Assembly: GCF_001421165.1 (NCBI RefSeq) | Contig: NZ_LMKB01000001.1 | Coordinates: 49,325-113,324, forward strand | DNA: 64,000 nt | Direction: 5' to 3' | From: Frigoribacterium sp. Leaf8 | Lineage (GTDB): Bacteria; Actinomycetota; Actinomycetes; Actinomycetales; Microbacteriaceae | In this document: positions 1 to 64,000 of the stretch, one piece after another | Layout: each line of letters starts with the position of its first letter | Position numbering within the stretch: the stretch's first letter is position 1 | The notes under the pieces: model-generated | What the model was told of the DNA's origin: nothing | The model's database searches: none | The model's input: the letters and a program-made list of their open reading frames with translations, nothing else | Translations under genes and position numbers: made by a program

Positions 1-59
1 ACTCGAACCCCCAACCCTTTCCTTAGGACGGAACTGCTCTTCCATTGAGCTACAGAGGC
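1..59 (-). tRNA. tRNA-Arg (anticodon CCT), 3' end cut off by window edge
   Basis: Read on the minus strand, the 5' acceptor strand GCCTCTG lies at 53-59, followed by TA and a D-stem GCTC. The anticodon loop is GTCCTAA, giving anticodon CCT with the conserved T33, so it reads the rare codon AGG. The T-arm begins (GGGGGTTCGAGT) and runs off position 1, so the 3' acceptor strand and discriminator base are not visible. Confidence 0.9.
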
Positions 60-105
60 TGACCCCGCGAGTCTACCGAACCCGCGCCTCCTGCCGTCCG
101 GCCCA

Positions 106-173
106 CCATGCACCCCGTTCGCGAAGATGAACCCCGATGAAGCGGGGTTCGTCTTCGCAAACGGGGTTCATGG
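106..173. terminator. Very long imperfect hairpin between tRNA-Arg and HNH gene
   Basis: Positions 106-135 pair with 144-173 almost completely. There are three interior mismatches (111/168, 120/159, 128/151) and a loop of about 8 nt. It lies just downstream of the HNH stop codon on the minus strand and upstream of tRNA-Arg, so it could end HNH transcription. There is no T-run, and the arms are far longer than a normal terminator, so a small inverted-repeat element is also possible. Confidence 0.6.
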
Positions 174-201
174 GCAGACGAGCGGGCGCCGGCGCCAGGC
201 C

Positions 202-696
202 TCACGCGGCGGCGAGGTACTCGTCCCAGTTCGCCTGCGTCCGCTCCATGCCGCGCACGACCCAGCCGACCCCGTGCGGCGGCTTGGGCGTGAAGAGCAG
301 CTCCCAGCCCATCTCGTGCGGGGTGCGGTCGCTCTTGAGGTTGTTGCACTTGAGGCAGCACGCGACGAGGTTCTCCCAGCTGTCCGCCCCGCCCCGCGAC
401 CGCGGCTGCACGTGGTCGATCGTCGTCGCGGACCGACCGCAGTAGGCGCACCGGTGCGAGTCGCGCCGCATGACGCCCCGCCTCGAGACGGGGATCTGCC
501 GGGTGTGCGGGATGCGCACGTACCGCGTCAGCACGATGACCGACGGGCGATCCCACGACGTCGCCGCCCCGCGCACGGGGTGTTCCGCATCGGCGGCGAC
601 GACGGTCGCCTTCTGGCTCATGACGAGGACGAGGGCCCGCCGGTCGGACACGACTCCGAGGGGCTCGTAACCGGCGTTCAGGACGAGAGTGCGCAT
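202..696 (-). CDS. HNH endonuclease
   Basis: A 164-aa protein with an HNH nuclease fold near the C-terminus. A zinc-type CAYC pair is at residues 83-86, the catalytic DH at 94-95, and a second cysteine pair with the Asn/Lys cluster (CCLKCNNLK) at 113-121. The start at 696 was chosen because a GGGAAAG Shine-Dalgarno site lies just upstream; the open frame extends further 5' without support. Stand-alone HNH proteins of this size are common in actinobacterial chromosomes next to tRNA genes, and their role is unclear. Nothing here shows a restriction or toxin partner. Confidence 0.85.
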   Translation of the reverse strand: MRTLVLNAGYEPLGVVSDRRALVLVMSQKATVVAADAEHPVRGAATSWDRPSVIVLTRYVRIPHTRQIPVSRRGVMRRDSHRCAYCGRSATTIDHVQPRSRGGADSWENLVACCLKCNNLKSDRTPHEMGWELLFTPKPPHGVGWVVRGMERTQANWDEYLAAA

Positions 697-778
697 GCTT
701 TCCCTTTCGAAGCACCCTGGACGGCTTCCAGGGATTCGATCTCTCGGGGCTGCGCAGGCCCAACAGGCCCACCGATAC

Positions 779-807
779 GAAAAAAGCACCGTCACGAGGA
801 CGGTGCT
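779..807 (-). terminator. Rho-independent terminator behind the small peptide gene
   Basis: On the minus strand AGCACCGTC pairs with GACGGTGCT across a short loop and is followed by a run of six T. It lies 3 nt past the stop of the 23-codon ORF at 811-882. It is one of the few terminators in the window with a true T-run. Confidence 0.8.
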
Positions 808-810
808 CTG

Positions 811-882
811 TCACATGGCGGGGTGTCGTATGTGCTCGTGCGACAGCGCACCCATGGTGCGGGTGGCGGTCGAACGAGGCAT
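811..882 (-). CDS. Putative 23-aa peptide
   Basis: A short ORF starting MPRSTATRTM and ending with HPAM. It has a good Shine-Dalgarno site (AGGAG, 7 nt before ATG) and is followed immediately by a strong T-run terminator. A hairpin (932-967) lies upstream. This compact arrangement looks like a small mRNA or leader peptide, but no structural gene lies downstream for it to attenuate. I do not recognise the peptide. It is too short for most annotation pipelines. It could instead be part of a small RNA whose Shine-Dalgarno match is accidental. Confidence 0.45.
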   Translation of the reverse strand: MPRSTATRTMGALSHEHIRHPAM

Positions 883-931
883 CTGACGCTCCTGGTCTCA
901 GCGGAACTCCGAGATCGCCAGGTTAACCCCG

Positions 932-967
932 GAAGGGTCGCACTGCCTAGAGGCAGGACGACCCTTC
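932..967. terminator. Two-part perfect hairpin downstream of the C40 peptidase gene
   Basis: GAAGGGTCG (932-940) pairs with CGACCCTTC (959-967), enclosing CTGCCT/AGGCAG (943-948/951-956) with a 2-nt loop. It sits about 95 nt past the stop of the minus-strand peptidase gene and about 50 nt upstream of the small peptide gene, so it may end the peptidase transcript. There is no T-run on either side. Confidence 0.55.
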
Positions 968-1009
968 ACAGGTTGTTCACGCGGGGCGCCGTCCGGGCGC
1001 ACGATGCCC

Positions 1010-1060
1010 CGGGAGGCGCGGTGTCCCGGGAGGCGCGGTGCCCCAGGAGGCGCGGGTCGC
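1010..1060. repeat. Three tandem copies of the GGAGGCGCGG word, 17-bp period
   Basis: GGAGGCGCGG begins at 1012, 1029 and 1046, exactly 17 bp apart. The third is a perfect copy of the dispersed 11-mer and the first two have G for the first A. The array abuts the stop codon of the C40 peptidase gene (1061). It is the only tandem form seen in the window. Confidence 0.85.
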
Positions 1061-1927
1061 CTACGCCCCGTAGCGCACGTAGTGCACCGCGGAGGTCCAC
1101 AGCGGGCGGACGCTGACCGAGCCACCGGGCTTCGGTGCGTCGAGGATCATGCCGTTTCCGGCGTAGAACCCGTCGTGCGACCCGTCGTTGAAGATGACGA
1201 CGTCGCCGGGCTGCGCCTCGGCGGCCGAGATCGGCGTGCCCAGGGCTCCCTGGCGGGTGACCGAGTGCGGCAGCGAGATGCCGTACTGCGAGTAGACGTA
1301 CATCACGAAGCCCGAGCAGTCGAAGCCGGCCGGGGTCGCGCCACCGAAGACGTAGGGCGTGCCGACGTACTGCAGGGCCGTCGCGTAGACGGCGCTGAGG
1401 CTGAACGCTCCCGGCGTGGCGACGGTGCCCGTCGCCGAGCTCGTCGCGGCGGCCACGTTCTGGGCGGCCGTCGGGCCCGTGTAGCTGGCATAGCTCGCGG
1501 CCAACGCCGCACGCTCGGCCTCACGCTGGCTGGCGAGGGCGGCCGCGTTGAGGTCCGCCTGCGACGTCGCCGTGTAGCCGTCTCGGGTGGCGTCCGCGAG
1601 GGCGACGTCGTCCGCGACCGCGACGCTCTGCGCGTGGCTGGTCGACGAGCTCGTCGACGCGGCGCCGACGCTCGGGCCGTTCGCCGCCGCCGGGTTCGAC
1701 GCGAACGCCGGCAGCGCCATCGTGCCGATCAGACCGGCGGTGAGCGTCATCACGGTCACCGAGACCACGCTGCGCTTGACCGACGGGCGGCCCGGGCGGG
1801 CGGCGGGCGCGGCCGTGGCCTGGGCGCGACGCAGCGACGAGCGGGTCGGCAGATCGGCGGGGGTGCGGGTGGCGACGGTGCGGTTCGGGCGCACGTCGGG
1901 GGTGTGGTCTGAGCCGGGGAGGGTCAA
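1061..1927 (-). CDS. Secreted NlpC/P60 (C40) cell-wall peptidase
   Basis: A predicted 288-aa peptidoglycan hydrolase. A basic N-terminus leads into a hydrophobic signal segment at about residues 53-72, followed by AFAS (possible cleavage site). After a Ser/Ala-rich spacer the NlpC/P60 domain fills about residues 175-288, with catalytic Cys in FDCSGF (C204) and His in HDGF (H251). I chose the TTG start at 1927 because AGGAGA lies 9 nt upstream; a GTG at 1999 extends the frame into the structured leader. It probably cuts stem-peptide bonds during growth or division. It is transcribed away from ideR. Confidence 0.85.
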   Translation of the reverse strand: MTLPGSDHTPDVRPNRTVATRTPADLPTRSSLRRAQATAAPAARPGRPSVKRSVVSVTVMTLTAGLIGTMALPAFASNPAAANGPSVGAASTSSSTSHAQSVAVADDVALADATRDGYTATSQADLNAAALASQREAERAALAASYASYTGPTAAQNVAAATSSATGTVATPGAFSLSAVYATALQYVGTPYVFGGATPAGFDCSGFVMYVYSQYGISLPHSVTRQGALGTPISAAEAQPGDVVIFNDGSHDGFYAGNGMILDAPKPGGSVSVRPLWTSAVHYVRYGA

Positions 1928-2135
1928 GAGGGTGGGTCTCCTGCGTCTCGACAGCTTTCGGGAAGCTGTCCCGTCCGTTCGTTCGTATCGCGACGACACA
2001 CGGCAGGAGACGGGCGTGAAAGACGTCCTGCCACGGGTCCGGCGGCCGGTTCAGCAGCCTGGGGACTCAGCGACTGTAGCCCAGCGACCCCTGCGAGATC
2101 ATCCTCGAGAGGGATATTTGTAACGAATCGGTAAA
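1928..2135 (-). promoter_or_regulatory. Long structured 5' leader of the C40 peptidase gene
   Basis: About 200 nt separate the TTG start from an AT-rich patch at 2110-2135, unusual in this GC-rich DNA and the likely promoter. The leader holds a stem at 2002-2032 (GGCAGGA/TCCTGCC) and a hairpin just before the ribosome site at 1950-1970 (GACAGCTT/AAAGCTGTC). C-di-AMP riboswitches often precede such genes in actinobacteria, but I do not see that class's conserved sequence blocks. Confidence 0.4.
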
Positions 2136-2221
2136 CGACTGCGTGATCCGGCGCAGAACGCAGGAGGCGCGGCGCACGGACGCAAGAATCCCGCGCGGCC
2201 GCATCCCGCCTCGGTGAGCGG

Positions 2222-4115
<1,894 letters not shown>

Positions 4116-4135
4116 CCGATCGCCCGCACGACGGA

Positions 4136-4161
4136 GGCCCCGACACGATCGTGTCGGGGCC
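4136..4161. terminator. Terminator after serC
   Basis: GGCCCCGACAC/GTGTCGGGGCC, an 11-bp perfect stem with loop GATC, followed by TTCG. It lies between the convergent serC and DUF3027 genes and can serve both directions. Confidence 0.85.
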
Positions 4162-4211
4162 TTCGTCGTGGTCCGACCCCGACGCAGGAGGCGCGGGTCG
4201 GGCCTGAGGGA

Positions 4212-4874
4212 CTACTTCCGTCGCCTGCTCAGCGGGTCCTCGTCCTCGCCGTCCCAGTCGTCGTCGTGCGAGTCGTCGTCGAGGTCCGCCTCGGGGTGCG
4301 CGGCCGGCACGACGGGTGCGTCGACGGCCCGCCCGGAATCGTCGGAGTCGTCAGAGTCGTCGTCGGAGTCCTCGGAGTCCTCGGAGTCCTCGGAGGCGTC
4401 GACCAAGTCGTCGATGTCGACGCCGTCCACGTCGCCGCCGTGCACGATCGACCCGCGCTCGTCGTCGGACTCGTCCTCGTCGTCCGAGTCGTCGTCGTCC
4501 GAGTCGTCGTCGTCCGAGTCGTCTTCGTCGTCGTCGTCCGACTCGTCGTCCTCGTCGTCGCCGTGGGCCTCCTGGGCCTTCATGTCGGCGAGGCGGTCGG
4601 CCCACGGCACCCAGTCCGGGGCGAGCAGGGCGCCGTCACCGGGCATGAGCTCGGCCTCGAGCACCGAGGGCTCTTCGCCGTCGAGGTGGGCGACGCTGAC
4701 CGTCCAGTGCCAGCCGGGGTAACCGGGCAGCAGCGTGGCGAAGCGCACCGAGGTGACGCCGGGCTCGTCGTCGATCGGGTCGGCCTCGGCACCGATCGTC
4801 TCGTCGGGCGTGATCTCGGTGAGAGCGCGACGGGCGAGCTCGGACCAGGGCGTGCGCGTGGCGGCCTCAGGCAT
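4212..4874 (-). CDS. DUF3027 protein with extreme acidic C-terminal tail
   Basis: A 220-aa protein. The first ~105 residues resemble the actinobacterial DUF3027 domain (LPGYPGWHW, DWVPWADRL). The rest is almost entirely Asp, Ser and Glu with tandem DDDDS-type units, ending in a basic SRRRK. The start codon lies inside the upstream cold-shock gene (8-nt overlap), so the two are translationally coupled. DUF3027 proteins are routinely found beside such cold-shock genes; the function is unknown. The acidic tail may mimic nucleic acid or bind basic partners (inference). Confidence 0.85.
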   Translation of the reverse strand: MPEAATRTPWSELARRALTEITPDETIGAEADPIDDEPGVTSVRFATLLPGYPGWHWTVSVAHLDGEEPSVLEAELMPGDGALLAPDWVPWADRLADMKAQEAHGDDEDDESDDDDEDDSDDDDSDDDDSDDEDESDDERGSIVHGGDVDGVDIDDLVDASEDSEDSEDSDDDSDDSDDSGRAVDAPVVPAAHPEADLDDDSHDDDWDGEDEDPLSRRRK

Positions 4875-5244
4875 CGAACGAGTCCGCGACGGTGCGCAGC
4901 AGCACGGCGATGCGCGCGCCGTTCTGCGGGTACCGGCCGTGACGGAGGTCGCCGCCGGCCTTGTCGAGCACCTTGACGAGGTCTTCGACGATGACGGCCA
5001 TGTCGTCGGCGGAGCGACGGTTCATCTTGGCGAGGCTGGGGGCGGCTTCGAGTACGCGGACCGACAGGGCCTGCGCGCCGCGCTTGCCGTCGGCGATGCC
5101 GTACTCGAGGCGGGTTCCCGCCTTGACACCCACGGTGCCGGCGGGCAGGGCCGACGCGTGGAGGAAGACCTCTTGGCCGTCATCGCTGCTGATGAAGCCG
5201 AAGCCCTTCTCGTCGTCGTAGAACTTGACCTTGCCGGTGGGCAT
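4867..5244 (-). CDS. Cold-shock-domain protein with C-terminal extension
   Basis: A 125-aa protein. Residues 1-67 form a CspA-type OB fold with RNP1 KGFGFI (13-18) and RNP2 EVFLHAS, which binds single-stranded RNA or DNA. The remaining ~58 residues are an actinobacterial extension ending in RTVADSFDA. The ATG follows a GAGAGG ribosome site. It is the first gene of a two-gene unit with the overlapping DUF3027 gene. Confidence 0.9.
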   Translation of the reverse strand: MPTGKVKFYDDEKGFGFISSDDGQEVFLHASALPAGTVGVKAGTRLEYGIADGKRGAQALSVRVLEAAPSLAKMNRRSADDMAVIVEDLVKVLDKAGGDLRHGRYPQNGARIAVLLRTVADSFDA

Positions 5245-5335
5245 GACTGGACCTCTCGTGAAGACGGGTGACCCTGGGGGTGGGTCGCCCCAGCTTAGAT
5301 CGCCGGGTAGGGCCGCACCGCACTATCGTTGACCC

Positions 5336-5614
5336 GTGGCCAAGAAGATCGAACCGAGTGCGCCCTCTGACGTCAATCGTACAGAGCGCGTCCTCCTCTT
5401 CATGATCCTCGCCATCGTCGTCGTCTCGGTCCTCGCGTTCTTCACGAGGTTCGTGGGCGTGGCGACGGGTGTCACCGACTTCACCGCGGGCGTCTGGCCC
5501 GCACTCACGATCCTGCCCCTCATCGGGCTCCCGATCGCCTTCGCGATGCTCCTCGCATTCGTGGTGGCGAGCGCCGTGCGTCGCAGCCGCGACTCACGGG
5601 GCACCAGACGGTAA
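5336..5614 (+). CDS. Small two-helix membrane protein
   Basis: A 92-aa protein with two hydrophobic segments (about residues 18-42 and 54-80), a charged N-terminus (MAKKIEPSAPSDVNRTERV) and a basic tail. The start is GTG at 5336; TATCGT (5324-5329) ends 6 nt before it, suggesting a leaderless mRNA. Proteins of this type are sometimes mislabelled as ABC transporter ATPases, but there is no P-loop here. The function is unknown. It lies 39 nt upstream of the helicase-associated gene and may be co-transcribed. Confidence 0.75.
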   Translation: MAKKIEPSAPSDVNRTERVLLFMILAIVVVSVLAFFTRFVGVATGVTDFTAGVWPALTILPLIGLPIAFAMLLAFVVASAVRRSRDSRGTRR

Positions 5615-5653
5615 CCGCAGACCCGGGCTGCACGACGGCTGGAGGCCTCGACC

Positions 5654-7513
5654 ATGGCTAGTGCACTCGACCTCGCAGGCGTCCTGCGCGCCATCGACGA
5701 CGACGACCTGTTGCGCCGCCTCGCTCGACGGCAGGTCCGGGCGTCGAGCGTCCACGACGCCTTCGACCTCGCGGACGTCCTGCTCGAGCCGGCCAGCGTG
5801 CGCGACGCCCTCGCCCACCTCGACCGCGTCGCGCTCATCGTGCTGCAGGTCGTGCGGGTGCCGGGCGACGTCGACGCCGTGCACGAGCGCATCGACGCCG
5901 CCTTCGAGGTCGACCGCGAGACGGTGTCCGCCGCGCTCGACCGTGTGGACGAGGCCTTCCTCGTGGTCCGCCGCGGCGACTCCGTCTCGACCCTCGACGC
6001 CGTGGGCGAGCGACTCGACGACGACCCCGCCCTGGCCCTCGAGGTCCTGACCTCCGAGCGACCCCCGGTCGTGCTCGAGACCGTCCTCGACCAGGCCCGC
6101 GACGACGCCGACGCCCGCTCGGCCGAGCGGCTGTACGCCGTCGTCATCGAGGTCGCCGAGATCCTCCGTGCCCTCGAGCAGTCACCTGCCCGCGAGCTCG
6201 CGAAGGGGGGCCTGGCCCTGCCCGAGTCGAGGCGCCTCGCCGAGGCCGCCCGCATCGACGTCGACGACGTGGCGACCGTGCTCGCCATCGCCGTGCGGGC
6301 CGGGTTGGCCGCGCCGAGCCCGGACGGCTGGGTCGTGGCCGCCGACGCGACCGACTGGCTCCGCGCCTCCTGGCCCGACCGGTGGCAGACGCTGACGCGG
6401 GCCTGGCTCGCATCGCTGCCGACCGAGATCCTCGCGGTGCTCGAGCAACGCGTCGACACGTCGTGGGGACTGCCGCTGCGCGAGTTCTCCGACTGGTCCT
6501 ACCCGGCCGGCGGCAGCTGGATCACCGAGCGCATCGCCGCGTTCTCGCGCAGCGCCGAGGTGCTGGGCCTGACCTCCGACGACACCCCCACCTCGGCGGC
6601 CGTCGTCCTGTTCCGCGACGGTCCGGCCGCCGCCCGCACCCGGGTCGCCGCCCTGCTGCCCGACGCGGTCGAGCAGGTCTACCTGCAGCACGACCTCAGC
6701 GTCGTGTCGCCCGGGCCCCTGTCGCCCGCCATCGACGCCCGGCTCCGCGTCATCGCGGTGGTCGAGAGCGCGGGCCTCGCGGCCACCTACCGCATCACCG
6801 AGGGCGGACTGCAACGGGCCCTGAGCGAGGGCGAGTCCGCCGAATCGCTGCGCGAGTTCCTCGGCGGCATCTCGTCGACGGGCATCCCCCAGCCGCTCGA
6901 CTACCTGATCCAGCAGAGCGCCGAACGGCACGGGCGCTACCGCGTCCGCGCGATCGCGCCGGGCGGCGCCCCCGCGGGCGTCCCGGGCGACGCACTGTCG
7001 CTCGTGGTCGCGGACGACCGCGCGAGCCTCGACACCCTCGAGGTCGACCAGTCGCTCTCGCCCCTCGCCCTGACCCGGGTCGACGCGACGACCGTGGCGA
7101 GCCGGTTCGAACGCGACACCGTCTTCTGGTCGTTGAGCGACGAGCGCTACCCCGTCGTCGTGGTCGACGAGGGCGGTGCCGAGGTCGTCCCGCCGTCCCG
7201 ACGCCGACCCCGGCGACCGGCCCCGATCGAGACGCGTGACCCGCTGCGCGAACTCGTCCAGCGTCTGCACACCGACCCCGGCTCCGGTGACGAGTCCACC
7301 GACCGTGCCTGGATCGCCCGCCAGCTCGACGCCGCCGTGAAGGGCCGTCTGACGGTCACGGTGACGGTCGCGATGCCCGACGGCAGCACCACGACCCTCG
7401 ACATGGAGCCCACCGGCATCGGGGGCGGACGCGTCCGCGGTCGCGACAAGAAGTCCGACGTCGAGCGCACGCTGCCGCTGAAGAACGTGGTGGCGGTCGC
7501 GAGTCGCGACTGA
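5654..7513 (+). CDS. Helicase-associated domain protein (XPB/Ssl2 N-terminal-like)
   Basis: A 619-aa protein without a P-loop or DEAD box. It is rich in leucine and short helices (LAGVLRAIDDDDLLRRLARR at the N-terminus) and matches the large actinobacterial helicase-associated family with an XPB-N-like region. The basic C-terminal domain ends in LKNVVAVASRD. It sits upstream of the XPB helicase gene and is conserved with it in actinobacteria, so it may be its partner (inference). Start: ATG at 5654. A copy of the dispersed 11-mer follows it at 7538. Confidence 0.8.
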   Translation: MASALDLAGVLRAIDDDDLLRRLARRQVRASSVHDAFDLADVLLEPASVRDALAHLDRVALIVLQVVRVPGDVDAVHERIDAAFEVDRETVSAALDRVDEAFLVVRRGDSVSTLDAVGERLDDDPALALEVLTSERPPVVLETVLDQARDDADARSAERLYAVVIEVAEILRALEQSPARELAKGGLALPESRRLAEAARIDVDDVATVLAIAVRAGLAAPSPDGWVVAADATDWLRASWPDRWQTLTRAWLASLPTEILAVLEQRVDTSWGLPLREFSDWSYPAGGSWITERIAAFSRSAEVLGLTSDDTPTSAAVVLFRDGPAAARTRVAALLPDAVEQVYLQHDLSVVSPGPLSPAIDARLRVIAVVESAGLAATYRITEGGLQRALSEGESAESLREFLGGISSTGIPQPLDYLIQQSAERHGRYRVRAIAPGGAPAGVPGDALSLVVADDRASLDTLEVDQSLSPLALTRVDATTVASRFERDTVFWSLSDERYPVVVVDEGGAEVVPPSRRRPRRPAPIETRDPLRELVQRLHTDPGSGDESTDRAWIARQLDAAVKGRLTVTVTVAMPDGSTTTLDMEPTGIGGGRVRGRDKKSDVERTLPLKNVVAVASRD

Positions 7514-7621
7514 GGCGGGCGCCCCTCGTCGGCCGAGCCGCGCCTCCTCGTCCTGCCGGGTGGGCGCCGACCGGTGCCCGGCTGTGAGAGCCGAGACCGG
7601 GCGCGCCTAGACTCGACCCTC

Positions 7622-9256
7622 ATGACCGGACCCCTGATCGTGCAGAGCGATCGCACCGTCCTGCTCGAGGTCGCGCACGAGCAGGCGGAGGACGCGCGGC
7701 ACGACCTGAGCGTCTTCGCCGAGCTCGAGCGCGCTCCCGAGCACGTGCACACCTACCGCATCACCCGCCTCGGACTGTGGAACGCACGGGCGGCCGGGCA
7801 CAGTGCCGACGACATGCTCGGCACGCTCGAGAAGTACAGCAAGTTCCCGGTGCCGCAGAGCGTAAGCGTCGACATCGCCGAGACCGTCGCCCGCTACGGC
7901 CGCATCGTCATCGAGCGCGACGGCGACCAGTTGCTGCTGCGCGGCACCGACAGCTCCGTGCTGAGCGAGGTCACCCGGGCCAAGAAGGTCGGCGAGCTGC
8001 TCGGCGTCAAGCGGGCCGACGACCTGTGGGAGCTCCTGCCGTGGGCGCGCGGCGAGGTCAAGCAACAGCTCGTCAAGCTCGGCTGGCCCGCCGAGGACCA
8101 CGCCGGTTACACGCCCGGCACCCCGCACGCCATCGACCTCGACGAGAGCGACTGGCACCTGCGCGACTACCAGCAGAAGGCGATCGACAACTTCTTCGAG
8201 GGCGGCTCGGGCGTCGTCGTGCTGCCGTGCGGCGCCGGCAAGACCCTCGTCGGGGCCGGGGCCATGGCGGCCGCCGGCACCACCACGCTGATCCTCGTCA
8301 CGAACACCGTCTCCGCGCGACAGTGGCGGGACGAGCTGCTCAAGCGCACCTCGCTGACCGAGGACGAGATCGGCGAGTACTCCGGCTCGGTGAAAGAGGT
8401 CAAGCCGGTCACCATCGCCACCTACCAGATCCTCACGGCCCGCCGTGGGGGCAAGTACACGCACCTCTCGCTGCTCGACGCGCTCGACTGGGGCCTGGTC
8501 GTCTACGACGAGGTGCACCTCCTGCCCGCGCCGGTCTTTAAGCTGACCGCCGAGCTGCAGGCCCGCAGGCGCCTCGGCCTCACCGCCACGCTGGTCCGTG
8601 AGGACGGCCGCGAGAGCGACGTCTTCAGCCTGATCGGCCCCAAGCGCTTCGACGCCCCGTGGAAGGAGATCGAGGCCCAGGGCTTCATCTCGCCGGCCTC
8701 GTGCTACGAGGTGCGGGTCGACCTCCCCCAGGAGGCGCGGCTCGAGTACGCGGCCTCCCCCGACGACGAGCGCTACCGGCTGGCCGCGACGGCCCCGGCC
8801 AAGCTCGACGTGGTCAAGCACCTCGTGGCCCGGCACGACGGCGAGCAGATCCTCGTCATCGGCCAGTACCTCGACCAGCTCGACGAGCTCGCCGCGGTGC
8901 TCGACGCCCCCACGCTGACCGGCAGCACGGCCATCGACGAGCGCGAGCGCCTCTACCAGCGCTTCCGCGACGGCGACCTCAAGGTGCTCGTCGTCTCGAA
9001 GGTGGCCAACTTCTCGGTCGACCTGCCCGAGGCGACCGTGGCCATCCAGGTGAGCGGCTCGTACGGGTCGCGGCAAGAAGAGGCACAGCGACTCGGTCGT
9101 CTGCTGCGGCCGAAGAAGTCGGGCTTGCCGGCCTCGTTCTACACGCTCGTCAGCCGCGACACGGTCGACCAGGACTTCGCCCAGAACCGTCAGCGGTTCC
9201 TGGCCGAACAGGGCTACAGCTACACGATCCTCGACTCGCCGGTGGTCGCCGCGTGA
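7622..9256 (+). CDS. DNA repair helicase XPB (superfamily 2)
   Basis: A 544-aa ATP-dependent helicase of the bacterial XPB family. It has an N-terminal damage-recognition-like region (1-170), a Q-motif-like LRDYQQKAID (180-189), Walker A LPCGAGKT (201-208), DEVH box (296-299), motif III LTATL, and motif VI QRLGRLLRPK near residue 490. XPB enzymes unwind DNA in a 3'-5' direction and are linked to nucleotide excision repair in actinobacteria. The ATG follows TAGACT (7608-7613) by 8 nt without a Shine-Dalgarno site. The 11-mer at 8730 encodes the internal QEARL. Confidence 0.92.
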   Translation: MTGPLIVQSDRTVLLEVAHEQAEDARHDLSVFAELERAPEHVHTYRITRLGLWNARAAGHSADDMLGTLEKYSKFPVPQSVSVDIAETVARYGRIVIERDGDQLLLRGTDSSVLSEVTRAKKVGELLGVKRADDLWELLPWARGEVKQQLVKLGWPAEDHAGYTPGTPHAIDLDESDWHLRDYQQKAIDNFFEGGSGVVVLPCGAGKTLVGAGAMAAAGTTTLILVTNTVSARQWRDELLKRTSLTEDEIGEYSGSVKEVKPVTIATYQILTARRGGKYTHLSLLDALDWGLVVYDEVHLLPAPVFKLTAELQARRRLGLTATLVREDGRESDVFSLIGPKRFDAPWKEIEAQGFISPASCYEVRVDLPQEARLEYAASPDDERYRLAATAPAKLDVVKHLVARHDGEQILVIGQYLDQLDELAAVLDAPTLTGSTAIDERERLYQRFRDGDLKVLVVSKVANFSVDLPEATVAIQVSGSYGSRQEEAQRLGRLLRPKKSGLPASFYTLVSRDTVDQDFAQNRQRFLAEQGYSYTILDSPVVAA

Positions 9257-9816
9257 GCGACGCCACGGACGCCGACCTCCCCCTGGGCGACGACGAGCTC
9301 TGGCGCGACAGCCTGCGAAGGGTGTTCGCGGCCGACCAGGCCCCGTTCGCGACGTTCGGTCCGCTCGTGGCCTCCCTCGACCACGACGCCATGGAGTTCC
9401 GCGGCCAGGTCGCCCGGTTCGCCGAGTGGGACCCGTCCGTCGTCGTGTCGGTCGCCCGCACCTACGAGGTGCAGGGCGGCCTCCACGCGGGCGCGACCCT
9501 CAGCATCGTGACCTGGAGCCCCGACCCCGAGGTGATCGAACGCAGCGACCTGCTCGCCGGGTCGCCGGTCAAGGACCACCTGTTCGCCGGCCTCACCGCG
9601 ATCGGCGCCACCGACGACGCCTCCGAGGCCCAGGTCGTCGCCGCGTCGGTCGAGGAGTTCCCGGGGTGGCAGATCACCCGGGCCTCGGGCTACACCGCGG
9701 TGCTCGAGCGGCGTGAAGGCGTCGACTTCACGCTGGCCGTGCCCGACGAGCTGCTCGAGTTGACGACGCGCGTCGCCCTGGTGCCCAACGTCGAGTGGTC
9801 CGCCCCCGACGCCTGA
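9253..9816 (+). CDS. Unknown protein translationally coupled to XPB
   Basis: A 187-aa acidic protein starting with GTG at 9253, overlapping the XPB stop by 4 nt (GTGA). The sequence has alternating strand-like stretches (VSVARTYEVQGGLHAGATLSI) and no motif I recognise. The coupling suggests that its product works with, or in proportion to, XPB. A hexanucleotide repeat begins 2 nt past its stop. No function is assigned. Confidence 0.75.
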   Translation: MSDATDADLPLGDDELWRDSLRRVFAADQAPFATFGPLVASLDHDAMEFRGQVARFAEWDPSVVVSVARTYEVQGGLHAGATLSIVTWSPDPEVIERSDLLAGSPVKDHLFAGLTAIGATDDASEAQVVAASVEEFPGWQITRASGYTAVLERREGVDFTLAVPDELLELTTRVALVPNVEWSAPDA

Positions 9817-9817
9817 G

Positions 9818-9871
9818 CGTCCGCGTCCGCGTCTGCGTCCACGTCCACGTCCACGTCCACGTCCACGTCCA
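9818..9871. repeat. Hexanucleotide tandem repeat (CGTCCR)9
   Basis: Nine consecutive hexamers: two CGTCCG, one CGTCTG, then six perfect CGTCCA. They start 2 nt after the stop of the XPB-coupled gene. The unit length keeps any reading frame open. Such perfect arrays are prone to slippage and may differ between strains. Confidence 0.9.
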
Positions 9872-9978
9872 TGCGTCCCGCTGTCTCGGCCACCTGAGGG
9901 CTGCCGCTCCGGCAGCGTGCGGGTGACGTGCCTCCGGCTCACAGGAAACACCGAGGAGGCGCGCAGATACTTGGGCGC

Positions 9979-10671
9979 ATGAGTGACGGCCCCAAGATCC
10001 TGATCGTCGACGACGAACCGAACATCCGCGACCTGTTGACCACCAGCCTGCGTTTCGCAGGCTTCGCCGTCCGTGCGGTCGGCAACGGCGCGCAGGCGAT
10101 CTCGGCGGTCCTCGAAGAAGAACCCGACCTGATCATCCTCGACGTGATGTTGCCCGACATGAACGGGTTCGGCGTCACCAAGCGCCTCCGCTCGTCGGGC
10201 TACACCTCGCCGATCCTCTTCCTCACGGCGAAGGACGACACCGAGGACAAGATCACGGGCCTCACGGTCGGCGGCGACGACTACGTCACCAAGCCCTTCA
10301 GCCTCGACGAGATCGTCGCGCGCATCAAGGCGATCCTGCGTCGCACGATGAACGAGGACGAAGACGCCATCATCCGTGCCGGCGAGCTGACGATGGACCA
10401 GGACACCCACGAGGTCACCATCGGCGAGACGGCCATCGAGCTCAGCCCCACCGAGTTCAAGCTGCTCCGTTACCTCATGCTCAACCCGAACCGCGTGCTG
10501 TCGAAGGCCCAGATCCTCGACCACGTGTGGGAGTACGACTTCAACGGCGACGCCGGCATCGTCGAGAGCTACATCTCGTACCTGCGTCGCAAGCTCGACC
10601 AGTTCTCGACGGAGCCCATCATCCAGACCAAGCGGGGCTTCGGCTACATGCTCAAGGCCACAAAGGCCTGA
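9979..10671 (+). CDS. OmpR-family response regulator
   Basis: A 230-aa regulator. The receiver domain has the acidic pair DD at 11-12, phospho-acceptor D55 (IILDVMLP) and K105 (VTKPFS). The C-terminal winged helix ends with RGFGYMLKATKA. Start: ATG at 9979, chosen to begin at the receiver domain. Its likely partner kinase is 116 nt downstream, but a strong hairpin separates them, so expression may be uncoupled. The signal is unknown; the pair resembles actinobacterial TcrXY/MprAB-type systems. Confidence 0.93.
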   Translation: MSDGPKILIVDDEPNIRDLLTTSLRFAGFAVRAVGNGAQAISAVLEEEPDLIILDVMLPDMNGFGVTKRLRSSGYTSPILFLTAKDDTEDKITGLTVGGDDYVTKPFSLDEIVARIKAILRRTMNEDEDAIIRAGELTMDQDTHEVTIGETAIELSPTEFKLLRYLMLNPNRVLSKAQILDHVWEYDFNGDAGIVESYISYLRRKLDQFSTEPIIQTKRGFGYMLKATKA

Positions 10672-10698
10672 CCACCAGCCCTGGTGCGTGAACACGAC

Positions 10699-10729
10699 GA
10701 CGCCCGACCGCCCCGAGCGGTCGGGCGTC
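10699..10729 (+). terminator. Hairpin between response regulator and kinase genes
   Basis: A 12-bp perfect stem, GACGCCCGACCG/CGGTCGGGCGTC, with loop CCCCGAG. It can be extended outwards by CACGA/TCGTG past one mismatch. It lies 27 nt after the regulator stop and before the kinase's own promoter-like box, so it is probably a terminator or attenuator. Confidence 0.75.
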
Positions 10730-10787
10730 ATCGTGCGTGCTCCGACGGGCGGGGTGCGCCCAGCCGGTTCCGCTAGCGTCTGTCCTC

Positions 10788-12548
10788 ATGCACGCTCGCC
10801 TCTCGCAGTGGTGGAACGAGATCTCCATCCGCACCAAGATCACCGGCATCACGGTGACCCTGGTCACCCTCGGCCTCGTCGTCGCCGGCCTGGGAACGAT
10901 GACCGTCCTGAGCACCTACCTCATGGGTCAGGTCGACACGTCCCTGCGGAACTCGGCGACCAACTTCACCAGCGCCTCGTTCGACCAGGCGGACTCCCGC
11001 TCGTGCACCGTGAACTTCGCGGGCCTGACCAGCAGCTACGTCGCGATCCTAGACGACGAGGGCGACCTCATCTGCGACACCCGTTCGCAGCTGTCGAGTG
11101 CCACCGACGCCCCCGACCTCACGGGCGTCGGCGTCGCCGGCGCTCCCCTCGACGAGGCCTTCAACCGGTACAACTCGAGCCGCGACAACGAGTGGCGCCT
11201 CTTCGCCCACGCGGCCGCCCTGCGCTCGACCGACGCCCAGGGCAGCGTGACGACCGTGCCCGCCGTCATCGTGGCCGGCACGAACCTGGCGGGCACCAAT
11301 GCGACGATCGGGCGCTTCGGCGGCATCTTCCTCGGCTTCGGCCTCTCGGTCGTCGTGCTCGGCGCCGCCCTCACCCGCCTGCTCGTCACGTCGACCTTCG
11401 CGCCGCTGCGTGACGTCGAGGCCACGGCGGCCCGCTTCGCCGACGGCGACTTCACCCAGCGGCTCGACTCCACGACGCCTAACACCGAGGTCGGGCGTCT
11501 GAACCGATCGCTCAACACGATGCTCAACCGGATCGACAGCGCCTTCGACGACCGGGCCAAGACGATCGACCAGATGCGCCGCTTCGTCGGCGACGCCAGT
11601 CACGAGCTCCGGACGCCGCTCGTCTCCCTCCGCGGCTACGCCGAGCTCTACCGCATGGGTGCCCTGACGAAACCCGAGGACGTGGCCCAGGCCATGGACA
11701 GGATCGAGAAGGAGGCCATCCGCATGGGCGTCCTCGTGCAGGACCTGCTCGCCCTCGCCCGTCTCGACGAATCCAAGCCGCTCGAGCTCGGCCCCGTCGA
11801 CCTCGTCCAGCTCGCCCGCGACTCGGCCCTCGACACCATGGCGTCGAACCCCGATCGCGACATCGACGTGATCGTGCTCGAGCCCGTCCTCGCGCCGTCG
11901 CCCACCCCCGCCGACGGCGACGAGACCCCGGCCGACGGACGTTCCCCCGAGACGGCCTCGCCCGCCGCGAACACCCCCGCGACGGGCACGGCGCTCACGG
12001 GCGCAGCCGTCGGCGCGACGAGCCCGATCTCGTTCGCGGGCGCGACCCTCGCGCGCCTCCGCAGCCTGAGGGCTCGGGCCGTCCGCAACGGCGACACGGC
12101 GACGGCCGCCCAGCTGCAGGACGAGGTGCAGAGGTTCGAGGCCCCGGCCATCGTGCACGGCGAAGAGAACAAGATCCGTCAGGTGATCACGAACCTGATG
12201 GGCAACGCCATGCGGTTCACCGAGCCGGACAGCCCGATCGAACTCGTGGTGCAGTCCGACCCCGGACGCGGTGTGGCCACCGTCGCCATCGTCGACCACG
12301 GCGAGGGCATCCCGCCGCAGATCCGCGAGAAGATCTTCCAGCGGTTCTGGCGTGCCGACTCGTCCCGCACGCGCGACACCGGTGGCAGCGGCCTCGGCCT
12401 GGCCATCGTCTCGGGCATCGTCGCGGCCCACGGCGGCTCGGTGGACGTCGACGACACCCCCGGCGGTGGAGCCACCTTCCGTGTCGCCCTGCCGCTGATG
12501 CCCGCCGACGCTCTCACCCCGGCCGAGCCCTCCGTCGCGACCGCGTAG
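10788..12548 (+). CDS. Sensor histidine kinase with low-complexity insert
   Basis: A 586-aa membrane kinase. TM1 is about 19-41, an extracellular sensor about 42-176, TM2 177-199, HAMP 200-255, then HisKA with phospho-accepting H272 (DASHELRTP). The ATPase domain has N-box NLMGNAMRFT, G1 DHGEGIPP, F-box FQRFWR and G2 GGSGLGLAI. Residues about 366-452 are an unusual Pro/Ala/Thr-rich insert between HisKA and the N-box. The ATG follows TAGCGT (10774-10779) by 8 nt, which suggests leaderless expression separate from the regulator. Confidence 0.92.
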   Translation: MHARLSQWWNEISIRTKITGITVTLVTLGLVVAGLGTMTVLSTYLMGQVDTSLRNSATNFTSASFDQADSRSCTVNFAGLTSSYVAILDDEGDLICDTRSQLSSATDAPDLTGVGVAGAPLDEAFNRYNSSRDNEWRLFAHAAALRSTDAQGSVTTVPAVIVAGTNLAGTNATIGRFGGIFLGFGLSVVVLGAALTRLLVTSTFAPLRDVEATAARFADGDFTQRLDSTTPNTEVGRLNRSLNTMLNRIDSAFDDRAKTIDQMRRFVGDASHELRTPLVSLRGYAELYRMGALTKPEDVAQAMDRIEKEAIRMGVLVQDLLALARLDESKPLELGPVDLVQLARDSALDTMASNPDRDIDVIVLEPVLAPSPTPADGDETPADGRSPETASPAANTPATGTALTGAAVGATSPISFAGATLARLRSLRARAVRNGDTATAAQLQDEVQRFEAPAIVHGEENKIRQVITNLMGNAMRFTEPDSPIELVVQSDPGRGVATVAIVDHGEGIPPQIREKIFQRFWRADSSRTRDTGGSGLGLAIVSGIVAAHGGSVDVDDTPGGGATFRVALPLMPADALTPAEPSVATA

Positions 12549-12638
12549 CCCGACCGACCCCGGCCCGCGCCGGACGCCGCGCGCCCCGCGCCCCGTGCCC
12601 CGTGACCCGTGACCCGTGCAACCGGCGCACGACGCCAG

Positions 12639-12722
12639 GAAGTGGACACCGCACCACGTCTTCTCGTGGCGCCGTGTCCACAACGTGGTGTCGTGTCCAC
12701 AACGTGGTGTCGTGTCCACTTC
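12639..12722. repeat. Iteron-like array of GTGTCCAC boxes
   Basis: GTGTCCAC occurs at 12674, 12693 and 12712 with an exact 19-bp period. An inverted copy GTGGACAC lies at 12642. The outer ends form GAAGTGGACAC / GTGTCCACTTC. CCAC/GTGG dyads lie inside each unit and at 12654-12669. The array sits between the kinase stop and the groEL terminator. It could bind a regulator or be a remnant of a small inverted-repeat element. The rest of 12549-12859 holds only a GC-rich run of CCCCGTG-type repeats and the groEL terminator. Confidence 0.8.
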
Positions 12723-12792
12723 TAGCGTCGTCCGGAGCCGGTGCCGAAGCCCGGCCGAACCGCGGCTCACGTCCCTCCCCCCGGCGACGCCG

Positions 12793-12824
12793 AAGGGCGG
12801 CTCCCCCGGAGGGGAACCGCCCTT
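12793..12824 (-). terminator. groEL terminator
   Basis: AAGGGCGG pairs with CCGCCCTT, enclosing CCCC/GGGG, 36 nt past the groEL stop codon on the minus strand. Confidence 0.85.
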
Positions 12825-12859
12825 GAGCGTGTGCGCGGCGTGAGCCGCGCGGCTGCGGA

Positions 12860-14547
<1,688 letters not shown>

Positions 14548-14555
14548 CAACGATT

Positions 14556-14582
14556 CTGGCACTCGCCCGATGAGAGTGCAAG
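14556..14582. promoter_or_regulatory. CIRCE operator 2 (HrcA site)
   Basis: CTGGCACTC, 9-nt spacer, GAGTGCAAG. It is a second CIRCE element 8 nt beyond the first, slightly less symmetric. Together they suggest tight HrcA repression with heat induction. Confidence 0.88.
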
Positions 14583-14678
14583 TGACGTGACGGGGCCCGG
14601 ACGCACGAGCACGCCGCCACGGTGGACCGTGACGGCGTGCGGCGTGGGAGTGGGCGCGGCGAGGCGCTCCGGCGGGCC

Positions 14679-14882
14679 TCAGGCGAGCCGGACGGACTCC
14701 GCCTGCGGCCCCTTGTCGCCCGTGCCGACCTCGAACACGACGGCCTGGCCCTCTTCGAGCACCTTGTACCCGCTCATGTCGATGGCCGAGTAGTGCACGA
14801 AGACGTCCTGGCCATCACCCTCGACGGTGATGAAGCCGTAGCCCTTCTCCGCGTTGAACCATTTCACGGTCCCGTTTGCCAT
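14679..14882 (-). CDS. Cold-shock protein (CspA family)
   Basis: A 67-aa single-domain cold-shock protein ([18 protein letters not shown]) with RNP1 KGYGFI and RNP2 DVFVHYS. It binds single-stranded nucleic acid and acts as an RNA chaperone. The start at 14882 has GGGGAG upstream; the longer open frame is leader sequence. It lies upstream of groEL in reverse, so both minus-strand genes are separated by the CIRCE region. Confidence 0.95.
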
Positions 14883-15190
14883 GGTGTCGCTCCCCTTTTG
14901 CTGTGGTGGTACGGCGCGTGCGGTGCTGCAGGGCCGGGTCGTCGACGCAGCGACCTGCGAACCCGGACGGGACAGCGTCACTCGTGCAGAACACCAGGTC
15001 GGCGAGCCGTGAGGGGCGACCAATTCCAGATGGTAACCACGGGAAAAGCGGAAAAGCGCGCCCCGACCGAGAAACACCCGCAGAAAGCGAGGATTTCACC
15101 GGTTATTAAACGTGGGCGTAACACGGGAGGTGCGGTGAGGGCCCGACGGGACCCGCGCCTCCTCGGATCGATGCCGCGGGAGCGGCGTCC
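14883..15190 (-). promoter_or_regulatory. Leader region of the cold-shock gene
   Basis: This gene-free stretch is more AT-rich than its surroundings (for example TTATTAAACG near 15104). It ends in one dispersed 11-mer copy at 15153. Long untranslated leaders are usual for cspA-type genes and act as cold sensors, so most of it is probably the 5' UTR. The promoter position is not certain. Confidence 0.45.
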
Positions 15191-15763
15191 TCAGGCGCTG
15201 TAGTCGGCCCCGAGGACGATGGTGACGGCGGCACCCGGGAAGGCGTCGCTCGCCTCGACGTCGGTGATGCCGAGCTGCTGGGCGAGCCCGAGCGCCGCGG
15301 CCTCGTCGTCGGCCGCCGAGTAGTAGACGGTCGACGTCGCGACGCGCTCGCTGGCGTTGCCCTGGGTGCCGACGACCCACCCGGCGGTCTCGAGCCGCTC
15401 GGAGGCCGAACCGGCGAGCCCGGCGGTGGCCGTGCCGTTCAGGACGGTGATGGTGGTGACCGAGGGGTCGACCTGCGAGGGGTCCGTCAGCGGGGCCACC
15501 GTCGGCGAGGCCGTCGGGGTCACCGTCTCCGTCTCGGGCGCCTGGGCCTCGGCGGTGCTCGACGACGAGGGGTTGACGAACTGGAAGCTGTTGTTCGCGA
15601 CCCCGAGGTAGACCACGCCGGCACCGACCAGCACGCCGACGGCCAACGCGGCCCAGGCGAAGGCGATCCAGCCGCTGCCGGGGCGCTTCTCGGCCCGGTG
15701 GGCTCCGACGCGGTCGAGGTCGGCGGGGACGTCGTCGAACCGGTCTCGGTCGAATTTCGGCAT
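15191..15763 (-). CDS. LytR C-terminal domain membrane protein
   Basis: A 190-aa protein. A charged cytoplasmic N-terminus (1-30) is followed by one membrane helix (about 32-55), a Ser/Thr/Pro-rich linker (60-95), and an extracellular LytR_C domain (TTITVLNGTATAGLAGSASERL) to the end. LytR_C domains accompany cell-wall polymer transfer enzymes, but the catalytic LCP domain is absent. It lies 17 nt behind the DUF3263 gene in the same direction, so they probably form an operon. Confidence 0.88.
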   Translation of the reverse strand: MPKFDRDRFDDVPADLDRVGAHRAEKRPGSGWIAFAWAALAVGVLVGAGVVYLGVANNSFQFVNPSSSSTAEAQAPETETVTPTASPTVAPLTDPSQVDPSVTTITVLNGTATAGLAGSASERLETAGWVVGTQGNASERVATSTVYYSAADDEAAALGLAQQLGITDVEASDAFPGAAVTIVLGADYSA

Positions 15764-15780
15764 GCGTGGTCTCTCGTGGG

Positions 15781-16068
15781 TCAGCGGGTCGGACCGAACG
15801 AACGGGTCGATCGGGCGTCGCGGCGGGCGACTCGCAGGCGCTGCAGGCGGCCGACGAGCATGGGTGCGTAGGCCAGTGCAGCGGGTCGGTCTATGAGCGA
15901 GTTGAGCAGTTGCTGGTAGCGGACGATCCCGAGGCCGAACTCGCGACGGACGGCGGCCTCCCGGGCACCGGCGGCGGCCGGGGCGTGCTGCTCGAAGTCC
16001 AGGACGGCACGGTCGAGCTCGGACAACGCGCTCGAGCGCACGTCGTCACCTGTCGCCTTCTCGTCCAT
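15781..16068 (-). CDS. DUF3263 protein
   Basis: A 95-aa protein matching actinobacterial DUF3263: LSELDRAVLDFEQH, then REFGLGIVRYQQLLNSLID, which resembles a small helix-turn-helix, with a basic C-terminus. The pairing with a LytR_C gene downstream is conserved in Actinobacteria. It is possibly DNA-binding (inference); the function is unknown. Confidence 0.85.
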   Translation of the reverse strand: MDEKATGDDVRSSALSELDRAVLDFEQHAPAAAGAREAAVRREFGLGIVRYQQLLNSLIDRPAALAYAPMLVGRLQRLRVARRDARSTRSFGPTR

Positions 16069-16203
16069 CGTCGAGGCCCTCCCCTGGGTTCCGGGTCATC
16101 CTATGGGCGGCACCCCGACCGATCGCGGAGGCCGGGGGCGTGGTCCGACAACCCGTCCACGCGCTCGGGGAGCCGCCCGGCGCCGCGAGCTGCCGACCCG
16201 TGG

Positions 16204-17178
16204 TCAGGCCCTGAGGTGCAGCCGCGAGCCGTGGGCGTCCCCCACGCCCAGCACCCGGCCGTCGAGGGCGAGGGCCGCGAACGCGTCGTCGGGAGACACC
16301 CCCGTCGGCACCTCGGCGACCACGTCGCTCAGCAGGTCTCGTCGTTCGTACGAGATCCACCGCGCGCCCAGCCGGCCGACCTGGTCGACGAAGGCCTGAC
16401 GCCGGCGACCCGGCAGGTAGACGAGGGTGCCCGTCGAGACGACGACGAGCGTGACGCCCGTCGGGGCCTCGGCCGCGAGCGGGGCGAGACCGTCGACGGC
16501 GTCCGCCGCCACGAGACGAGGAGGCGCGGTGCGGGCGAGCGCGACGGCCCGCCCCAGCAGGTCCCGCCGATCGGCGCGCTCGGGGGGCAGCAGCGTCGCG
16601 AGCCAGGCGACCTGGTCGGGGTCGCGGACGTCGACCGGGTCGAGGTCGATCCCCGCCCGCCAGACGATCTCGGGAAGCGGGGCCGTCGGCAGCTCCGCCT
16701 CGGACCGGGCCGCGCCGTCGACGACGACGTCGATCCCGAGCTGCACCGTGCTCGACGGATCGCCCCAGCTCCGGCCACCGGAGCGGTAGCCGTAGCGGTC
16801 GACAGCGAGGCAGAGCCCGGCCGAGGCGCCGACCTCGATGAGGGCGATCGGGCCCGGCACGCGGGCCAGCGCGATCGACAACGGGGCACAGCGGCGCACG
16901 TCGTTGGTCTGGGTGAGCCGTCGGCCGAGTTCGGCCACGACGTCGTCGGAGCGGGCGAGCAGCCAGGGCCGCAGCACCGACCAGGGGCCGTGCGGCGCAC
17001 CCAGCCACCGGCAGACCGCGAGGACGAGGACGGGCTGGCGCCGCGCCTCCTCGGCTCGATCGACGACGGCGAGCGCCGCCGGATCGCCCGCGACGCCCCG
17101 CGCGAGTTCTGCCTGCGACGGCGACCCCTCGCGGTCGAAGGCGAGGGCCGCGGCCAGGAAGCGGTCGGAGGTGCTCAC
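16204..17178 (-). CDS. DUF2332 family protein
   Basis: A 324-aa protein of the DUF2332 family, whose fold resembles a methyltransferase: ALIEVGASAGLCLAVDRY carries a Gly-rich motif-I-like loop. No substrate is known. I chose GTG at 17178 because the family begins near here and CAGACT ends 7 nt upstream (leaderless pattern); the open frame runs 59 codons further. Exact 11-mers at 16519 and 17041 fall inside the gene, encoding PPRL and EEARR. It is divergent from msrB. Confidence 0.8.
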   Translation of the reverse strand: MSTSDRFLAAALAFDREGSPSQAELARGVAGDPAALAVVDRAEEARRQPVLVLAVCRWLGAPHGPWSVLRPWLLARSDDVVAELGRRLTQTNDVRRCAPLSIALARVPGPIALIEVGASAGLCLAVDRYGYRSGGRSWGDPSSTVQLGIDVVVDGAARSEAELPTAPLPEIVWRAGIDLDPVDVRDPDQVAWLATLLPPERADRRDLLGRAVALARTAPPRLVAADAVDGLAPLAAEAPTGVTLVVVSTGTLVYLPGRRRQAFVDQVGRLGARWISYERRDLLSDVVAEVPTGVSPDDAFAALALDGRVLGVGDAHGSRLHLRA

Positions 17179-17269
17179 GAGCAGGAGTCTGACAGCCCGG
17201 TGGGGGCCGGGGAATCGTGCACCGGCCGACCGTGTTGAATGAGGAGTCCCGACAAGCAAGGAGATCATC

Positions 17270-17671
17270 GTGGCGTACAAGATCGAGAAGACCGACGAGC
17301 AGTGGCGCGAAGAGCTCGACGCCGAGCAGTACTCCGTCCTGCGGGAGGCCGCCACCGAGCGCCCGTGGACGGGTGAACTGCTCGACGAGAGCCGTGCCGG
17401 CGTCTACGCCTGTGCGGCGTGCAGCGCCGAACTGTTCAAGAGCGGCACCAAGTTCGACAGCGGCTGCGGCTGGCCCAGCTTCTACGAGTCGGTGAACCCG
17501 GACGCGGTCCAGCTGATCGAGGACAACTCGCTCGGCATGACCCGCACCGAGGTCCGGTGCGCGAACTGCGGTTCGCACCTGGGCCACGTGTTCCCCGACG
17601 GTTTCGGCACGCCGACCGGCGACCGTTACTGCATGAACAGCATCTCGCTCGACTTCAAGGCCGCCGAGTAG
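17270..17671 (+). CDS. msrB: Peptide-methionine (R)-S-oxide reductase MsrB
   Basis: A 133-aa MsrB that repairs oxidised methionine (R form). Two CxxC zinc pairs (CAAC and CANC), the GCGWPSF loop and the catalytic Cys in RYCMNS are present. The start is GTG at 17270 with AAGGAG 7 nt upstream. The last base of its stop overlaps the GTG of the next gene, so the two are coupled. Confidence 0.96.
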
Positions 17672-18216
17672 TGAGCGCCGTCGCCGACGCCGCCCGACGT
17701 CGTCGGTCGCGGTCGAAGGTCACCGACGTCGCGCCGACGCACGAGCAGTTGCTCGACGCGGTGCGGTCGGCGGCGACGGTGGCGGACCACTCCGAGCTGA
17801 GGCCCTGGCGCCTGATCGAGTTCCGCGGGGACGACCGGCTCGTCGTGGGCCGGTCGCTGGCCGACGCGGGTGGGGCCGAGGGCCACGCTCGCGACAAGCT
17901 CACGCAGAAGGCGCTGCGGGCGCCGCTGATCGTCGCGGTGGTCGTCTCGCCCCGCGACAGCCGCAAGGTGCCCTACTGGGAGCAAGAATCGGTCGCCTCG
18001 GGCGTCGCGCACCTGCTGTCCCTCGTGCTCGACGACGAGGGCTGGGGCGTGTTCTGGCGCACGGGCGTCCTGACCCGGGCTCCCCAGGTGGCGGCCGCGC
18101 ACGGCCTGCGCGAGGGCGAGCAGTTGCTGGGCTGGCTCTACGTGGGCGGACGCGACGGTGACGACGCCAAGCCTCGCAAGCTGCTCGACCCCGAGCAGTT
18201 CGTCAGCACGCCGTAG
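17671..18216 (+). CDS. Nitroreductase-family protein
   Basis: A 181-aa FMN-dependent nitroreductase-like protein. The N-terminal VADHSELRPWRLIEFRG gives the flavin-binding SxRPW-like motif, and EGWGVFWRTG and GLREGEQLLGWLYVG match the C-terminal FMN region. The start is GTG at 17671, overlapping the msrB stop by one base. The substrate is unknown; the msrB context suggests a redox or oxidative-stress role (inference). Confidence 0.85.
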   Translation: MSAVADAARRRRSRSKVTDVAPTHEQLLDAVRSAATVADHSELRPWRLIEFRGDDRLVVGRSLADAGGAEGHARDKLTQKALRAPLIVAVVVSPRDSRKVPYWEQESVASGVAHLLSLVLDDEGWGVFWRTGVLTRAPQVAAAHGLREGEQLLGWLYVGGRDGDDAKPRKLLDPEQFVSTP

Positions 18217-18233
18217 CGGGTCGACCGCCCTCG

Positions 18234-18257
18234 GCGGCACCCGGTCGCGGGTGCCGC
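18234..18257. terminator. Convergent terminator
   Basis: GCGGCACCC/GGGTGCCGC, 9-bp perfect stem with a 6-nt loop. It lies between the nitroreductase-like gene and the oppositely oriented small membrane gene. Confidence 0.8.
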
Positions 18258-18262
18258 GCCGG

Positions 18263-18445
18263 TCACCAGGTCTTGTGGCTGTTGCCGATCACCGTGATGG
18301 GCAGCCAGAACGACCCGGTCATCAGGACGATGCCCCCGAAGAAGACGAAGGCGTTGGGCTCGCCCGAACCGAACGAGTAGGCGAACAGGGCGAAGCTGAC
18401 GAAGAGCATGGCGAGCGAACCGAGCGCGGTCAAGATCGTGGACAA
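18263..18445 (-). CDS. Small two-helix membrane protein (60 aa)
   Basis: A 60-aa hydrophobic protein with two membrane helices (about 5-25 and 33-52) and a short polar tail NSHKTW. The start is TTG at 18445 with GAGGAG upstream. No family was recognised. It is bounded by a terminator downstream. Confidence 0.7.
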   Translation of the reverse strand: MSTILTALGSLAMLFVSFALFAYSFGSGEPNAFVFFGGIVLMTGSFWLPITVIGNSHKTW

Positions 18446-18590
18446 GGGGGCTCCTCAGGTCGGTGCGTCCGGCGGACGCGGTGCGCTGCGTCTACTTCAC
18501 CACTTCTCGGCCTCGGAACGCCAATCCTGCACCGACCGCATGCTGCTCGCCGGGTGAGGAGGCGCGGGCTGGGTAAGATGGGCACGCTCC

Positions 18591-18663
18591 GCCGGCCTGG
18601 CGCAATTGGTAGCGCATCCGACTTGTAATCGGAAGGTTACGGGTTCAAGTCCCGTGGCCGGCT
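18591..18663 (+). tRNA. tRNA-Thr (anticodon TGT)
   Basis: A 73-nt cloverleaf. The acceptor GCCGGCC/GGCCGGC pairs perfectly, the anticodon loop is CTTGTAA with anticodon TGT (reads ACA), the T-arm contains GGTTCAAGTCC, and the discriminator base is T. CCA is not encoded. TAAGAT at 18574-18579 is a good -10 box, and an exact 11-mer lies just upstream at 18557. Confidence 0.96.
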
Positions 18664-18698
18664 CTCTTCTCCCGCCGTTCCGACAAGACGCTCACGGC

Positions 18699-19196
18699 TC
18701 ACCCCTCGAGGGCGACGAGCAGGTGACGCAGGCCGTCCGCGACGGCTGGGCGCGCCTCCTCGGGCAGGGCGGCGAGCACGGCCCGCTCGTCCGCGAGCTG
18801 GACCTCGAGCACGCGGTCGATCAGACGACGCCCGGCCGCGGTCGGCGCGACGAAGTAGCCACGGTGGTCGGCGGGATTCGCCGAGCGATCGACGAGGCCC
18901 GCCGCCAGCAGCCCCTTGACGCGCTTCGTCACGGCCGGCGGTGAGAGCAGGGTCTCGTCCGCCAACTGCGTCGGACTCATCGGTCCGCCGCGGCGCGTCA
19001 GGGCGGCGAGGAGGTCGAAGTCCGCGCGCCCCAGGCCGAACTCGGCGAGCAGGTCGTCGCTGCGACGCTGCACGATGCGGGCGAGCCGGTTCACCCGGCC
19101 GACGACCGGGATCGCCGAGACGTCGAGGTCGGGTCGGAGTTCGCGCCACCGGTCGTGGACGTCGTCCATCACGTCTCGGAGTCCGGGATCGGTCAT
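18699..19196 (-). CDS. MarR-family regulator
   Basis: A 165-aa winged-helix regulator. The helix-turn-helix is at about residues 70-100 (MSPTQLADETLLSPPAVTKRVKGL), followed by the wing with DHRGYFVAPTAAG. The ATG at 19196 follows TAGGCT (19204-19209) by 7 nt, a leaderless arrangement. An inverted repeat upstream is shared with the divergent FUSC gene, so it probably controls itself and that transporter-like gene. Confidence 0.92.
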   Translation of the reverse strand: MTDPGLRDVMDDVHDRWRELRPDLDVSAIPVVGRVNRLARIVQRRSDDLLAEFGLGRADFDLLAALTRRGGPMSPTQLADETLLSPPAVTKRVKGLLAAGLVDRSANPADHRGYFVAPTAAGRRLIDRVLEVQLADERAVLAALPEEARPAVADGLRHLLVALEG

Positions 19197-19214
19197 GCCC
19201 TTGAGCCTAGCGAT

Positions 19215-19257
19215 GCTTCACGAGTAAAGTGATGCGCAGATCATTCACCCGTGAAGC
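19215..19257. promoter_or_regulatory. Candidate MarR operator between marR and FUSC gene
   Basis: GCTTCACG (19215-19222) is mirrored by CGTGAAGC (19250-19257). The inner part continues as an imperfect match (GTAAAGTGAT against ATCATTCAC). TAAAGT (19225-19230) could be the -10 for the FUSC gene, and the marR -10 lies just outside. A repressor bound here would block both. Confidence 0.6.
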
Positions 19258-19302
19258 AGTTCGACGACGAGCGCCCACGCCGCGCCGACCAGAGGACCGC
19301 CC

Positions 19303-20376
19303 ATCACGACCACGACCTCCCCCCACCGCCTGCTGCCGCACCCGCGCGACCTGGTCCGCTTCGGCCCGCACGACGGCGCCCACCGACCGGCAGCCCGCGT
19401 CGCCGCGTCCGTCCTGGCACCGATGGTCGTGCTGGCGCTGATCGGCCGCGTGGAGTGGACGCCCTACGCGGTGTTCGGGGCCTTCGCCTCGGCTTTCGGC
19501 CGGGGGCTGCCCCGCTTCCAGCGGCTCGAGATGCAGCTCGAGGCCGGGCTCGTCCTCGTCGCCTGCGTGGTGCTCGGCACCGCGCTGGCCGCCTCGACGG
19601 CCCCGGTCTGGCTGCTCGTCGTCACGATCGGCGTCGTGGCCGGCATCACCTCGGCCCTCTCCGACCTGCGCCGCTGGAGCCCGCCCGGGCCGCTCTTCTT
19701 CGTCTTCGGCCTGGGCGTCACCGCGTTCGTGCCCGCGACCGGGTCGACCGTCGCCGTCGCGGCCGTGGTCGCCCCGGCGAGCCTCGCCCTCGCCCTGCTC
19801 GCGTCGCTCGCGGGCGTGCTGCTGCCCGCCGGTCGTCGCGCGCTCGCGACCGTCGGCGGACGCCGATGGAGGCGCGGGCCCCGTCCCCTGGACGGCCGGC
19901 GGACGGTCGTCCACGCCGCCGTCTGCCTGGTCGCCTCGATCGCGGCCGGGCTGATCAGCCTCGGTCTCGGCGTGCAGAGCCCGTACTGGGCCATGGTGTC
20001 GGCCGTGGTGCCCGTGGTGGGGACCGCGACGGCGGGCCAGCTCGTGCGGGCCGGCCACCGCCTCCTCGGCACCCTCGTCGGGGTGGGCCTCGCCGCTCTG
20101 CTGCTGGCGTGGCACCCCGGGGTCGCGGCCCTGATCGTCGCCTTCGGCGTGCTCCAGTTCGCGACCGAGCTGCTGATCGTCCGCAACTACGGGCTCGCGC
20201 TGGTCACCATCACGCCCATGGCGCTCGGCATGCGGGCACTCGGCGGCGCACCCGTCGACGTGGGCGCCCTCGTGGCGGCCCGGACGGCCGACACCGCCAT
20301 CGGGGTGGGCGTGGTGGTCGTCGTGCTCCTCGCGACGCACCGGCTGCGGAGGCCCCGGCCGGAGGCGTCCGTCTGA
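19303..20376 (+). CDS. FUSC-family membrane protein; apparent ATC start
   Basis: A 357-aa protein with two sets of membrane helices in the arrangement of FUSC/aromatic-acid-exporter-like proteins. The family's N-terminal RFGPHDGAHRPA is present but lies upstream of the first ATG (19423). In this frame no ATG, GTG or TTG occurs between the in-frame stop at 19252 and 19423. ATC at 19303 is preceded by AGAGGA with a 6-nt spacer and followed by TTTTSPHRLLPHPRDL, exactly where the start should be. Either ATC initiates, or it is a mutated ATG. Probably regulated by the divergent MarR. Confidence 0.8.
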   Translation: MTTTTSPHRLLPHPRDLVRFGPHDGAHRPAARVAASVLAPMVVLALIGRVEWTPYAVFGAFASAFGRGLPRFQRLEMQLEAGLVLVACVVLGTALAASTAPVWLLVVTIGVVAGITSALSDLRRWSPPGPLFFVFGLGVTAFVPATGSTVAVAAVVAPASLALALLASLAGVLLPAGRRALATVGGRRWRRGPRPLDGRRTVVHAAVCLVASIAAGLISLGLGVQSPYWAMVSAVVPVVGTATAGQLVRAGHRLLGTLVGVGLAALLLAWHPGVAALIVAFGVLQFATELLIVRNYGLALVTITPMALGMRALGGAPVDVGALVAARTADTAIGVGVVVVVLLATHRLRRPRPEASV

Positions 20377-20407
20377 CCCGAGGGGCCGGGTGGCCCCGGC
20401 CGAGCGG

Positions 20408-20653
20408 TCAGGCCTGGCGCGCCCTCGCCCGGCGGCCGTCCTTGCTCCACCAGATGAGGTCGGCGACGCCCTGCGCGACCAGCAGCACGGCGACGATCAG
20501 GATGATGACGGTGATCGCCTGGACCGGCACCCCCGAGGCGATGTTGAGCACCTGCACGACGAGGCCGAACAGGCCGATCAGCACCTCGAACACGGCGGGC
20601 ACCACGGCACCCGTCTTCGTCAGGGTGAACCAGGGTCGCCGCAGGTCGCTCAT
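20408..20653 (-). CDS. Two-helix membrane protein, homologous to its divergent neighbour
   Basis: An 81-aa protein with two membrane segments (about 14-38 and 45-68) and the C-terminal signature ADLIWWSKDGRR. The ATG at 20653 follows TACCCT by 7 nt (leaderless pattern). The protein at 20718-20999 carries the near-identical ending ADLVWWTRDDRR and an LTK-G element at the N-terminus, so the two look like diverged duplicates facing apart. Function unknown. Confidence 0.75.
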   Translation of the reverse strand: MSDLRRPWFTLTKTGAVVPAVFEVLIGLFGLVVQVLNIASGVPVQAITVIILIVAVLLVAQGVADLIWWSKDGRRARARQA

Positions 20654-20717
20654 GCACCCGAGGGTACAAGGTGCGCGGGCTACGATCGCCGGGACCCCGA
20701 TCCGCCGAGGAGGCACC

Positions 20718-20999
20718 GTGCGACGACGCGACGTCCACGTCGATCCCGACGTGCCGAACTGGCTGCTGACCAAACGCGGCGGCCTCGCCCTGCCCCTCGT
20801 CACGTCGTTCTGCGCGCTCGTCGTGATCGCGAGCATCGTCGCCGCCCTGACGGTCGGCGGCGGCCACGTCACCGTCGTCACCGTCGTCGTCGTCGCCGCC
20901 GGCCTGGGTGCCGTCACCTGGGCGGTGGCCGACCTCGTCTGGTGGACGCGCGACGACCGCCGCCGCATCGTCCGGCTGCCCCGCGACCCCGGGGCCTGA
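20718..20999 (+). CDS. Two-helix membrane protein, homologous to its divergent neighbour
   Basis: A 93-aa protein with two membrane helices (about 23-46 and 50-72) and the ending ADLVWWTRDDRRR. The start is GTG at 20718 with GAGGAGG 5 nt upstream, and a TACGAT box lies about 30 nt upstream. It is the divergent partner of the 81-aa protein. It ends 80 nt before the ole promoter box. Function unknown. Confidence 0.78.
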   Translation: MRRRDVHVDPDVPNWLLTKRGGLALPLVTSFCALVVIASIVAALTVGGGHVTVVTVVVVAAGLGAVTWAVADLVWWTRDDRRRIVRLPRDPGA

Positions 21000-21078
21000 C
21001 GCCGGAACCCCCGGTCACATGCCGTTCAGGGCATGGACGTGCCCCGTCAACCTGGCAACCACCCAGCGTGCGCCGCCG

Positions 21079-21084
21079 TAAACT
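21079..21084 (+). promoter_or_regulatory. Candidate -10 box of the ole operon
   Basis: TAAACT in otherwise GC-rich DNA. A start about 7 nt downstream would give a 5' leader of roughly 90 nt before the oleA TTG. No clear -35 is visible. Confidence 0.5.
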
Positions 21085-21182
21085 GACTGATGCACCGGAC
21101 CGGTGCCCACGACGTTCGGCTCCGCTCGCGACCCCGCGCGCGCGTGCAGCCCCACCCCGCCACAACTCGACAGGGAGTTCCG

Positions 21183-22205
21183 TTGAACGGAAACGCTACG
21201 ACCCGGCACAGCAACGTCGCGTTGCTGTCGGTCACCAGCACCATGGCCGACCGGGTCACCACCTCCGAGAGCATCGACGAGAAGCTCGGCCCCGTGCTCA
21301 AGCGCCTCAAGCTGCCCACGGGCCTGCTGCAGCGCGTCGCCGGCGTGTACGAGCGCCGCAACTGGAGCACCGAGCAGAGCTTCGACGCGGCGGCGATCGA
21401 CGCCGGCAAGCGGGCGCTGGCCGAGGCCGGCATCCGCCCCGACCAGGTCGGCCTGCTGATCAACACGTCGGTCACGCGCCCCCACCTCGAGCCCTCGGTC
21501 GCCGTGCGCCTGCACCACGGCCTCGGCCTGCCCTCGTCGGCCACGAACTTCGACATCGCCAACGCCTGCCTCGGCTTCGTCAACGGCATGACCCTCGCAG
21601 CCCAGCTGATCGACGCGGGTCAGATCGACTACGCCGTCATCATCGACGGCGAGGACGCCGACGACGTCCAGGTCAACACGATCGATCGCCTCCTCACCAA
21701 GGGCTACGGCCGCGACGACTTCATGAGCGAGTTCGCCAGCCTCACCCTGGGCTCCGGGGCCGCCGCCGCCGTCATCGGCCGTGCCGACCTCCACCCCGAG
21801 GGCCACCGCATCGTCGGCGGCGTCACCCGCGCCGCCACCGAGAACTACGACCTCTGCGTCGGCAGCGTCGACGGCATGTTCACCGACGCCAAGGCCCTGC
21901 TCAAGCGCGGCATGGAACTCGTCGTCTCGGCCTGGAAAGAGGCCAAGCGCGACTGGAACTGGCAGCGCATGGACCGCTACATCATGCATCAGGTCAGCGA
22001 CGTGCACACGGGTGCCTTCGTCAAGGCCGCCGGCATCGACAAGAAGCTCGTCCCGCTCACCTACCCGACCCTCGGCAACGTGGGCCCGGCGTCGATCCCG
22101 ATCACGCTGGTCGAAGAGAGCAAAACCCTCAGCAAGGGCGACCGCGTCCTGTTGATGGGCGTCGGCTCGGGCATCAACACCGCGATGATGGAGCTCGCCT
22201 GGTGA
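21183..22205 (+). CDS. oleA: OleA, head-to-head acyl-CoA condensing enzyme
   Basis: A 340-aa thiolase-fold (KAS III-like) enzyme that joins two fatty acyl-CoAs into a beta-keto acid, the first step of long-chain olefin synthesis. The catalytic triad is visible: C129 (ANACLGF), H269 (YIMHQVS) and N299 (TLGNVGP). The spacing agrees with characterised OleA. The start is TTG at 21183 with AGGGAG upstream. It is the first of three genes joined by 4-nt GTGA overlaps. Confidence 0.94.
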   Translation: MNGNATTRHSNVALLSVTSTMADRVTTSESIDEKLGPVLKRLKLPTGLLQRVAGVYERRNWSTEQSFDAAAIDAGKRALAEAGIRPDQVGLLINTSVTRPHLEPSVAVRLHHGLGLPSSATNFDIANACLGFVNGMTLAAQLIDAGQIDYAVIIDGEDADDVQVNTIDRLLTKGYGRDDFMSEFASLTLGSGAAAAVIGRADLHPEGHRIVGGVTRAATENYDLCVGSVDGMFTDAKALLKRGMELVVSAWKEAKRDWNWQRMDRYIMHQVSDVHTGAFVKAAGIDKKLVPLTYPTLGNVGPASIPITLVEESKTLSKGDRVLLMGVGSGINTAMMELAW

Positions 22206-24979
22206 GTCGGCTCCCGCGGTCCGCCTCCGCCACGGCGCCGGCGTCACGTCCCCCCGCGGGTCTCGACGGGCTCGACCCGTCGTGGTCGCGTCTCGTCGAC
22301 GTGCCGTACGGGCTCGGCGCACACCGCGCCTCCCGCACCTGGCACGTCCTCGACAACGCCGAGGCGCTGGCCGAGGTCGGCGCCGAACCGGTCGGCACCA
22401 TCCTCTGCGTGCACGGCAACCCGACCTGGTCGTACCTCTGGCGCCGCCTCGTCGCCCGCACGGTCGAGACGGCCGTCGCCGGGGGGCCCGCGTGGCGCGT
22501 CGTCGCGGTCGACCAGCTCGACATGGGCTTCTCCGAGCGCACGGGCTCGCCGCAGACGCTGGCCCGCCGCGTCGCCGACCTGGGCGACCTCACCGACGCC
22601 CTCGAGGTCACCGGGCCCGTCGTCACCCTCGGCCACGACTGGGGCGGCGTCGTCTCGATGGGCTGGGCGGTCGACCACCCCGACCAACTGGCCGGGCTCA
22701 TGCTGCTCAACACCGCGATCCACCAGCCCGAGGGCGAGAAGATCCCCCCTCCCCTGCGCCTCACCCTCGCCCGCGGCGTGCTGGGCCGGGCGACCGTCGG
22801 CACCACCGGGTTCCTCGACGTGACCCTCGGCCTCGCCCACCCGCCGCTCTCGCCCGAGGTGAAGGCCGGCTTCCGCGCTCCGTACCGCCAGGCCGACCGC
22901 CGCGGCGGCATCGGTGGCTTCGTGGCCGACATCCCGGTCGACGACGGGCACGTCAGCAGCCCCGAGCTCGACCGCATCGCCGAGGGCCTGCGCGCACTCA
23001 CCGTGCCGGCCCTGATGCTCTGGGGCCCGCGCGATCCGATCTTCTCCGACCGGTACCTCGACGACCTGGTCGGCCGCCTGCCGCACGCCGACGTGCACCG
23101 TTTCGAGGGTGCGGGCCACCTCGTCGCCGAGGACGTCGACTACGCCGGAGCCGTGCTCACCTGGCTGGGCGACCGGCTGCCCGGCGGGACGGCCGCCGTC
23201 GACGCCCCGGCCCGAGCCGCCACCGAGGCCCGAGTCGCCGCCCCGGTCGGAACCGAGGAGGCGCGGGTCGCCTCCCCGCAGGACCGCCCGCTCTGGTCGT
23301 ACCTGGACTCCCTGGCCGACAGCCCGGCCACCGCGCTCGTCGAGATGGCACCCGCGGGTGCCGACGGCCCGCGTTCGATCAGCTGGAGCCTGCTCGCCCG
23401 GCGCGTCCACGAGATCGCGCTCGGTCTGCGGAAGCACGGCGTGCGCCCCGGCGACCGCGTCTCGCTGCTCGTCCAGCCCGGTGCCGACCTGACCGCGGTG
23501 CTCTACGCCTGCGTCCGCCTCGGTGCCGTCGTGGTCGTGGCCGACGCCGGTCTCGGCGTGCGCGGCCTGACCCGCGCCGTCCGCGGCGCGTGGCCCGACC
23601 ACGTGATCGGGCAGCTCCCGGGGCTCACGGCGGCCACCGCCCTCGGTTGGCCGGGCCGCAAGATCTCGACGACGACGCTGTCGCCGGTCGCCGCCCGGGC
23701 ACTCGGCGTCGAGGCCTCGCTGCCCGAGATCGCCGCCCTCGGCCGCCGCGCCCACGGTGCCCTCGCCGAGCTGCCCGACGCCCCCACGGCCGACGCCGAG
23801 GCCGCCATCCTGTTCACCTCGGGCTCGACCGGCCCCGCGAAGGGCGTCGTCTACCGGCACGGCCAGCTGACGGCCCTGCGCGACGCCCTGGCCGAGCAGT
23901 ACGACGTCGGTCCGGGCACGGGCCTGGTGGCCGGCTTCGCCCCGTTCGCCCTGCTGGGCCCCGCCCTCGGGGCGACGAGCGTCACCCCCGACATGGACGT
24001 CACGAAGCCGCGCACCCTCACCGCCCGGTCCGTCGCGGCCGCCACGGCGGCGGTGGACGCCACCGTGGTGTTCCTCTCCCCCGCCGCGCTCGCCAACGTC
24101 GTCGCGACGTCGGACGACCTCGACGACGCGGACCACCGCGCGCTGGCCGGCGTCGAGACCTTCCTGTCGGCGGGCGCGCCCGTCTCCGAGGCGCTGCTGG
24201 CGGCGGCCGGCGACCTCATGCCGAACGCGACGCCCCACACGCCATACGGCATGACCGAGGGCCTGCTGATGACCGACGTCACGCTCGAGGGCGTGCGCTC
24301 CGCGGCCGCCGACCGTGGGGCAGCCGTCGCCGCGGGTGCGCCCGACGCCGGCGGGGTCTGCGTCGGGCTGCCCGGCGCGACCACGACGGTGCGGATCGCT
24401 CCCCTCGACGACGGGGGCCGCGCCTCCTCGGCGTTCACCGACGCCCCCGGCGTCACGGGCGAGATCGTCGTCTCGGCGCCCCACGTCGAGGACCACTACG
24501 ACCGTCTCTGGCTGACGCACCGCCTCAGCCGCCTGGGCTCGACCGCCGAGACCCGCTGGCACCGCACCGGCGACGTCGGGCACCTCGACGCGCAGGGTCG
24601 ACTCTGGGTCGAGGGCCGCCTGCCCCACGTGATCACGACGTCGACGGGCGTGCTGACGCCGGTGGCATCCGAACAGGCCGTGGAGGCGCGGGCCGCCATC
24701 GCGCGCGCCGCCGTCGTCGGCGTCGGTCCGGCCGGCACGCAGCAGGTCGTCGTCGTGGCCGAGACCGTCCCCCCGGCTCGTCGCCCGGGGCTGGCGTCCG
24801 CGGCCCTGGCGGCCTCGGTCCGCTCGGCCGTCCGGTCGGCGTCGGGTCGACCCGTGGCCGCGGTGCTCGTCGTGCCGCAGCTGCCGACCGACGTGCGGCA
24901 CAACAGCAAGATCGACCGCACGGGCCTGGCCGCGTGGGCGACGTCCGTGCTGTCCGGCGGCCGGATGCGTCGCCCGTGA
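22202..24979 (+). CDS. oleBC: OleBC fusion: beta-lactone decarboxylase + beta-lactone synthetase
   Basis: A 925-aa fusion. Residues 1-320 are the alpha/beta hydrolase OleB, with HGNPTW (71-76) and nucleophile D146 (GHDWGG), which releases CO2 from the beta-lactone. Residues about 360-925 are OleC, an AMP-ligase-like enzyme making the beta-lactone, with the ATP loop FTSGSTGPAKG near 538 and YGMTEG near 680. The Ala/Glu-rich linker (about 325-355) carries the exact 11-mer at 23256 and a degenerate copy before it (EARVAAP, EEARVASP). Start GTG at 22202. OleBC fusions are typical of actinobacterial ole clusters. Confidence 0.93.
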   Translation: MSRLPRSASATAPASRPPAGLDGLDPSWSRLVDVPYGLGAHRASRTWHVLDNAEALAEVGAEPVGTILCVHGNPTWSYLWRRLVARTVETAVAGGPAWRVVAVDQLDMGFSERTGSPQTLARRVADLGDLTDALEVTGPVVTLGHDWGGVVSMGWAVDHPDQLAGLMLLNTAIHQPEGEKIPPPLRLTLARGVLGRATVGTTGFLDVTLGLAHPPLSPEVKAGFRAPYRQADRRGGIGGFVADIPVDDGHVSSPELDRIAEGLRALTVPALMLWGPRDPIFSDRYLDDLVGRLPHADVHRFEGAGHLVAEDVDYAGAVLTWLGDRLPGGTAAVDAPARAATEARVAAPVGTEEARVASPQDRPLWSYLDSLADSPATALVEMAPAGADGPRSISWSLLARRVHEIALGLRKHGVRPGDRVSLLVQPGADLTAVLYACVRLGAVVVVADAGLGVRGLTRAVRGAWPDHVIGQLPGLTAATALGWPGRKISTTTLSPVAARALGVEASLPEIAALGRRAHGALAELPDAPTADAEAAILFTSGSTGPAKGVVYRHGQLTALRDALAEQYDVGPGTGLVAGFAPFALLGPALGATSVTPDMDVTKPRTLTARSVAAATAAVDATVVFLSPAALANVVATSDDLDDADHRALAGVETFLSAGAPVSEALLAAAGDLMPNATPHTPYGMTEGLLMTDVTLEGVRSAAADRGAAVAAGAPDAGGVCVGLPGATTTVRIAPLDDGGRASSAFTDAPGVTGEIVVSAPHVEDHYDRLWLTHRLSRLGSTAETRWHRTGDVGHLDAQGRLWVEGRLPHVITTSTGVLTPVASEQAVEARAAIARAAVVGVGPAGTQQVVVVAETVPPARRPGLASAALAASVRSAVRSASGRPVAAVLVVPQLPTDVRHNSKIDRTGLAAWATSVLSGGRMRRP

Positions 24980-25959
24980 GGGTGCTGGTCACCGGCGCGA
25001 GCGGCCTGCTCGGCGGTGCCGTCGCCCGCGCCGTCACCGACGCCGGACACGATGTCACGACCTTCCAGCGTCGGCCCTCCGGCGTGCCCGGTGCCCGCGA
25101 CGTGCTCGGGTCGATGACGAACCCGCGGGCCGTCGCCGCCGCCGTCCGCGACCAGGACGCCGTCGTCCACCTCGCGGCCAAGGTGTCGCTCACCGGTGAA
25201 CCGGCCGAGTTCGAAGCCGTCAACGTCGGGGGCACGCGCTCCCTGATCGAGGCGATGCGCGCCTCCTCGGTGCCCCGGCTGGTCTTCGTCTCGTCGCCGT
25301 CCGTGGCGCACGCCGGGTCGTCCATCGTCGGTGACGACGCCCTGCCCGCCTCGCCCGGACACGCCCGAGGCGACTACGCCCGCACCAAGGCCGCGGCCGA
25401 GCGGGTCGCCCTCGGGGCCGCCGACGCCGACCTGCGCGTGGTGGCCGTCCGCCCCCACCTCGTCTGGGGACCGGGCGACACGCAGCTCGTCGAGCGGATC
25501 GTCGACCGTGCGCGCTCCGGCCGCCTGCCGCTGCTCGACCACGGCGCCGCCCTGATCGACTCCACCTACGTGGACAACGCGGCGTCCGGCATCGCCGCCG
25601 CGCTCGCACGCGTCGACGAGGTCAGCGGCGAGTCGTACGTGATCAGCAACGGCGAGCCCCGCACCGTCGCCGACCTGATGGCCGGCATCTGCGCGGCCGC
25701 CGGGGTGCCCGCGCCTCGCCTGCGGGTGCCGGCCGGGATCGCCCGCGCCGCGGGGTCGCTGGTCGAGCGCGTCTGGGCCGTGCGGCCGGGCACCGACGAA
25801 CCACCCATGACGAGGTTCCTCGCCGAGCAGCTGTCCACGGCGCACTGGTTCGACCAGCGGCGCACCCAGCGCGACCTGCGGTGGACACCGGCCGTGACCG
25901 TCGACGAGGGCCTGAGTCGTCTCGCCGCCTGGTACGCCGCCGGGCAGCCCGCCGTCTGA
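24976..25959 (+). CDS. oleD: OleD, NADPH-dependent 2-alkyl-3-ketoacid reductase
   Basis: A 327-aa extended short-chain dehydrogenase. It has nucleotide loop GASGLLGG at residues 6-13, catalytic YARTK near 135, and a C-terminal substrate half. It reduces the OleA beta-keto acid to the beta-hydroxy acid used by OleC. The start is GTG at 24976, overlapping oleBC by 4 nt. With OleA and OleBC this completes the pathway to long-chain internal alkenes. Confidence 0.93.
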   Translation: MRVLVTGASGLLGGAVARAVTDAGHDVTTFQRRPSGVPGARDVLGSMTNPRAVAAAVRDQDAVVHLAAKVSLTGEPAEFEAVNVGGTRSLIEAMRASSVPRLVFVSSPSVAHAGSSIVGDDALPASPGHARGDYARTKAAAERVALGAADADLRVVAVRPHLVWGPGDTQLVERIVDRARSGRLPLLDHGAALIDSTYVDNAASGIAAALARVDEVSGESYVISNGEPRTVADLMAGICAAAGVPAPRLRVPAGIARAAGSLVERVWAVRPGTDEPPMTRFLAEQLSTAHWFDQRRTQRDLRWTPAVTVDEGLSRLAAWYAAGQPAV

Positions 25960-25983
25960 GACCCGCCGCCCGGCCACCCTCGG

Positions 25984-26051
25984 GTCGGCGGGTTCCCGTC
26001 GTGCCCGGCGGGTCGGCGATGACCCGCCAGGGGTGACGGGAGCCCGCCGAC
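25984..26051 (+). terminator. Nested double hairpin after the ole operon
   Basis: An outer 17-bp stem (25984-26000 with 26035-26051, one G-T pair) encloses a perfect inner hairpin, GGCGGGTC/GACCCGCC (26007-26014 with 26021-26028). It is 24 nt past the oleD stop and probably ends the operon. Confidence 0.75.
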
Positions 26052-26193
26052 TCCCCCGGGCGGAGGGAACCAGGGCGAGGCGGCGTCCCCCGTTCTCTGT
26101 GTGAGGGCACATGTCGCTCCGGCGTCGTGCCGCCTACCGTCGCACGGGTACCGGGCAGCTCCGGTGCCCAGGGCTCAACGGAAGGACCATCCC

Positions 26194-27402
26194 ATGAAGG
26201 CAGTCGTCTGGCACGGCATCGGCGACATCCGACTCGACGAGGTCGCCGACCCCACGATCGTCGACCCGACCGATGCGGTCGTCCGCATCACCCGGAGTGC
26301 GATCTGCGGCACCGACCTGCACTTCGTGCGCGGCACGATGGCGCCCATGGCCGAGGGCACGATCCTCGGCCACGAGGCGGTGGGCGTCGTCACCGCGGTC
26401 GGCGACGACGTGCGCGGCTTCAGTGCCGGCGACCGGGTCGTGATCAACTCGACGGTGTCGTGTGGCACCTGCCGCTACTGCCGCCAGGGCCAGACCGCTC
26501 AATGCGACGTGGCGAACCCCAACGGCCCCGACGCCGGCACCTGCTTCTTCGGCGGCCCGGCCTCGACCGGACCGGTGAACGGCCTGCAGGCCGAGCAGGT
26601 GCGCGTCCCGTTCGCGCAGAACACCATGCACCGCCTGCCCGACACGGTCAGCGACGAGCAGGCCATCCTGTTGAGCGACATCTTCCCCACCGGCTGGTTC
26701 GGCGCCGAACTCGCCGGGGTCACCCGCGGCGACGTGGTCGCCGTCTTCGGTGCCGGCGTCGTGGGCCAGTTCGCGATCGCCTCGGCCTTCAAGCAGGGCG
26801 CGAGCCGCGTGATCGTGGTCGACCGTGAGGAGACCCGCCTGGCGCAGGCGCTCGCCCAGAACGCCGAGATCGTGAACTTCGACGAGGAGGACCCGGTCGA
26901 GACCATCAAGCGCCTCACCGGTGGCGCCGGTGTGGACGCCGTCATCGACGCGGTCGGCGTGGACGCCCAGCACGCGAGCCACGGTCCCGCCGCCCCCGAC
27001 CCCGACACGGCCGCCGAGTTCGCCGCCGAGGTCGAGCAGGTCGCCCCCGACGCGAACCCGCAGGGCGACCAGTGGGTGCCCGGCAACGCGCCGACCCAGG
27101 CCCTGCGCTGGGCCGTCGAGGTCGTGGCGAAGTACGGCCGCATCGGAGTCATCGGCGTCTACTCGCCGACCGTGACGTCGTTCCCCTTCGGCGAGGCGAT
27201 GCTGAAGAACCTCACCATCCGCATGGGCAACTGCGACCACCACTCGGTGACCCCGCCGTTGATCGACCTGGTCGCTTCGGGTCAGTTCGACCCCACGGCG
27301 TTCATCACCGAGCACGAGGGCATCGGCTCGGCCATCGAGGCCTACGAGGCGTTCGATCGCCGGGAGCCCGGCTGGACCAAGGTCGAGGTCGTCCCCGGCT
27401 AG
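26194..27402 (+). CDS. Zinc-dependent alcohol dehydrogenase
   Basis: A 402-aa medium-chain dehydrogenase. Catalytic zinc ligands lie in CGTDLHF and GHEAVG, the four structural-zinc cysteines in the CGTCRYCRQGQTAQC region, and the NAD loop in FGAGVVGQ. An insert around residues 260-300 makes it longer than typical ADH and like the formaldehyde-dehydrogenase subgroup. The ATG at 26194 has GGAAGGA upstream. The exact substrate is not inferable. Confidence 0.88.
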   Translation: MKAVVWHGIGDIRLDEVADPTIVDPTDAVVRITRSAICGTDLHFVRGTMAPMAEGTILGHEAVGVVTAVGDDVRGFSAGDRVVINSTVSCGTCRYCRQGQTAQCDVANPNGPDAGTCFFGGPASTGPVNGLQAEQVRVPFAQNTMHRLPDTVSDEQAILLSDIFPTGWFGAELAGVTRGDVVAVFGAGVVGQFAIASAFKQGASRVIVVDREETRLAQALAQNAEIVNFDEEDPVETIKRLTGGAGVDAVIDAVGVDAQHASHGPAAPDPDTAAEFAAEVEQVAPDANPQGDQWVPGNAPTQALRWAVEVVAKYGRIGVIGVYSPTVTSFPFGEAMLKNLTIRMGNCDHHSVTPPLIDLVASGQFDPTAFITEHEGIGSAIEAYEAFDRREPGWTKVEVVPG

Positions 27403-27464
27403 GGCCTCGGGCCGGCTGTTCCCGTCGCTCCCGGCGGGCCATCGCCGGACCGCCGTGGACGACA

Positions 27465-27500
27465 CGAACCCGCCGGTTCCCGAAGGGTCCGGCGGGTTCG
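27465..27500. terminator. Convergent terminator before putA
   Basis: CGAACCCGCCGG/CCGGCGGGTTCG, 12-bp perfect stem with a 12-nt loop. It lies between the zinc dehydrogenase and the oppositely oriented putA. Confidence 0.85.
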
Positions 27501-27523
27501 GGCGTCTGCGTGCGCCAGCGGGG

Positions 27524-30500
27524 TCAGATGACCGAGGCGCTCCAGTCGTCGGGGTTGCCGAAGCGGTGGGCCGTGATGGCGACGGCCTGCTCGCGCAGGA
27601 ACGGCAGCAGTTCGAGCCGGCCGGTCGGCGTGACCGGGGCCGCGAACACGGCCACCGCCGGGTCGCCGCCCAGGGCGTCCGCCAGGGCCGAGGAGGCGCG
27701 GGTCGCGTCACCGGCACCGGTCACCAACCGCACGCGCTCGGTCGACAGGCGCCCCGCACGCACCCGGTCGTGCCACGTGGCGTCGTCCTCGTGCACGACG
27801 TCGGATGCCGCGAGGCCGAGCGCACGGACGAGGGCGCCGGGCAGCTCGACCGACGACGACACCGTGAGCGGCGCGCCCGAGCGCAGACCGGCGAGCAACA
27901 CGCGGACCACGTCGGCCGGGGCCGCGCCGTCGGCGGCGCGGATCGTGACGGGCAGGGGACGGTAGCGCAGCAGGTCGCGCTCGAGGCCGAGGTCGCTGAC
28001 GTCACGGGCGACGCCGAACTCGGTGGCCCAGAAGTGCTCGTCGCTGGCGGCGGCGGCCCGCAGGTCGTCGGGGGCCGACGCACCCGACGCCCCGAGCAGG
28101 GGCGACGCGGCCTCGAGGGCGGCCAGGGCCTCGCGACCCGGGCGCGCCTCCTGCGGTTCGGTCAGCGTCGTCGGCTGCCAGGACCCCAGGTGCACGAGGT
28201 AGTTCGGCCCGCCCGCCTTGGCGCCGGCACCGACCGACGACTTCTTCCAGCCGCCGAACGGCTGGCGACGCACGATCGCCCCGGTGATGCCGCGGTTCAC
28301 GTAGAGGTTGCCCGCCTCGACGCGGTCGAGCCAGGTCGACAGCTCGGCGGGGTCGAGGGTGTGCAGACCCGCGGTCAGGCCGTAGTCGGTCGCGTTCTGC
28401 AGCTCGATCGCCTCGTCGAGCGTCTTCGCGGTCATGACGCCGAGCACCGGTCCGAAGTACTCGGTGAGGTGGAACTCGCTGCCCGCGGCGACGCCGGCGC
28501 GCACGCCGGGCGACCAGAGGCGCCCGGTGTCGTCGAGTCGCTTCGGCTCGACGAGCCAGGTCTCGCCCGCGCCGAGCGTGGTGAGCGCACGTTCGAGCTT
28601 GCCGTGGGCCGGCTCGACGATCGGGCCCATCTGCGTGGTGGGGTCGGAGGGCAGTCCGACGCGCATGGTCGACGCCGCGTCGACGAGTTGACGGCGGAAG
28701 CGCTCGGAGGTGGCGACCGAGCCGACCAGGATCACCAGGCTCGCCGCCGAGCACTTCTGACCCGCGTGGCCGAAGGCCGACTTGATGACGTCGGACGCGG
28801 CCAGGTCGAGGTCGGCACTGGGGGTGACGATGATGGCGTTCTTGCCGCTCGTCTCGGCGAGCAGGGGCAGGTCGGTGCGCCAGCTGGTGAACAGCGCGGC
28901 CGTCTCGAAGGCGCCGGTGAGGATCACGCGGTCGACCGACGGGTGCGACACCAGGTGACGACCGAGGTCGCCCTCGTCGACGTCGACCAGCTTCAGCACC
29001 TCGCGGGGCACGCCGGCGTCCCAGAGCGCCTGGACCATGACGGCCCCGCTGCGCTTGGCCTGGCCCGCCGGCTTGACGACGACGCTGCTGCCCGCGGCGA
29101 GCGCGGCGAGGGTCGAGCCGGCCGGGATCGCCAGGGGGAAGTTCCAGGGCGGCGTGACGAGGGTGAGTCGCTCGGGGACGAACGTCGCACCGTCGACCCG
29201 GTCGAGTTCTTCGGCGAGGTGGGCGTACCAGTTGGCGAAGTCGATGGCCTCGCTGACCTCGACGTCGCCCTCGGCGACCGTCTTGCCGGTCTCGCTCGCG
29301 GCGACCTCCATCAGGTCGGCGCGGCGGGCCGACAGCGTGGCCGCGGCCTCGCGCAGGATCGCGGCACGACCCGCGCCTCCGCGGTCGGACCAGGCGGCGG
29401 AGGCGGCGACGGCCTCGGCGACGATCGCGTCGAGCGTGGCCTCGTCGGTCACCCGGGCGGACTCGATCAGCTCGACGCCGAGGCGCGAGTCGGCCGAGCG
29501 GGCGGCGATCTCACGACCCCAGGCGCGGTTGTCGGCGAGGGCGGGGTCGGTGTCGGGCTCGTTGTCGAAGCCGCTGCCGGCCGCGCGGGGCTGCAACGCC
29601 TGGGCCGCGTCGAGGCGGCTCTGCACGCGGTGCGGTGCCGGGGTGTCTCCGTCGACCTCGGCGAGCGAGGCGAGGAACCGGCCCTTCTCGCGCTCGAACA
29701 TGGCCTCGTTCGAGGCGAGTTCGAAAACGGCGGACATGAAGTTCTCGCTCGACGCGTTCTCCTCGAGGCGGCGGATCAGGTAGCTGATGGCGACGTCGAA
29801 TTCTCGGGGGTGCACGACGGGCGTGTAGAGCAACAGCCCGCCGACGTCGGCCTTGACCAGCTCGGCCTGCCCCTCGGCCATGCCGAGCAGCATCTCGAAC
29901 TCGACCCGGTCGCTCACGCCACGGGCCTCGGCGAGCAGGTGGGCGAAGGCGATGTCGAAGAGGTTGTGACCGGCGACGCCGACGCGGACGGCACGGGTGC
30001 GTCCGGGGGTGAAGGCCCAGGTGAGGACGCGCTTGTAGTTGGTGTCGCTGTCCTGCTTGGTGCCGTAGGTGGCGAGCGGCCACTCGTGCACCGTGGCGTC
30101 CACGGTCTCCATCGCGAGGTTCGCGCCCTTGACGATGCGCACCTTGATCGCGGCCCCGCCGGCGTCGACCCGCTCGGTCGCCCAGGTGGTGAGGTGCTGC
30201 AGGGCGCCGAGGGCGTCGGGCAGGTAGGTCTGCAGGACGATGCCGGCCTCGAGGCCCTTCAGCTGCGGCTGGTCGAGGAGGCGCGTGAAGACCGCGATCG
30301 TCAGGTCGAGGTCGCGGTACTCCTCCATGTCGAGGTTGATGAACTTCGGCTTCGGCGACCGGGCGGCGAGTTCGTACAACGGGGTGAGCTTCTCGACGAC
30401 GCGCTCGACGGTCTCGTCGAAGGCCCACATCGAGAGCTGGCTGACGATGGACGAGACCTTGATCGACACGTAGTCGACGTCGTCGCGGGCGAGGAGCGCC

Positions 30501-31024
30501 CGGGTGCCGGCGAGGCGGTGCTCGGCCTCGGCGTCACCGAGGACGGCCTCGCCGAGCAGGTTGAGGTTGAGCCGCGTCCTGTCCTTCTTGATGTTCGCGA
30601 TGGCCGCACCGAGCTTGGCGGGGCGGGCGTCGGCGATGAGGTGGCCGACCATGCCGCGCAGGACGCGACGGGCGATCGGCACGACCACGCCGGGGAGCAC
30701 GGGTGCCATGACGCCGCCGAGACGCACGGCGGAACGCATGTGCCACGGCAGGAAGGCCGGTGCCTGCTTCGCCAGGGTCGACAGGTTGCGGGCCGCGACG
30801 CCGAGGTCCTCCGGCCGGACGACCCGGTCGACGAAACCGATCGTGAACGCGAGGCCCGACTCGTCCTTGAGGACCTGGGCGAGCAGGTGGGCCGAACCGG
30901 TGCTCGGGGCGCCGGACGCCTCGTGCGCCCAGCGGCGGGCGAGGGCGACGGCGTCGTCGCCGATGCCGACGGGCAGGAGCTGTTCAGCGGTGGACGGCCC
31001 CGCCGTCTCGTCGATGGTGGTCAT
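27524..31024 (-). CDS. putA: Bifunctional proline dehydrogenase / glutamate-semialdehyde dehydrogenase
   Basis: A 1166-aa PutA converting proline to glutamate. The N-terminal half is the FAD-dependent proline dehydrogenase barrel (NLNLLGEAVLGDAEAEHR, YVSIKVSSI, and KVRIVKGANLAMETV). The C-terminal half is the NAD-dependent aldehyde dehydrogenase with PPWNFPL, ETSGKNA and catalytic Cys in GQKCSAAS. A further ~180-residue C-terminal domain resembles that of type B PutAs. No DNA-binding domain is present, so it is not its own repressor. The ATG follows TACATT by 6 nt. Confidence 0.95.
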   Translation of the reverse strand: MTTIDETAGPSTAEQLLPVGIGDDAVALARRWAHEASGAPSTGSAHLLAQVLKDESGLAFTIGFVDRVVRPEDLGVAARNLSTLAKQAPAFLPWHMRSAVRLGGVMAPVLPGVVVPIARRVLRGMVGHLIADARPAKLGAAIANIKKDRTRLNLNLLGEAVLGDAEAEHRLAGTRALLARDDVDYVSIKVSSIVSQLSMWAFDETVERVVEKLTPLYELAARSPKPKFINLDMEEYRDLDLTIAVFTRLLDQPQLKGLEAGIVLQTYLPDALGALQHLTTWATERVDAGGAAIKVRIVKGANLAMETVDATVHEWPLATYGTKQDSDTNYKRVLTWAFTPGRTRAVRVGVAGHNLFDIAFAHLLAEARGVSDRVEFEMLLGMAEGQAELVKADVGGLLLYTPVVHPREFDVAISYLIRRLEENASSENFMSAVFELASNEAMFEREKGRFLASLAEVDGDTPAPHRVQSRLDAAQALQPRAAGSGFDNEPDTDPALADNRAWGREIAARSADSRLGVELIESARVTDEATLDAIVAEAVAASAAWSDRGGAGRAAILREAAATLSARRADLMEVAASETGKTVAEGDVEVSEAIDFANWYAHLAEELDRVDGATFVPERLTLVTPPWNFPLAIPAGSTLAALAAGSSVVVKPAGQAKRSGAVMVQALWDAGVPREVLKLVDVDEGDLGRHLVSHPSVDRVILTGAFETAALFTSWRTDLPLLAETSGKNAIIVTPSADLDLAASDVIKSAFGHAGQKCSAASLVILVGSVATSERFRRQLVDAASTMRVGLPSDPTTQMGPIVEPAHGKLERALTTLGAGETWLVEPKRLDDTGRLWSPGVRAGVAAGSEFHLTEYFGPVLGVMTAKTLDEAIELQNATDYGLTAGLHTLDPAELSTWLDRVEAGNLYVNRGITGAIVRRQPFGGWKKSSVGAGAKAGGPNYLVHLGSWQPTTLTEPQEARPGREALAALEAASPLLGASGASAPDDLRAAAASDEHFWATEFGVARDVSDLGLERDLLRYRPLPVTIRAADGAAPADVVRVLLAGLRSGAPLTVSSSVELPGALVRALGLAASDVVHEDDATWHDRVRAGRLSTERVRLVTGAGDATRASSALADALGGDPAVAVFAAPVTPTGRLELLPFLREQAVAITAHRFGNPDDWSASVI

Positions 31025-31030
31025 GGGATG

Positions 31031-31062
31031 AATGTAGGGCGGAACTTGCCACCTGGCAAGGT
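31031..31062 (-). promoter_or_regulatory. putA promoter with overlapping palindrome
   Basis: On the minus strand TTGCCA (-35, 31054-31059), 17 nt, TACATT (-10, 31031-31036), then ATG 6 nt on. The -35 is one arm of a palindrome CTTGCCA-CC-TGGCAAG (31045-31060), a natural repressor site. The repressor is not encoded nearby. Confidence 0.65.
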
Positions 31063-31228
31063 TTGACACGAGACCGTAACGTGGCCGCGCCTCCTTCTCC
31101 ACGAGGGGTCGATCGGCACTGGCGGCGAGGGCCGGACAGCGCTACCTTGGGCGCGTTCAGGCGGTGCACAGCGGCCGCCAAGACGGACCCGTCTGCGGAT
31201 GGACGGGCCCCCTGCACCGGGAGCACCC

Positions 31229-32278
31229 ATGGCGATGATCGAGGCCCGCGGCCTCACGAAGACCTACCGGTCGAAGTCCGGCCCGGTCCACGCACTGACC
31301 GGCCTCGACCTGATCGTGCCCGAGGGCACCGTCAAGGCGCTGCTCGGGCCGAACGGCGCGGGCAAGACCACGGGCGTCAAGATGCTCACCACCCTCGAAC
31401 GTCCGGACGCCGGCACGGCCACGATCGCCGGGCTCGACGTCGACGCCGACGCCCAGGCCGTGCGCCGCTCGATCGGCGTCTCGGGGCAGTACGCCGCGGT
31501 CGACGAGAACCTCACCGGATTCGAGAACCTCGACATGATCGGGAGGCTATACCACCTGGGCAGCCGAGTGAGTCGGGATCGCGCCCGCGAGCTGATCGAG
31601 GTCTTCGACCTCGCCGCTGCGGGCGACCGGCCGGTCAAGGGCTTCTCGGGCGGCATGCGCCGACGGATCGACCTCGCCGGGGCGCTCGTGACGAATCCGC
31701 GCGTGCTCTTCCTCGACGAGCCGACGACGGGGCTCGATCCCCGCAGCCGCCTCGCCCTCTGGGACATCATCACCGGGCTGGTCGACGGTGGCACGACGGT
31801 GCTGCTGACCACGCAGTACCTCGAGGAGGCCGATCGCCTGGCCGACGACATCTCGGTCATCGACGGTGGCGCCGTCATCGCCGAGGGCACGGCCGACCAG
31901 CTCAAGGCCCAGGTCGGCGGCCACCGCCTCGTCGTCGCCCTCGTCGACGAGGCGCGGGCCGACCAGGCGGTCGAGGTGCTCCGGCGGCACGGCGACTCCG
32001 AGCCGACCGTCGGGGCCGACGGCCGCCAGCTCGAGGTCGCGGTCACCGACGGCCCGACCGCTCTGCAGCGGACGCTCGCCGACCTCGGGGCGGCCGGCAT
32101 CGAGCTGCACGACGCCGGCATGCGACGCCCCACCCTCGACGACGTGTTCCTCCAGCTCACCGGCCACCGCGCGGCCGACGACGACGCGCGCGACGACCAC
32201 GACTCCCCCGACGACGACCCGGCCGGCGGTCGAGGTCGCGGTCGGCGCGGTGCGAAGAAGAGAGAGGCACGGGCATGA
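31229..32278 (+). CDS. ABC exporter ATPase (DrrA-like)
   Basis: A 349-aa ATP-binding subunit of a two-gene drug exporter. Walker A GPNGAGKTT is near residue 51, the signature FSGGMRRR and Walker B VLFLDEPTTGLD follow, and the DrrA-type C-terminal domain is followed by a low-complexity Asp/Arg tail. Start ATG at 31229 with GGGAG upstream. Its stop overlaps the permease start (ATGA). Confidence 0.92.
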   Translation: MAMIEARGLTKTYRSKSGPVHALTGLDLIVPEGTVKALLGPNGAGKTTGVKMLTTLERPDAGTATIAGLDVDADAQAVRRSIGVSGQYAAVDENLTGFENLDMIGRLYHLGSRVSRDRARELIEVFDLAAAGDRPVKGFSGGMRRRIDLAGALVTNPRVLFLDEPTTGLDPRSRLALWDIITGLVDGGTTVLLTTQYLEEADRLADDISVIDGGAVIAEGTADQLKAQVGGHRLVVALVDEARADQAVEVLRRHGDSEPTVGADGRQLEVAVTDGPTALQRTLADLGAAGIELHDAGMRRPTLDDVFLQLTGHRAADDDARDDHDSPDDDPAGGRGRGRRGAKKREARA

Positions 32279-33129
32279 CCACCACCGGAACCACCTCCGC
32301 CCTGGCGCAGACGCTCGTCCCGTCGACCGACACGGGCCTCGGCACCTGGGCCTCGGACGGCTGGACGGTCACCAAGCGCAACCTGATCAAGGTGAAGCGC
32401 TCGCCCGACATGCTGATCTTCGCCGTGCTGCAGCCGATCATGTTCGTCCTGCTCTTCAGCCAGGTCTACGGCGGTGCCATCGCCGTCCAGGGCACCGACT
32501 ACACGCAGTTCCTCATGGCGGGCATCTTCGCGCAGACCGTGGTCTTCGGCTCGACCTTCTCCGGTGCCGCCATGGCCCAAGACCTGAAGGAGGGCATCAT
32601 CGACCGGTTCCGCACCCTGCCGATGAGCCCGTCGGCCGTGCTGATCGGTCGCACGAACAGCGACCTGGCGCTCAACACGATCTCGATGGTCATCATGATG
32701 CTCACCGGTCTCGCCGTCGGCTGGAGGGTCAACGCCTCACCTGCCTCGTTCGTGGGCGGGGTCGCCCTGCTGCTGCTGTTCAGCTACTCGTTCAGCTGGG
32801 TTATGGCCCTGCTCGGCATGAGCGTCAAGACGCCCGAGACCATCAACAACGCGTCGTTCATGATCCTGTTCCCGTTGACCTTCGTCTCGAACGCGTTCGT
32901 GCCGAGCGACACCCTGCCGACCGTGCTGAGGGTCTTCGCCGAGTGGAACCCGGTGTCGTCGCTCGTGCAGGCCGCCCGCACCTCGTTCGGCAACCTGGGT
33001 GACACCCCGGTGCCCGACATCTGGACGATGCAGCACCCCTACGCGACCGTCCTGCTCGGCATCACCGTGATGCTGGTGGTCTTCGTGCCGCTGTGCATCC
33101 GCAAGTTCCAGCGCATCAGCGCGAAGTAG
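32275..33129 (+). CDS. ABC exporter permease (DrrB-like, ABC-2 type)
   Basis: A 284-aa ABC-2 permease with six hydrophobic segments and the family's cytoplasmic motif EGIIDRFRTLPMSPSAVL. It pairs with the overlapping ATPase gene. Substrates are probably hydrophobic drugs or lipids. The convergent tetR downstream might regulate it or the MFS gene. An exact 11-mer lies at 33177 between the two stops. Confidence 0.92.
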   Translation: MTTTGTTSALAQTLVPSTDTGLGTWASDGWTVTKRNLIKVKRSPDMLIFAVLQPIMFVLLFSQVYGGAIAVQGTDYTQFLMAGIFAQTVVFGSTFSGAAMAQDLKEGIIDRFRTLPMSPSAVLIGRTNSDLALNTISMVIMMLTGLAVGWRVNASPASFVGGVALLLLFSYSFSWVMALLGMSVKTPETINNASFMILFPLTFVSNAFVPSDTLPTVLRVFAEWNPVSSLVQAARTSFGNLGDTPVPDIWTMQHPYATVLLGITVMLVVFVPLCIRKFQRISAK

Positions 33130-33188
33130 CGGACGCCGGACGCCCGTCGCCTGCCGTTGGCGTCGCCCGTCCGCCGAGGAGGCGCGGG

Positions 33189-33881
33189 TCAGCCCGCGTG
33201 CCCGGCCGCCTCGCGCACGGCGGTGTCGAGTTCGCTCGTCGGCACCGTGAGGACGCTCCCGATCACGAGGCGCATGAGGGCCGGGACGTCCACGGCGTCG
33301 CGCTCGTACAACCACTGCAACTGCAGACCGTCCTGCACGGCGAGCACGACGCGGGCCGCCGACTCGGCGGTGTAGCCGTCGCGCAACCAACCGCGGGCTT
33401 GCGCGAGCCCGAGGTAGGCCGACGTCGACGAGACGATGCGCTCGTAGTAGTCGGCGTAGTAGCGGTGCGCCGGGTGGTCGGGCGAGGTGGCCTCGGCGGA
33501 CGCCGTGATGAACAGCGAGATGACGACCGGCACGTCGACGTTGTACTCGGCGAGCGCGACGAGCTCGTCGACGCGCATGCCACCGTCGTCGTCGAAGTGG
33601 CGTCGCAGTCGTTCGTCGCGCCGCCGGAGCACGGCCATCAGCAGTTCGTCCTTGGTCGGGAAATAGTGCATGAGCGACTGGTGCGAGACGCCGCACCGCC
33701 GCGCGATCTCGCGCAGGGTGGCACCGTGGAACCCGACCTTGCCGAAGACCGGCAGGGCCGCGTCGAGGATCGCCTCGCGCTTGGCGATGCCCTTGCGGTA
33801 GCGACCGGGTTCGCGCACCGCAGCGACCGGCGGGACGTCGGTGACGTCGGCGCGGGTCGTGTCGGGCTCGGGGGCGTCCAT
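33189..33881 (-). CDS. TetR-family regulator
   Basis: A 230-aa regulator. The DNA-binding helix-turn-helix is at about residues 36-80 (GFHGATLREIARRCGVSHQSLMHYF), followed by an all-helical ligand domain. The ATG at 33881 follows TAGGCT (33889-33894) by 7 nt, a leaderless pattern. It is divergent from an MFS gene; a perfect palindrome lies between them. Confidence 0.92.
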   Translation of the reverse strand: MDAPEPDTTRADVTDVPPVAAVREPGRYRKGIAKREAILDAALPVFGKVGFHGATLREIARRCGVSHQSLMHYFPTKDELLMAVLRRRDERLRRHFDDDGGMRVDELVALAEYNVDVPVVISLFITASAEATSPDHPAHRYYADYYERIVSSTSAYLGLAQARGWLRDGYTAESAARVVLAVQDGLQLQWLYERDAVDVPALMRLVIGSVLTVPTSELDTAVREAAGHAG

Positions 33882-33915
33882 CGGGGTCAGCCTAGGTCGT
33901 CCCCGCGCGGATGAC

Positions 33916-33936
33916 GACGCCGCGGGACGCGGCGTC
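33916..33936. promoter_or_regulatory. Candidate TetR operator
   Basis: GACGCCGCG-GGA-CGCGGCGTC, a perfect 9-bp inverted repeat in the 86-nt divergent region between tetR and the MFS gene, upstream of both -10 boxes. Its size fits a TetR dimer site. The GC-rich sequence makes chance symmetry possible. Confidence 0.55.
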
Positions 33937-33967
33937 CGCACACGGTGCGTCGGCATAGAGTTCAGCG

Positions 33968-35215
33968 GTGCCGTGGTCGCTGCTGAGAACGCCTGCCTTC
34001 CGGGCCCTCTGGGTCGGGCGCCTGTTCTCGTGGGTGGGCAGCGGCTTCGCGCCCCTGGCCATCGTCTTCGCGGCGATCGACCTGGGGGCCGACGCCGTCG
34101 ACCTCGGGCTCGTGGTCGTCGCCCGGTCGGTGCCCAACATCGCCCTGGTCCTGGTCGGCGGTGCCCTCGCGGACCGCTTCTCGAAACGCACCGTCGCGAT
34201 CGCCTCGTCGTGGCTGTCGGCGGCGTCGCTCGTCGTCGCGGCCGCCCTGATGCTGACCCAGACCGAGACGTTGCCCACCCTCGCGGCGGTCGGCGCGGTG
34301 AGCGGCGCCGCAGCCGCCTTCTTCGGCCCTGCCACGAGCGCGCTGCTGCGCGAGACCGTCCCCGACGACCGGCTCCGGGACGCGACGGTGCTCAGCCGCG
34401 TCGGCATGAACGTCGGGTTGGTGATCGGCACGGCGGTGGGCGGGGCCGTCGTGGCGACCGCCGGATCGGGCGTCGCCCTGGCCGTCGGCGCGGTCGTCTT
34501 CGTGGTCGCGGCGGCCGTCTTCGTGGGGTTGCCCCGGGACGGTGCCCGCGCCTCCGGAGGGACGTCGGTGCTCGGGGACCTCGGCAGCGGACTCGGCTTC
34601 GTCTGGCGCACGCGCTGGCTCGTCTCGACCGCGGCGCTCGCGTTCACGTTCCAGTTCGCCTTCGCGGGCGGGGTCCAGGTGGTGGGCCCGCTCGTGGCCG
34701 ACCAGTCGTTCGGACGTCTGCTCTGGGGTTTCGCGGGTGCCCTGCAGACCCTCGGCCTGATCGTCGGGGCGTACTGGGCCGGGGCCCTCCGCGGGCGGCT
34801 CCGGTTGTGGGCCGCCTGCCTCGGCGCCGCGGCGCTGGCCCTGCCGCTCGTGCTGCTGTCGTTCGCCTACGGCACCGACCCCGTGGTCTTCGACCCGCTG
34901 CACTGGTTCTTCTGGATCAGCCTCGGCCTCTTCGCCGCCAGCGTCGGGCTCGAGGTCTTCACGGTGCCGCTGGACGTGGTCGTCCAGCGGCAGGTGCCGG
35001 GGGCCTACCTGGGGCGCGTCTTCTCGTGCCTGACGCTGGCGTCGTTGGCGGGCGTGCCCGTCGGCGAGGTGGTGGTCGGACCGCTCACCCAGGTGATCGG
35101 CACCCCGGCCACCCTCGCCGCCCTGGCCGGCCTCGTGGTCGCCGTCGCGGTGGCCGTGGCGCTGAGCTCACGGGTGCGACGGATCGACGCCGGCCAGGAG
35201 GCGCGGGTCAGCTGA
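33968..35215 (+). CDS. MFS transporter
   Basis: A 415-aa major-facilitator protein with about twelve membrane helices, starting RTPAFRALWVGRLFSWVGSG as in the enterobactin-exporter/DHA3-like group. GTG at 33968 follows TAGAGT (33956-33961) by 6 nt. The exact 11-mer at 35196 supplies the last coding residues (QEARVS). The stop overlaps the convergent 78-aa gene by 8 nt. Probably a TetR-controlled efflux pump. Confidence 0.9.
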   Translation: MPWSLLRTPAFRALWVGRLFSWVGSGFAPLAIVFAAIDLGADAVDLGLVVVARSVPNIALVLVGGALADRFSKRTVAIASSWLSAASLVVAAALMLTQTETLPTLAAVGAVSGAAAAFFGPATSALLRETVPDDRLRDATVLSRVGMNVGLVIGTAVGGAVVATAGSGVALAVGAVVFVVAAAVFVGLPRDGARASGGTSVLGDLGSGLGFVWRTRWLVSTAALAFTFQFAFAGGVQVVGPLVADQSFGRLLWGFAGALQTLGLIVGAYWAGALRGRLRLWAACLGAAALALPLVLLSFAYGTDPVVFDPLHWFFWISLGLFAASVGLEVFTVPLDVVVQRQVPGAYLGRVFSCLTLASLAGVPVGEVVVGPLTQVIGTPATLAALAGLVVAVAVAVALSSRVRRIDAGQEARVS

Positions 35216-35444
35216 AGTCGCCGCGCTCGATCGCCTCGGCGTACTTGCGGACGTCCGGGCCGGGCTCGTAGTCGATGAAGCGGTCCTTGACGGCGTCGTT
35301 GATCGCCTTGAAGGACTCCTCCCACGACTCGCCCGAGTGGGCTGCGGCCGCGTCGCGGACGGCATCACGCAGCACGTTGTCGGCGTCGGTCAGGATCTTG
35401 TCACGCGCTTCGTCGTTCCAGCGCACGTCGTTCAGGTCGGCCAT
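35208..35444 (-). CDS. Small acidic hypothetical protein (78 aa)
   Basis: A 78-aa hydrophilic, mainly helical protein starting MADLNDVRWNDEARDKILTD. No motif was recognised. Its start has GAGGAGAAC upstream (35446-35454). The last 8 nt overlap the stop of the convergent MFS gene, leaving no intergenic terminator. Confidence 0.75.
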   Translation of the reverse strand: MADLNDVRWNDEARDKILTDADNVLRDAVRDAAAAHSGESWEESFKAINDAVKDRFIDYEPGPDVRKYAEAIERGDFS

Positions 35445-35493
35445 GGTGTTCTCCTCGTGGGGTGGGGCGGTGGTGGGTGGGGTGCGGCTGGTG

Positions 35494-35703
35494 CTACTTC
35501 TTCTTCGGGCTCAACGACGAACCCTTGTGGGCGGCCTTCGCCCCGCTCTTGTCGCTCTCGACGACGAAGTAGGGCTCGTCGTCCGAGGCCTTGAACTTCT
35601 GCCCGTCGAGCTGGAACTCCTCGACGCGCTTCTCCACGACCGTGCCGTGGGTCTCGCCCTGGGGGGTGTTCCAGGTGACGTGATCTCCCTTGCTGAACGA
35701 CAT
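35494..35703 (-). CDS. HVA1/TUDOR-domain (DUF2945-like) protein
   Basis: A 69-aa protein (MSFSKGDHVTWNTPQGETHG) matching the small DUF2945/HVA1 family with an SH3-like Tudor fold and a Lys-rich tail SLSPKKK. The ribosome site AAGGAGG is part of a near-copy of the dispersed repeat (AAGGAGGCGCGATG). Function unknown, possibly nucleic-acid binding. Confidence 0.85.
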   Translation of the reverse strand: MSFSKGDHVTWNTPQGETHGTVVEKRVEEFQLDGQKFKASDDEPYFVVESDKSGAKAAHKGSSLSPKKK

Positions 35704-35854
35704 CGCGCCTCCTTGGTGTGTCGATCCGTCCGTCGGCGTCCGGTGCCGCGCGGTGGTGGCGTGGACGGTACCCCGCCCGTGCCGACCCGTCACCCAGCGA
35801 CGCGGGGTACAGGGCGCGGCGATCCGTGGTCGGGCGGGCGGCGGGCCGGACCGG

Positions 35855-36619
35855 TCAGACCGAGAAGCCGCCGTCGGCCTTGATCAGCTGGCCCGAGATC
35901 CAGCGCCCCTCGGGCGACAGCAGGAAGCGCACGACCGGGCCGAGGTCGGCGGGCGTGCCGAGACGGCCGGTCGGTTGCCGCTCGATGCCGCTCGCGCGGA
36001 TCTCGTCGTCCATCCAGCCCGTGTCGATCGGCCCGGGGTTCAGGGCGTTCGACGAGACGCCGAGGTGCCCGAGCTCCCGGGCGGCCGCGATGACGAGCCG
36101 GTCGAGGGCGCCCTTGCTCGAGCCGTAGGGCAGGTTGTGCACGACGTGGTCACTCGTGAGGGCGACGATGCGGGCACCGTCGTCGAGGAGGTCGACCGGG
36201 GGCAGCTGCTCGGCGAACGCCTTGATCGCGAGCCACGCCGCCCGCACGTTGACGGCGTAGTGCGCGTCCCAGCTCTCGAGCGTCGTGTCGAGGATCGACG
36301 AGTCCACGCTGTGCGAGTGCGACAGCACGAGCGCCGTCACCGGCCCCAGGTCGTCGTTCACCGCCCCGAGGAGGCGCGCGGGGGTCGCGGGGTCCGCCAG
36401 ATCCGCCGGGTACACGGCCACGCGCGCACCCGCGGCCTCGAGCTCGCCGACGAGCGACCCCACGTCGACGGCCTTGAGACCCCAGGGCATGGCGGCGTCG
36501 TAACCGTCCCAGGTGGTCAGGGCGAGGTCCCACCCGTCGGCGGCGAGCTCGTGGGCGACGCCGTTCGCGATCGAGTTCGTGCGGCCGGCACCGGTGAGCA
36601 GACAGATCTTCTTCGACAT
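35855..36619 (-). CDS. Short-chain dehydrogenase/reductase
   Basis: A 254-aa Rossmann oxidoreductase with cofactor loop TGAGRTNSIANG (an enoyl-reductase-like variant of the usual TGxxxGxG), catalytic Ser in LTSD and YGSSK as YxxxK, and an ending GQLIKADGGFSV. The start is ATG at 36619 with AAGGAG upstream; an ATG 18 nt earlier lacks a site. Substrate unknown. Confidence 0.9.
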   Translation of the reverse strand: MSKKICLLTGAGRTNSIANGVAHELAADGWDLALTTWDGYDAAMPWGLKAVDVGSLVGELEAAGARVAVYPADLADPATPARLLGAVNDDLGPVTALVLSHSHSVDSSILDTTLESWDAHYAVNVRAAWLAIKAFAEQLPPVDLLDDGARIVALTSDHVVHNLPYGSSKGALDRLVIAAARELGHLGVSSNALNPGPIDTGWMDDEIRASGIERQPTGRLGTPADLGPVVRFLLSPEGRWISGQLIKADGGFSV

Positions 36620-36687
36620 GCGGGTCTCCTTCGACATCCGCTCAGCTTGTCAGACCGGTCGGCGCCGGCGGGGTCACGCGAGAGGAA

Positions 36688-37413
36688 TCAGCGCCCGCGG
36701 CGCGGTCGGCTGCGGCCCGTGCCGCGCTGCGGCCCTCGGCCCTTCGGCGGCGTGCGCTTCGGCTTCGCCCCGCGCGGGTCGGGAGCCGACCCCTTGCGGG
36801 CCGTGGCGGCCTGCTCGGGTTCGTCGCGCCTCCGCGATCGCGAGCTGCGGGCCGTCCGACCCCGCACGACGCCGATGAAGTCGTCGAGGTCGTCGGTGAG
36901 TTCGCCCTCGGGCCAGACGAGCGCGATCGTGGTCGGCGGCAGGTCGGCGACGTAGCGGTACGTCACCTCTTTGCGGGCGTGCAATCGCGCGAGGGACTGC
37001 GGCATGACGGCGACTCCGGCCCCGGTCGCGACGACGGCGACGGCATCGGCGAGCGAGAGGGACGGGTCGAGGTCGTGACGATGCTCGTCGTCGAACGCGG
37101 CGGCCTCGACCTCGTCCTCGAGGCCGGCCGCGGTGACGGCGTGGTCCTTGGGCACGACGACGACGGCTCGCTCGTCGTAGAGGCGGATGACCGACAACCC
37201 CTCGACCTCGATCGGCAGACGGGCCAGGACCATGTCGACCCGGTCGTCGCCCCGGGCGTCGTCGAGGGCGGGCACCGCGTCCGCGTCGGCGAGCGGCACG
37301 AAGGCCAGCGGGGTCTCGGGACGGCGTTCCTCCCAGAGCCTCGACCACTTCGACAGGGTGACGCCGGGCACGACCCCGATGCGGAACGGGGTGCGGGCCG
37401 GCTCGGTCGTCAT
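36688..37413 (-). CDS. LysR-type substrate-binding domain protein without HTH
   Basis: A 241-aa protein that begins directly with a LysR ligand-binding domain (RIGVVPGVTLSKW, VVVVPKDHAVT, VATGAGVAVMPQSLARLH). The N-terminal DNA-binding domain is missing. The last ~50 residues are a basic Arg/Lys/Pro tail. The ATG follows TACCCT by 6 nt, so the short form is the real gene rather than a fragment. A divergent DUF5997 gene lies 33 nt away. It may bind a ligand and act through a partner (inference). Confidence 0.85.
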   Translation of the reverse strand: MTTEPARTPFRIGVVPGVTLSKWSRLWEERRPETPLAFVPLADADAVPALDDARGDDRVDMVLARLPIEVEGLSVIRLYDERAVVVVPKDHAVTAAGLEDEVEAAAFDDEHRHDLDPSLSLADAVAVVATGAGVAVMPQSLARLHARKEVTYRYVADLPPTTIALVWPEGELTDDLDDFIGVVRGRTARSSRSRRRDEPEQAATARKGSAPDPRGAKPKRTPPKGRGPQRGTGRSRPRRGR

Positions 37414-37446
37414 GGGTCGAGGGTATCGGCCCGGTACCCTGGGCAG

Positions 37447-37884
37447 ATGACCTCCGACGCGCCGTCCGGCAAGCAGCCGCAGACCCTCAAGCCCTTCACG
37501 GCCGCCAAGAAGCTCGGGGTGTACCTGCCGGCCACGCCCGCCGAGTTCCAGGCCGCCCCCGTCACGCGCGAGGCCTTCGCCGAGCTCAGCACGAACCCGC
37601 CCGAGTGGCTGTCCGAGCTGCGCCGCACCGGTCCCCACCCGCGACCCGTCGTCGCCCAGAAGCTCGGCATCTCGACCTCCGGCCTCGCCCGGGCCGGCGT
37701 CGACGACGTCATGACCACCGACGAGATCCACGCCCTGCTCGACGAGATGCCCGACTGGCTCCGCACCGAACGCGGCATCCACGCCGACGTGCGCGAAGAA
37801 GAACTGCGCGTGAAAGAGCGCAACGCCGGCCGCGAGGTGCTCCGCAAAGAGCGCGAGGCGAAAGAAGCCGCCGAAGGGCACTGA
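37447..37884 (+). CDS. DUF5997 family protein
   Basis: A 145-aa soluble protein (TLKPFTAAKKLGVYLPATPAEF; NPPEWLSELRRTGPHPRPVVAQKLGIS) of the actinobacterial DUF5997 type. The middle contains a possible helix-turn-helix (KLGISTSGLARAGVDD). It could supply the DNA-binding function that the divergent LysR-type ligand domain lacks (speculative). ATG follows TACCCT (37435-37440) by 6 nt. Confidence 0.85.
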   Translation: MTSDAPSGKQPQTLKPFTAAKKLGVYLPATPAEFQAAPVTREAFAELSTNPPEWLSELRRTGPHPRPVVAQKLGISTSGLARAGVDDVMTTDEIHALLDEMPDWLRTERGIHADVREEELRVKERNAGREVLRKEREAKEAAEGH

Positions 37885-37911
37885 CCCCCGCCCTGCGCTA
37901 CCGTCGGCGAC

Positions 37912-38808
37912 ATGTCCTTCAACGACGACGCGCGCCTCGACGGCAGCAAGGTCAAGCGACGCGGTCGCGGTCGCACGGTGGGTGTCGCCGGCATCGGCAT
38001 CGTCGGCCTGATCGCCGTCTTCCTCATCAGTCAGGTCACCGGCGTCGACGTCTCGGGGTTGCTCGGCGGCGGGACGGCCGGCGGAGGCGCCCAGCCGGTC
38101 AGCGAGGGCGACCTGTCGTCCGAGTGCACCACCGGCGCGCAGGCCAACGACAGCGTGGACTGCCGCATGGTCGGCGCGGCCGACTCGCTCGACGCGTACT
38201 GGGCCGCCGAGGCCCCGGCACTCGGTGTCACCGACTACCGCACCCCCGACTTCTTCCTCTTCAGCGGCTCGACCGACACCGGCTGCGGTGGGGCGACGAG
38301 CGCCACGGGCCCGTTCTACTGCCCACCCGACGAGGCCCTCTTCGTCGACACCGACTTCTTCGAGCAGCTCCGGTCGCAGTTCGGCGCCAGCGGCGGCCCC
38401 CTCGCGCAGATGTACGTCGTCGGCCACGAGTGGGGCCACCACGTCCAGCAGCTGACCGGCGCCTTCGACCGCGCCGACCGCAGCGGCACCGGCCCGGGCT
38501 CCGACACCATCCGGCTCGAGGTCCAGGCCGACTGCTACGCCGGGGCCTGGGTCGGCGCGGCGTCCACCGTGCAGGACGCGAACGGCACCACGTTCCTCGA
38601 GCCCGTGACCGACCAGCAGGTCGCCGACGCGCTCGACGCGGCGGCCGCGGTGGGCGACGACCGCATCCAGTCCGCCGGCGGCGGCCAGGTCGATCCCGAC
38701 ACCTGGACGCACGGCTCGGCCGAGCAGCGCCAGAAGTGGTTCGAGACCGGGCGCAGCCAGGGCGCGACGGCCTGCGACACCTTCTCGGTGCCGACCGACC
38801 AGCTCTGA
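37912..38808 (+). CDS. Neutral zinc metallopeptidase (YpfJ family)
   Basis: A 298-aa membrane-anchored peptidase. A cytoplasmic N-terminus is followed by one membrane helix (about 23-41) and an extracellular domain. Zinc-binding HEWGHH is near residue 168 and the third ligand Glu in LEVQADCYAGAW. Cys residues suggest disulfides. The ATG follows TACCGT (37899-37904) by 7 nt. The physiological substrate is unknown. Confidence 0.9.
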   Translation: MSFNDDARLDGSKVKRRGRGRTVGVAGIGIVGLIAVFLISQVTGVDVSGLLGGGTAGGGAQPVSEGDLSSECTTGAQANDSVDCRMVGAADSLDAYWAAEAPALGVTDYRTPDFFLFSGSTDTGCGGATSATGPFYCPPDEALFVDTDFFEQLRSQFGASGGPLAQMYVVGHEWGHHVQQLTGAFDRADRSGTGPGSDTIRLEVQADCYAGAWVGAASTVQDANGTTFLEPVTDQQVADALDAAAAVGDDRIQSAGGGQVDPDTWTHGSAEQRQKWFETGRSQGATACDTFSVPTDQL

Positions 38809-38975
38809 CGACGAGGCCGACCCGCGCCTCCTGACGGTCGACGCCGCCACCGCGGCACGGTGCGTCCAGGCAACTCGAAGCGCGCTTCCGGGCGAGGGCG
38901 GCCCGGAGGGCGCACACTTCACTCACCCTCGCGACGGCACAGGCGCCGCCGCGACGACAGCAGTGGAGGCACGTC

Positions 38976-39983
38976 ATGGCACGACCGGGCAAGGCCATCG
39001 AGTTCGACGGGTACGGAGACGTCTCGCAGCTCCACTTCGTCGAGCAGCCGTTGCCGACACCGGCCGACGACGAGGTCGTCGTCGAGGTGATCTGCGCGGG
39101 CCTCAACCACATCGAGAACTTCATCCGGCAGGGAGACTTCGTCGACCGGCTGCCCCTCGACTTCCCGGCCCGTGAGGGCTCGTGCTTCGCGGGCATCGTG
39201 AAGAAGCGCGGTGCCGCGGTGCGCAACTTCTCGGTCGGCGCCGAGGTGATCGGTCACGCGGTCGGGGGCGGCGCGCACGCCACCTACATCGCCGTGCCGG
39301 CGAGCGCCGTCGTGCCCAAGCCGCAGCACGTCCCGTGGGAGGTCGCCGGAGGGCTCTACCTGGCGGGAGCCACCGCGTACGACACCGTCCGCAGCCTGCA
39401 CCTCGGGCCGGACGACGTCGTCGTGATCACGGCCGCGGCGGGTGGCGTGGGCCACATCGAGTGCCAGCTCGCCCTGCAGCTCGGCGCCAAGGTGATCGGC
39501 ACCTGCAGCCCGGGCAACCACGACTACCTGCGCTCGATCGGCGTCGTGCCCGTCGACTACGGCGAGGGCCTGCGCGAGCGCATCGACAAGGCCGCGGGCA
39601 CCGACCGCCACGTGACGGCGTTCATCGACAACTTCGGCGGGGACAACCCGGCCCTCAGCGCCGACCTCGGCGTCCTGCCGGCGCGGTTCAGTTCGAGCGA
39701 GGACCGCCTCGAGCGCGAGATCCGCTTCATCGGCGCCGAGCGCGACGACACCGAACCCGCGATGATCCTCTCGGCCCTCGCGAAGCTCATCGCCGAGAAC
39801 AAGCTGCGCGTGCTCGTCTCGGGCTTCTACCCGTTCGACTACATCGCCCAGGCGTTCGAGGACCTCGCCGAGCAGCACTCGCGCGGCAAGGTCGTCGTGG
39901 GCATGCAGCCGGTCGAGACCGGTGCACGCTCGCACTGGTACCTGTCGGGCAAGGCGCGGGCGGTCGCCGAGTCGCTCGGCTGA
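38976..39983 (+). CDS. Zinc-independent quinone oxidoreductase-like dehydrogenase
   Basis: A 335-aa medium-chain oxidoreductase without structural-zinc cysteines. A GroES-like N-terminal domain is followed by the NADP loop AAAGGVGH in VVVITAAAGGVGHIECQ. Such enzymes reduce quinones or enals. ATG at 38976 with GGAGG 6 nt upstream. An exact 11-mer at 38822 lies in the preceding 167-nt gap. Confidence 0.9.
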   Translation: MARPGKAIEFDGYGDVSQLHFVEQPLPTPADDEVVVEVICAGLNHIENFIRQGDFVDRLPLDFPAREGSCFAGIVKKRGAAVRNFSVGAEVIGHAVGGGAHATYIAVPASAVVPKPQHVPWEVAGGLYLAGATAYDTVRSLHLGPDDVVVITAAAGGVGHIECQLALQLGAKVIGTCSPGNHDYLRSIGVVPVDYGEGLRERIDKAAGTDRHVTAFIDNFGGDNPALSADLGVLPARFSSSEDRLEREIRFIGAERDDTEPAMILSALAKLIAENKLRVLVSGFYPFDYIAQAFEDLAEQHSRGKVVVGMQPVETGARSHWYLSGKARAVAESLG

Positions 39984-40046
39984 GCCTCCCGCCCGGCGGG
40001 CGAGGCGGGCGGGCTCAGGAGGCGCGCACCACCGGACCCGCCGACG

Positions 40047-40970
40047 TCACCGGGGCAGCCGGAGGAGCGCTCCCGGAGCCCTGACCGTCGCCGCCGCCAC
40101 GTCCATGGCCCGCCCGAGGGCGGCCGCCCAGTCGACCGAACCGGGCCCGCGCCGCTCGGCGAGCAACGAGGCGACGATCGACGCGAAGGTCGCGTCGCCC
40201 GCACCCATCGTGTCGACGACCTCGCCGTCGGCGTCCGAGATGCCGCGGGTGAGCGAGGTGCCCGCCGTGTCGCCGGCCGACGGGGCCAGCACCAGACCCG
40301 CCCCGGCCGAGCCGCGGGTCGCGAGCACTCCCCCGGTGCCCGCCGCGAGCAGCGCCTCCTCCCAGTCGTCGAGCGAGCGCCCGGCGACGAGTTCGGCGTC
40401 GTCGTCACCGATCTTGACGAGCAGGGCCGAGGCCGCGACCCGCTCGAAGCCGGCGGCGAAGTCGGCGATCTGCGCGGCCCCGCCGGGCAGGAACCCCGGC
40501 CGCGGGTTCGGGTCGACGACGAGCCGCACGGGGTCGGTGCCGACCGCGCGCAGCAAGCGATCGGTCAGCGGGGCGTCGTCGAACGGGTACGAACTGACGG
40601 CGACCACGCGGGCGGCGTCGAGCACGGCCCGCTGCTCGGGCGAGAAGTCGAGACCGCGGGCGACGGCGGCGTCGGTGAAGACGTAGGTCGGCTCGCCGGC
40701 CACCCGCAGCGAGACCGCCCGGCCGGTGCCGAGGGGGTTGATCGTCGGGACGAGCTCGACGCCGTGCTCGGCGAGGAACGACCGGATGGCCTCGCCGTCG
40801 GCGTCGTCCCCGATCGAGGCGAGCAGGGTCGTGGGCACGCCGAGGCGCGACAGCCCGACGGCGACGTTGAGGCCGGCCCCGCCGACGTGGTCGGTCGAGC
40901 CCTCGTCGGTGCGGAGCTCGTCGATGAGGGCGTCGCCGAGAACGGCGACCCGACCGTCGGTGGTGTCCAT
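40047..40970 (-). CDS. PfkB-family carbohydrate kinase
   Basis: A 307-aa ribokinase-like sugar kinase, with GGAGLNVAVGLSRLG near residues 31-45 and the active-site anion hole VDTMGAGDATFASIV near 270. The ATG has GAAAGG upstream. It is divergent from a ROK kinase, so the pair probably handles sugars, with fructose or a similar hexose as a candidate substrate. Confidence 0.92.
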   Translation of the reverse strand: MDTTDGRVAVLGDALIDELRTDEGSTDHVGGAGLNVAVGLSRLGVPTTLLASIGDDADGEAIRSFLAEHGVELVPTINPLGTGRAVSLRVAGEPTYVFTDAAVARGLDFSPEQRAVLDAARVVAVSSYPFDDAPLTDRLLRAVGTDPVRLVVDPNPRPGFLPGGAAQIADFAAGFERVAASALLVKIGDDDAELVAGRSLDDWEEALLAAGTGGVLATRGSAGAGLVLAPSAGDTAGTSLTRGISDADGEVVDTMGAGDATFASIVASLLAERRGPGSVDWAAALGRAMDVAAATVRAPGALLRLPR

Positions 40971-41052
40971 GGGGGTGCCTTTCGTCAGCGTGCCGGCAGC
41001 CACCCTATTCCGGCACGCGGTCGGGCCGCACTCCCCCGCTACGCTGGCCGAC

Positions 41053-41994
41053 GTGACCGATTACGCACTGGCCGTCGACGTGGGCGGAACGAAGGTCGAG
41101 GCGGCGCTGGTCGCCTCCGACGGAGCCCTCCTCGACGGAAGTCGCGACCGACGCCCCACCGGTGCCGGGTCGACGTCCGACGAACTCGCCGAGGCGGTCC
41201 GCGCGGTCGTCGCGCACGCCCTCGACGCCCTGCCCGACGGTGACGCCCTCGTCGGGGCGGGCATCGGCAGCGCCGGGCCCGTCGACCTCGTGCACGGCAC
41301 CGTCTCGCCGATCAACCTGCACGCCTGGCGCGGCTATCCGCTGCGCGAGCAGGTGGCGGCCCTGGCGGCGTCGACCCTGCCCGACGCGGCCCCGGTCACC
41401 CTGCGGCTCGACGGCGTCAGCCTCGCCCTCGCCGAGCACTGGGTGGGTGCCACGCAGGGGGCGGACAACGCCCTCGCGATCACCGTCTCGACCGGCGTCG
41501 GCGGCGGCCTGATCGTCAACGGCCGGCTGCTCTCGGGAGGCACGGGCAACGCCGGTCACATCGGCCAGATCCAGATCGCGGACCGCCCCGAGGGCGAGAG
41601 CGCCTGGGCCGCCACGCTCGAGGTCATCGCCTCGGGCCCGAACGTCGTCGCCTGGGCCCGGGAACGAGGCTGGACGGGCGAGCGCGGCGAGGACCTCGCC
41701 GCCGGCTACGTCGCCGGGGACGCGATCGCCGTCGCGGCGGTGCGTCGCTCCGCGAACGCCGTGGGCGAGGCGATCTCGTCGGTCACGACCCTCCTCGACC
41801 TCGACGTGGTCGCCATCGGCGGCGGCTTCTCGCGCGTCAGCGACGACTACCTCGACCTCGTCCGGGCCGCGGTCCAGGAGGCGCCGGTCAACGAGTACGC
41901 CCGTCGCGTCCGGGTCGTCCGCTCCGGGTTGAGCGACGAGAGCCCCTTGGTCGGGGCCGCCGCGCTCGTCTGGCAGGCCGAGCTGCTCGGCTGA
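41053..41994 (+). CDS. ROK-family sugar kinase
   Basis: A 313-aa ROK protein with phosphate-1 motif DVGGTKVEAAL, GIGSAGPVD, and GTGNAGHIGQIQI. The CxCGxxGCxE zinc motif usual in ROK kinases is absent. No DNA-binding domain, so it is an enzyme rather than a repressor. GTG at 41053 follows TACGCT (41040-41045) by 7 nt. Two 11-mers in the same orientation follow the stop (41996, 42019). Confidence 0.88.
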   Translation: MTDYALAVDVGGTKVEAALVASDGALLDGSRDRRPTGAGSTSDELAEAVRAVVAHALDALPDGDALVGAGIGSAGPVDLVHGTVSPINLHAWRGYPLREQVAALAASTLPDAAPVTLRLDGVSLALAEHWVGATQGADNALAITVSTGVGGGLIVNGRLLSGGTGNAGHIGQIQIADRPEGESAWAATLEVIASGPNVVAWARERGWTGERGEDLAAGYVAGDAIAVAAVRRSANAVGEAISSVTTLLDLDVVAIGGGFSRVSDDYLDLVRAAVQEAPVNEYARRVRVVRSGLSDESPLVGAAALVWQAELLG

Positions 41995-42165
41995 GCCGCG
42001 CCTCCTCGGGTCGACGACCCGCGCCTCCTCCGGTCCGCCGCTTCTCTGGGAGCCGGTGTCGGAGGTGCCGCCTAGGCTGGGTTGCATCCCACAACGTCGT
42101 CGGAATCCGTCGCGCCCGCGGGGCGCGCACCACCACCGCACCACCACTCGCAGAGAGGTCATCTC

Positions 42166-43209
42166 ATGCCCACCACCGTCCCCGTCCTGCTCACGCCGTC
42201 CGCCGGCGCCCCCTTCGAGCACTCCACCGTCGAACTGCGCGACGTCGGCCCGAACGACGTCCAGATCGACATCGCGTTCGCCGGCATCTGCCACAGCGAC
42301 ATCCACCAGGCCCGCGAAGAATGGGGCAAGGCCATCTTCCCGATGGTGCCCGGCCACGAGATCGCCGGCATCGTCACCGAGGTCGGCTCCGACGTCACGA
42401 AGCACAAGGTCGGCGACCGCGTCGGCATCGGCTGCTTCGTCGACAGCTGCCGCGAGTGCGAGAACTGCCTCGCGGGCGAACAGCAGTTCTGCGTCAAGGG
42501 CAACGTCGCGACCTACAACGGTCGCCAGTACTCGGGCGAGCCCACCTACGGCGGCTACGCCAAGCAGATCGTCGCCGACGAGAACTACGTGCTGTCGATC
42601 CCCGAGGGCATCTCGCTCGACGAGGCCGCGCCGCTGCTCTGCGCCGGCATCACCACCTACTCGCCGCTGAAGCACTGGGGCGCGGGCCCCGGCAAGAAGG
42701 TCGCGGTCGTCGGCATGGGTGGGCTCGGCCACATGGCCGTCAAGATCGCCCACGCGCTGGGCGCCGAGGTCACCGTCATCAGCCAGACCCTGTCCAAGCA
42801 GGAGGACGGCCTGAAGCTCGGTGCCGACCACTACTACGCCTCGAGCGACCCCGAGACGTTCACGCAGCTGCGCAGCTCGTTCGACCTGATCATCAACACG
42901 ATCTCGGCCGACATGGACATCGACGCCTACGCCCGCACCCTGCGCCTGAACGGCACCATGGTGTTCGTCGGCCTGCCCGAGAACCCGCAGTCGTTCAGCG
43001 CCGGCTCGCTGATCGGTGGCCGTCGCAGCCTCGCCGGCTCGAACATCGGCGGCATCCCCGAGACGCAAGAGATGCTGGACTTCTGCGCCGAGCACCACAT
43101 CGGAGCCGAGATCGAGACGATCGGCGCCGACGAGGTCGATGAGGCCTACGAGCGCGTCGTCGCCAGCAAGGTCCGCTACCGCTTCGTGATCGACACCGCG
43201 ACCATCTAG
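42166..43209 (+). CDS. NAD(P)-dependent zinc alcohol dehydrogenase (YahK/AdhC-like)
   Basis: A 347-aa cinnamyl-alcohol-dehydrogenase-type enzyme: catalytic zinc site FAGICHSDIH and GHEIAG, structural zinc cysteines CRECENCLAGEQQFC, and cofactor loop GMGGLGHMAVK. It probably reduces a range of aldehydes with NADPH. ATG at 42166 with AGAGAGG upstream and about a 100-nt leader. A strong terminator follows. Confidence 0.93.
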   Translation: MPTTVPVLLTPSAGAPFEHSTVELRDVGPNDVQIDIAFAGICHSDIHQAREEWGKAIFPMVPGHEIAGIVTEVGSDVTKHKVGDRVGIGCFVDSCRECENCLAGEQQFCVKGNVATYNGRQYSGEPTYGGYAKQIVADENYVLSIPEGISLDEAAPLLCAGITTYSPLKHWGAGPGKKVAVVGMGGLGHMAVKIAHALGAEVTVISQTLSKQEDGLKLGADHYYASSDPETFTQLRSSFDLIINTISADMDIDAYARTLRLNGTMVFVGLPENPQSFSAGSLIGGRRSLAGSNIGGIPETQEMLDFCAEHHIGAEIETIGADEVDEAYERVVASKVRYRFVIDTATI

Positions 43210-43224
43210 CACCCACCTGCACGC

Positions 43225-43261
43225 ACGAAGGCCCCCTCCCATCACGGGAGGGGGCCTTCGT
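43225..43261. terminator. Strong bidirectional terminator
   Basis: ACGAAGGCCCCCTCCC/GGGAGGGGGCCTTCGT, a perfect 16-bp stem with a 5-nt loop, between the convergent alcohol dehydrogenase and marR genes. Confidence 0.92.
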
Positions 43262-43297
43262 CGTCGTGGTGCGGGGCGCTGCCGGACGGCTCCGGCG

Positions 43298-43879
43298 CTA
43301 CCCGGCGGGGGTGTTGAACCGGCGCAGCCAGCCGGCGAACTCGGCGAGCTCGTCGTCGGACCAGCCCTCGACGTGGTTGCGGAACACGGCGCGGTTCTCG
43401 TGGCGCACCTCGAGCATGCGGCTCTCGGCGCGCTCGGTGCTGCGCAGGGTCATGACCCGACCGTCGGCCGCGTCGGGCACCACGTCGACGAACCCGGCCT
43501 CGCGCAGCAGCGTGACCTGCCGGCTGACCGCGCTCTTGTCCATCGCCATCGCCTTGACGATGTCGCCGGCGCTGCACGGCTGGTGCTTCATCACGTAGCG
43601 CAGCACGTAGAAGGCCGTGGGCGGCACGTCCGGGTCGAAGCGCGACGCTGCCGCGGCGATGGTGCGCTTGGCCTCGACCATCATCGAGCCGATCTCGTCG
43701 ACCACGCCGGCCATGAGGCCCTCGCGCCCGTCGTCGTCGGGACCCGGGAGGTGGGGTGCGGCCTGCCCCGCAGCCCCGAGGAGGTGCGGTGCGGCCTGGT
43801 CGGCAGGGTCGCCCCCCGAGGGGCGCGGCGCGTCGAGCACCGCACCCTCGGGCTGGCCGTCAACGGTCGGCTGCGACAT
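43298..43879 (-). CDS. MarR-family regulator with repetitive N-terminus
   Basis: A 193-aa regulator. Residues 1-55 are Pro/Ala/Gly-rich with a short duplication (QAAPHLLG, QAAPHLPG). The winged helix lies at about 95-150 (CSAGDIVKAMAMDKSAVSRQVTLL). The ATG at 43879 has GGAGAAAG upstream and lies inside the last 20 nt of the DHA2 transporter gene, so the two are coupled. It probably represses the operon from the palindrome at 45881-45925. Confidence 0.92.
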   Translation of the reverse strand: MSQPTVDGQPEGAVLDAPRPSGGDPADQAAPHLLGAAGQAAPHLPGPDDDGREGLMAGVVDEIGSMMVEAKRTIAAAASRFDPDVPPTAFYVLRYVMKHQPCSAGDIVKAMAMDKSAVSRQVTLLREAGFVDVVPDAADGRVMTLRSTERAESRMLEVRHENRAVFRNHVEGWSDDELAEFAGWLRRFNTPAG

Positions 43880-45824
43880 CTTTCTCCTCGACCAGGGACG
43901 AGAACACCGGGCTCTCGGCCAGTTCGTCGGCGGGCACCGGGTGCCCTGCCACCTCGGCGGCGCCCGTCGCGATGATCGTGTCGATGGTACCGGTGGCGGT
44001 AGTCGTGTGGCCGTGGTGACGGCGCTGGCCCTCGGCGGGACCGCGGCCCTCGTCGATCGGCGAGACCGGTGCCGGCGTCGACTCCGTCGCCGGGGCGCTC
44101 GACACGGCGGGGGCCAGGCCGGCCGTGGCCGCGGCTCCCTTGGCGGCCGGGGACGCGGCGTTCGCGTCGACCGGAGCCGCGCCTCCGTCGTGCTCGACCG
44201 AGGCCGAGGCCGAGGCAGCGCCGTCCGCCGGGTCGTCCGTCTTCGCCGCCGCACGCTGGAGGCCGGTCTTGGTGCCGAGCTCGACGTTGGGCAGCAGGCA
44301 GACGAACACGATGGTGATGATCGCCAGCGGCGCCGCGATGAGGAACACGTCGGCGACGCCCTGACCGTAGGCCGATTCGATGATGGTCCGGATCGGGCCG
44401 GGCACGGTGCTGAGGTCGGGGATGCTCGTCGAGCCGCCGCTGCCGAGCGCGCTGGGGTCGACCCCGGCGTCGGTGAGGCCGTCGGTGATGTAGCCCGAGA
44501 CCTTGGTGCCGAGGACGGCGCCCATGACCGAGACGCCGATCGTGCCGCCGAGGCTGCGGAAGAACGCGACGCTCGACGAGGCGGCACCGACGACGCTGAC
44601 GTCGACCGAGTTCTGCACGACGAGGACGAGGTTCTGCATGACCATGCCGATGCCGAGCCCCATCATGGCCATGAAGACCGAGACGATGGCGAAGTTCGTG
44701 TCGTACTCGATGGTCGACATGAGGAAGAGGCCGGCGGCGAGCAGGATCGACCCGACGATCATGTAGGGCTTCCACTTGCCGTACTTCGAGATGAGCGCAC
44801 CGGCGACCATCGACGAGATCAGCAGGCCGAGCACCATCGGCAGGGTCAGGATGCCCGCCATGGTCGGCGACTGGCCGCGCGCGAGCTGCATGTACTGGCC
44901 GAGGAACACGCTGGTGCCGAACATGGCGACGCCGACGCTGAGCGAGGCGATCACCGCGAAGGTGAAGGTGCGGTTCGTGAAGAGCGTCAGGGGGATGATC
45001 GGCTCCTTCGAGCGGAACTCCACGACGACGGCGAGCGCGAGCAGGACGGCCGCGCCGACGCCCATCAGCCAGCTGGTGGTCGAGTTCCAGTCGAACTGCT
45101 TGCCGCCGAGCGACACCCAGACGAGCAGCAGCGAGACGCCGCCGGCGATCAGGCCCGCGCCCCAGTAGTCGACGACGACGGCCTTCTTGGGCTTCGGGGG
45201 CAGGTGCAGGGTGCGCTGGATGACGATGAGCGCGGCGACGCCGACGGGCACGCCGACGAAGAAGTTCCAGCGCCAGCCGATCGAGTCGGTGAGCACGCCG
45301 CCGAGCAGCGGCCCGCCGATGGTGCCGACGCTCATCACGGCGCCGAGGTAGCCCATGTAGCGGCCGCGCTCACGCGGGCTGATGATGTCGCTCATGACGA
45401 CCTGCACCAGCGCGGTGAGGCCACCGGCGCCGAGCCCCTGGAAGACGCGGAAGGTGATCAGCGTCGCGGTGTTCTGCGAGAAACCTGCGGCGACGGAGGC
45501 GAGCACGAACAGCACGAGGGCGACCTGCAGCAGCACCTTGCGGTTCGTCAGGTCGCTGAACTTGCCCCACAGCGGGGTGCTGACGGTGGTGGCCAGCAGG
45601 GTCGCGGTGATGACCCAGGTGTACGAGGTCTGGCTGCCGTTGAGGTCGCTGACGATGCGCGGCAGCGAGGTCGACACGACGGTCGACGAGAGGATCGCCA
45701 CGAGCATGCCCATCAACAGGCCCGACAGGGCCGTGAGGACTTCGCGGTGGCTCATGCCGGGCGCTTCGCCCGGTTCGTGGGGTGCCGCGGGCTTCGTGCC
45801 CGCGGCGGTCGTGGTCTGCGACAA
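43860..45824 (-). CDS. DHA2-family (EmrB/QacA) drug efflux transporter with long tail
   Basis: A 654-aa 14-helix MFS exporter with motif A-like GKFSDLTNRK, motif C-like GPLLGGVLTD and WRWNFFVGVPVG. After the last helix (about residue 530) there is a ~120-residue Ala/Pro/Thr/His-rich tail, absent from most relatives. The start is TTG at 45824 with GGAG upstream. First gene of an operon with marR; the nested palindrome upstream is the likely operator. Confidence 0.93.
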   Translation of the reverse strand: MSQTTTAAGTKPAAPHEPGEAPGMSHREVLTALSGLLMGMLVAILSSTVVSTSLPRIVSDLNGSQTSYTWVITATLLATTVSTPLWGKFSDLTNRKVLLQVALVLFVLASVAAGFSQNTATLITFRVFQGLGAGGLTALVQVVMSDIISPRERGRYMGYLGAVMSVGTIGGPLLGGVLTDSIGWRWNFFVGVPVGVAALIVIQRTLHLPPKPKKAVVVDYWGAGLIAGGVSLLLVWVSLGGKQFDWNSTTSWLMGVGAAVLLALAVVVEFRSKEPIIPLTLFTNRTFTFAVIASLSVGVAMFGTSVFLGQYMQLARGQSPTMAGILTLPMVLGLLISSMVAGALISKYGKWKPYMIVGSILLAAGLFLMSTIEYDTNFAIVSVFMAMMGLGIGMVMQNLVLVVQNSVDVSVVGAASSSVAFFRSLGGTIGVSVMGAVLGTKVSGYITDGLTDAGVDPSALGSGGSTSIPDLSTVPGPIRTIIESAYGQGVADVFLIAAPLAIITIVFVCLLPNVELGTKTGLQRAAAKTDDPADGAASASASVEHDGGAAPVDANAASPAAKGAAATAGLAPAVSSAPATESTPAPVSPIDEGRGPAEGQRRHHGHTTTATGTIDTIIATGAAEVAGHPVPADELAESPVFSSLVEEKDVAADR

Positions 45825-45880
45825 GGTGCGCTCCGGTGGTTCGAGATGGTGAGGACTGACCGCCGTTGGCCGGGTCCGTT

Positions 45881-45925
45881 GGTTGCAGAATGTCAACCAT
45901 ACGCTTTCGTTGACGATCCGCAACC
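45881..45925 (-). promoter_or_regulatory. Promoter and nested palindrome of the DHA2-marR operon
   Basis: GGTTGC (45881-45886) mirrors GCAACC (45920-45925), and TGTCAAC (45891-45897) mirrors GTTGACG inside it. On the minus strand TTGCGG (45918-45923), 16 nt, TATGGT (45896-45901) forms a promoter entirely within the palindrome. A second dyad, GTGCAG-TTG-CTGCAC, follows at 45932-45946. This suits MarR repression. Confidence 0.65.
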
Positions 45926-45985
45926 ATTTGAGTGCAGTTGCTGCACATTTCTCTCGAACGCCCGCGCGAGGGGGCTCCCGACCGA

Positions 45986-46040
45986 GGACGCGCAGGAGGC
46001 GCGGTGCGAGTCGTCCTCGCACCGCGCCTCCTGCGCGTCC
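45986..46040. terminator. Terminator made from an inverted pair of the 11-mer
   Basis: A perfect 25-bp stem (45986-46010 with 46016-46040) and a 5-nt loop. Each arm contains the exact AGGAGGCGCGG word. It lies 18 nt past the stop of the AI-2E family gene on the minus strand and upstream of the DHA2 promoter. Confidence 0.92.
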
Positions 46041-46057
46041 CGCCTCGCCCGTGAGCG

Positions 46058-47191
46058 CTAGCGGACCTCTTCGGGCCGCTTCTGGCGGAACATCTCGGCC
46101 GGTTGGTGGTCACCGTTCCAGACCTGGGTGATGCCCCAGACGACGGCCATGAGCGGCACGGCGATGACGGCCCCGACGACGCCGCCGAGGATCGTGCCGG
46201 CGGTCAGGGCGACGAGGATGACGAGGCCGTGGAGCTGCAACGTGCGGCCCATCAGCACCGGCTGCAGGAAGTTGCCCTCGAGCTGGTTCACGACGACCAC
46301 GATGCCGACGACGATCAGCGCCTGGACGGGGCCGAGTGCGACGAGGGCGACGAGCGCCGCGAGGATGCCCGCGGCCGTGGCGCCCACGAGGGGGATGAAC
46401 GCCGTCAGGAACACGATGACCGCGAGCGGCAGGGCCAGCGGCACGCCCACGATCCAGAGGCCGACGCCGATCCCGATGGCGTCGACGGAGGCGACCGTCG
46501 CCGTGCCGCGCACGTAGCCGCCGAGGGTGGTGACCGTCTTGTCGCCGATGCGACGGGCGCGGGCGTAGTTCTCACCCTTGAACGGGCGCAGCAGGAACTC
46601 CCAGATCGCCGGGCCGTCCTTGAGGAAGAAGAACAGCACGACGATCATCAGCACGAGGCCCGTCGCGAAGCTGCCCACGGCCGAGGCGCCGGCGAGTGCG
46701 CCCGAACCGAACTGCGAGCTCGTCACGAAGTCGACGGCCGTGTTGCGGACGTCGTCGATCTGCTGGTCGCTGATCGAGAACGGAAGGGTCGTGACCCAGT
46801 CCTGCAGCTTGTTGAAGCCCGAGGTGGCCGAGTCGGCGAGCGAGCTGGCCTGGCTCTCGACGGCCCAGACGATCAGCCAGGCGACGAGCCCGAGGATGAT
46901 CAACACGGCGAAGAGGCAGATCAGGGTCGCGAGCACCGAGGGCACCTTGTGGCGCCGCAGGAAGGCGACGACCGGCAGCATGGCCGAGGCGAAGATCAGC
47001 GCGAGCAGCACCGGCAGGGTGACGAGGCTCAGGCTGAGGAAGACGTAGATGACGCCGATCGCGACGACGAGCACCGCGATGATCTGCACGGCGCGCGTCG
47101 CGAGCGTGCCGAACGCGTCGGCCCAGAGGGAGTGCCGGACCGCGGCGTCCTGCTTGGCCACCTCGGCTTCTTGGCTGCGGAAGAGTGCCAC
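46058..47191 (-). CDS. AI-2E family transporter (PerM-like permease)
   Basis: A 377-aa membrane protein with about eight helices and the family's central soluble loop (GFNKLQDWVTTLPFSISDQQ). C-terminal motifs include FIPLVGATAAGI and VNQLEGNFLQPVLMGR. The family exports small molecules; the autoinducer-2 role is shown only for some members. GTG at 47191 with GAGGAC upstream was preferred to the longer frame. Confidence 0.9.
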   Translation of the reverse strand: MALFRSQEAEVAKQDAAVRHSLWADAFGTLATRAVQIIAVLVVAIGVIYVFLSLSLVTLPVLLALIFASAMLPVVAFLRRHKVPSVLATLICLFAVLIILGLVAWLIVWAVESQASSLADSATSGFNKLQDWVTTLPFSISDQQIDDVRNTAVDFVTSSQFGSGALAGASAVGSFATGLVLMIVVLFFFLKDGPAIWEFLLRPFKGENYARARRIGDKTVTTLGGYVRGTATVASVDAIGIGVGLWIVGVPLALPLAVIVFLTAFIPLVGATAAGILAALVALVALGPVQALIVVGIVVVVNQLEGNFLQPVLMGRTLQLHGLVILVALTAGTILGGVVGAVIAVPLMAVVWGITQVWNGDHQPAEMFRQKRPEEVR

Positions 47192-47385
47192 GGTGTCGTC
47201 CTCGTTTCTGGGGGTGCGGGGGTCGAGAGGGGCGCCGGGGAGGGCACGGCCGGACACGGCCGCGTGCCGGTGCGCCGACGGAGGCGTCGGGGGTGATCGG
47301 CCCGACTAGGACAGCCAACCCCGTCACGAGAATATCGGGCCGGATCGGTGCCCCCGCGACCCGACGCGCGCCTAGCGTGGGAGGC

Positions 47386-47937
47386 ATGCCGACCTCCGTC
47401 CTCGTCGTGTCCGACACCCACGTGCCGCAGAAGGCCAAGGCCGTTCCGGGTGCCGTGTGGACCGCGGTCGAGAGGGCCGACGTCGTCGTGCACGCGGGCG
47501 ACTGGACCGGCGAACCGCTGCTCGACGAGTTCGAGGCCCGCGCGCGCCTCCTGATCGGGGTCTGGGGCAACAACGACGGCGACGCGCTGCGCGCCCGGTT
47601 GCCCGAGGTGGCCCGCACGACGATCGAGGGCGTGCGCCTCGCCGTGGTGCACCAGACGGGAGCCAAGGAGGCGCGCGAGCGACGCATGGACCGTGACTTC
47701 CCCGAGACCGACCTGCTGCTGTTCGGGCACAGCCACATCCCGTGGGACACGACGACCCCTGCGGGCCTGCGCCTGCTGAACCCGGGGTCGCCCACGGACC
47801 GCCGTCGCCAGCCGCACGCCACCTACCTCACGCTGACCCTCGACGCGGGCGAGGTGCGCGACGTGGTGCTGCACGAGCTGCCCGTGGCCGCCCGGGACCG
47901 CACGGGGGTGCTCCCGCACCCCCGCATGACGACCTAG
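47386..47937 (+). CDS. Metallophosphoesterase (YfcE-like)
   Basis: A 183-aa calcineurin-like phosphodiesterase. Metal ligands are in SDTHVP (9-14), HAGDWT near 36, GNNDGD near 63, and GHSHIPW near 115. Probably acts on phosphodiesters. TAGCGT (47373-47378) ends 7 nt before the ATG (leaderless pattern). A one-mismatch 11-mer occurs twice inside (47542, 47666). Its stop overlaps the convergent DsbA-like gene by 4 nt. Confidence 0.9.
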   Translation: MPTSVLVVSDTHVPQKAKAVPGAVWTAVERADVVVHAGDWTGEPLLDEFEARARLLIGVWGNNDGDALRARLPEVARTTIEGVRLAVVHQTGAKEARERRMDRDFPETDLLLFGHSHIPWDTTTPAGLRLLNPGSPTDRRRQPHATYLTLTLDAGEVRDVVLHELPVAARDRTGVLPHPRMTT

Positions 47938-48896
47938 CCGGCCGGCGTCTCGGCCGGGGCCGACTCGGCAGGAGCCGACTCGGTCGGGGTCGGCGCCGGG
48001 CTGGCCGTACCCGACTCGGTGTAGCTGTTGCCGGCCGCCGTCACGACGAAGCTGCGGAACTCCTGCACCGTGAACGGACGGCTGCCGTCGTACTTCTGCC
48101 CGTTGACGAGGACCGTCGGCGTGCCCGTGAGGGCGTCGAGGTCGCTGTTCGGCAAGGGACCGTCGATGGCCCGCTGGGTCGCCGCCGTCACCCACGAACC
48201 GAACTCGTCGTCGTCGATGCACCTGGTGATGTCGCTCGCCTTCGTCACCCCGTCGACGCCGGTCGCGATGTCGGCGAGCTGCGAGTCGTCGAGACCGCGC
48301 GTGCCCTCTTCGGGTTGCTGCTCGAACATCGCGGTGTTGAAGTCGAAGAACGAGTTCGGCGAGTAGTTCGCCACGCAGGCCGCCGCGTTGGCCGCCCGGT
48401 TGCTGTACTTCGTGCCGAGGGACTGGTTCGTGAGGATGGCGACCGGGTGGTACTCGACCGTCGCCGCCCCCGACTCGACGAGGCCGCTGATGTAGTCGTT
48501 GTTCGCCTGCTCGAACTCGCCGCAGATGGGGCAGAGGTAGTCGAGGTAGACGACGATGTCGACCGTGTCGCTCGACGCCGTGGACGCCGACGCCGTGGGC
48601 TCGTCGTCGGGGCCGAGGGCCCCGGTCTGCACGGCCTCGAAGCCCTGGCCGATCTTGATGCCGTCGCTGGCCATGTTGGCGGGGCCGGGGCCGGCCGGGC
48701 GGATGCTGTTCGTGATGACCAGCACGACGCCGACGACGATCGCGATCACCACGAGGGCGAGACCGCCCTGCAGCGCCCACTTGCCCGCGCGCTGGCGCCG
48801 CTTCTGCTTCTGGCGCGCCAGCTGGGCCTTCTGGCGGGCCGCCGCGCGCCGCTGGTTCTTGGTCAACGACGAGTCGTCGGGATTCAGGTCAGTCAT
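47934..48896 (-). CDS. Membrane-anchored DsbA-like thiol oxidoreductase
   Basis: A 320-aa protein. A basic cytoplasmic segment (1-40) is followed by a membrane helix (about 42-62), then an extracellular thioredoxin fold with active site CPIC (YLDYLCPICGEF) and cis-Pro loop GTPTVLVNG. The end is a Pro/Ala/Glu/Thr-rich tail with repeated ESAPA units. It probably forms or isomerises disulfides in exported proteins. ATG at 48896 with GGAG upstream. Confidence 0.9.
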   Translation of the reverse strand: MTDLNPDDSSLTKNQRRAAARQKAQLARQKQKRRQRAGKWALQGGLALVVIAIVVGVVLVITNSIRPAGPGPANMASDGIKIGQGFEAVQTGALGPDDEPTASASTASSDTVDIVVYLDYLCPICGEFEQANNDYISGLVESGAATVEYHPVAILTNQSLGTKYSNRAANAAACVANYSPNSFFDFNTAMFEQQPEEGTRGLDDSQLADIATGVDGVTKASDITRCIDDDEFGSWVTAATQRAIDGPLPNSDLDALTGTPTVLVNGQKYDGSRPFTVQEFRSFVVTAAGNSYTESGTASPAPTPTESAPAESAPAETPAG

Positions 48897-49169
48897 GGGG
48901 CTCCGGTGCGCGACGGCCTCGCATGGTCGCGTCGAGCGGGTGGTGGGGACGGTCGCCACGAGTCGTGGCCACGAAACATGGTACGAGGCGAGCCTGGCAG
49001 AAGTCCGCCAGGCGCGGGCGAGAGCGGGTGGAGAAGAGGCGCTCCCGTGGCGATCCGAGAGATTTTCATGGCATGCTGATCGGTGGTGGTCACCGCAGAC
49101 CTCTGAGGTTGATCACCGTCCATTCACAACGGATCGTCCGGCACGTACCTGCCGGTGAAGGAGAAGATC

Positions 49170-50270
<1,101 letters not shown>

Positions 50271-50413
50271 CACCCCGTCGGGTCGGCCCGTCGAGTCCGC
50301 TCGGAGCACTCCTCCGATCGACCCGGCGGGCCGTCCCGCGTTCCGGCCCCGCGCCTCCCGAACCTCCCCCGCCGCCTCGCCTCAGGCGGCGCTCCCCCGC
50401 ACGAGAGGCCCTC

Positions 50414-51715
50414 ATGCCCGACTCCCTCAACATCACCTCGGCCACGGCCGACCCGGCGCTGCTCGACCTGCCCTGGGCCCTCCCGCTCGAGGAGTGGCCC
50501 GACGAGGCCATCGCGACCCTGCCCAAGGGCATCTCGCGCCACCTCGTCCGGTTCGCGCACCTCAGCGGCTTCGTCATCGCCATCAAGGAGACGTCGGGCG
50601 AGATGGCCCGCGGCGAGTACGAGATGCTGCGCACGCTGCAGCGCATGGACATCCCGTGCGTCGACCCGCTCGCGGTCATCACCAACCGCCAGGACGCCGA
50701 CGGGTCGCCCCTGAACCCGGTGCTCGTCACACGGCACCTGAAGTTCTCGCTCCCCTACCGGGCGCTGTACTCGCAGACGTTGCGCCCCGACACGGCTCGT
50801 CGCCTCGTCGACGCGCTCGCCCTCCTGCTCGTCCGGCTGCACATCATCGGCTTCTACTGGGGCGACGTGTCGTTGTCGAACACGCTGTTCCGCCGGGACG
50901 CCGGTGCGTTCGCGGCGTACCTCGTCGACGCCGAGACGGGCAAGCTCTACCCGGGCGGCCTCTCGAACGGGCAGCGCGAGAACGACCTCGAGGTCGCCCG
51001 CGTCAACATCGCCGGCGAACTGCTCGACCTCGAGGCCGGGGGTCGCCTCGACGACAACCTGGACCCGGTCGACGTGAGCAACGGCATCGTCGCCGCGTAC
51101 CGCAGCCTCTGGACCGAACTGACCGGGGCCGAGACCTTCGACAGCTCGGAGCGTTGGCGCATCAACGACCGCGTCGAGCGCCTGAACGACCTCGGCTTCG
51201 ACATCGAAGAACTGGCCATCAAGACGGCCGAGGGCGGCAGCCAGGTCAAGATCCAGCCCAAGGTCGTGGATGCCGGGCACCACTCGCGCCGCCTGCTCCG
51301 ACTCACCGGCCTCGACGTCGAAGAGAACCAGGCCCGTCGACTGTTGAACGACCTCGACGCGTACCGCATGCGCACCGACCAGTCGGACTCTGACGAAGAG
51401 ATGATCGCCCACGAGTGGGCCTCGCGCGTCTTCGAGCCCGTCGTGCGCTCGATCCCCCGCGACCTGCGCGGACGGCTCGAACCCGCCGAGGTCTTCCACC
51501 AGCTGCTCGAGCACCGCTGGTACCAGTCGCAGGCCGAGAACCGCGACGTGCCGATCGCCGAGGCCCTCACCTCGTACATCAACGACGTGCTGCGCCACCG
51601 TCGCGACGAGCAGATGGTGATCGAGCCCGCGACCGAGTCCCTCACGCTGCCCGAGGCCGCCCAGCTCGAGGCCGACGAGGCCGACGCCGACGAGGACTGG
51701 CGCAGCAAGGTCTGA
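50414..51715 (+). CDS. DUF4032 protein, Kdo/WaaP kinase-like
   Basis: A 433-aa protein. The N-terminal ~230 residues resemble a lipopolysaccharide-kinase-type fold: a lysine in VIAIKETSGEM, catalytic-loop-like GFYWGDVSLSNTLF and metal site YLVDAETG. The C-terminal DUF4032 domain follows, with an acidic end. As Gram-positives lack LPS, its substrate is unknown. ATG at 50414 with GAGAGG. It lies 143 nt after ugpC in the same direction. Confidence 0.88.
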   Translation: MPDSLNITSATADPALLDLPWALPLEEWPDEAIATLPKGISRHLVRFAHLSGFVIAIKETSGEMARGEYEMLRTLQRMDIPCVDPLAVITNRQDADGSPLNPVLVTRHLKFSLPYRALYSQTLRPDTARRLVDALALLLVRLHIIGFYWGDVSLSNTLFRRDAGAFAAYLVDAETGKLYPGGLSNGQRENDLEVARVNIAGELLDLEAGGRLDDNLDPVDVSNGIVAAYRSLWTELTGAETFDSSERWRINDRVERLNDLGFDIEELAIKTAEGGSQVKIQPKVVDAGHHSRRLLRLTGLDVEENQARRLLNDLDAYRMRTDQSDSDEEMIAHEWASRVFEPVVRSIPRDLRGRLEPAEVFHQLLEHRWYQSQAENRDVPIAEALTSYINDVLRHRRDEQMVIEPATESLTLPEAAQLEADEADADEDWRSKV

Positions 51716-51721
51716 GAACGC

Positions 51722-51760
51722 AGGAGGCGCGGGCCGGCGACCAGCCGACCCGCGCCTCCT
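51722..51760. terminator. Terminator made from an inverted pair of the 11-mer
   Basis: AGGAGGCGCGGG (51722-51733) pairs with CCCGCGCCTCCT (51749-51760), with a further CGGC/GCCG stem inside past one mismatch. It sits between the convergent DUF4032 and rlmB genes. Confidence 0.88.
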
Positions 51761-51789
51761 CGAGGCCCCGCGTCTCGCGGGCGCCTGCG

Positions 51790-52836
51790 CTACTTCTTCT
51801 TGCGCTCGGCGCGGAGCTTCGAGATCTCGTACAACGTGACCGAGGCCGCGATGCCGGCGTTCAACGATTCGACGGCACCCGTGATCGGCACCGACACGAT
51901 CGCGTCGCAGGTCTCGGCGACGATGCGCGACAGGCCCTTGCCCTCGCTGCCGACGACGACCACGATCGGGCGGTCGGCGAGCTCCAGCCCCGGCAGCATG
52001 ACGTCGCCGTCACCGTCGAGGCCCACGACGAACACGCCCTGCTCCTTGAACGACTTGAGGGTCTGGGTCAGGTTCGACGCCATCGCGACGGGGATGCGCG
52101 CGGCCGCACCGGCCGAGGTCTTCCAGGCCGACGCCGTCAGGCCGACCGAACGACGCTGCGGGACGATGACGCCCTGCCCGCCGAACGCGGCCACCGAGCG
52201 GATGATCGCTCCGAGGTTGCGCGGGTCGGTGATGCCGTCGAGCGCGACGAAGAGCGGCTTCTGCTGGCGCTTGACCGCGGCCTCGAGCATGTCGACGGGG
52301 TGCGCGTACTCGTACGGCGGCACCTTGAGCGCGACGCCCTGGTGCACGGAGTCGTGCCCGGTGATGCGGTCGAGCTCGGGGCGCATGACCTCGAGGATCG
52401 GTAGGCCGCGGCGGGTGGCGAGCTGCAGGATCTCTTTCGTGCGCTCGTCCATCTCGATGCGGGCCGCGATGTAGAGCGTCGTGGCGGGGATGCGCGTCCG
52501 CAGGGCCTCGACGACGGAGTTGCGACCGGTCACCATCTCGTGGTCGTCGGCCGACTTGGGGCGACGACGGGGGGCGTCCGGTCCGCCTCGACCGGCGATC
52601 GGCGACCCGGCACGGGGACCGGCTCCGCCACGACCACGGGCCGCCTCGAGTCGCTCGCGCGCCGCCTTGGCCTTGCCCGCGGGGTGGTACGGGCGGTCCT
52701 CCGCCGCGGGGGTGGGCTTCTTGCCCTCGAGCGCCTGGCGCCCCTGGCCGCCGCTGCCGACCTGCTTGCCCTTGCTGCCCTGACGCACGGCACTGCTGCC
52801 GGGACGGCCCTTGCGTGCTCCGCTGGTGTTCTTCAC
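51790..52836 (-). CDS. rlmB: 23S rRNA 2'-O-ribose methyltransferase RlmB (SpoU family)
   Basis: A 348-aa methyltransferase that modifies a guanosine of 23S rRNA. A basic, disordered N-terminal extension (~95 residues) precedes the substrate domain (VTGRNSVVEALR) and the SPOUT knot with NLGAIIRSVAAFG, VVGSEGKGLS and SLNAGIAASVTLYE. GTG at 52836 overlaps the cysS stop by 4 nt, so it is the last gene of the carD-ispDF-cysS-rlmB series. Confidence 0.94.
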   Translation of the reverse strand: MKNTSGARKGRPGSSAVRQGSKGKQVGSGGQGRQALEGKKPTPAAEDRPYHPAGKAKAARERLEAARGRGGAGPRAGSPIAGRGGPDAPRRRPKSADDHEMVTGRNSVVEALRTRIPATTLYIAARIEMDERTKEILQLATRRGLPILEVMRPELDRITGHDSVHQGVALKVPPYEYAHPVDMLEAAVKRQQKPLFVALDGITDPRNLGAIIRSVAAFGGQGVIVPQRRSVGLTASAWKTSAGAAARIPVAMASNLTQTLKSFKEQGVFVVGLDGDGDVMLPGLELADRPIVVVVGSEGKGLSRIVAETCDAIVSVPITGAVESLNAGIAASVTLYEISKLRAERKKK

Positions 52837-54251
52837 TGTTCGAGGCTCCAATGCGACCCGCTGGGGGTGTCTTCGATGGTGATGCCGGCGCCCGTCAGGA
52901 CGCCTCTGATCTCGTCGGCCCGCGAGAAGTCGCGATCGGCCCGGGCTTGCTGGCGTTCGGCCAAGAGTACGTCGACGAGCGTGCCGAGCGCGCGGTGCGC
53001 GTCGACCTCGTCACCGGCGCGCCACTCGGGCGCCGTCGGGTCGATGCCGAGCACGGCCACCATGGCGGCCACGTGCTGCCAGGAGCGCGCGGCGGTGTCG
53101 AGGTCGCCGTCGTCGAGGGCCACGTTGCCGGCGCGCACCGTGTCGTGCAGCACGGCCACGGCCTGGGGGACGTTGAGGTCGTCGTCCATCGCCTCGCCGA
53201 ACTCGTCGGGCACGACGCGGGCACCGACCCCGGCGAAGCGCGTGTCGGCGAGGCGACGCTGAGCCCGTTCGAGGAACGTCTCGACGCGGTCGAGGGCTGC
53301 CTCGGCCTCGAGCAGCGCGCCCTCGTGGTAGTCGATGGTCGACCGGTAGTGCGCGGCGCTGAAGAAGTAGCGGACGACGACGGGACGGGCCTGCGCCAGG
53401 AAGTCGGCGGCGAAGATGGAGTTGCCGAGGGACTTCGACATCTTCTGGCCCTCGACGGCGACGAGGCCGTTGTGCATCCAGTACGAGGCGAAGCCCATGC
53501 CGGCCGCGGTCGACTGCGCCAGCTCGTTCTCGTGGTGCGGGAACCGCAGGTCGAGCCCGCCGCCGTGGATGTCGAACGCCTCGCCGAGGTAGCGGGCCGA
53601 CATCGCCGAGCACTCGATGTGCCAGCCGGGTCGCCCTTCACCCCAGGGCGAGGCCCACGAGGCGGACTCGGGCTCGTCGGCCTTGTGGCCCTTCCAGAGG
53701 GCGAAGTCGCGGGAGTCGCGCTTGCCCCGCGGGTCGGCGTCGGCCGCGGGTGCCATGTCGTCGATCGACTGGTTGGTCAGGGCACCGTACGTCGGCCAGG
53801 CGGCGGTGTCGAAGTAGACGTCGCCCGAGCCGTCCGGGGCGACGTAGGCGTGCCCCTTCTCGAGCAGCGTCGTGATGATCTGCTGCATCTCGCTGACGCT
53901 GGCGGTCGCCCGGGGCTCGTAGGTCGGCGGCAGGATGCCGAGCGCCTGGTAGCCGGCGGTGAACTCGAGTTCGTAGCGGTAGGCGCGCGCCCACCATTCT
54001 TCGGTCGTGTCGGCGGCCAGCGCGAGGATCTTGTCGTCGATGTCGGTGACGTTGCGCACGAGGGTGACGTCGAGGCCACGGTAGGTGAACCAGCGACGCC
54101 AGAGGTCGTAGACCAGAGCCGAGCGCAGGTGCCCGATGTGGGGCGACGACTGGACGGTGGGTCCGCAGACGTACAGCCCGACCTGGCCGGGCACGAGCGG
54201 GACGAAGTCGACGAGCGTCTGCTGACGGGAGTCGTAGAGCCTGATGGTCAC
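52833..54251 (-). CDS. cysS: Cysteine-tRNA ligase
   Basis: A 472-aa class I synthetase charging tRNA-Cys. The HIGH motif is in [15 protein letters not shown] in [11 protein letters not shown], and the zinc-site Cys in YVCGPTVQ. The start is GTG at 54251, overlapping the ispDF stop by 4 nt; the stop overlaps rlmB. Length is normal for the family. Confidence 0.97.
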
Positions 54252-55576
54252 GTGATCAGCCTATTTGACGCGGCTTCGGTCGCGTCGCCCGGGGACGCCC
54301 CGTGGCGCGTGGACGATCCGTCGTGCGTGACGAGTGCCGTCGCGATCACGGCCACGCCCTCGCCCCGACCGGTGAAGCCGAGCCCGTCGGTCGTCGTGGC
54401 CGACACGCTCACCGGGGCGCCGACCACGCGCGTCAGCCCCGCCTGCATCTCGACGCGGCGGGAGGACAGCCGGGGCCGGTTGCCGACGACCTGGACGGCG
54501 ACGTTGACCGGAGCGGCCCCCGCCGCCGCGAGCAGCTCGAGGGTCGCCGTGAGGAAGACGTCGCCGGACGCCCCGGCGAACCGGGGGTCGTCGGTGCCGA
54601 AACTCGACCCGATGTCGCCGAGGCCCGCGGCCGAGAGCAGGGCGTCGACGATCGCGTGGGCGACCGCGTCGCCGTCGCTGTGGCCCGCGAGGCCCGCCTC
54701 GCCCGGGAAGTGCAGCAGCCCGAGGTGCATCGGCTGGGCCGCGTCGAACGCGTGGACGTCGGTGCCGACCCCGGTCAGGAGGCGCGGGGCCGGTCCACCG
54801 CTCGCCTCGGGACCCGGCCGGGTCGCCTCGGTCTCGGCGACGATCGTCTCGGCCCGGCGCAGGTCCCACGGGGTGGTGATCTTGAAGGCCACGGGGTCGC
54901 CCGCCACGACGCGGACGCGGTGACCGGCGGCGGCGAAGAGCGCCGCGTCGTCGGTGTGCTCGACGGACGCCGTCGCGTAGGCGTGGTCGAGGGCGGCGCG
55001 CGGGAACCCCTGCGGCGTCTGCATGGCGACGAGTTCGCTGCGGTCGACGGTGTCGACGACGAAGGCGGCGTCAGAGTCGACGCGTTTGATCGTGTCGGTG
55101 ACCGGGAGCCCCGGGACGACGCCGTCACCGCTCGCCTCGACGGTCGTCGCGACCAGGTCGAACTGGGCGGTGGGCGTGAACGGTCGGGCGCAGTCGTGGA
55201 CGAGCACGGTCTCGACGTCGGGCCCCAGGGCCGTCAGGCCCGCCGCGACCGATTGCTGGCGGGTGGCACCGCCGACGACGACGGAGGCGTAGTCACGGGC
55301 CGGGCCGGCGAGGGCGTCGACGAGGGTGCGGGACTCGTCGACGAGCGCCTCGGGCACGACGACGACGACCTGCGTCGGCACGGCCGAGGCGAAGACGGCG
55401 TCGAGCGAGCGTTCGAGGATGCTGCGCCCGGCCACCTCGACGAAGGCCTTCGGCTTGCCGAGCGCGAGGCGCGTGCCGCTTCCGGCCGCAACGACGACGA
55501 CCGCCCGACCGGCGGCGAACGGGGTGTGGACCCCGCCGTCGTCGACCGAGCGGTCGTCGGGAGTGCTAGGACGCAA
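54248..55576 (-). CDS. ispDF: Bifunctional IspD-IspF (MEP isoprenoid pathway)
   Basis: A 442-aa fusion. Residues about 20-245 are IspD (CTP loop [22 protein letters not shown]), making CDP-methylerythritol. Residues about 262-442 are IspF ([21 protein letters not shown]), making the cyclic diphosphate. The exact 11-mer at 54777 falls at the junction and encodes PRLL immediately before GVGTDVHAF. The start is TTG at 55576 inside the end of carD (11-nt overlap) with GAGG upstream. Operon with carD, cysS and rlmB. Confidence 0.95.
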
Positions 55577-56048
55577 GGACCTCGTCGAGGACGCTCGACG
55601 CCTTCTCTTCGTCGGTCTTCTCGGCGAGCGCGAGCTCGCTGATCAGGATCTGACGAGCCTTGGCGAGCATGCGCTTCTCGCCGGCCGAGAGGCCACGGTC
55701 CTGATCGCGACGCCAGAGGTCGCGGACGACCTCGGACACCTTAATGACGTCACCGCTGGCGAGCTTCTCGAGGTTCGCCTTGTAGCGGCGCGACCAGTTG
55801 GTCGGCTCTTCGGTGAAGGGGGCGCGGAGCACGTCGAAGACGCGGTCCAGCCCTTCTTTGCCGATGACGTCTCGCACGCCGACCAGGTCGACGTTGTCTG
55901 CGGGTACTTCGATGGTCAGATCACCCTGGGTGACGCGAAGCTTGAGGTACAGCTTCTCTTCGCCCTTGATGATCCGCTTCTTGACTTCTGAGATTGTCGC
56001 TGCCCCGTGATGCGGGTATACAACGGTCTCGCCGACCTCGAACTGCAT
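55566..56048 (-). CDS. carD: CarD-family RNA polymerase-binding regulator
   Basis: A 160-aa essential-type transcription factor. The N-terminal Tudor-like RNA-polymerase-binding domain ([17 protein letters not shown]) and the helical C-terminal domain with the DNA-contacting tryptophan region ([14 protein letters not shown]) stabilise open complexes. ATG at 56048 with GGAG upstream; TATCCT near 56075 is a plausible -10. First gene of the ispDF-cysS-rlmB series. Confidence 0.95.
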
Positions 56049-56184
56049 GAATCAGGCTCCATTCTGCGACACCCAGGATACCATAAGCCGTCGTTGGTAA
56101 GGCTGCCCTAAGGAACCGACCCCTGCGGGCGCGGATAAGCTGGCCGACGTACGTTTGTCGTGACGCTGATCCTGGAGGACACCT

Positions 56185-56781
56185 GTGCGAGCCCCAACCC
56201 TGAAGTCGCGTGGCTTGACGACGCGGCTCGTCTCGGCCGCCGCCGTCGGTGCCGTGGTCGTCCTGACCGCCGCCGGCTGCAACTTCATCAGCCCCCAGGC
56301 CACCACCAAGCAGTACGACGCGAGCGACGGCACGAGCGTCAACGTGGGCGCCATCCAGGTGCGCAACGCGATCGCCCTCACCGCGAGCGAGGGCGACGGC
56401 GGCACCGCCAGCCTCAGCATGGTCGTGCTCAACACGAGCGACGAAGCCGCCGAGGTCTCGTTCGAGTACCCCACGACCGACGGCAAGAAGACCCAGACCG
56501 TCGACGTCGACGGCTCGTCGCAGGTCTCGTTGGGCACCGAGCCCGGTCAGGACCAGTTCCTCATGGAGTCCCTCGACTCCGACCCGGGTGCCCTCGTGAC
56601 GATCTTCGTCCAGTACGGCACCGAGACCGGCAAGTCGTTCGTCGTACCCGTCCTCACGGGCGCGCTGGGCGAGTACGCCACCCTGCTGCCCTCGCCCACG
56701 CCGTCCGGCGAGGCCACGCCGTCGTCGACGCCGTTGCCCGAGGCGACCCAGCAAGCACCCTCCTCGTCGCCGACGCCGTAG
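56185..56781 (+). CDS. Putative lipoprotein
   Basis: A 198-aa exported protein. The signal peptide ends in lipobox LTAAGC (Cys at about residue 32), followed by an Ig-like beta domain (VGAIQVRNAIALTASEGDGGTASLSMVV) and a Ser/Pro/Thr-rich tail. GTG at 56185 with GGAGGA upstream. It is divergent from carD. Similar DNA-tail lipoproteins are common in this group; function unknown. Confidence 0.85.
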   Translation: MRAPTLKSRGLTTRLVSAAAVGAVVVLTAAGCNFISPQATTKQYDASDGTSVNVGAIQVRNAIALTASEGDGGTASLSMVVLNTSDEAAEVSFEYPTTDGKKTQTVDVDGSSQVSLGTEPGQDQFLMESLDSDPGALVTIFVQYGTETGKSFVVPVLTGALGEYATLLPSPTPSGEATPSSTPLPEATQQAPSSSPTP

Positions 56782-56800
56782 CGTCTCCGCCACGTCAGCC

Positions 56801-56838
56801 GAGAGGCCCGGCCCGCCGAGTGCGGTGCCGGGCCTCTC
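56801..56838. terminator. Convergent terminator
   Basis: GAGAGGCCCGGC/GCCGGGCCTCTC, 12-bp perfect stem with a 14-nt loop, between the lipoprotein gene and regX3. An exact 11-mer follows at 56853. Confidence 0.85.
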
Positions 56839-56910
56839 GCGTACTCCGTACACCGCGCCTCCTCGGGGCCGTCGGCGCGGTGGGGACGGGCCGACGGCCC
56901 GCCCTCGGGA

Positions 56911-57591
56911 TCAGGCCTCGATGCGGTAGCCGAGACCGCGCACCGTGACGAGCGCCTTCGGCTCGGACGGCACGGCCTCGATCTTCGAGCGGATGCGCTT
57001 GATGTGCACGTCGAGCGTCTTGGTGTCGCCGAAGTAGTCCGAACCCCAGACCCGGTCGATCAGCTGACCGCGGGTGAGCACCCGGCCGGCGTTGCGCATG
57101 AGCAGTTCGAGCAGCTCGAACTCCTTGAGGGGCATGGCGACGTCGTCCCCGCGGACCGTCACCACGTGACGCTCGACGTCCATGCGGATGTCGCCTGCCT
57201 CGAGCATCGAGTCGGACAGGTCGTCGGGGTCGACGCGGCGGCGCAGCACGGCCCGGATGCGGGCGAGCAGCTCCCGCGTCGAGTACGGCTTCGTGACGTA
57301 GTCGTCGGCACCCAGCTCGAGGCCGACCACGATGTCCACCTCGCTGTCCTTGGCGGTGAGCATGACGATCGGCACCTGGGACCTGGTGCGGATCACGCGG
57401 CAGACCTCGGTGCCCGGGATGCCCGGGAGCATGAGGTCGAGCAGCACGAGGTCGGCACCGGTCTTGTCGAACGCCGCGACGGCGGCCGGGCCGTCCTCGG
57501 CCACGCTCACCTGGTAGCCCTCGCGCTGCAGGATGTAGGCGAGCGGCTCGCTGAGGGACTCTTCGTCCTCGACGATCAAGATGTGGGTCAT
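56911..57591 (-). CDS. regX3: Response regulator RegX3 (phosphate regulation)
   Basis: A 226-aa OmpR-type regulator. The receiver has the acidic pocket EDEE, phospho-Asp in LVLLDLMLPG and Lys in VTKPYS. The winged helix ends in TVRGLGYRIEA. With SenX3 13 nt upstream and PhoU divergent, this is the actinobacterial phosphate-starvation system. Its likely target site lies at 58871-58903. Confidence 0.94.
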   Translation of the reverse strand: MTHILIVEDEESLSEPLAYILQREGYQVSVAEDGPAAVAAFDKTGADLVLLDLMLPGIPGTEVCRVIRTRSQVPIVMLTAKDSEVDIVVGLELGADDYVTKPYSTRELLARIRAVLRRRVDPDDLSDSMLEAGDIRMDVERHVVTVRGDDVAMPLKEFELLELLMRNAGRVLTRGQLIDRVWGSDYFGDTKTLDVHIKRIRSKIEAVPSEPKALVTVRGLGYRIEA

Positions 57592-57604
57592 CGGGTCTCC
57601 ATGG

Positions 57605-58807
57605 TCATCGTGTCTCCTGGTGCTCGGGTGCCGAGGCGGCCGTGGTCGGGATCGATCGGGTGACGGGGTCGACGTCCGCCGCCGGCAGGCGCAGGGTGAA
57701 GGTCGACCCCTTGCCGACCTGCGACCAGACGCGCACGTCGCCGCCGTGGTTCTGCACCACGTGCTTCACGATGGCGAGTCCGAGTCCCGTGCCGCCGGTC
57801 CGTCTCGACCGGGCCGGATCGACCCGGTAGAACCGCTCGAACACCCGGTCGAGCTCGTCGTCGGGGATGCCGTAGCCCTGGTCCGTCACCGAGATCTCGA
57901 CCACGCCGGCCTGGTCGAGGGTGGCGCCGATGCCGACCCGCGAACCGTCCGGCGAGTAGTTGATCGCGTTGGCGACCAGGTTGTCGACGGCCGTGACGAG
58001 CATCGCCTGGTCGCCGATCACGTGCGCGTGCTTGCCACCCCGGACGACGAGGTCGATGCCCCTCGCCTCGGCACCCACGCGGTTGCGGTCGACGGCGGTG
58101 TCGACCACGTGGCGCACGTCGACCGACTCGCTGGTCTCGAGGGCGTCGGTCGCCTGCAGACGCGACAACTCGATGATGTCCTGCGTGAGGCGGCCGAGGC
58201 GGCCGGCCTCTCGGGTCAGCCGAGCGGCGAAGTGGCGCACCTGCTCGGGGTCGGACGACGCGGACTCCAGCGCCTCGGCGAGCAGGCCGACGGCCCCGAT
58301 CGGCGTCTTGAGCTCGTGGCTGATGTTCGCGACGAAGTCACGGCGCATGTCGTCGAGCCGACGACCCTCGGTGCGGTCCTCGGCGAGCACCAGCACGAAT
58401 CGTCCACCGAGCGCGGCAGCCCGCACGTGCACGGCGATGGTGGCCTCGCTGCCGGGCAGGCGCGGGAGGGTGAGCTCTTCGACCACCGGGTCGCCGTGCC
58501 GACGCACCGCGTCCACGATCGTCTCGACCTCGGGATGCACGAGGTGCTGTTGGGCCGAGACCAGGCCGAGCTGACGTGCCGCCGCCGAGGCCTTGAGCAC
58601 GTTGCCCGACGGGTCGACCACGAGGCCCGCCGACTCGAGTGCGTCGAGCACGGCGTCGATGCCGTCGGGCAGGGCGACGTCGACGAGTGCCGCGGCACGC
58701 ACGGCTCGTCGGTGGGCCGAGACGACGACCACCACGATCGCGGCGCCGACGACGACCCCGAAGGCCAGCGACAACGGCACCAGCCAGGCGGATTCCATGT
58801 CGTTCAC
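57605..58807 (-). CDS. senX3: Sensor histidine kinase SenX3
   Basis: A 400-aa kinase with one or two N-terminal helices (about 8-30) and no extracellular sensor. A PAS-like region (about 50-150) is followed by the H-box FVANISHELKTPIGA, N-box NLVANAINYS, and G-boxes DQGYGIP and GGTGLGLAIV. SenX3 senses phosphate status through the Pst/PhoU system. The start may be GTG at 58807 or ATG at 58798; neither has a Shine-Dalgarno site. Co-transcribed with regX3. Confidence 0.93.
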   Translation of the reverse strand: MNDMESAWLVPLSLAFGVVVGAAIVVVVVSAHRRAVRAAALVDVALPDGIDAVLDALESAGLVVDPSGNVLKASAAARQLGLVSAQQHLVHPEVETIVDAVRRHGDPVVEELTLPRLPGSEATIAVHVRAAALGGRFVLVLAEDRTEGRRLDDMRRDFVANISHELKTPIGAVGLLAEALESASSDPEQVRHFAARLTREAGRLGRLTQDIIELSRLQATDALETSESVDVRHVVDTAVDRNRVGAEARGIDLVVRGGKHAHVIGDQAMLVTAVDNLVANAINYSPDGSRVGIGATLDQAGVVEISVTDQGYGIPDDELDRVFERFYRVDPARSRRTGGTGLGLAIVKHVVQNHGGDVRVWSQVGKGSTFTLRLPAADVDPVTRSIPTTAASAPEHQETR

Positions 58808-58870
58808 AGTAGTGACCCCCCGGCGGGTGCATGAACGGGAGGTCGTCCCATCCGCTGTACTTTGGTCAGA

Positions 58871-58903
58871 GTTCAGGCGGTGATCACCGGTCGTTAACCT
58901 TCA
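58871..58903 (+). promoter_or_regulatory. PHO-box-like direct repeats upstream of phoU
   Basis: Three 11-nt units start at 58871, 58882 and 58893: GTTCAGG, GATCACC and GTTAACC, each followed by 4 nt. This matches the GTTCACC-N4 direct-repeat pattern bound by actinobacterial PhoP/RegX3 regulators. It lies between divergent senX3 and phoU and may autoregulate both. Confidence 0.65.
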
Positions 58904-59036
58904 CCGGAGACCATCGTCGGGACTGTGCGGGCGACTCTGCCCGACGTCACGAGCTGACCGTGCGACCCGCACGTCGCTCACAGCCACCGTGCTCCCAGGG
59001 CCACCGAGCCCCCACGACGAGAGGGTCGAACACGAC

Positions 59037-59690
59037 ATGCGCGAGGTATTCCAGCAGGAACTCCTGGAGGTGCAGGAGCGTCTCGTCGAGATCGCCGGCC
59101 TCGTCGCCGTCTCGATCGCGAACGCGACCACGGCCTTCAACGAGTCGAACGTCTCGTTGGCCGAGCAGGTCATCGCCGACGACGACAAGATCGACGAGCG
59201 CGCCATCGCCCTCGACGAGCTGGCCATCGACATCCTGGCCCGCCAGAACCCGGTCGCCCGCGACCTGCGCATCGTGGTCAGCGCGCTGCGCATCAGCGCC
59301 TCGCTCGAGCGCATGGGCGACATGGCCGAGCACATCGCCCAGCTCGCCCGCTACCGGTTCCCCGAGAAGGTCGTGCCCAAGTCGTTGCGTCCGACGTTCA
59401 AAGAGCTGGGCGAGCTCGACGTCGCCATCGCGAACAAGCTCACCGAGCTGCTCACGACCGAGGACGTCCGCCTGGCGGAAGAGATCCGCAACGACGACGA
59501 CCGCATCGACGAGCTGCACCTCAGCGTCTTCGACAAGGTGCTCGGCGAGACCTGGAAGGGCGCGGCCGTCGACACGGTCGACTCCACCCTCGCGTCGCGC
59601 TACCACGAGCGCTTCGCCGACCACGCCGTCTCGATCGCCAAGAAGGTCCAGTACCTCGCGACCGGCGACTGGGTCGCGCCCGAGGTCTGA
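59037..59690 (+). CDS. phoU: Phosphate signalling protein PhoU
   Basis: A 217-aa all-helical protein with two PhoU repeats, containing the metal-binding motifs ERMGDMAEHIA and YHERFADHAVSIAKK. It links the Pst phosphate importer to SenX3. ATG at 59037 with AGAGG upstream. Pst transporter genes are not in the window. Confidence 0.95.
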   Translation: MREVFQQELLEVQERLVEIAGLVAVSIANATTAFNESNVSLAEQVIADDDKIDERAIALDELAIDILARQNPVARDLRIVVSALRISASLERMGDMAEHIAQLARYRFPEKVVPKSLRPTFKELGELDVAIANKLTELLTTEDVRLAEEIRNDDDRIDELHLSVFDKVLGETWKGAAVDTVDSTLASRYHERFADHAVSIAKKVQYLATGDWVAPEV

Positions 59691-59705
59691 TCGACCCTCG
59701 GACCA

Positions 59706-59746
59706 CAGGAGGCGCGGTGACCGTTCGACGGGCACCGCGCCTCCTG
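59706..59746. terminator. Terminator made from an inverted pair of the 11-mer
   Basis: CAGGAGGCGCGGTG (59706-59719) pairs perfectly with CACCGCGCCTCCTG (59733-59746). The hairpin lies 15 nt past the phoU stop. Confidence 0.9.
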
Positions 59747-59784
59747 CGTCCGGTCGGGCCTGCGTCGTCCGCGAGGATGGGGGC

Positions 59785-60318
59785 ATGGCTTCAGTCGCGA
59801 TCCTCGTCAACGGTCTGCCCGGATCGGGCAAGACCACCCTCTCGGCCACGCTCGCCGGGGTGCTCGGGTGCCCGCTGCTCGCGAAGGACCCCGTCAAGGA
59901 GGCGCTGGTCGACCTGGCCGGGCCGATGATCGCCCCCGAGGCCCTCGGTGGCATCGCGATGGACACCGTCTGGGCGATGGCGGGCGAGGTCGAGGCGGGC
60001 GTCGTCGTCGACGCCTTCTGGCACCGGGAGCGCGACCTCGAGTTCGCCCGGGCCGGCGTCGAGCGCGCCGGGTCGCCCCGCACGGTCGAGGTGTGGTGCG
60101 ACGTCGACCCCGACACGGCGCTGCAGCGCGTGGTCGACCGGCTCGCGGCCGGCGGTCGGCACCCGGCCCACGGCACGGTCGAATCGACCCGGGCCTCGTG
60201 GCCGACGTGGGCCGCCGCGGCCGAGCCACTCGGCGACTGGCCCGTGATCCGCGTCGACACGAGCACGCCCGTCGACATGGACGACCTGGTGGTGCAGATC
60301 AGCGAGCGGTTCGTCTGA
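59785..60318 (+). CDS. Small P-loop kinase (AAA_33/gluconokinase-like)
   Basis: A 177-aa protein with P-loop NGLPGSGKTTL (9-19), DVDPDTALQRVVDR as a lid-like region, and a Rossmann-type kinase pattern. The substrate is unknown. ATG at 59785 was chosen to begin just before the first strand; GAGGAT lies 6 nt upstream (leaderless pattern). Flanked by two terminators, so it is a single-gene unit. Confidence 0.85.
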   Translation: MASVAILVNGLPGSGKTTLSATLAGVLGCPLLAKDPVKEALVDLAGPMIAPEALGGIAMDTVWAMAGEVEAGVVVDAFWHRERDLEFARAGVERAGSPRTVEVWCDVDPDTALQRVVDRLAAGGRHPAHGTVESTRASWPTWAAAAEPLGDWPVIRVDTSTPVDMDDLVVQISERFV

Positions 60319-60362
60319 CGACCGCTCCGAACCCTGTGGGGCCGGGGGTGCCGGACGCCGAA

Positions 60363-60397
60363 GCGCCCCACGCCCCCGAGAACGGGGCGCGGGGCGC
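60363..60397. terminator. Convergent terminator before gpmA
   Basis: GCGCCCC-A-CGCCCC pairs with GGGGCG-C-GGGGCGC: 13 pairs with one mismatch. It lies between the kinase gene and gpmA. Confidence 0.8.
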
Positions 60398-60414
60398 GGG
60401 AACGTCGGGAGGCG

Positions 60415-61158
60415 CTATTTCTTGCCCTGGTTCGCGACGGCGGCGGCACCGGCGGCGGCGGCCTCGGGGTCGAGGTAGCGGGCCGGGCCGGTGGGCACGA
60501 AGTCGTCGTCGAGCTCGTAGACGAGCGGGATGCCCGTGGGGATGTTCAACTCGGCGATCTCGTCGTCGCCGATGCCGTCGAGGTGCTTCACCAGCGCCCG
60601 CAGCGAGTTGCCGTGTGCGACGACGAGGGTGACGTCACCGGCGGCCAGGCTCTCGGTGATGTCGCTGTGCCAGTAGGGCAGCATGCGCTCGATGACGAGG
60701 GCGAGGGACTCGGTGCGCGGCGCGTCGATGCCGAGTTCGGCATAGCGCTTGTCGTGCGCCTGCGAGAACTCGCTGTCGTCGTCGAGCGGGGGCGGCGGCA
60801 CGTCGAACGAGCGACGCCAGGTCTGGAACTGCTCGGGCCCGTACTGCTCGAGCGTCTGGGCCTTGTCCTTGCCCTGCAGGGCGCCGTAGTGGCGTTCGTT
60901 GAGTCGCCACGACCGCTTGACGTCGATCCAGAGCCGGTCGGCCTCGTCGAGCGCGATGTCGGCGGTCTGGATCGCCCGGGTCAGGCGCGACGTGTAGAGG
61001 ATGTCGGGCAGGAGGTCGGCCTCGCGCAGCAGCTCGCCGGCCCGCTTGGCCTCGGCGCGGCCCTGCTCGGTGAGCCGCACGTCGACCCATCCGGTGAAGA
61101 GGTTCTTCGCGTTCCATTCGCTGTTGCCGTGACGCAGGAGGATGAGGGTCGAAGTCAT
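60415..61158 (-). CDS. gpmA: 2,3-bisphosphoglycerate-dependent phosphoglycerate mutase
   Basis: A 247-aa glycolytic enzyme interconverting 3- and 2-phosphoglycerate. The catalytic histidine is in [10 protein letters not shown] (residues 7-16), with [12 protein letters not shown] and the second histidine in [10 protein letters not shown]. The ATG at 61158 follows TACGCT by 6 nt (leaderless pattern). The next gene is divergent with the same arrangement. Confidence 0.96.
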
Positions 61159-61199
61159 GCCGCCAGCGTATCGCGACGGCCCGATGGCAGACTTGGCTC

Positions 61200-61976
61200 A
61201 TGCCCATCGGTTCCGTCACGCGAGGGACGACCGGCACCAACCGCCTGCGCCGCGTCGATCGCTGGATCGCCGCACACCCGTCGTTCCGGCGGGCGGACGA
61301 CCCGCTCGTCGTCGACCTGGGGTACGGGGCGAGCGCGACGACGCCCCTCGAACTGCACCAGCGCCTCCTGAAGGTGCGCGACGACGTCGAGGTCGTGGGC
61401 ATCGAGATCGAGCCCGAGCGCGTCCGGCTGGCGAGCCTCTCGGCGCGGCCGGGCGTGAGCTTCCGGCGGGGCGGCTTCGAGGTGCCGCTCGACGGCGACC
61501 GGCGACCCGCGGTGATCCGGGCGTTCAACGTGCTCAGGCAGTACGACGAGTCCCAGGTCGCCGACGCCTGGGCGTTGATGACCGGCCGGCTGCAGCCCGG
61601 AGGCGTCCTCGTCGAGGGCACCTGCAACGAGGTGGGGCGAGTCGCGAGCTGGATCGACGTGACCCCCGAGGGGCCCACGACGTTCACGATCTCGCTGCGC
61701 CTGGCCGGGCTCGAGCTGCCCTCGATCGTGGCCGAACGGCTGCCCAAGGCCCTGATCCACCGCAACGTGCCGGGTGAGCGCGTGCACGACCTGCTCGTCG
61801 ACCTCGACCGGCAGTGGGCGGTGGCGGCCCCGCTCTCGGTCTACGGGCCGGTCCAACGGTGGCTCGCGACGGTGCAGGGGCTCCGCGACATGGGTTGGCC
61901 GGTGCTCGGCGGGCGGTCCCGCTGGCGGCTCGGCGAGCTCTCGCTGCCCTGGGCCGCCGTGACGCCGCGCGACTGA
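61200..61976 (+). CDS. Class I SAM-dependent methyltransferase-like protein
   Basis: A 258-aa protein with a SAM-binding start DLGYGASATTP (motif I variant) and acidic strand VVGIEIEPERV, then VIRAFNVLRQYDE and GGVLVEGTCNE. It belongs to a conserved actinobacterial set beside gpmA; substrate unknown. ATG at 61200 with CAGACT ending 6 nt before it. Confidence 0.85.
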   Translation: MPIGSVTRGTTGTNRLRRVDRWIAAHPSFRRADDPLVVDLGYGASATTPLELHQRLLKVRDDVEVVGIEIEPERVRLASLSARPGVSFRRGGFEVPLDGDRRPAVIRAFNVLRQYDESQVADAWALMTGRLQPGGVLVEGTCNEVGRVASWIDVTPEGPTTFTISLRLAGLELPSIVAERLPKALIHRNVPGERVHDLLVDLDRQWAVAAPLSVYGPVQRWLATVQGLRDMGWPVLGGRSRWRLGELSLPWAAVTPRD

Positions 61977-62013
61977 GCCGGGTCGAGCCCGGTCGGGTGG
62001 GTCGGGGCGAGCC

Positions 62014-62041
62014 GGGTCGGGTCGGGGCGGGGCGGGGCGGG
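62014..62041 (+). repeat. G-run tract with quadruplex potential
   Basis: Six runs of three or four G separated by one or two bases, directly between the convergent methyltransferase and FUSC genes. The stretch 61977-62045 as a whole is a GGTCG/GGGCG low-complexity repeat. No ordinary terminator hairpin was found here. Confidence 0.7.
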
Positions 62042-62046
62042 TGTCC

Positions 62047-63180
62047 TCAGACGTGGGCGAGTCGGCCTCGGGCCTCGTCGTGGTCCAGGCCGGTGGCCAT
62101 GAGCAGGTCGACGAGCAGCGGGCGCAGCATCAGCACGACCATCGCCTCGGTCACGGGTGCCCCGGGCAGCACGACCGTCGGATCGAGTCGACGGGCGACG
62201 GCCGACAGGGCCTCACGGGCGACGGGCCGCTGCTCGACGTCGTGCACCGACCGGCCCAGCACGGCGACCGCGCGCGAGGTCGACTCGAGGAGGTCGGCCA
62301 GGGCCGACCGGTCGACGCCGTCGCCGAGCTGCGTGTCGAGCCGTCGCGCCACCACGCGCAGGTTGCGCACGGCGAGGTCGACGTAGCGCCGGACCGTCGC
62401 CTGCTGCCGCAGGTCGGGCAACCGGGAGCGGAGGAACGGTGACAGCCGCGCGATCGACTCGGCGGACTCGAGGGTGGACGACCAGTCGTCGAGCACCGGC
62501 TGGGTCGACCGCAACCGCTCGAGGGCGTCGTCGGCCCGCGGGGCGTCGTCGGCGCGGAGGGCGCCGACGAGCGCCGCGAAGGCCCGGTCGAGCTCGTCGA
62601 ACAGGCGCCGGGCGTCGTGGCGGGCCAGGCCGACCGGGTCGCGCGGCACGATCGCCGTGACGAGCAACGCCACCGCTCCCCCGACCGCGCCGTCGATGCT
62701 GCGGACGAACGCCCCTCCGTCGGGGTCGGGCAGCAGCATGACGAGCATCGACTGGGTCGCGGCGGCCGCCGCGAAGGCGCTGCTCGACGAGAAGAACCGG
62801 GCGACGAGGAGCGTCACGAACAGCACCAGGGCGATCTGCCACAGCCCCTTGCCCACCACCATGAGCAGAACCTCGCTGAGCGCGATGCCGATGAGCACGC
62901 CGACCGCGTTCTCGAGCACCCGACGCGGACGGGCGTCACGGGCCAGGCCGAGCGACGAGATCGTGACGGTCACGGCCAGCAGGGGGACCGCGTGCCCGAG
63001 TCCGTAGTGCGTGATGGCGTAGGCCCCCGCCACGGCGAGCACGATCTGGACGATCGCCGGACCGGACGCGATCGTCCGCGCCGTCGCGTCGCGCACGTCG
63101 AAGGACGAGGAGGCGCGGTGCCAGCCGCGTCGCAGCCCGCCGCCGCGCGTCGGCCCGGTCACGACCGGGCCCGGGTGCAC
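62047..63180 (-). CDS. FUSC-family membrane protein
   Basis: A 377-aa protein. About six membrane helices lie in residues 38-180 (ASGPAIVQIVLAVAGAYAITHYGLG, RVLENAVGVLIGIALSEVL), followed by a ~200-residue helical cytoplasmic domain. It resembles aromatic-acid-exporter/FUSC proteins with a single membrane half, unlike the two-half protein at 19303. GTG at 63180. An exact 11-mer near the N-terminus (63108) encodes HRASSS. It lies 15 nt after the ygfZ-like gene. Confidence 0.88.
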   Translation of the reverse strand: MHPGPVVTGPTRGGGLRRGWHRASSSFDVRDATARTIASGPAIVQIVLAVAGAYAITHYGLGHAVPLLAVTVTISSLGLARDARPRRVLENAVGVLIGIALSEVLLMVVGKGLWQIALVLFVTLLVARFFSSSSAFAAAAATQSMLVMLLPDPDGGAFVRSIDGAVGGAVALLVTAIVPRDPVGLARHDARRLFDELDRAFAALVGALRADDAPRADDALERLRSTQPVLDDWSSTLESAESIARLSPFLRSRLPDLRQQATVRRYVDLAVRNLRVVARRLDTQLGDGVDRSALADLLESTSRAVAVLGRSVHDVEQRPVAREALSAVARRLDPTVVLPGAPVTEAMVVLMLRPLLVDLLMATGLDHDEARGRLAHV

Positions 63181-63195
63181 CGCGTCACCAGGCCG

Positions 63196-64000
63196 TCAGC
63201 GGCGGACGGCGCCGAGGCGCGGCAACCGGGGAACGCCTGCGGCGGCACCAGCCGAGGCGGGCACGACGATCTCTTGCGCAGCGGCGATCATCAGGTCGTC
63301 GACGACGACGGCCAGCGGTGCGGCCTCGTCGGTGCCGCGCTTGACGAGCGCGAGGGCCACCGGGCCCAGCTCGTGGTGCAGGGCGACGCTCGTGACGTGC
63401 CCGACCGACTTGGGTGCGGTCGCCTCGGGATCGGACACCGCGCCTCCTGCGGTGGCGGCCGCGTCGGGGGCACCGCCGGCGACCGGGGCCAGCACGACCT
63501 CGGCACCGCGCGGGGGCAGCACGCCGTCGCTGCCGTCGAGGTGGAGCATGACGAGCCGACGCGGCGGGTGACCGATGTTGTGCACCTTGGCGACGGTCTC
63601 TTGCCCGCGGTAGCAACCCTTGGTGAGGTGGACGGCGCTGCGCATCCAGTCGAGCTCGTGCGGGATGGTCCGCTCGTCGACCTCGGTCGAGAGTCGGGGA
63701 CGCCAGGCCTCGATGCGTAGGGCCTCGAGGGCGAGGGTGCCCGCGACGGCGAGCCGGTCGGCCGGCGACGCGGCGAGGGCGTCGAGGTCGGAGCGCCGGA
63801 CGAGGCTCTCGCGGTAGGTCCAGTCGTGACCCGGGTGACGGTCGGAGTCGGCGTAGCTGTGACCGCCGGCCGCGACCTCGTGCCAGGGGTCGACCCAGAC
63901 GAGCGCCGTGTCGTGTGACGTCAGGACCGGGACGAGCGGAGCGGAGCCGTCAGGGCCTTCGGAGCCGTCGGGGCCGTCGAGCAGGTCGTGCATCGAGCCG
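63196..64000 (-). CDS. ygfZ: YgfZ/GcvT folate-binding protein, 5' end outside window
   Basis: The C-terminal ~268 residues of a YgfZ-like tetrahydrofolate-binding protein involved in repair or maturation of Fe-S enzymes. The hallmark KGCYRGQETVAK (catalytic Cys) is present, followed by the barrel domain. The frame is open to the window edge, so the true start is not visible and the ATG at 63993 is internal. An exact 11-mer at 63438 encodes part of an Ala/Gly-rich loop (TAGGAVSDPE) in the C-terminal domain. Confidence 0.92.
   Translation of the reverse strand, partial: GSMHDLLDGPDGSEGPDGSAPLVPVLTSHDTALVWVDPWHEVAAGGHSYADSDRHPGHDWTYRESLVRRSDLDALAASPADRLAVAGTLALEALRIEAWRPRLSTEVDERTIPHELDWMRSAVHLTKGCYRGQETVAKVHNIGHPPRRLVMLHLDGSDGVLPPRGAEVVLAPVAGGAPDAAATAGGAVSDPEATAPKSVGHVTSVALHHELGPVALALVKRGTDEAAPLAVVVDDLMIAAAQEIVVPASAGAAAGVPRLPRLGAVRR

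Follow-up and report, generated by a model that had tools for sequence, protein, structure and literature searches.

ATC as the very probable start codon of a FUSC-family exporter gene in Frigoribacterium

The gene for translation factor IF3, infC, is well known for its odd start codons; rnhC, a further gene considered here, is the ribonuclease H gene. IF3 represses initiation at non-canonical codons, and infC itself starts with ATT in Escherichia coli and with ATC in Streptomyces, according to a study that also notes how few genes other than infC have a documented near-cognate start (PMC5472188). The same study describes Streptomyces sigR, which has an IF3-repressed GTC start that is found in 32 of 34 species (Feeney 2017, PMC5472188). 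In Listeria, rnhC is described as having an ATC start that is said to be experimentally confirmed in EGD-e; ATC is also said to be functional in E. coli, though at a lower rate (PMC13068326). The output of Staphylococcus aureus ccpN (AUA) and cvfC1 (AUU) is given as about 10% of that of the AUG versions in poor medium, with ccpN reaching up to 30% in rich medium (PMC13009471). In a reconstituted system, more IF3 is described as leading to less use of weakly paired codons (PMC10158994).

The gene that we describe here encodes a FUSC_2 (fusaric acid resistance-like) exporter and lies in the window, the whole 64-kb stretch of DNA that was analyzed. ATC is very probably its start codon in Frigoribacterium, as judged by comparing sequences. 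Like sigR as described above, it belongs to the Actinobacteria, is distinct from infC, and has an apparent non-canonical start that is conserved among species of one genus. The sigR codon, however, is GTC rather than ATC, its product is a sigma factor, and its start was shown by experiment, whereas the FUSC start is proposed from sequence. The sigR account gives an extended ribosome-binding site, AGGAGGTG, and FUSC has AGAGGA in six of the seven genomes that form its clade. Listeria rnhC shares with FUSC an ATC start in a non-infC gene and differs, in the account cited, in being a ribonuclease H gene of a Firmicute with a start codon confirmed by data. The starts of ccpN and cvfC1 are likewise conserved and non-canonical but are described as other codons with an extended Shine-Dalgarno (SD) sequence, tested with reporters. 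Within the same genomes, FUSC resembles infC, where ATC stands 6 to 7 nt behind an AGAGGA- or AAGGAG-type site. There the gene encodes the discriminating factor itself and is thereby autoregulated, whereas FUSC is an unrelated membrane exporter gene beside a MarR-type regulator. Near-cognate starts are thus known already (infC, sigR, rnhC, and ccpN), and FUSC is a new gene among them. In the open-licence PubMed Central literature, we found no paper linking Frigoribacterium with a start codon, none joining the FUSC family with a non-canonical, ATC, or AUC start, and none on an ATC start codon with bacterial translation initiation under those words; "AUC start codon" was absent among the matches listed.

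The predicted protein matched the Pfam family PF13515 (FUSC_2) in a profile search with 71.6 bits (cut-off, 25.6) and had no NCBIfam match at an E value of 0.001. Direct reading of the window showed that its frame runs from an upstream stop, TGA 19252-19254, to a terminal stop ending at 20376. After the TGA, the codons read AGC AGT TCG ... AGA GGA CCG CCC ATC ACG, and the first in-frame ATG, GTG, or TTG is ATG 19423. A preliminary description had reported both the missing canonical codon and an AGAGGA site 6 nt upstream of the ATC, and both were borne out by this reading (Table 1). Pairing of the site with a typed anti-SD tail, the basis of all ribosome-binding-site energies given here, amounted to -5.8 kcal/mol upstream of the ATC versus -1.5 kcal/mol for ATG 19423.

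Table 1. Features of the FUSC locus in the window and, in the last row, of infC in the same genome
Feature	Position	Strand	Remarks
MarR-family regulator gene, divergent from FUSC	18699..19196	-	PF12802, 57.0 bits; PF01047, 36.8 bits
Possible promoter, TTGAGC-18 nt-TAAAGT	19201..19230	+	Overlaps operator 1; by eye only
Operator-like palindrome 1, TTCACGAGTAAA	19217..19228	.	Pattern match
Operator-like palindrome 2, TTCACCCGTGAA	19244..19255	.	Holds GTG 19251, out of frame with FUSC
Conserved leader, operator 2 to ribosome-binding site	19256..19290	+	5/35 sites variable in clade A
AGAGGA, putative ribosome-binding site	19291..19296	+	6 nt before ATC; AGAGGA or GGAGGA in 7/7 clade A genomes
ATC, proposed start codon	19303..19305	+	No canonical in-frame start; invariant in 7/7 clade A genomes
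FUSC_2 (fusaric acid resistance-like) exporter gene	19303..20376	+	357 codons plus stop
infC, G000 C6	about 19638-20135		Locus L072; ATC start

The 10 relatives that carry names in the species collection all belong to Frigoribacterium. A FUSC gene was present in 15 of the 16 Frigoribacterium genomes searched. Seven of these, including that of the window (G000), form a clade, designated clade A, in which the other six proteins are 91 to 99% identical to that of the window. Several lines of evidence from clade A indicated that coding extends upstream of ATG 19423. When 36 window genes were scanned blind by codon score, the coding stretch before the first canonical start scored 14.5 for FUSC, by far the highest value (next best, 4.9), and its length of exactly 40 codons reached back to 19303. 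In a larger set of 242 gene-like ORFs from 464 kb of this genome (400 kb sampled in addition to the window), FUSC ranked second for coding signal before the first canonical start, and the first-ranked ORF looks by composition, in our judgment, like an antisense shadow ORF. The coding signal upstream of ATG 19423 is therefore more than chance. Across the seven genomes, 5, 3, and 20 of the 40 sites at codon positions 1, 2, and 3 were variable in codons 1 to 40. The dN/dS ratio was 0 to 0.30 over codons 2 to 40 in 20 of 21 clade A pairs (dS was 0 in the remaining pair) and 0.12 to 0.29 over codons 41 to 357 in all 21. Purifying selection thus also acts on the N-terminal codons upstream of ATG 19423, and the N-terminal motif located there is kept across the family, in agreement with the earlier remark that family-conserved residues precede the first ATG.

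These data bear on a shorter protein beginning at ATG 19423, which is the first in-frame ATG and the one that a gene caller limited to ATG, GTG, and TTG would pick. Such a start would remove the conserved PHPRDLVRFGPHDGAHR region, and the pairing upstream of it, although -5.3 kcal/mol in three other clade A genomes, is just -1.5 kcal/mol in the window. None of the relatives was seen to start at this ATG, and one clade A genome, G013, has no ATG there at all. Given the upstream purifying selection and the weak pairing, we rejected this start, to which we assign only a minute probability.

The codon score locates the upstream coding region without being codon-precise, as seen in 10 genomes of the ATC type (clade A and a second clade, clade B, described below) and 8 canonical-start controls. 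Its onset fell on the ATC in 2 of the 10 and 4 codons upstream in 4. It lay 17 codons upstream in all three clade B genomes and, in G013, 18 codons upstream at a GTG. In the controls, it was about 2 to 34 codons off the presumed start and exactly on it in none of the eight.

The start codon was compared with that of close relatives, as the preliminary description had proposed. ATC occupies the proposed start in all seven clade A genomes, and AGAGGA is altered in one, to GGAGGA. The other eight Frigoribacterium genomes have ATG (G002 and G006) or GTG (G009, G001, G015, G003, G012, and G011). These starts lie 4 to 10 nt after GAGGA in eight of eight, and the clade A ATC lies 6 or 7 nt after it. 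The distance from start to LLPHP motif is 8 to 13 codons in seven of these sisters and 34 in G001; for the clade A ATC it is 9. We considered whether the ATC stands exactly at the start of the sister species, but when codons were counted, the ATG of G002 and G006 proved to lie one codon farther downstream. The clade A ATC thus lies in the same leader stretch as the sister starts but not in register with them. By sequence, the ATC ribosome-binding site is no stronger than that of most sisters, except in G007; compensation of a weak codon by a stronger site was seen nowhere else in clade A.

The register difference is relevant to initiation at a near-cognate codon just downstream, namely, ACG 19306, CTG 19330, or CTG 19333. 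The ATG of G002 and G006 falls, by codon count, on the place of ACG 19306, and the ACG codons at +3 and +9 from the ATC see the same AGAGGA site; in G007, however, ACG 19306 is GCG. Both CTGs are kept in all seven clade A genomes, and E. coli is described as able to use CTG as a weak start (PMC13068326). Against them, neither had a listed ribosome-binding site that reached -5 kcal/mol in the seven genomes, and their leucines belong to a motif, LLPHPR, that is also present in homologues with an ATG upstream. We regard a start at one of these codons as improbable and favor ATC 19303.

A start farther upstream would require a canonical codon in the leader. Four of the seven clade A genomes, G000 among them, have no in-frame ATG, GTG, or TTG back to the stop; the other three each have one in-frame GTG, at -75 (G010), -54 (G013), and -69 nt (G007) from the ATC, in the operator/promoter zone. 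That of G013 is the GTG inside operator 2, which in none of the other six genomes is in frame. A start at such a GTG in some species, or a start combined with a frameshift, would agree with the in-frame position of the G013 GTG and with its codon score, which favors it over the ATC by 26.2 against 12.3. The pairing upstream of the G013 GTG, however, is just -2.1 kcal/mol, four genomes offer no in-frame canonical codon, and across clade A the operator GTG stands 52, 53, or 54 nt before the ATC, that is, in three frames. The leader is therefore not a conserved N-terminal extension of FUSC, and we rejected its in-frame translation for the clade as a whole, although G013 alone may differ. We give upstream GTG starts little credence, and ATC 19303 remains our preferred start.

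The absence of a canonical start in G000 might also signify that the gene has lost its start and is turning into a pseudogene. The reading frame argues strongly against this: dN/dS is about 0.15 within clade A, and all 357 codons are free of gaps and internal stops in seven of seven genomes. Moreover, both operator-like palindromes are kept in clade A, and clade B is a second clade without a canonical start. We regard decay of the gene as very improbable. The preliminary description had offered either a rare ATC start, as in some infC genes, or a recent ATG-to-ATC change, and had suggested re-checking the base call. A miscalled base finds no support, the ATC being present in seven genomes, nor does a recent change, the ATC being common to genomes with synonymous differences in FUSC of up to about 0.4. 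An older ATG-to-ATC change in the ancestry of clade A is possible. Retention of three bases over this divergence is by itself weak evidence of selection. The rare-start reading is the one favored by the ATC and ribosome-binding site kept in all seven genomes, by the ATG and GTG starts of the sisters in the same stretch, and by the ATC of infC.

As an in-genome control, we inspected 31 infC genes of Frigoribacterium and of another Microbacteriaceae genus, g12 (loci L067-L082 and L083-L097). AGAGGAG-TTCCGC-ATC-AGC or a close variant was found in 16 of 16 Frigoribacterium genomes, and AAGGAG-YAACGC-ATC was found in all 15 matches among 16 g12 genomes. An in-frame upstream ATG, GTG, or TTG is present in 21 of the 31 genes, which invites misannotation; no in-frame canonical codon lies upstream in 2 of 16 Frigoribacterium and 8 of 15 g12 genes, and in 7 of the 15 g12 genes an in-frame TAA is separated from the ATC by one codon. 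By sequence, ATC appears to be retained as a start elsewhere in these bacteria, and the ribosome-binding site of infC and its spacing resemble those of FUSC. The ATC in infC of the same genomes supports the reading of the FUSC ATC as a rare start.

A second case came from g12, in which 12 of the 16 genomes searched matched FUSC and 11 were inspected. Three of these, G026, G213, and G220, form clade B (G213 and G220 are 91 and 88% identical to G026). In all three, the stretch from a TAG in the operator to the conserved motif contains no ATG, GTG, or TTG; in the other eight inspected species, a canonical codon precedes the motif by 12 to 29 codons. The clade B ATC is 4 codons before the motif, a distance unlike that of the other g12 starts; we rejected equivalence with those starts, and g12 N termini vary in length. 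A rival CTG lies 33 nt upstream of the clade B ATC, with a GGAGA site of -6.6 kcal/mol. The ATC site has -3.8 and -3.5 kcal/mol in two genomes, where the CTG is better, and -7.0 in the third, where the ATC is better. Pairwise codon differences numbered 2 synonymous and 11 nonsynonymous between CTG and ATC and 17 synonymous and 4 nonsynonymous after the ATC. Given this shift, coding seems to begin near the ATC, which is the best start candidate on present sequence comparison, with the CTG as its rival; either one is non-canonical.

In a tree built from 59 homologues out of the 80 inspected genes, clades A and B were two groups, each with 100/100 support. Clade A fell within an 18-row part (100/99) and clade B within a 27-row part (96/90), and both parts contain species with canonical starts. 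The simplest reading of this topology would be two separate losses of the canonical start. By eye, we also judged 54 further genes from 52 Microbacteriaceae genomes beyond the two genera (23, then 11 that were new in a set of 24 loci, then 20), and all 54 have an in-frame ATG, GTG, or TTG before the conserved motif, a count of codons irrespective of their ribosome-binding sites. Cases like those of clades A and B thus number 10 among 80 genes (15 Frigoribacterium, 11 g12, and 54 others), a survey that left out loci L063-L066 and matches without a fetched locus.

The region upstream of FUSC has the layout of a divergent pair, with the MarR gene and two palindromes in the shared intergenic region. 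The pattern TTYACNNGTRAA has 2 matches in 64 kb, which are the two palindromes, versus 0.02 expected. Each palindrome is variable at 1 of 12 sites in clade A, and similar palindromes were seen by eye ahead of many family members. From this arrangement, we infer MarR control of FUSC via two candidate operators. A consensus promoter scan found none, the possible promoter in Table 1 being a reading by eye. The leader from 19256 to 19290 (CAGTTCGACGACGAGCGC...) shows strong conservation that extends to several species with ATG or GTG starts, and in several g12 species the operator is followed by a similar TTTCGGTCGACGG. Predicted folding of the leader RNA was no better than that of shuffles (z about -0.4), so we rejected an RNA structure that hides the start. 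In FUSC homologues of a further genus, g77 (L105, L106, and L108-L111), the start lies about 7 nt after TAAACT inside a MarR-type palindrome; judged by eye, this mRNA may lack a leader, and the operator may cover the promoter. Elsewhere in the window, tRNA-Thr (tgt) is located at 18591-18664, adjacent to the regulator gene at its 3' end. At 21183-24979, a gene resembling 3-oxoacyl-ACP synthase III (NF006720) precedes reading frames of hydrolase- and ligase-like type, an arrangement that looks by eye like an OleABCD olefin cluster.

We consider it likely that the FUSC exporter is weakly translated from AUC 19303, probably in an IF3-sensitive manner, in addition to being under transcriptional control by MarR. 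AGAGGA would place the 30S subunit at the AUC, where the initiator fMet-tRNA would pair with the first two bases and be mismatched at the third (C against C). This mismatch would make initiation weak and vulnerable to IF3, a factor that discriminates against codons of this kind. The protein would begin fMet-Thr-Thr-Thr-Thr, with predicted residues 2 to 9 being Thr-Thr-Thr-Thr-Ser-Pro-His-Arg. By analogy with the systems described above, the rate of FUSC synthesis should be low and sensitive to IF3; the lowered expression that the preliminary description had associated with an ATC start would likewise follow from the behavior of such codons in other species. The exporter would then have two brakes, transcriptional repression by MarR at the operators and a low ceiling on translation. 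The conservation of the ATC in related species, together with the second genus that lacks a canonical start, hints that such a brake on exporter amount is built in. We would guess that a low level is beneficial, for example, if excess exporter harms the membrane.

A more speculative reading is that initiation at AUC was selected as a second lock on FUSC exporters under MarR regulation, one that evolved more than once and places exporter synthesis under the IF3-dependent check by which IF3 is itself set. We hold this to be rather unlikely. If it were true, the pump would be kept very low and would rise when initiation fidelity or the IF3 level changes, for example, under translation or acid stress.

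The finding has consequences for annotation, as a gene caller limited to ATG, GTG, and TTG would shorten the FUSC protein by 40 residues, and transporter genes belong in searches for near-cognate starts. With its conserved ATC, a start and ribosome-binding site like those of infC, and a second case in another genus, FUSC would offer a direct system for studying the roles of IF3-sensitive genes in Actinobacteria.
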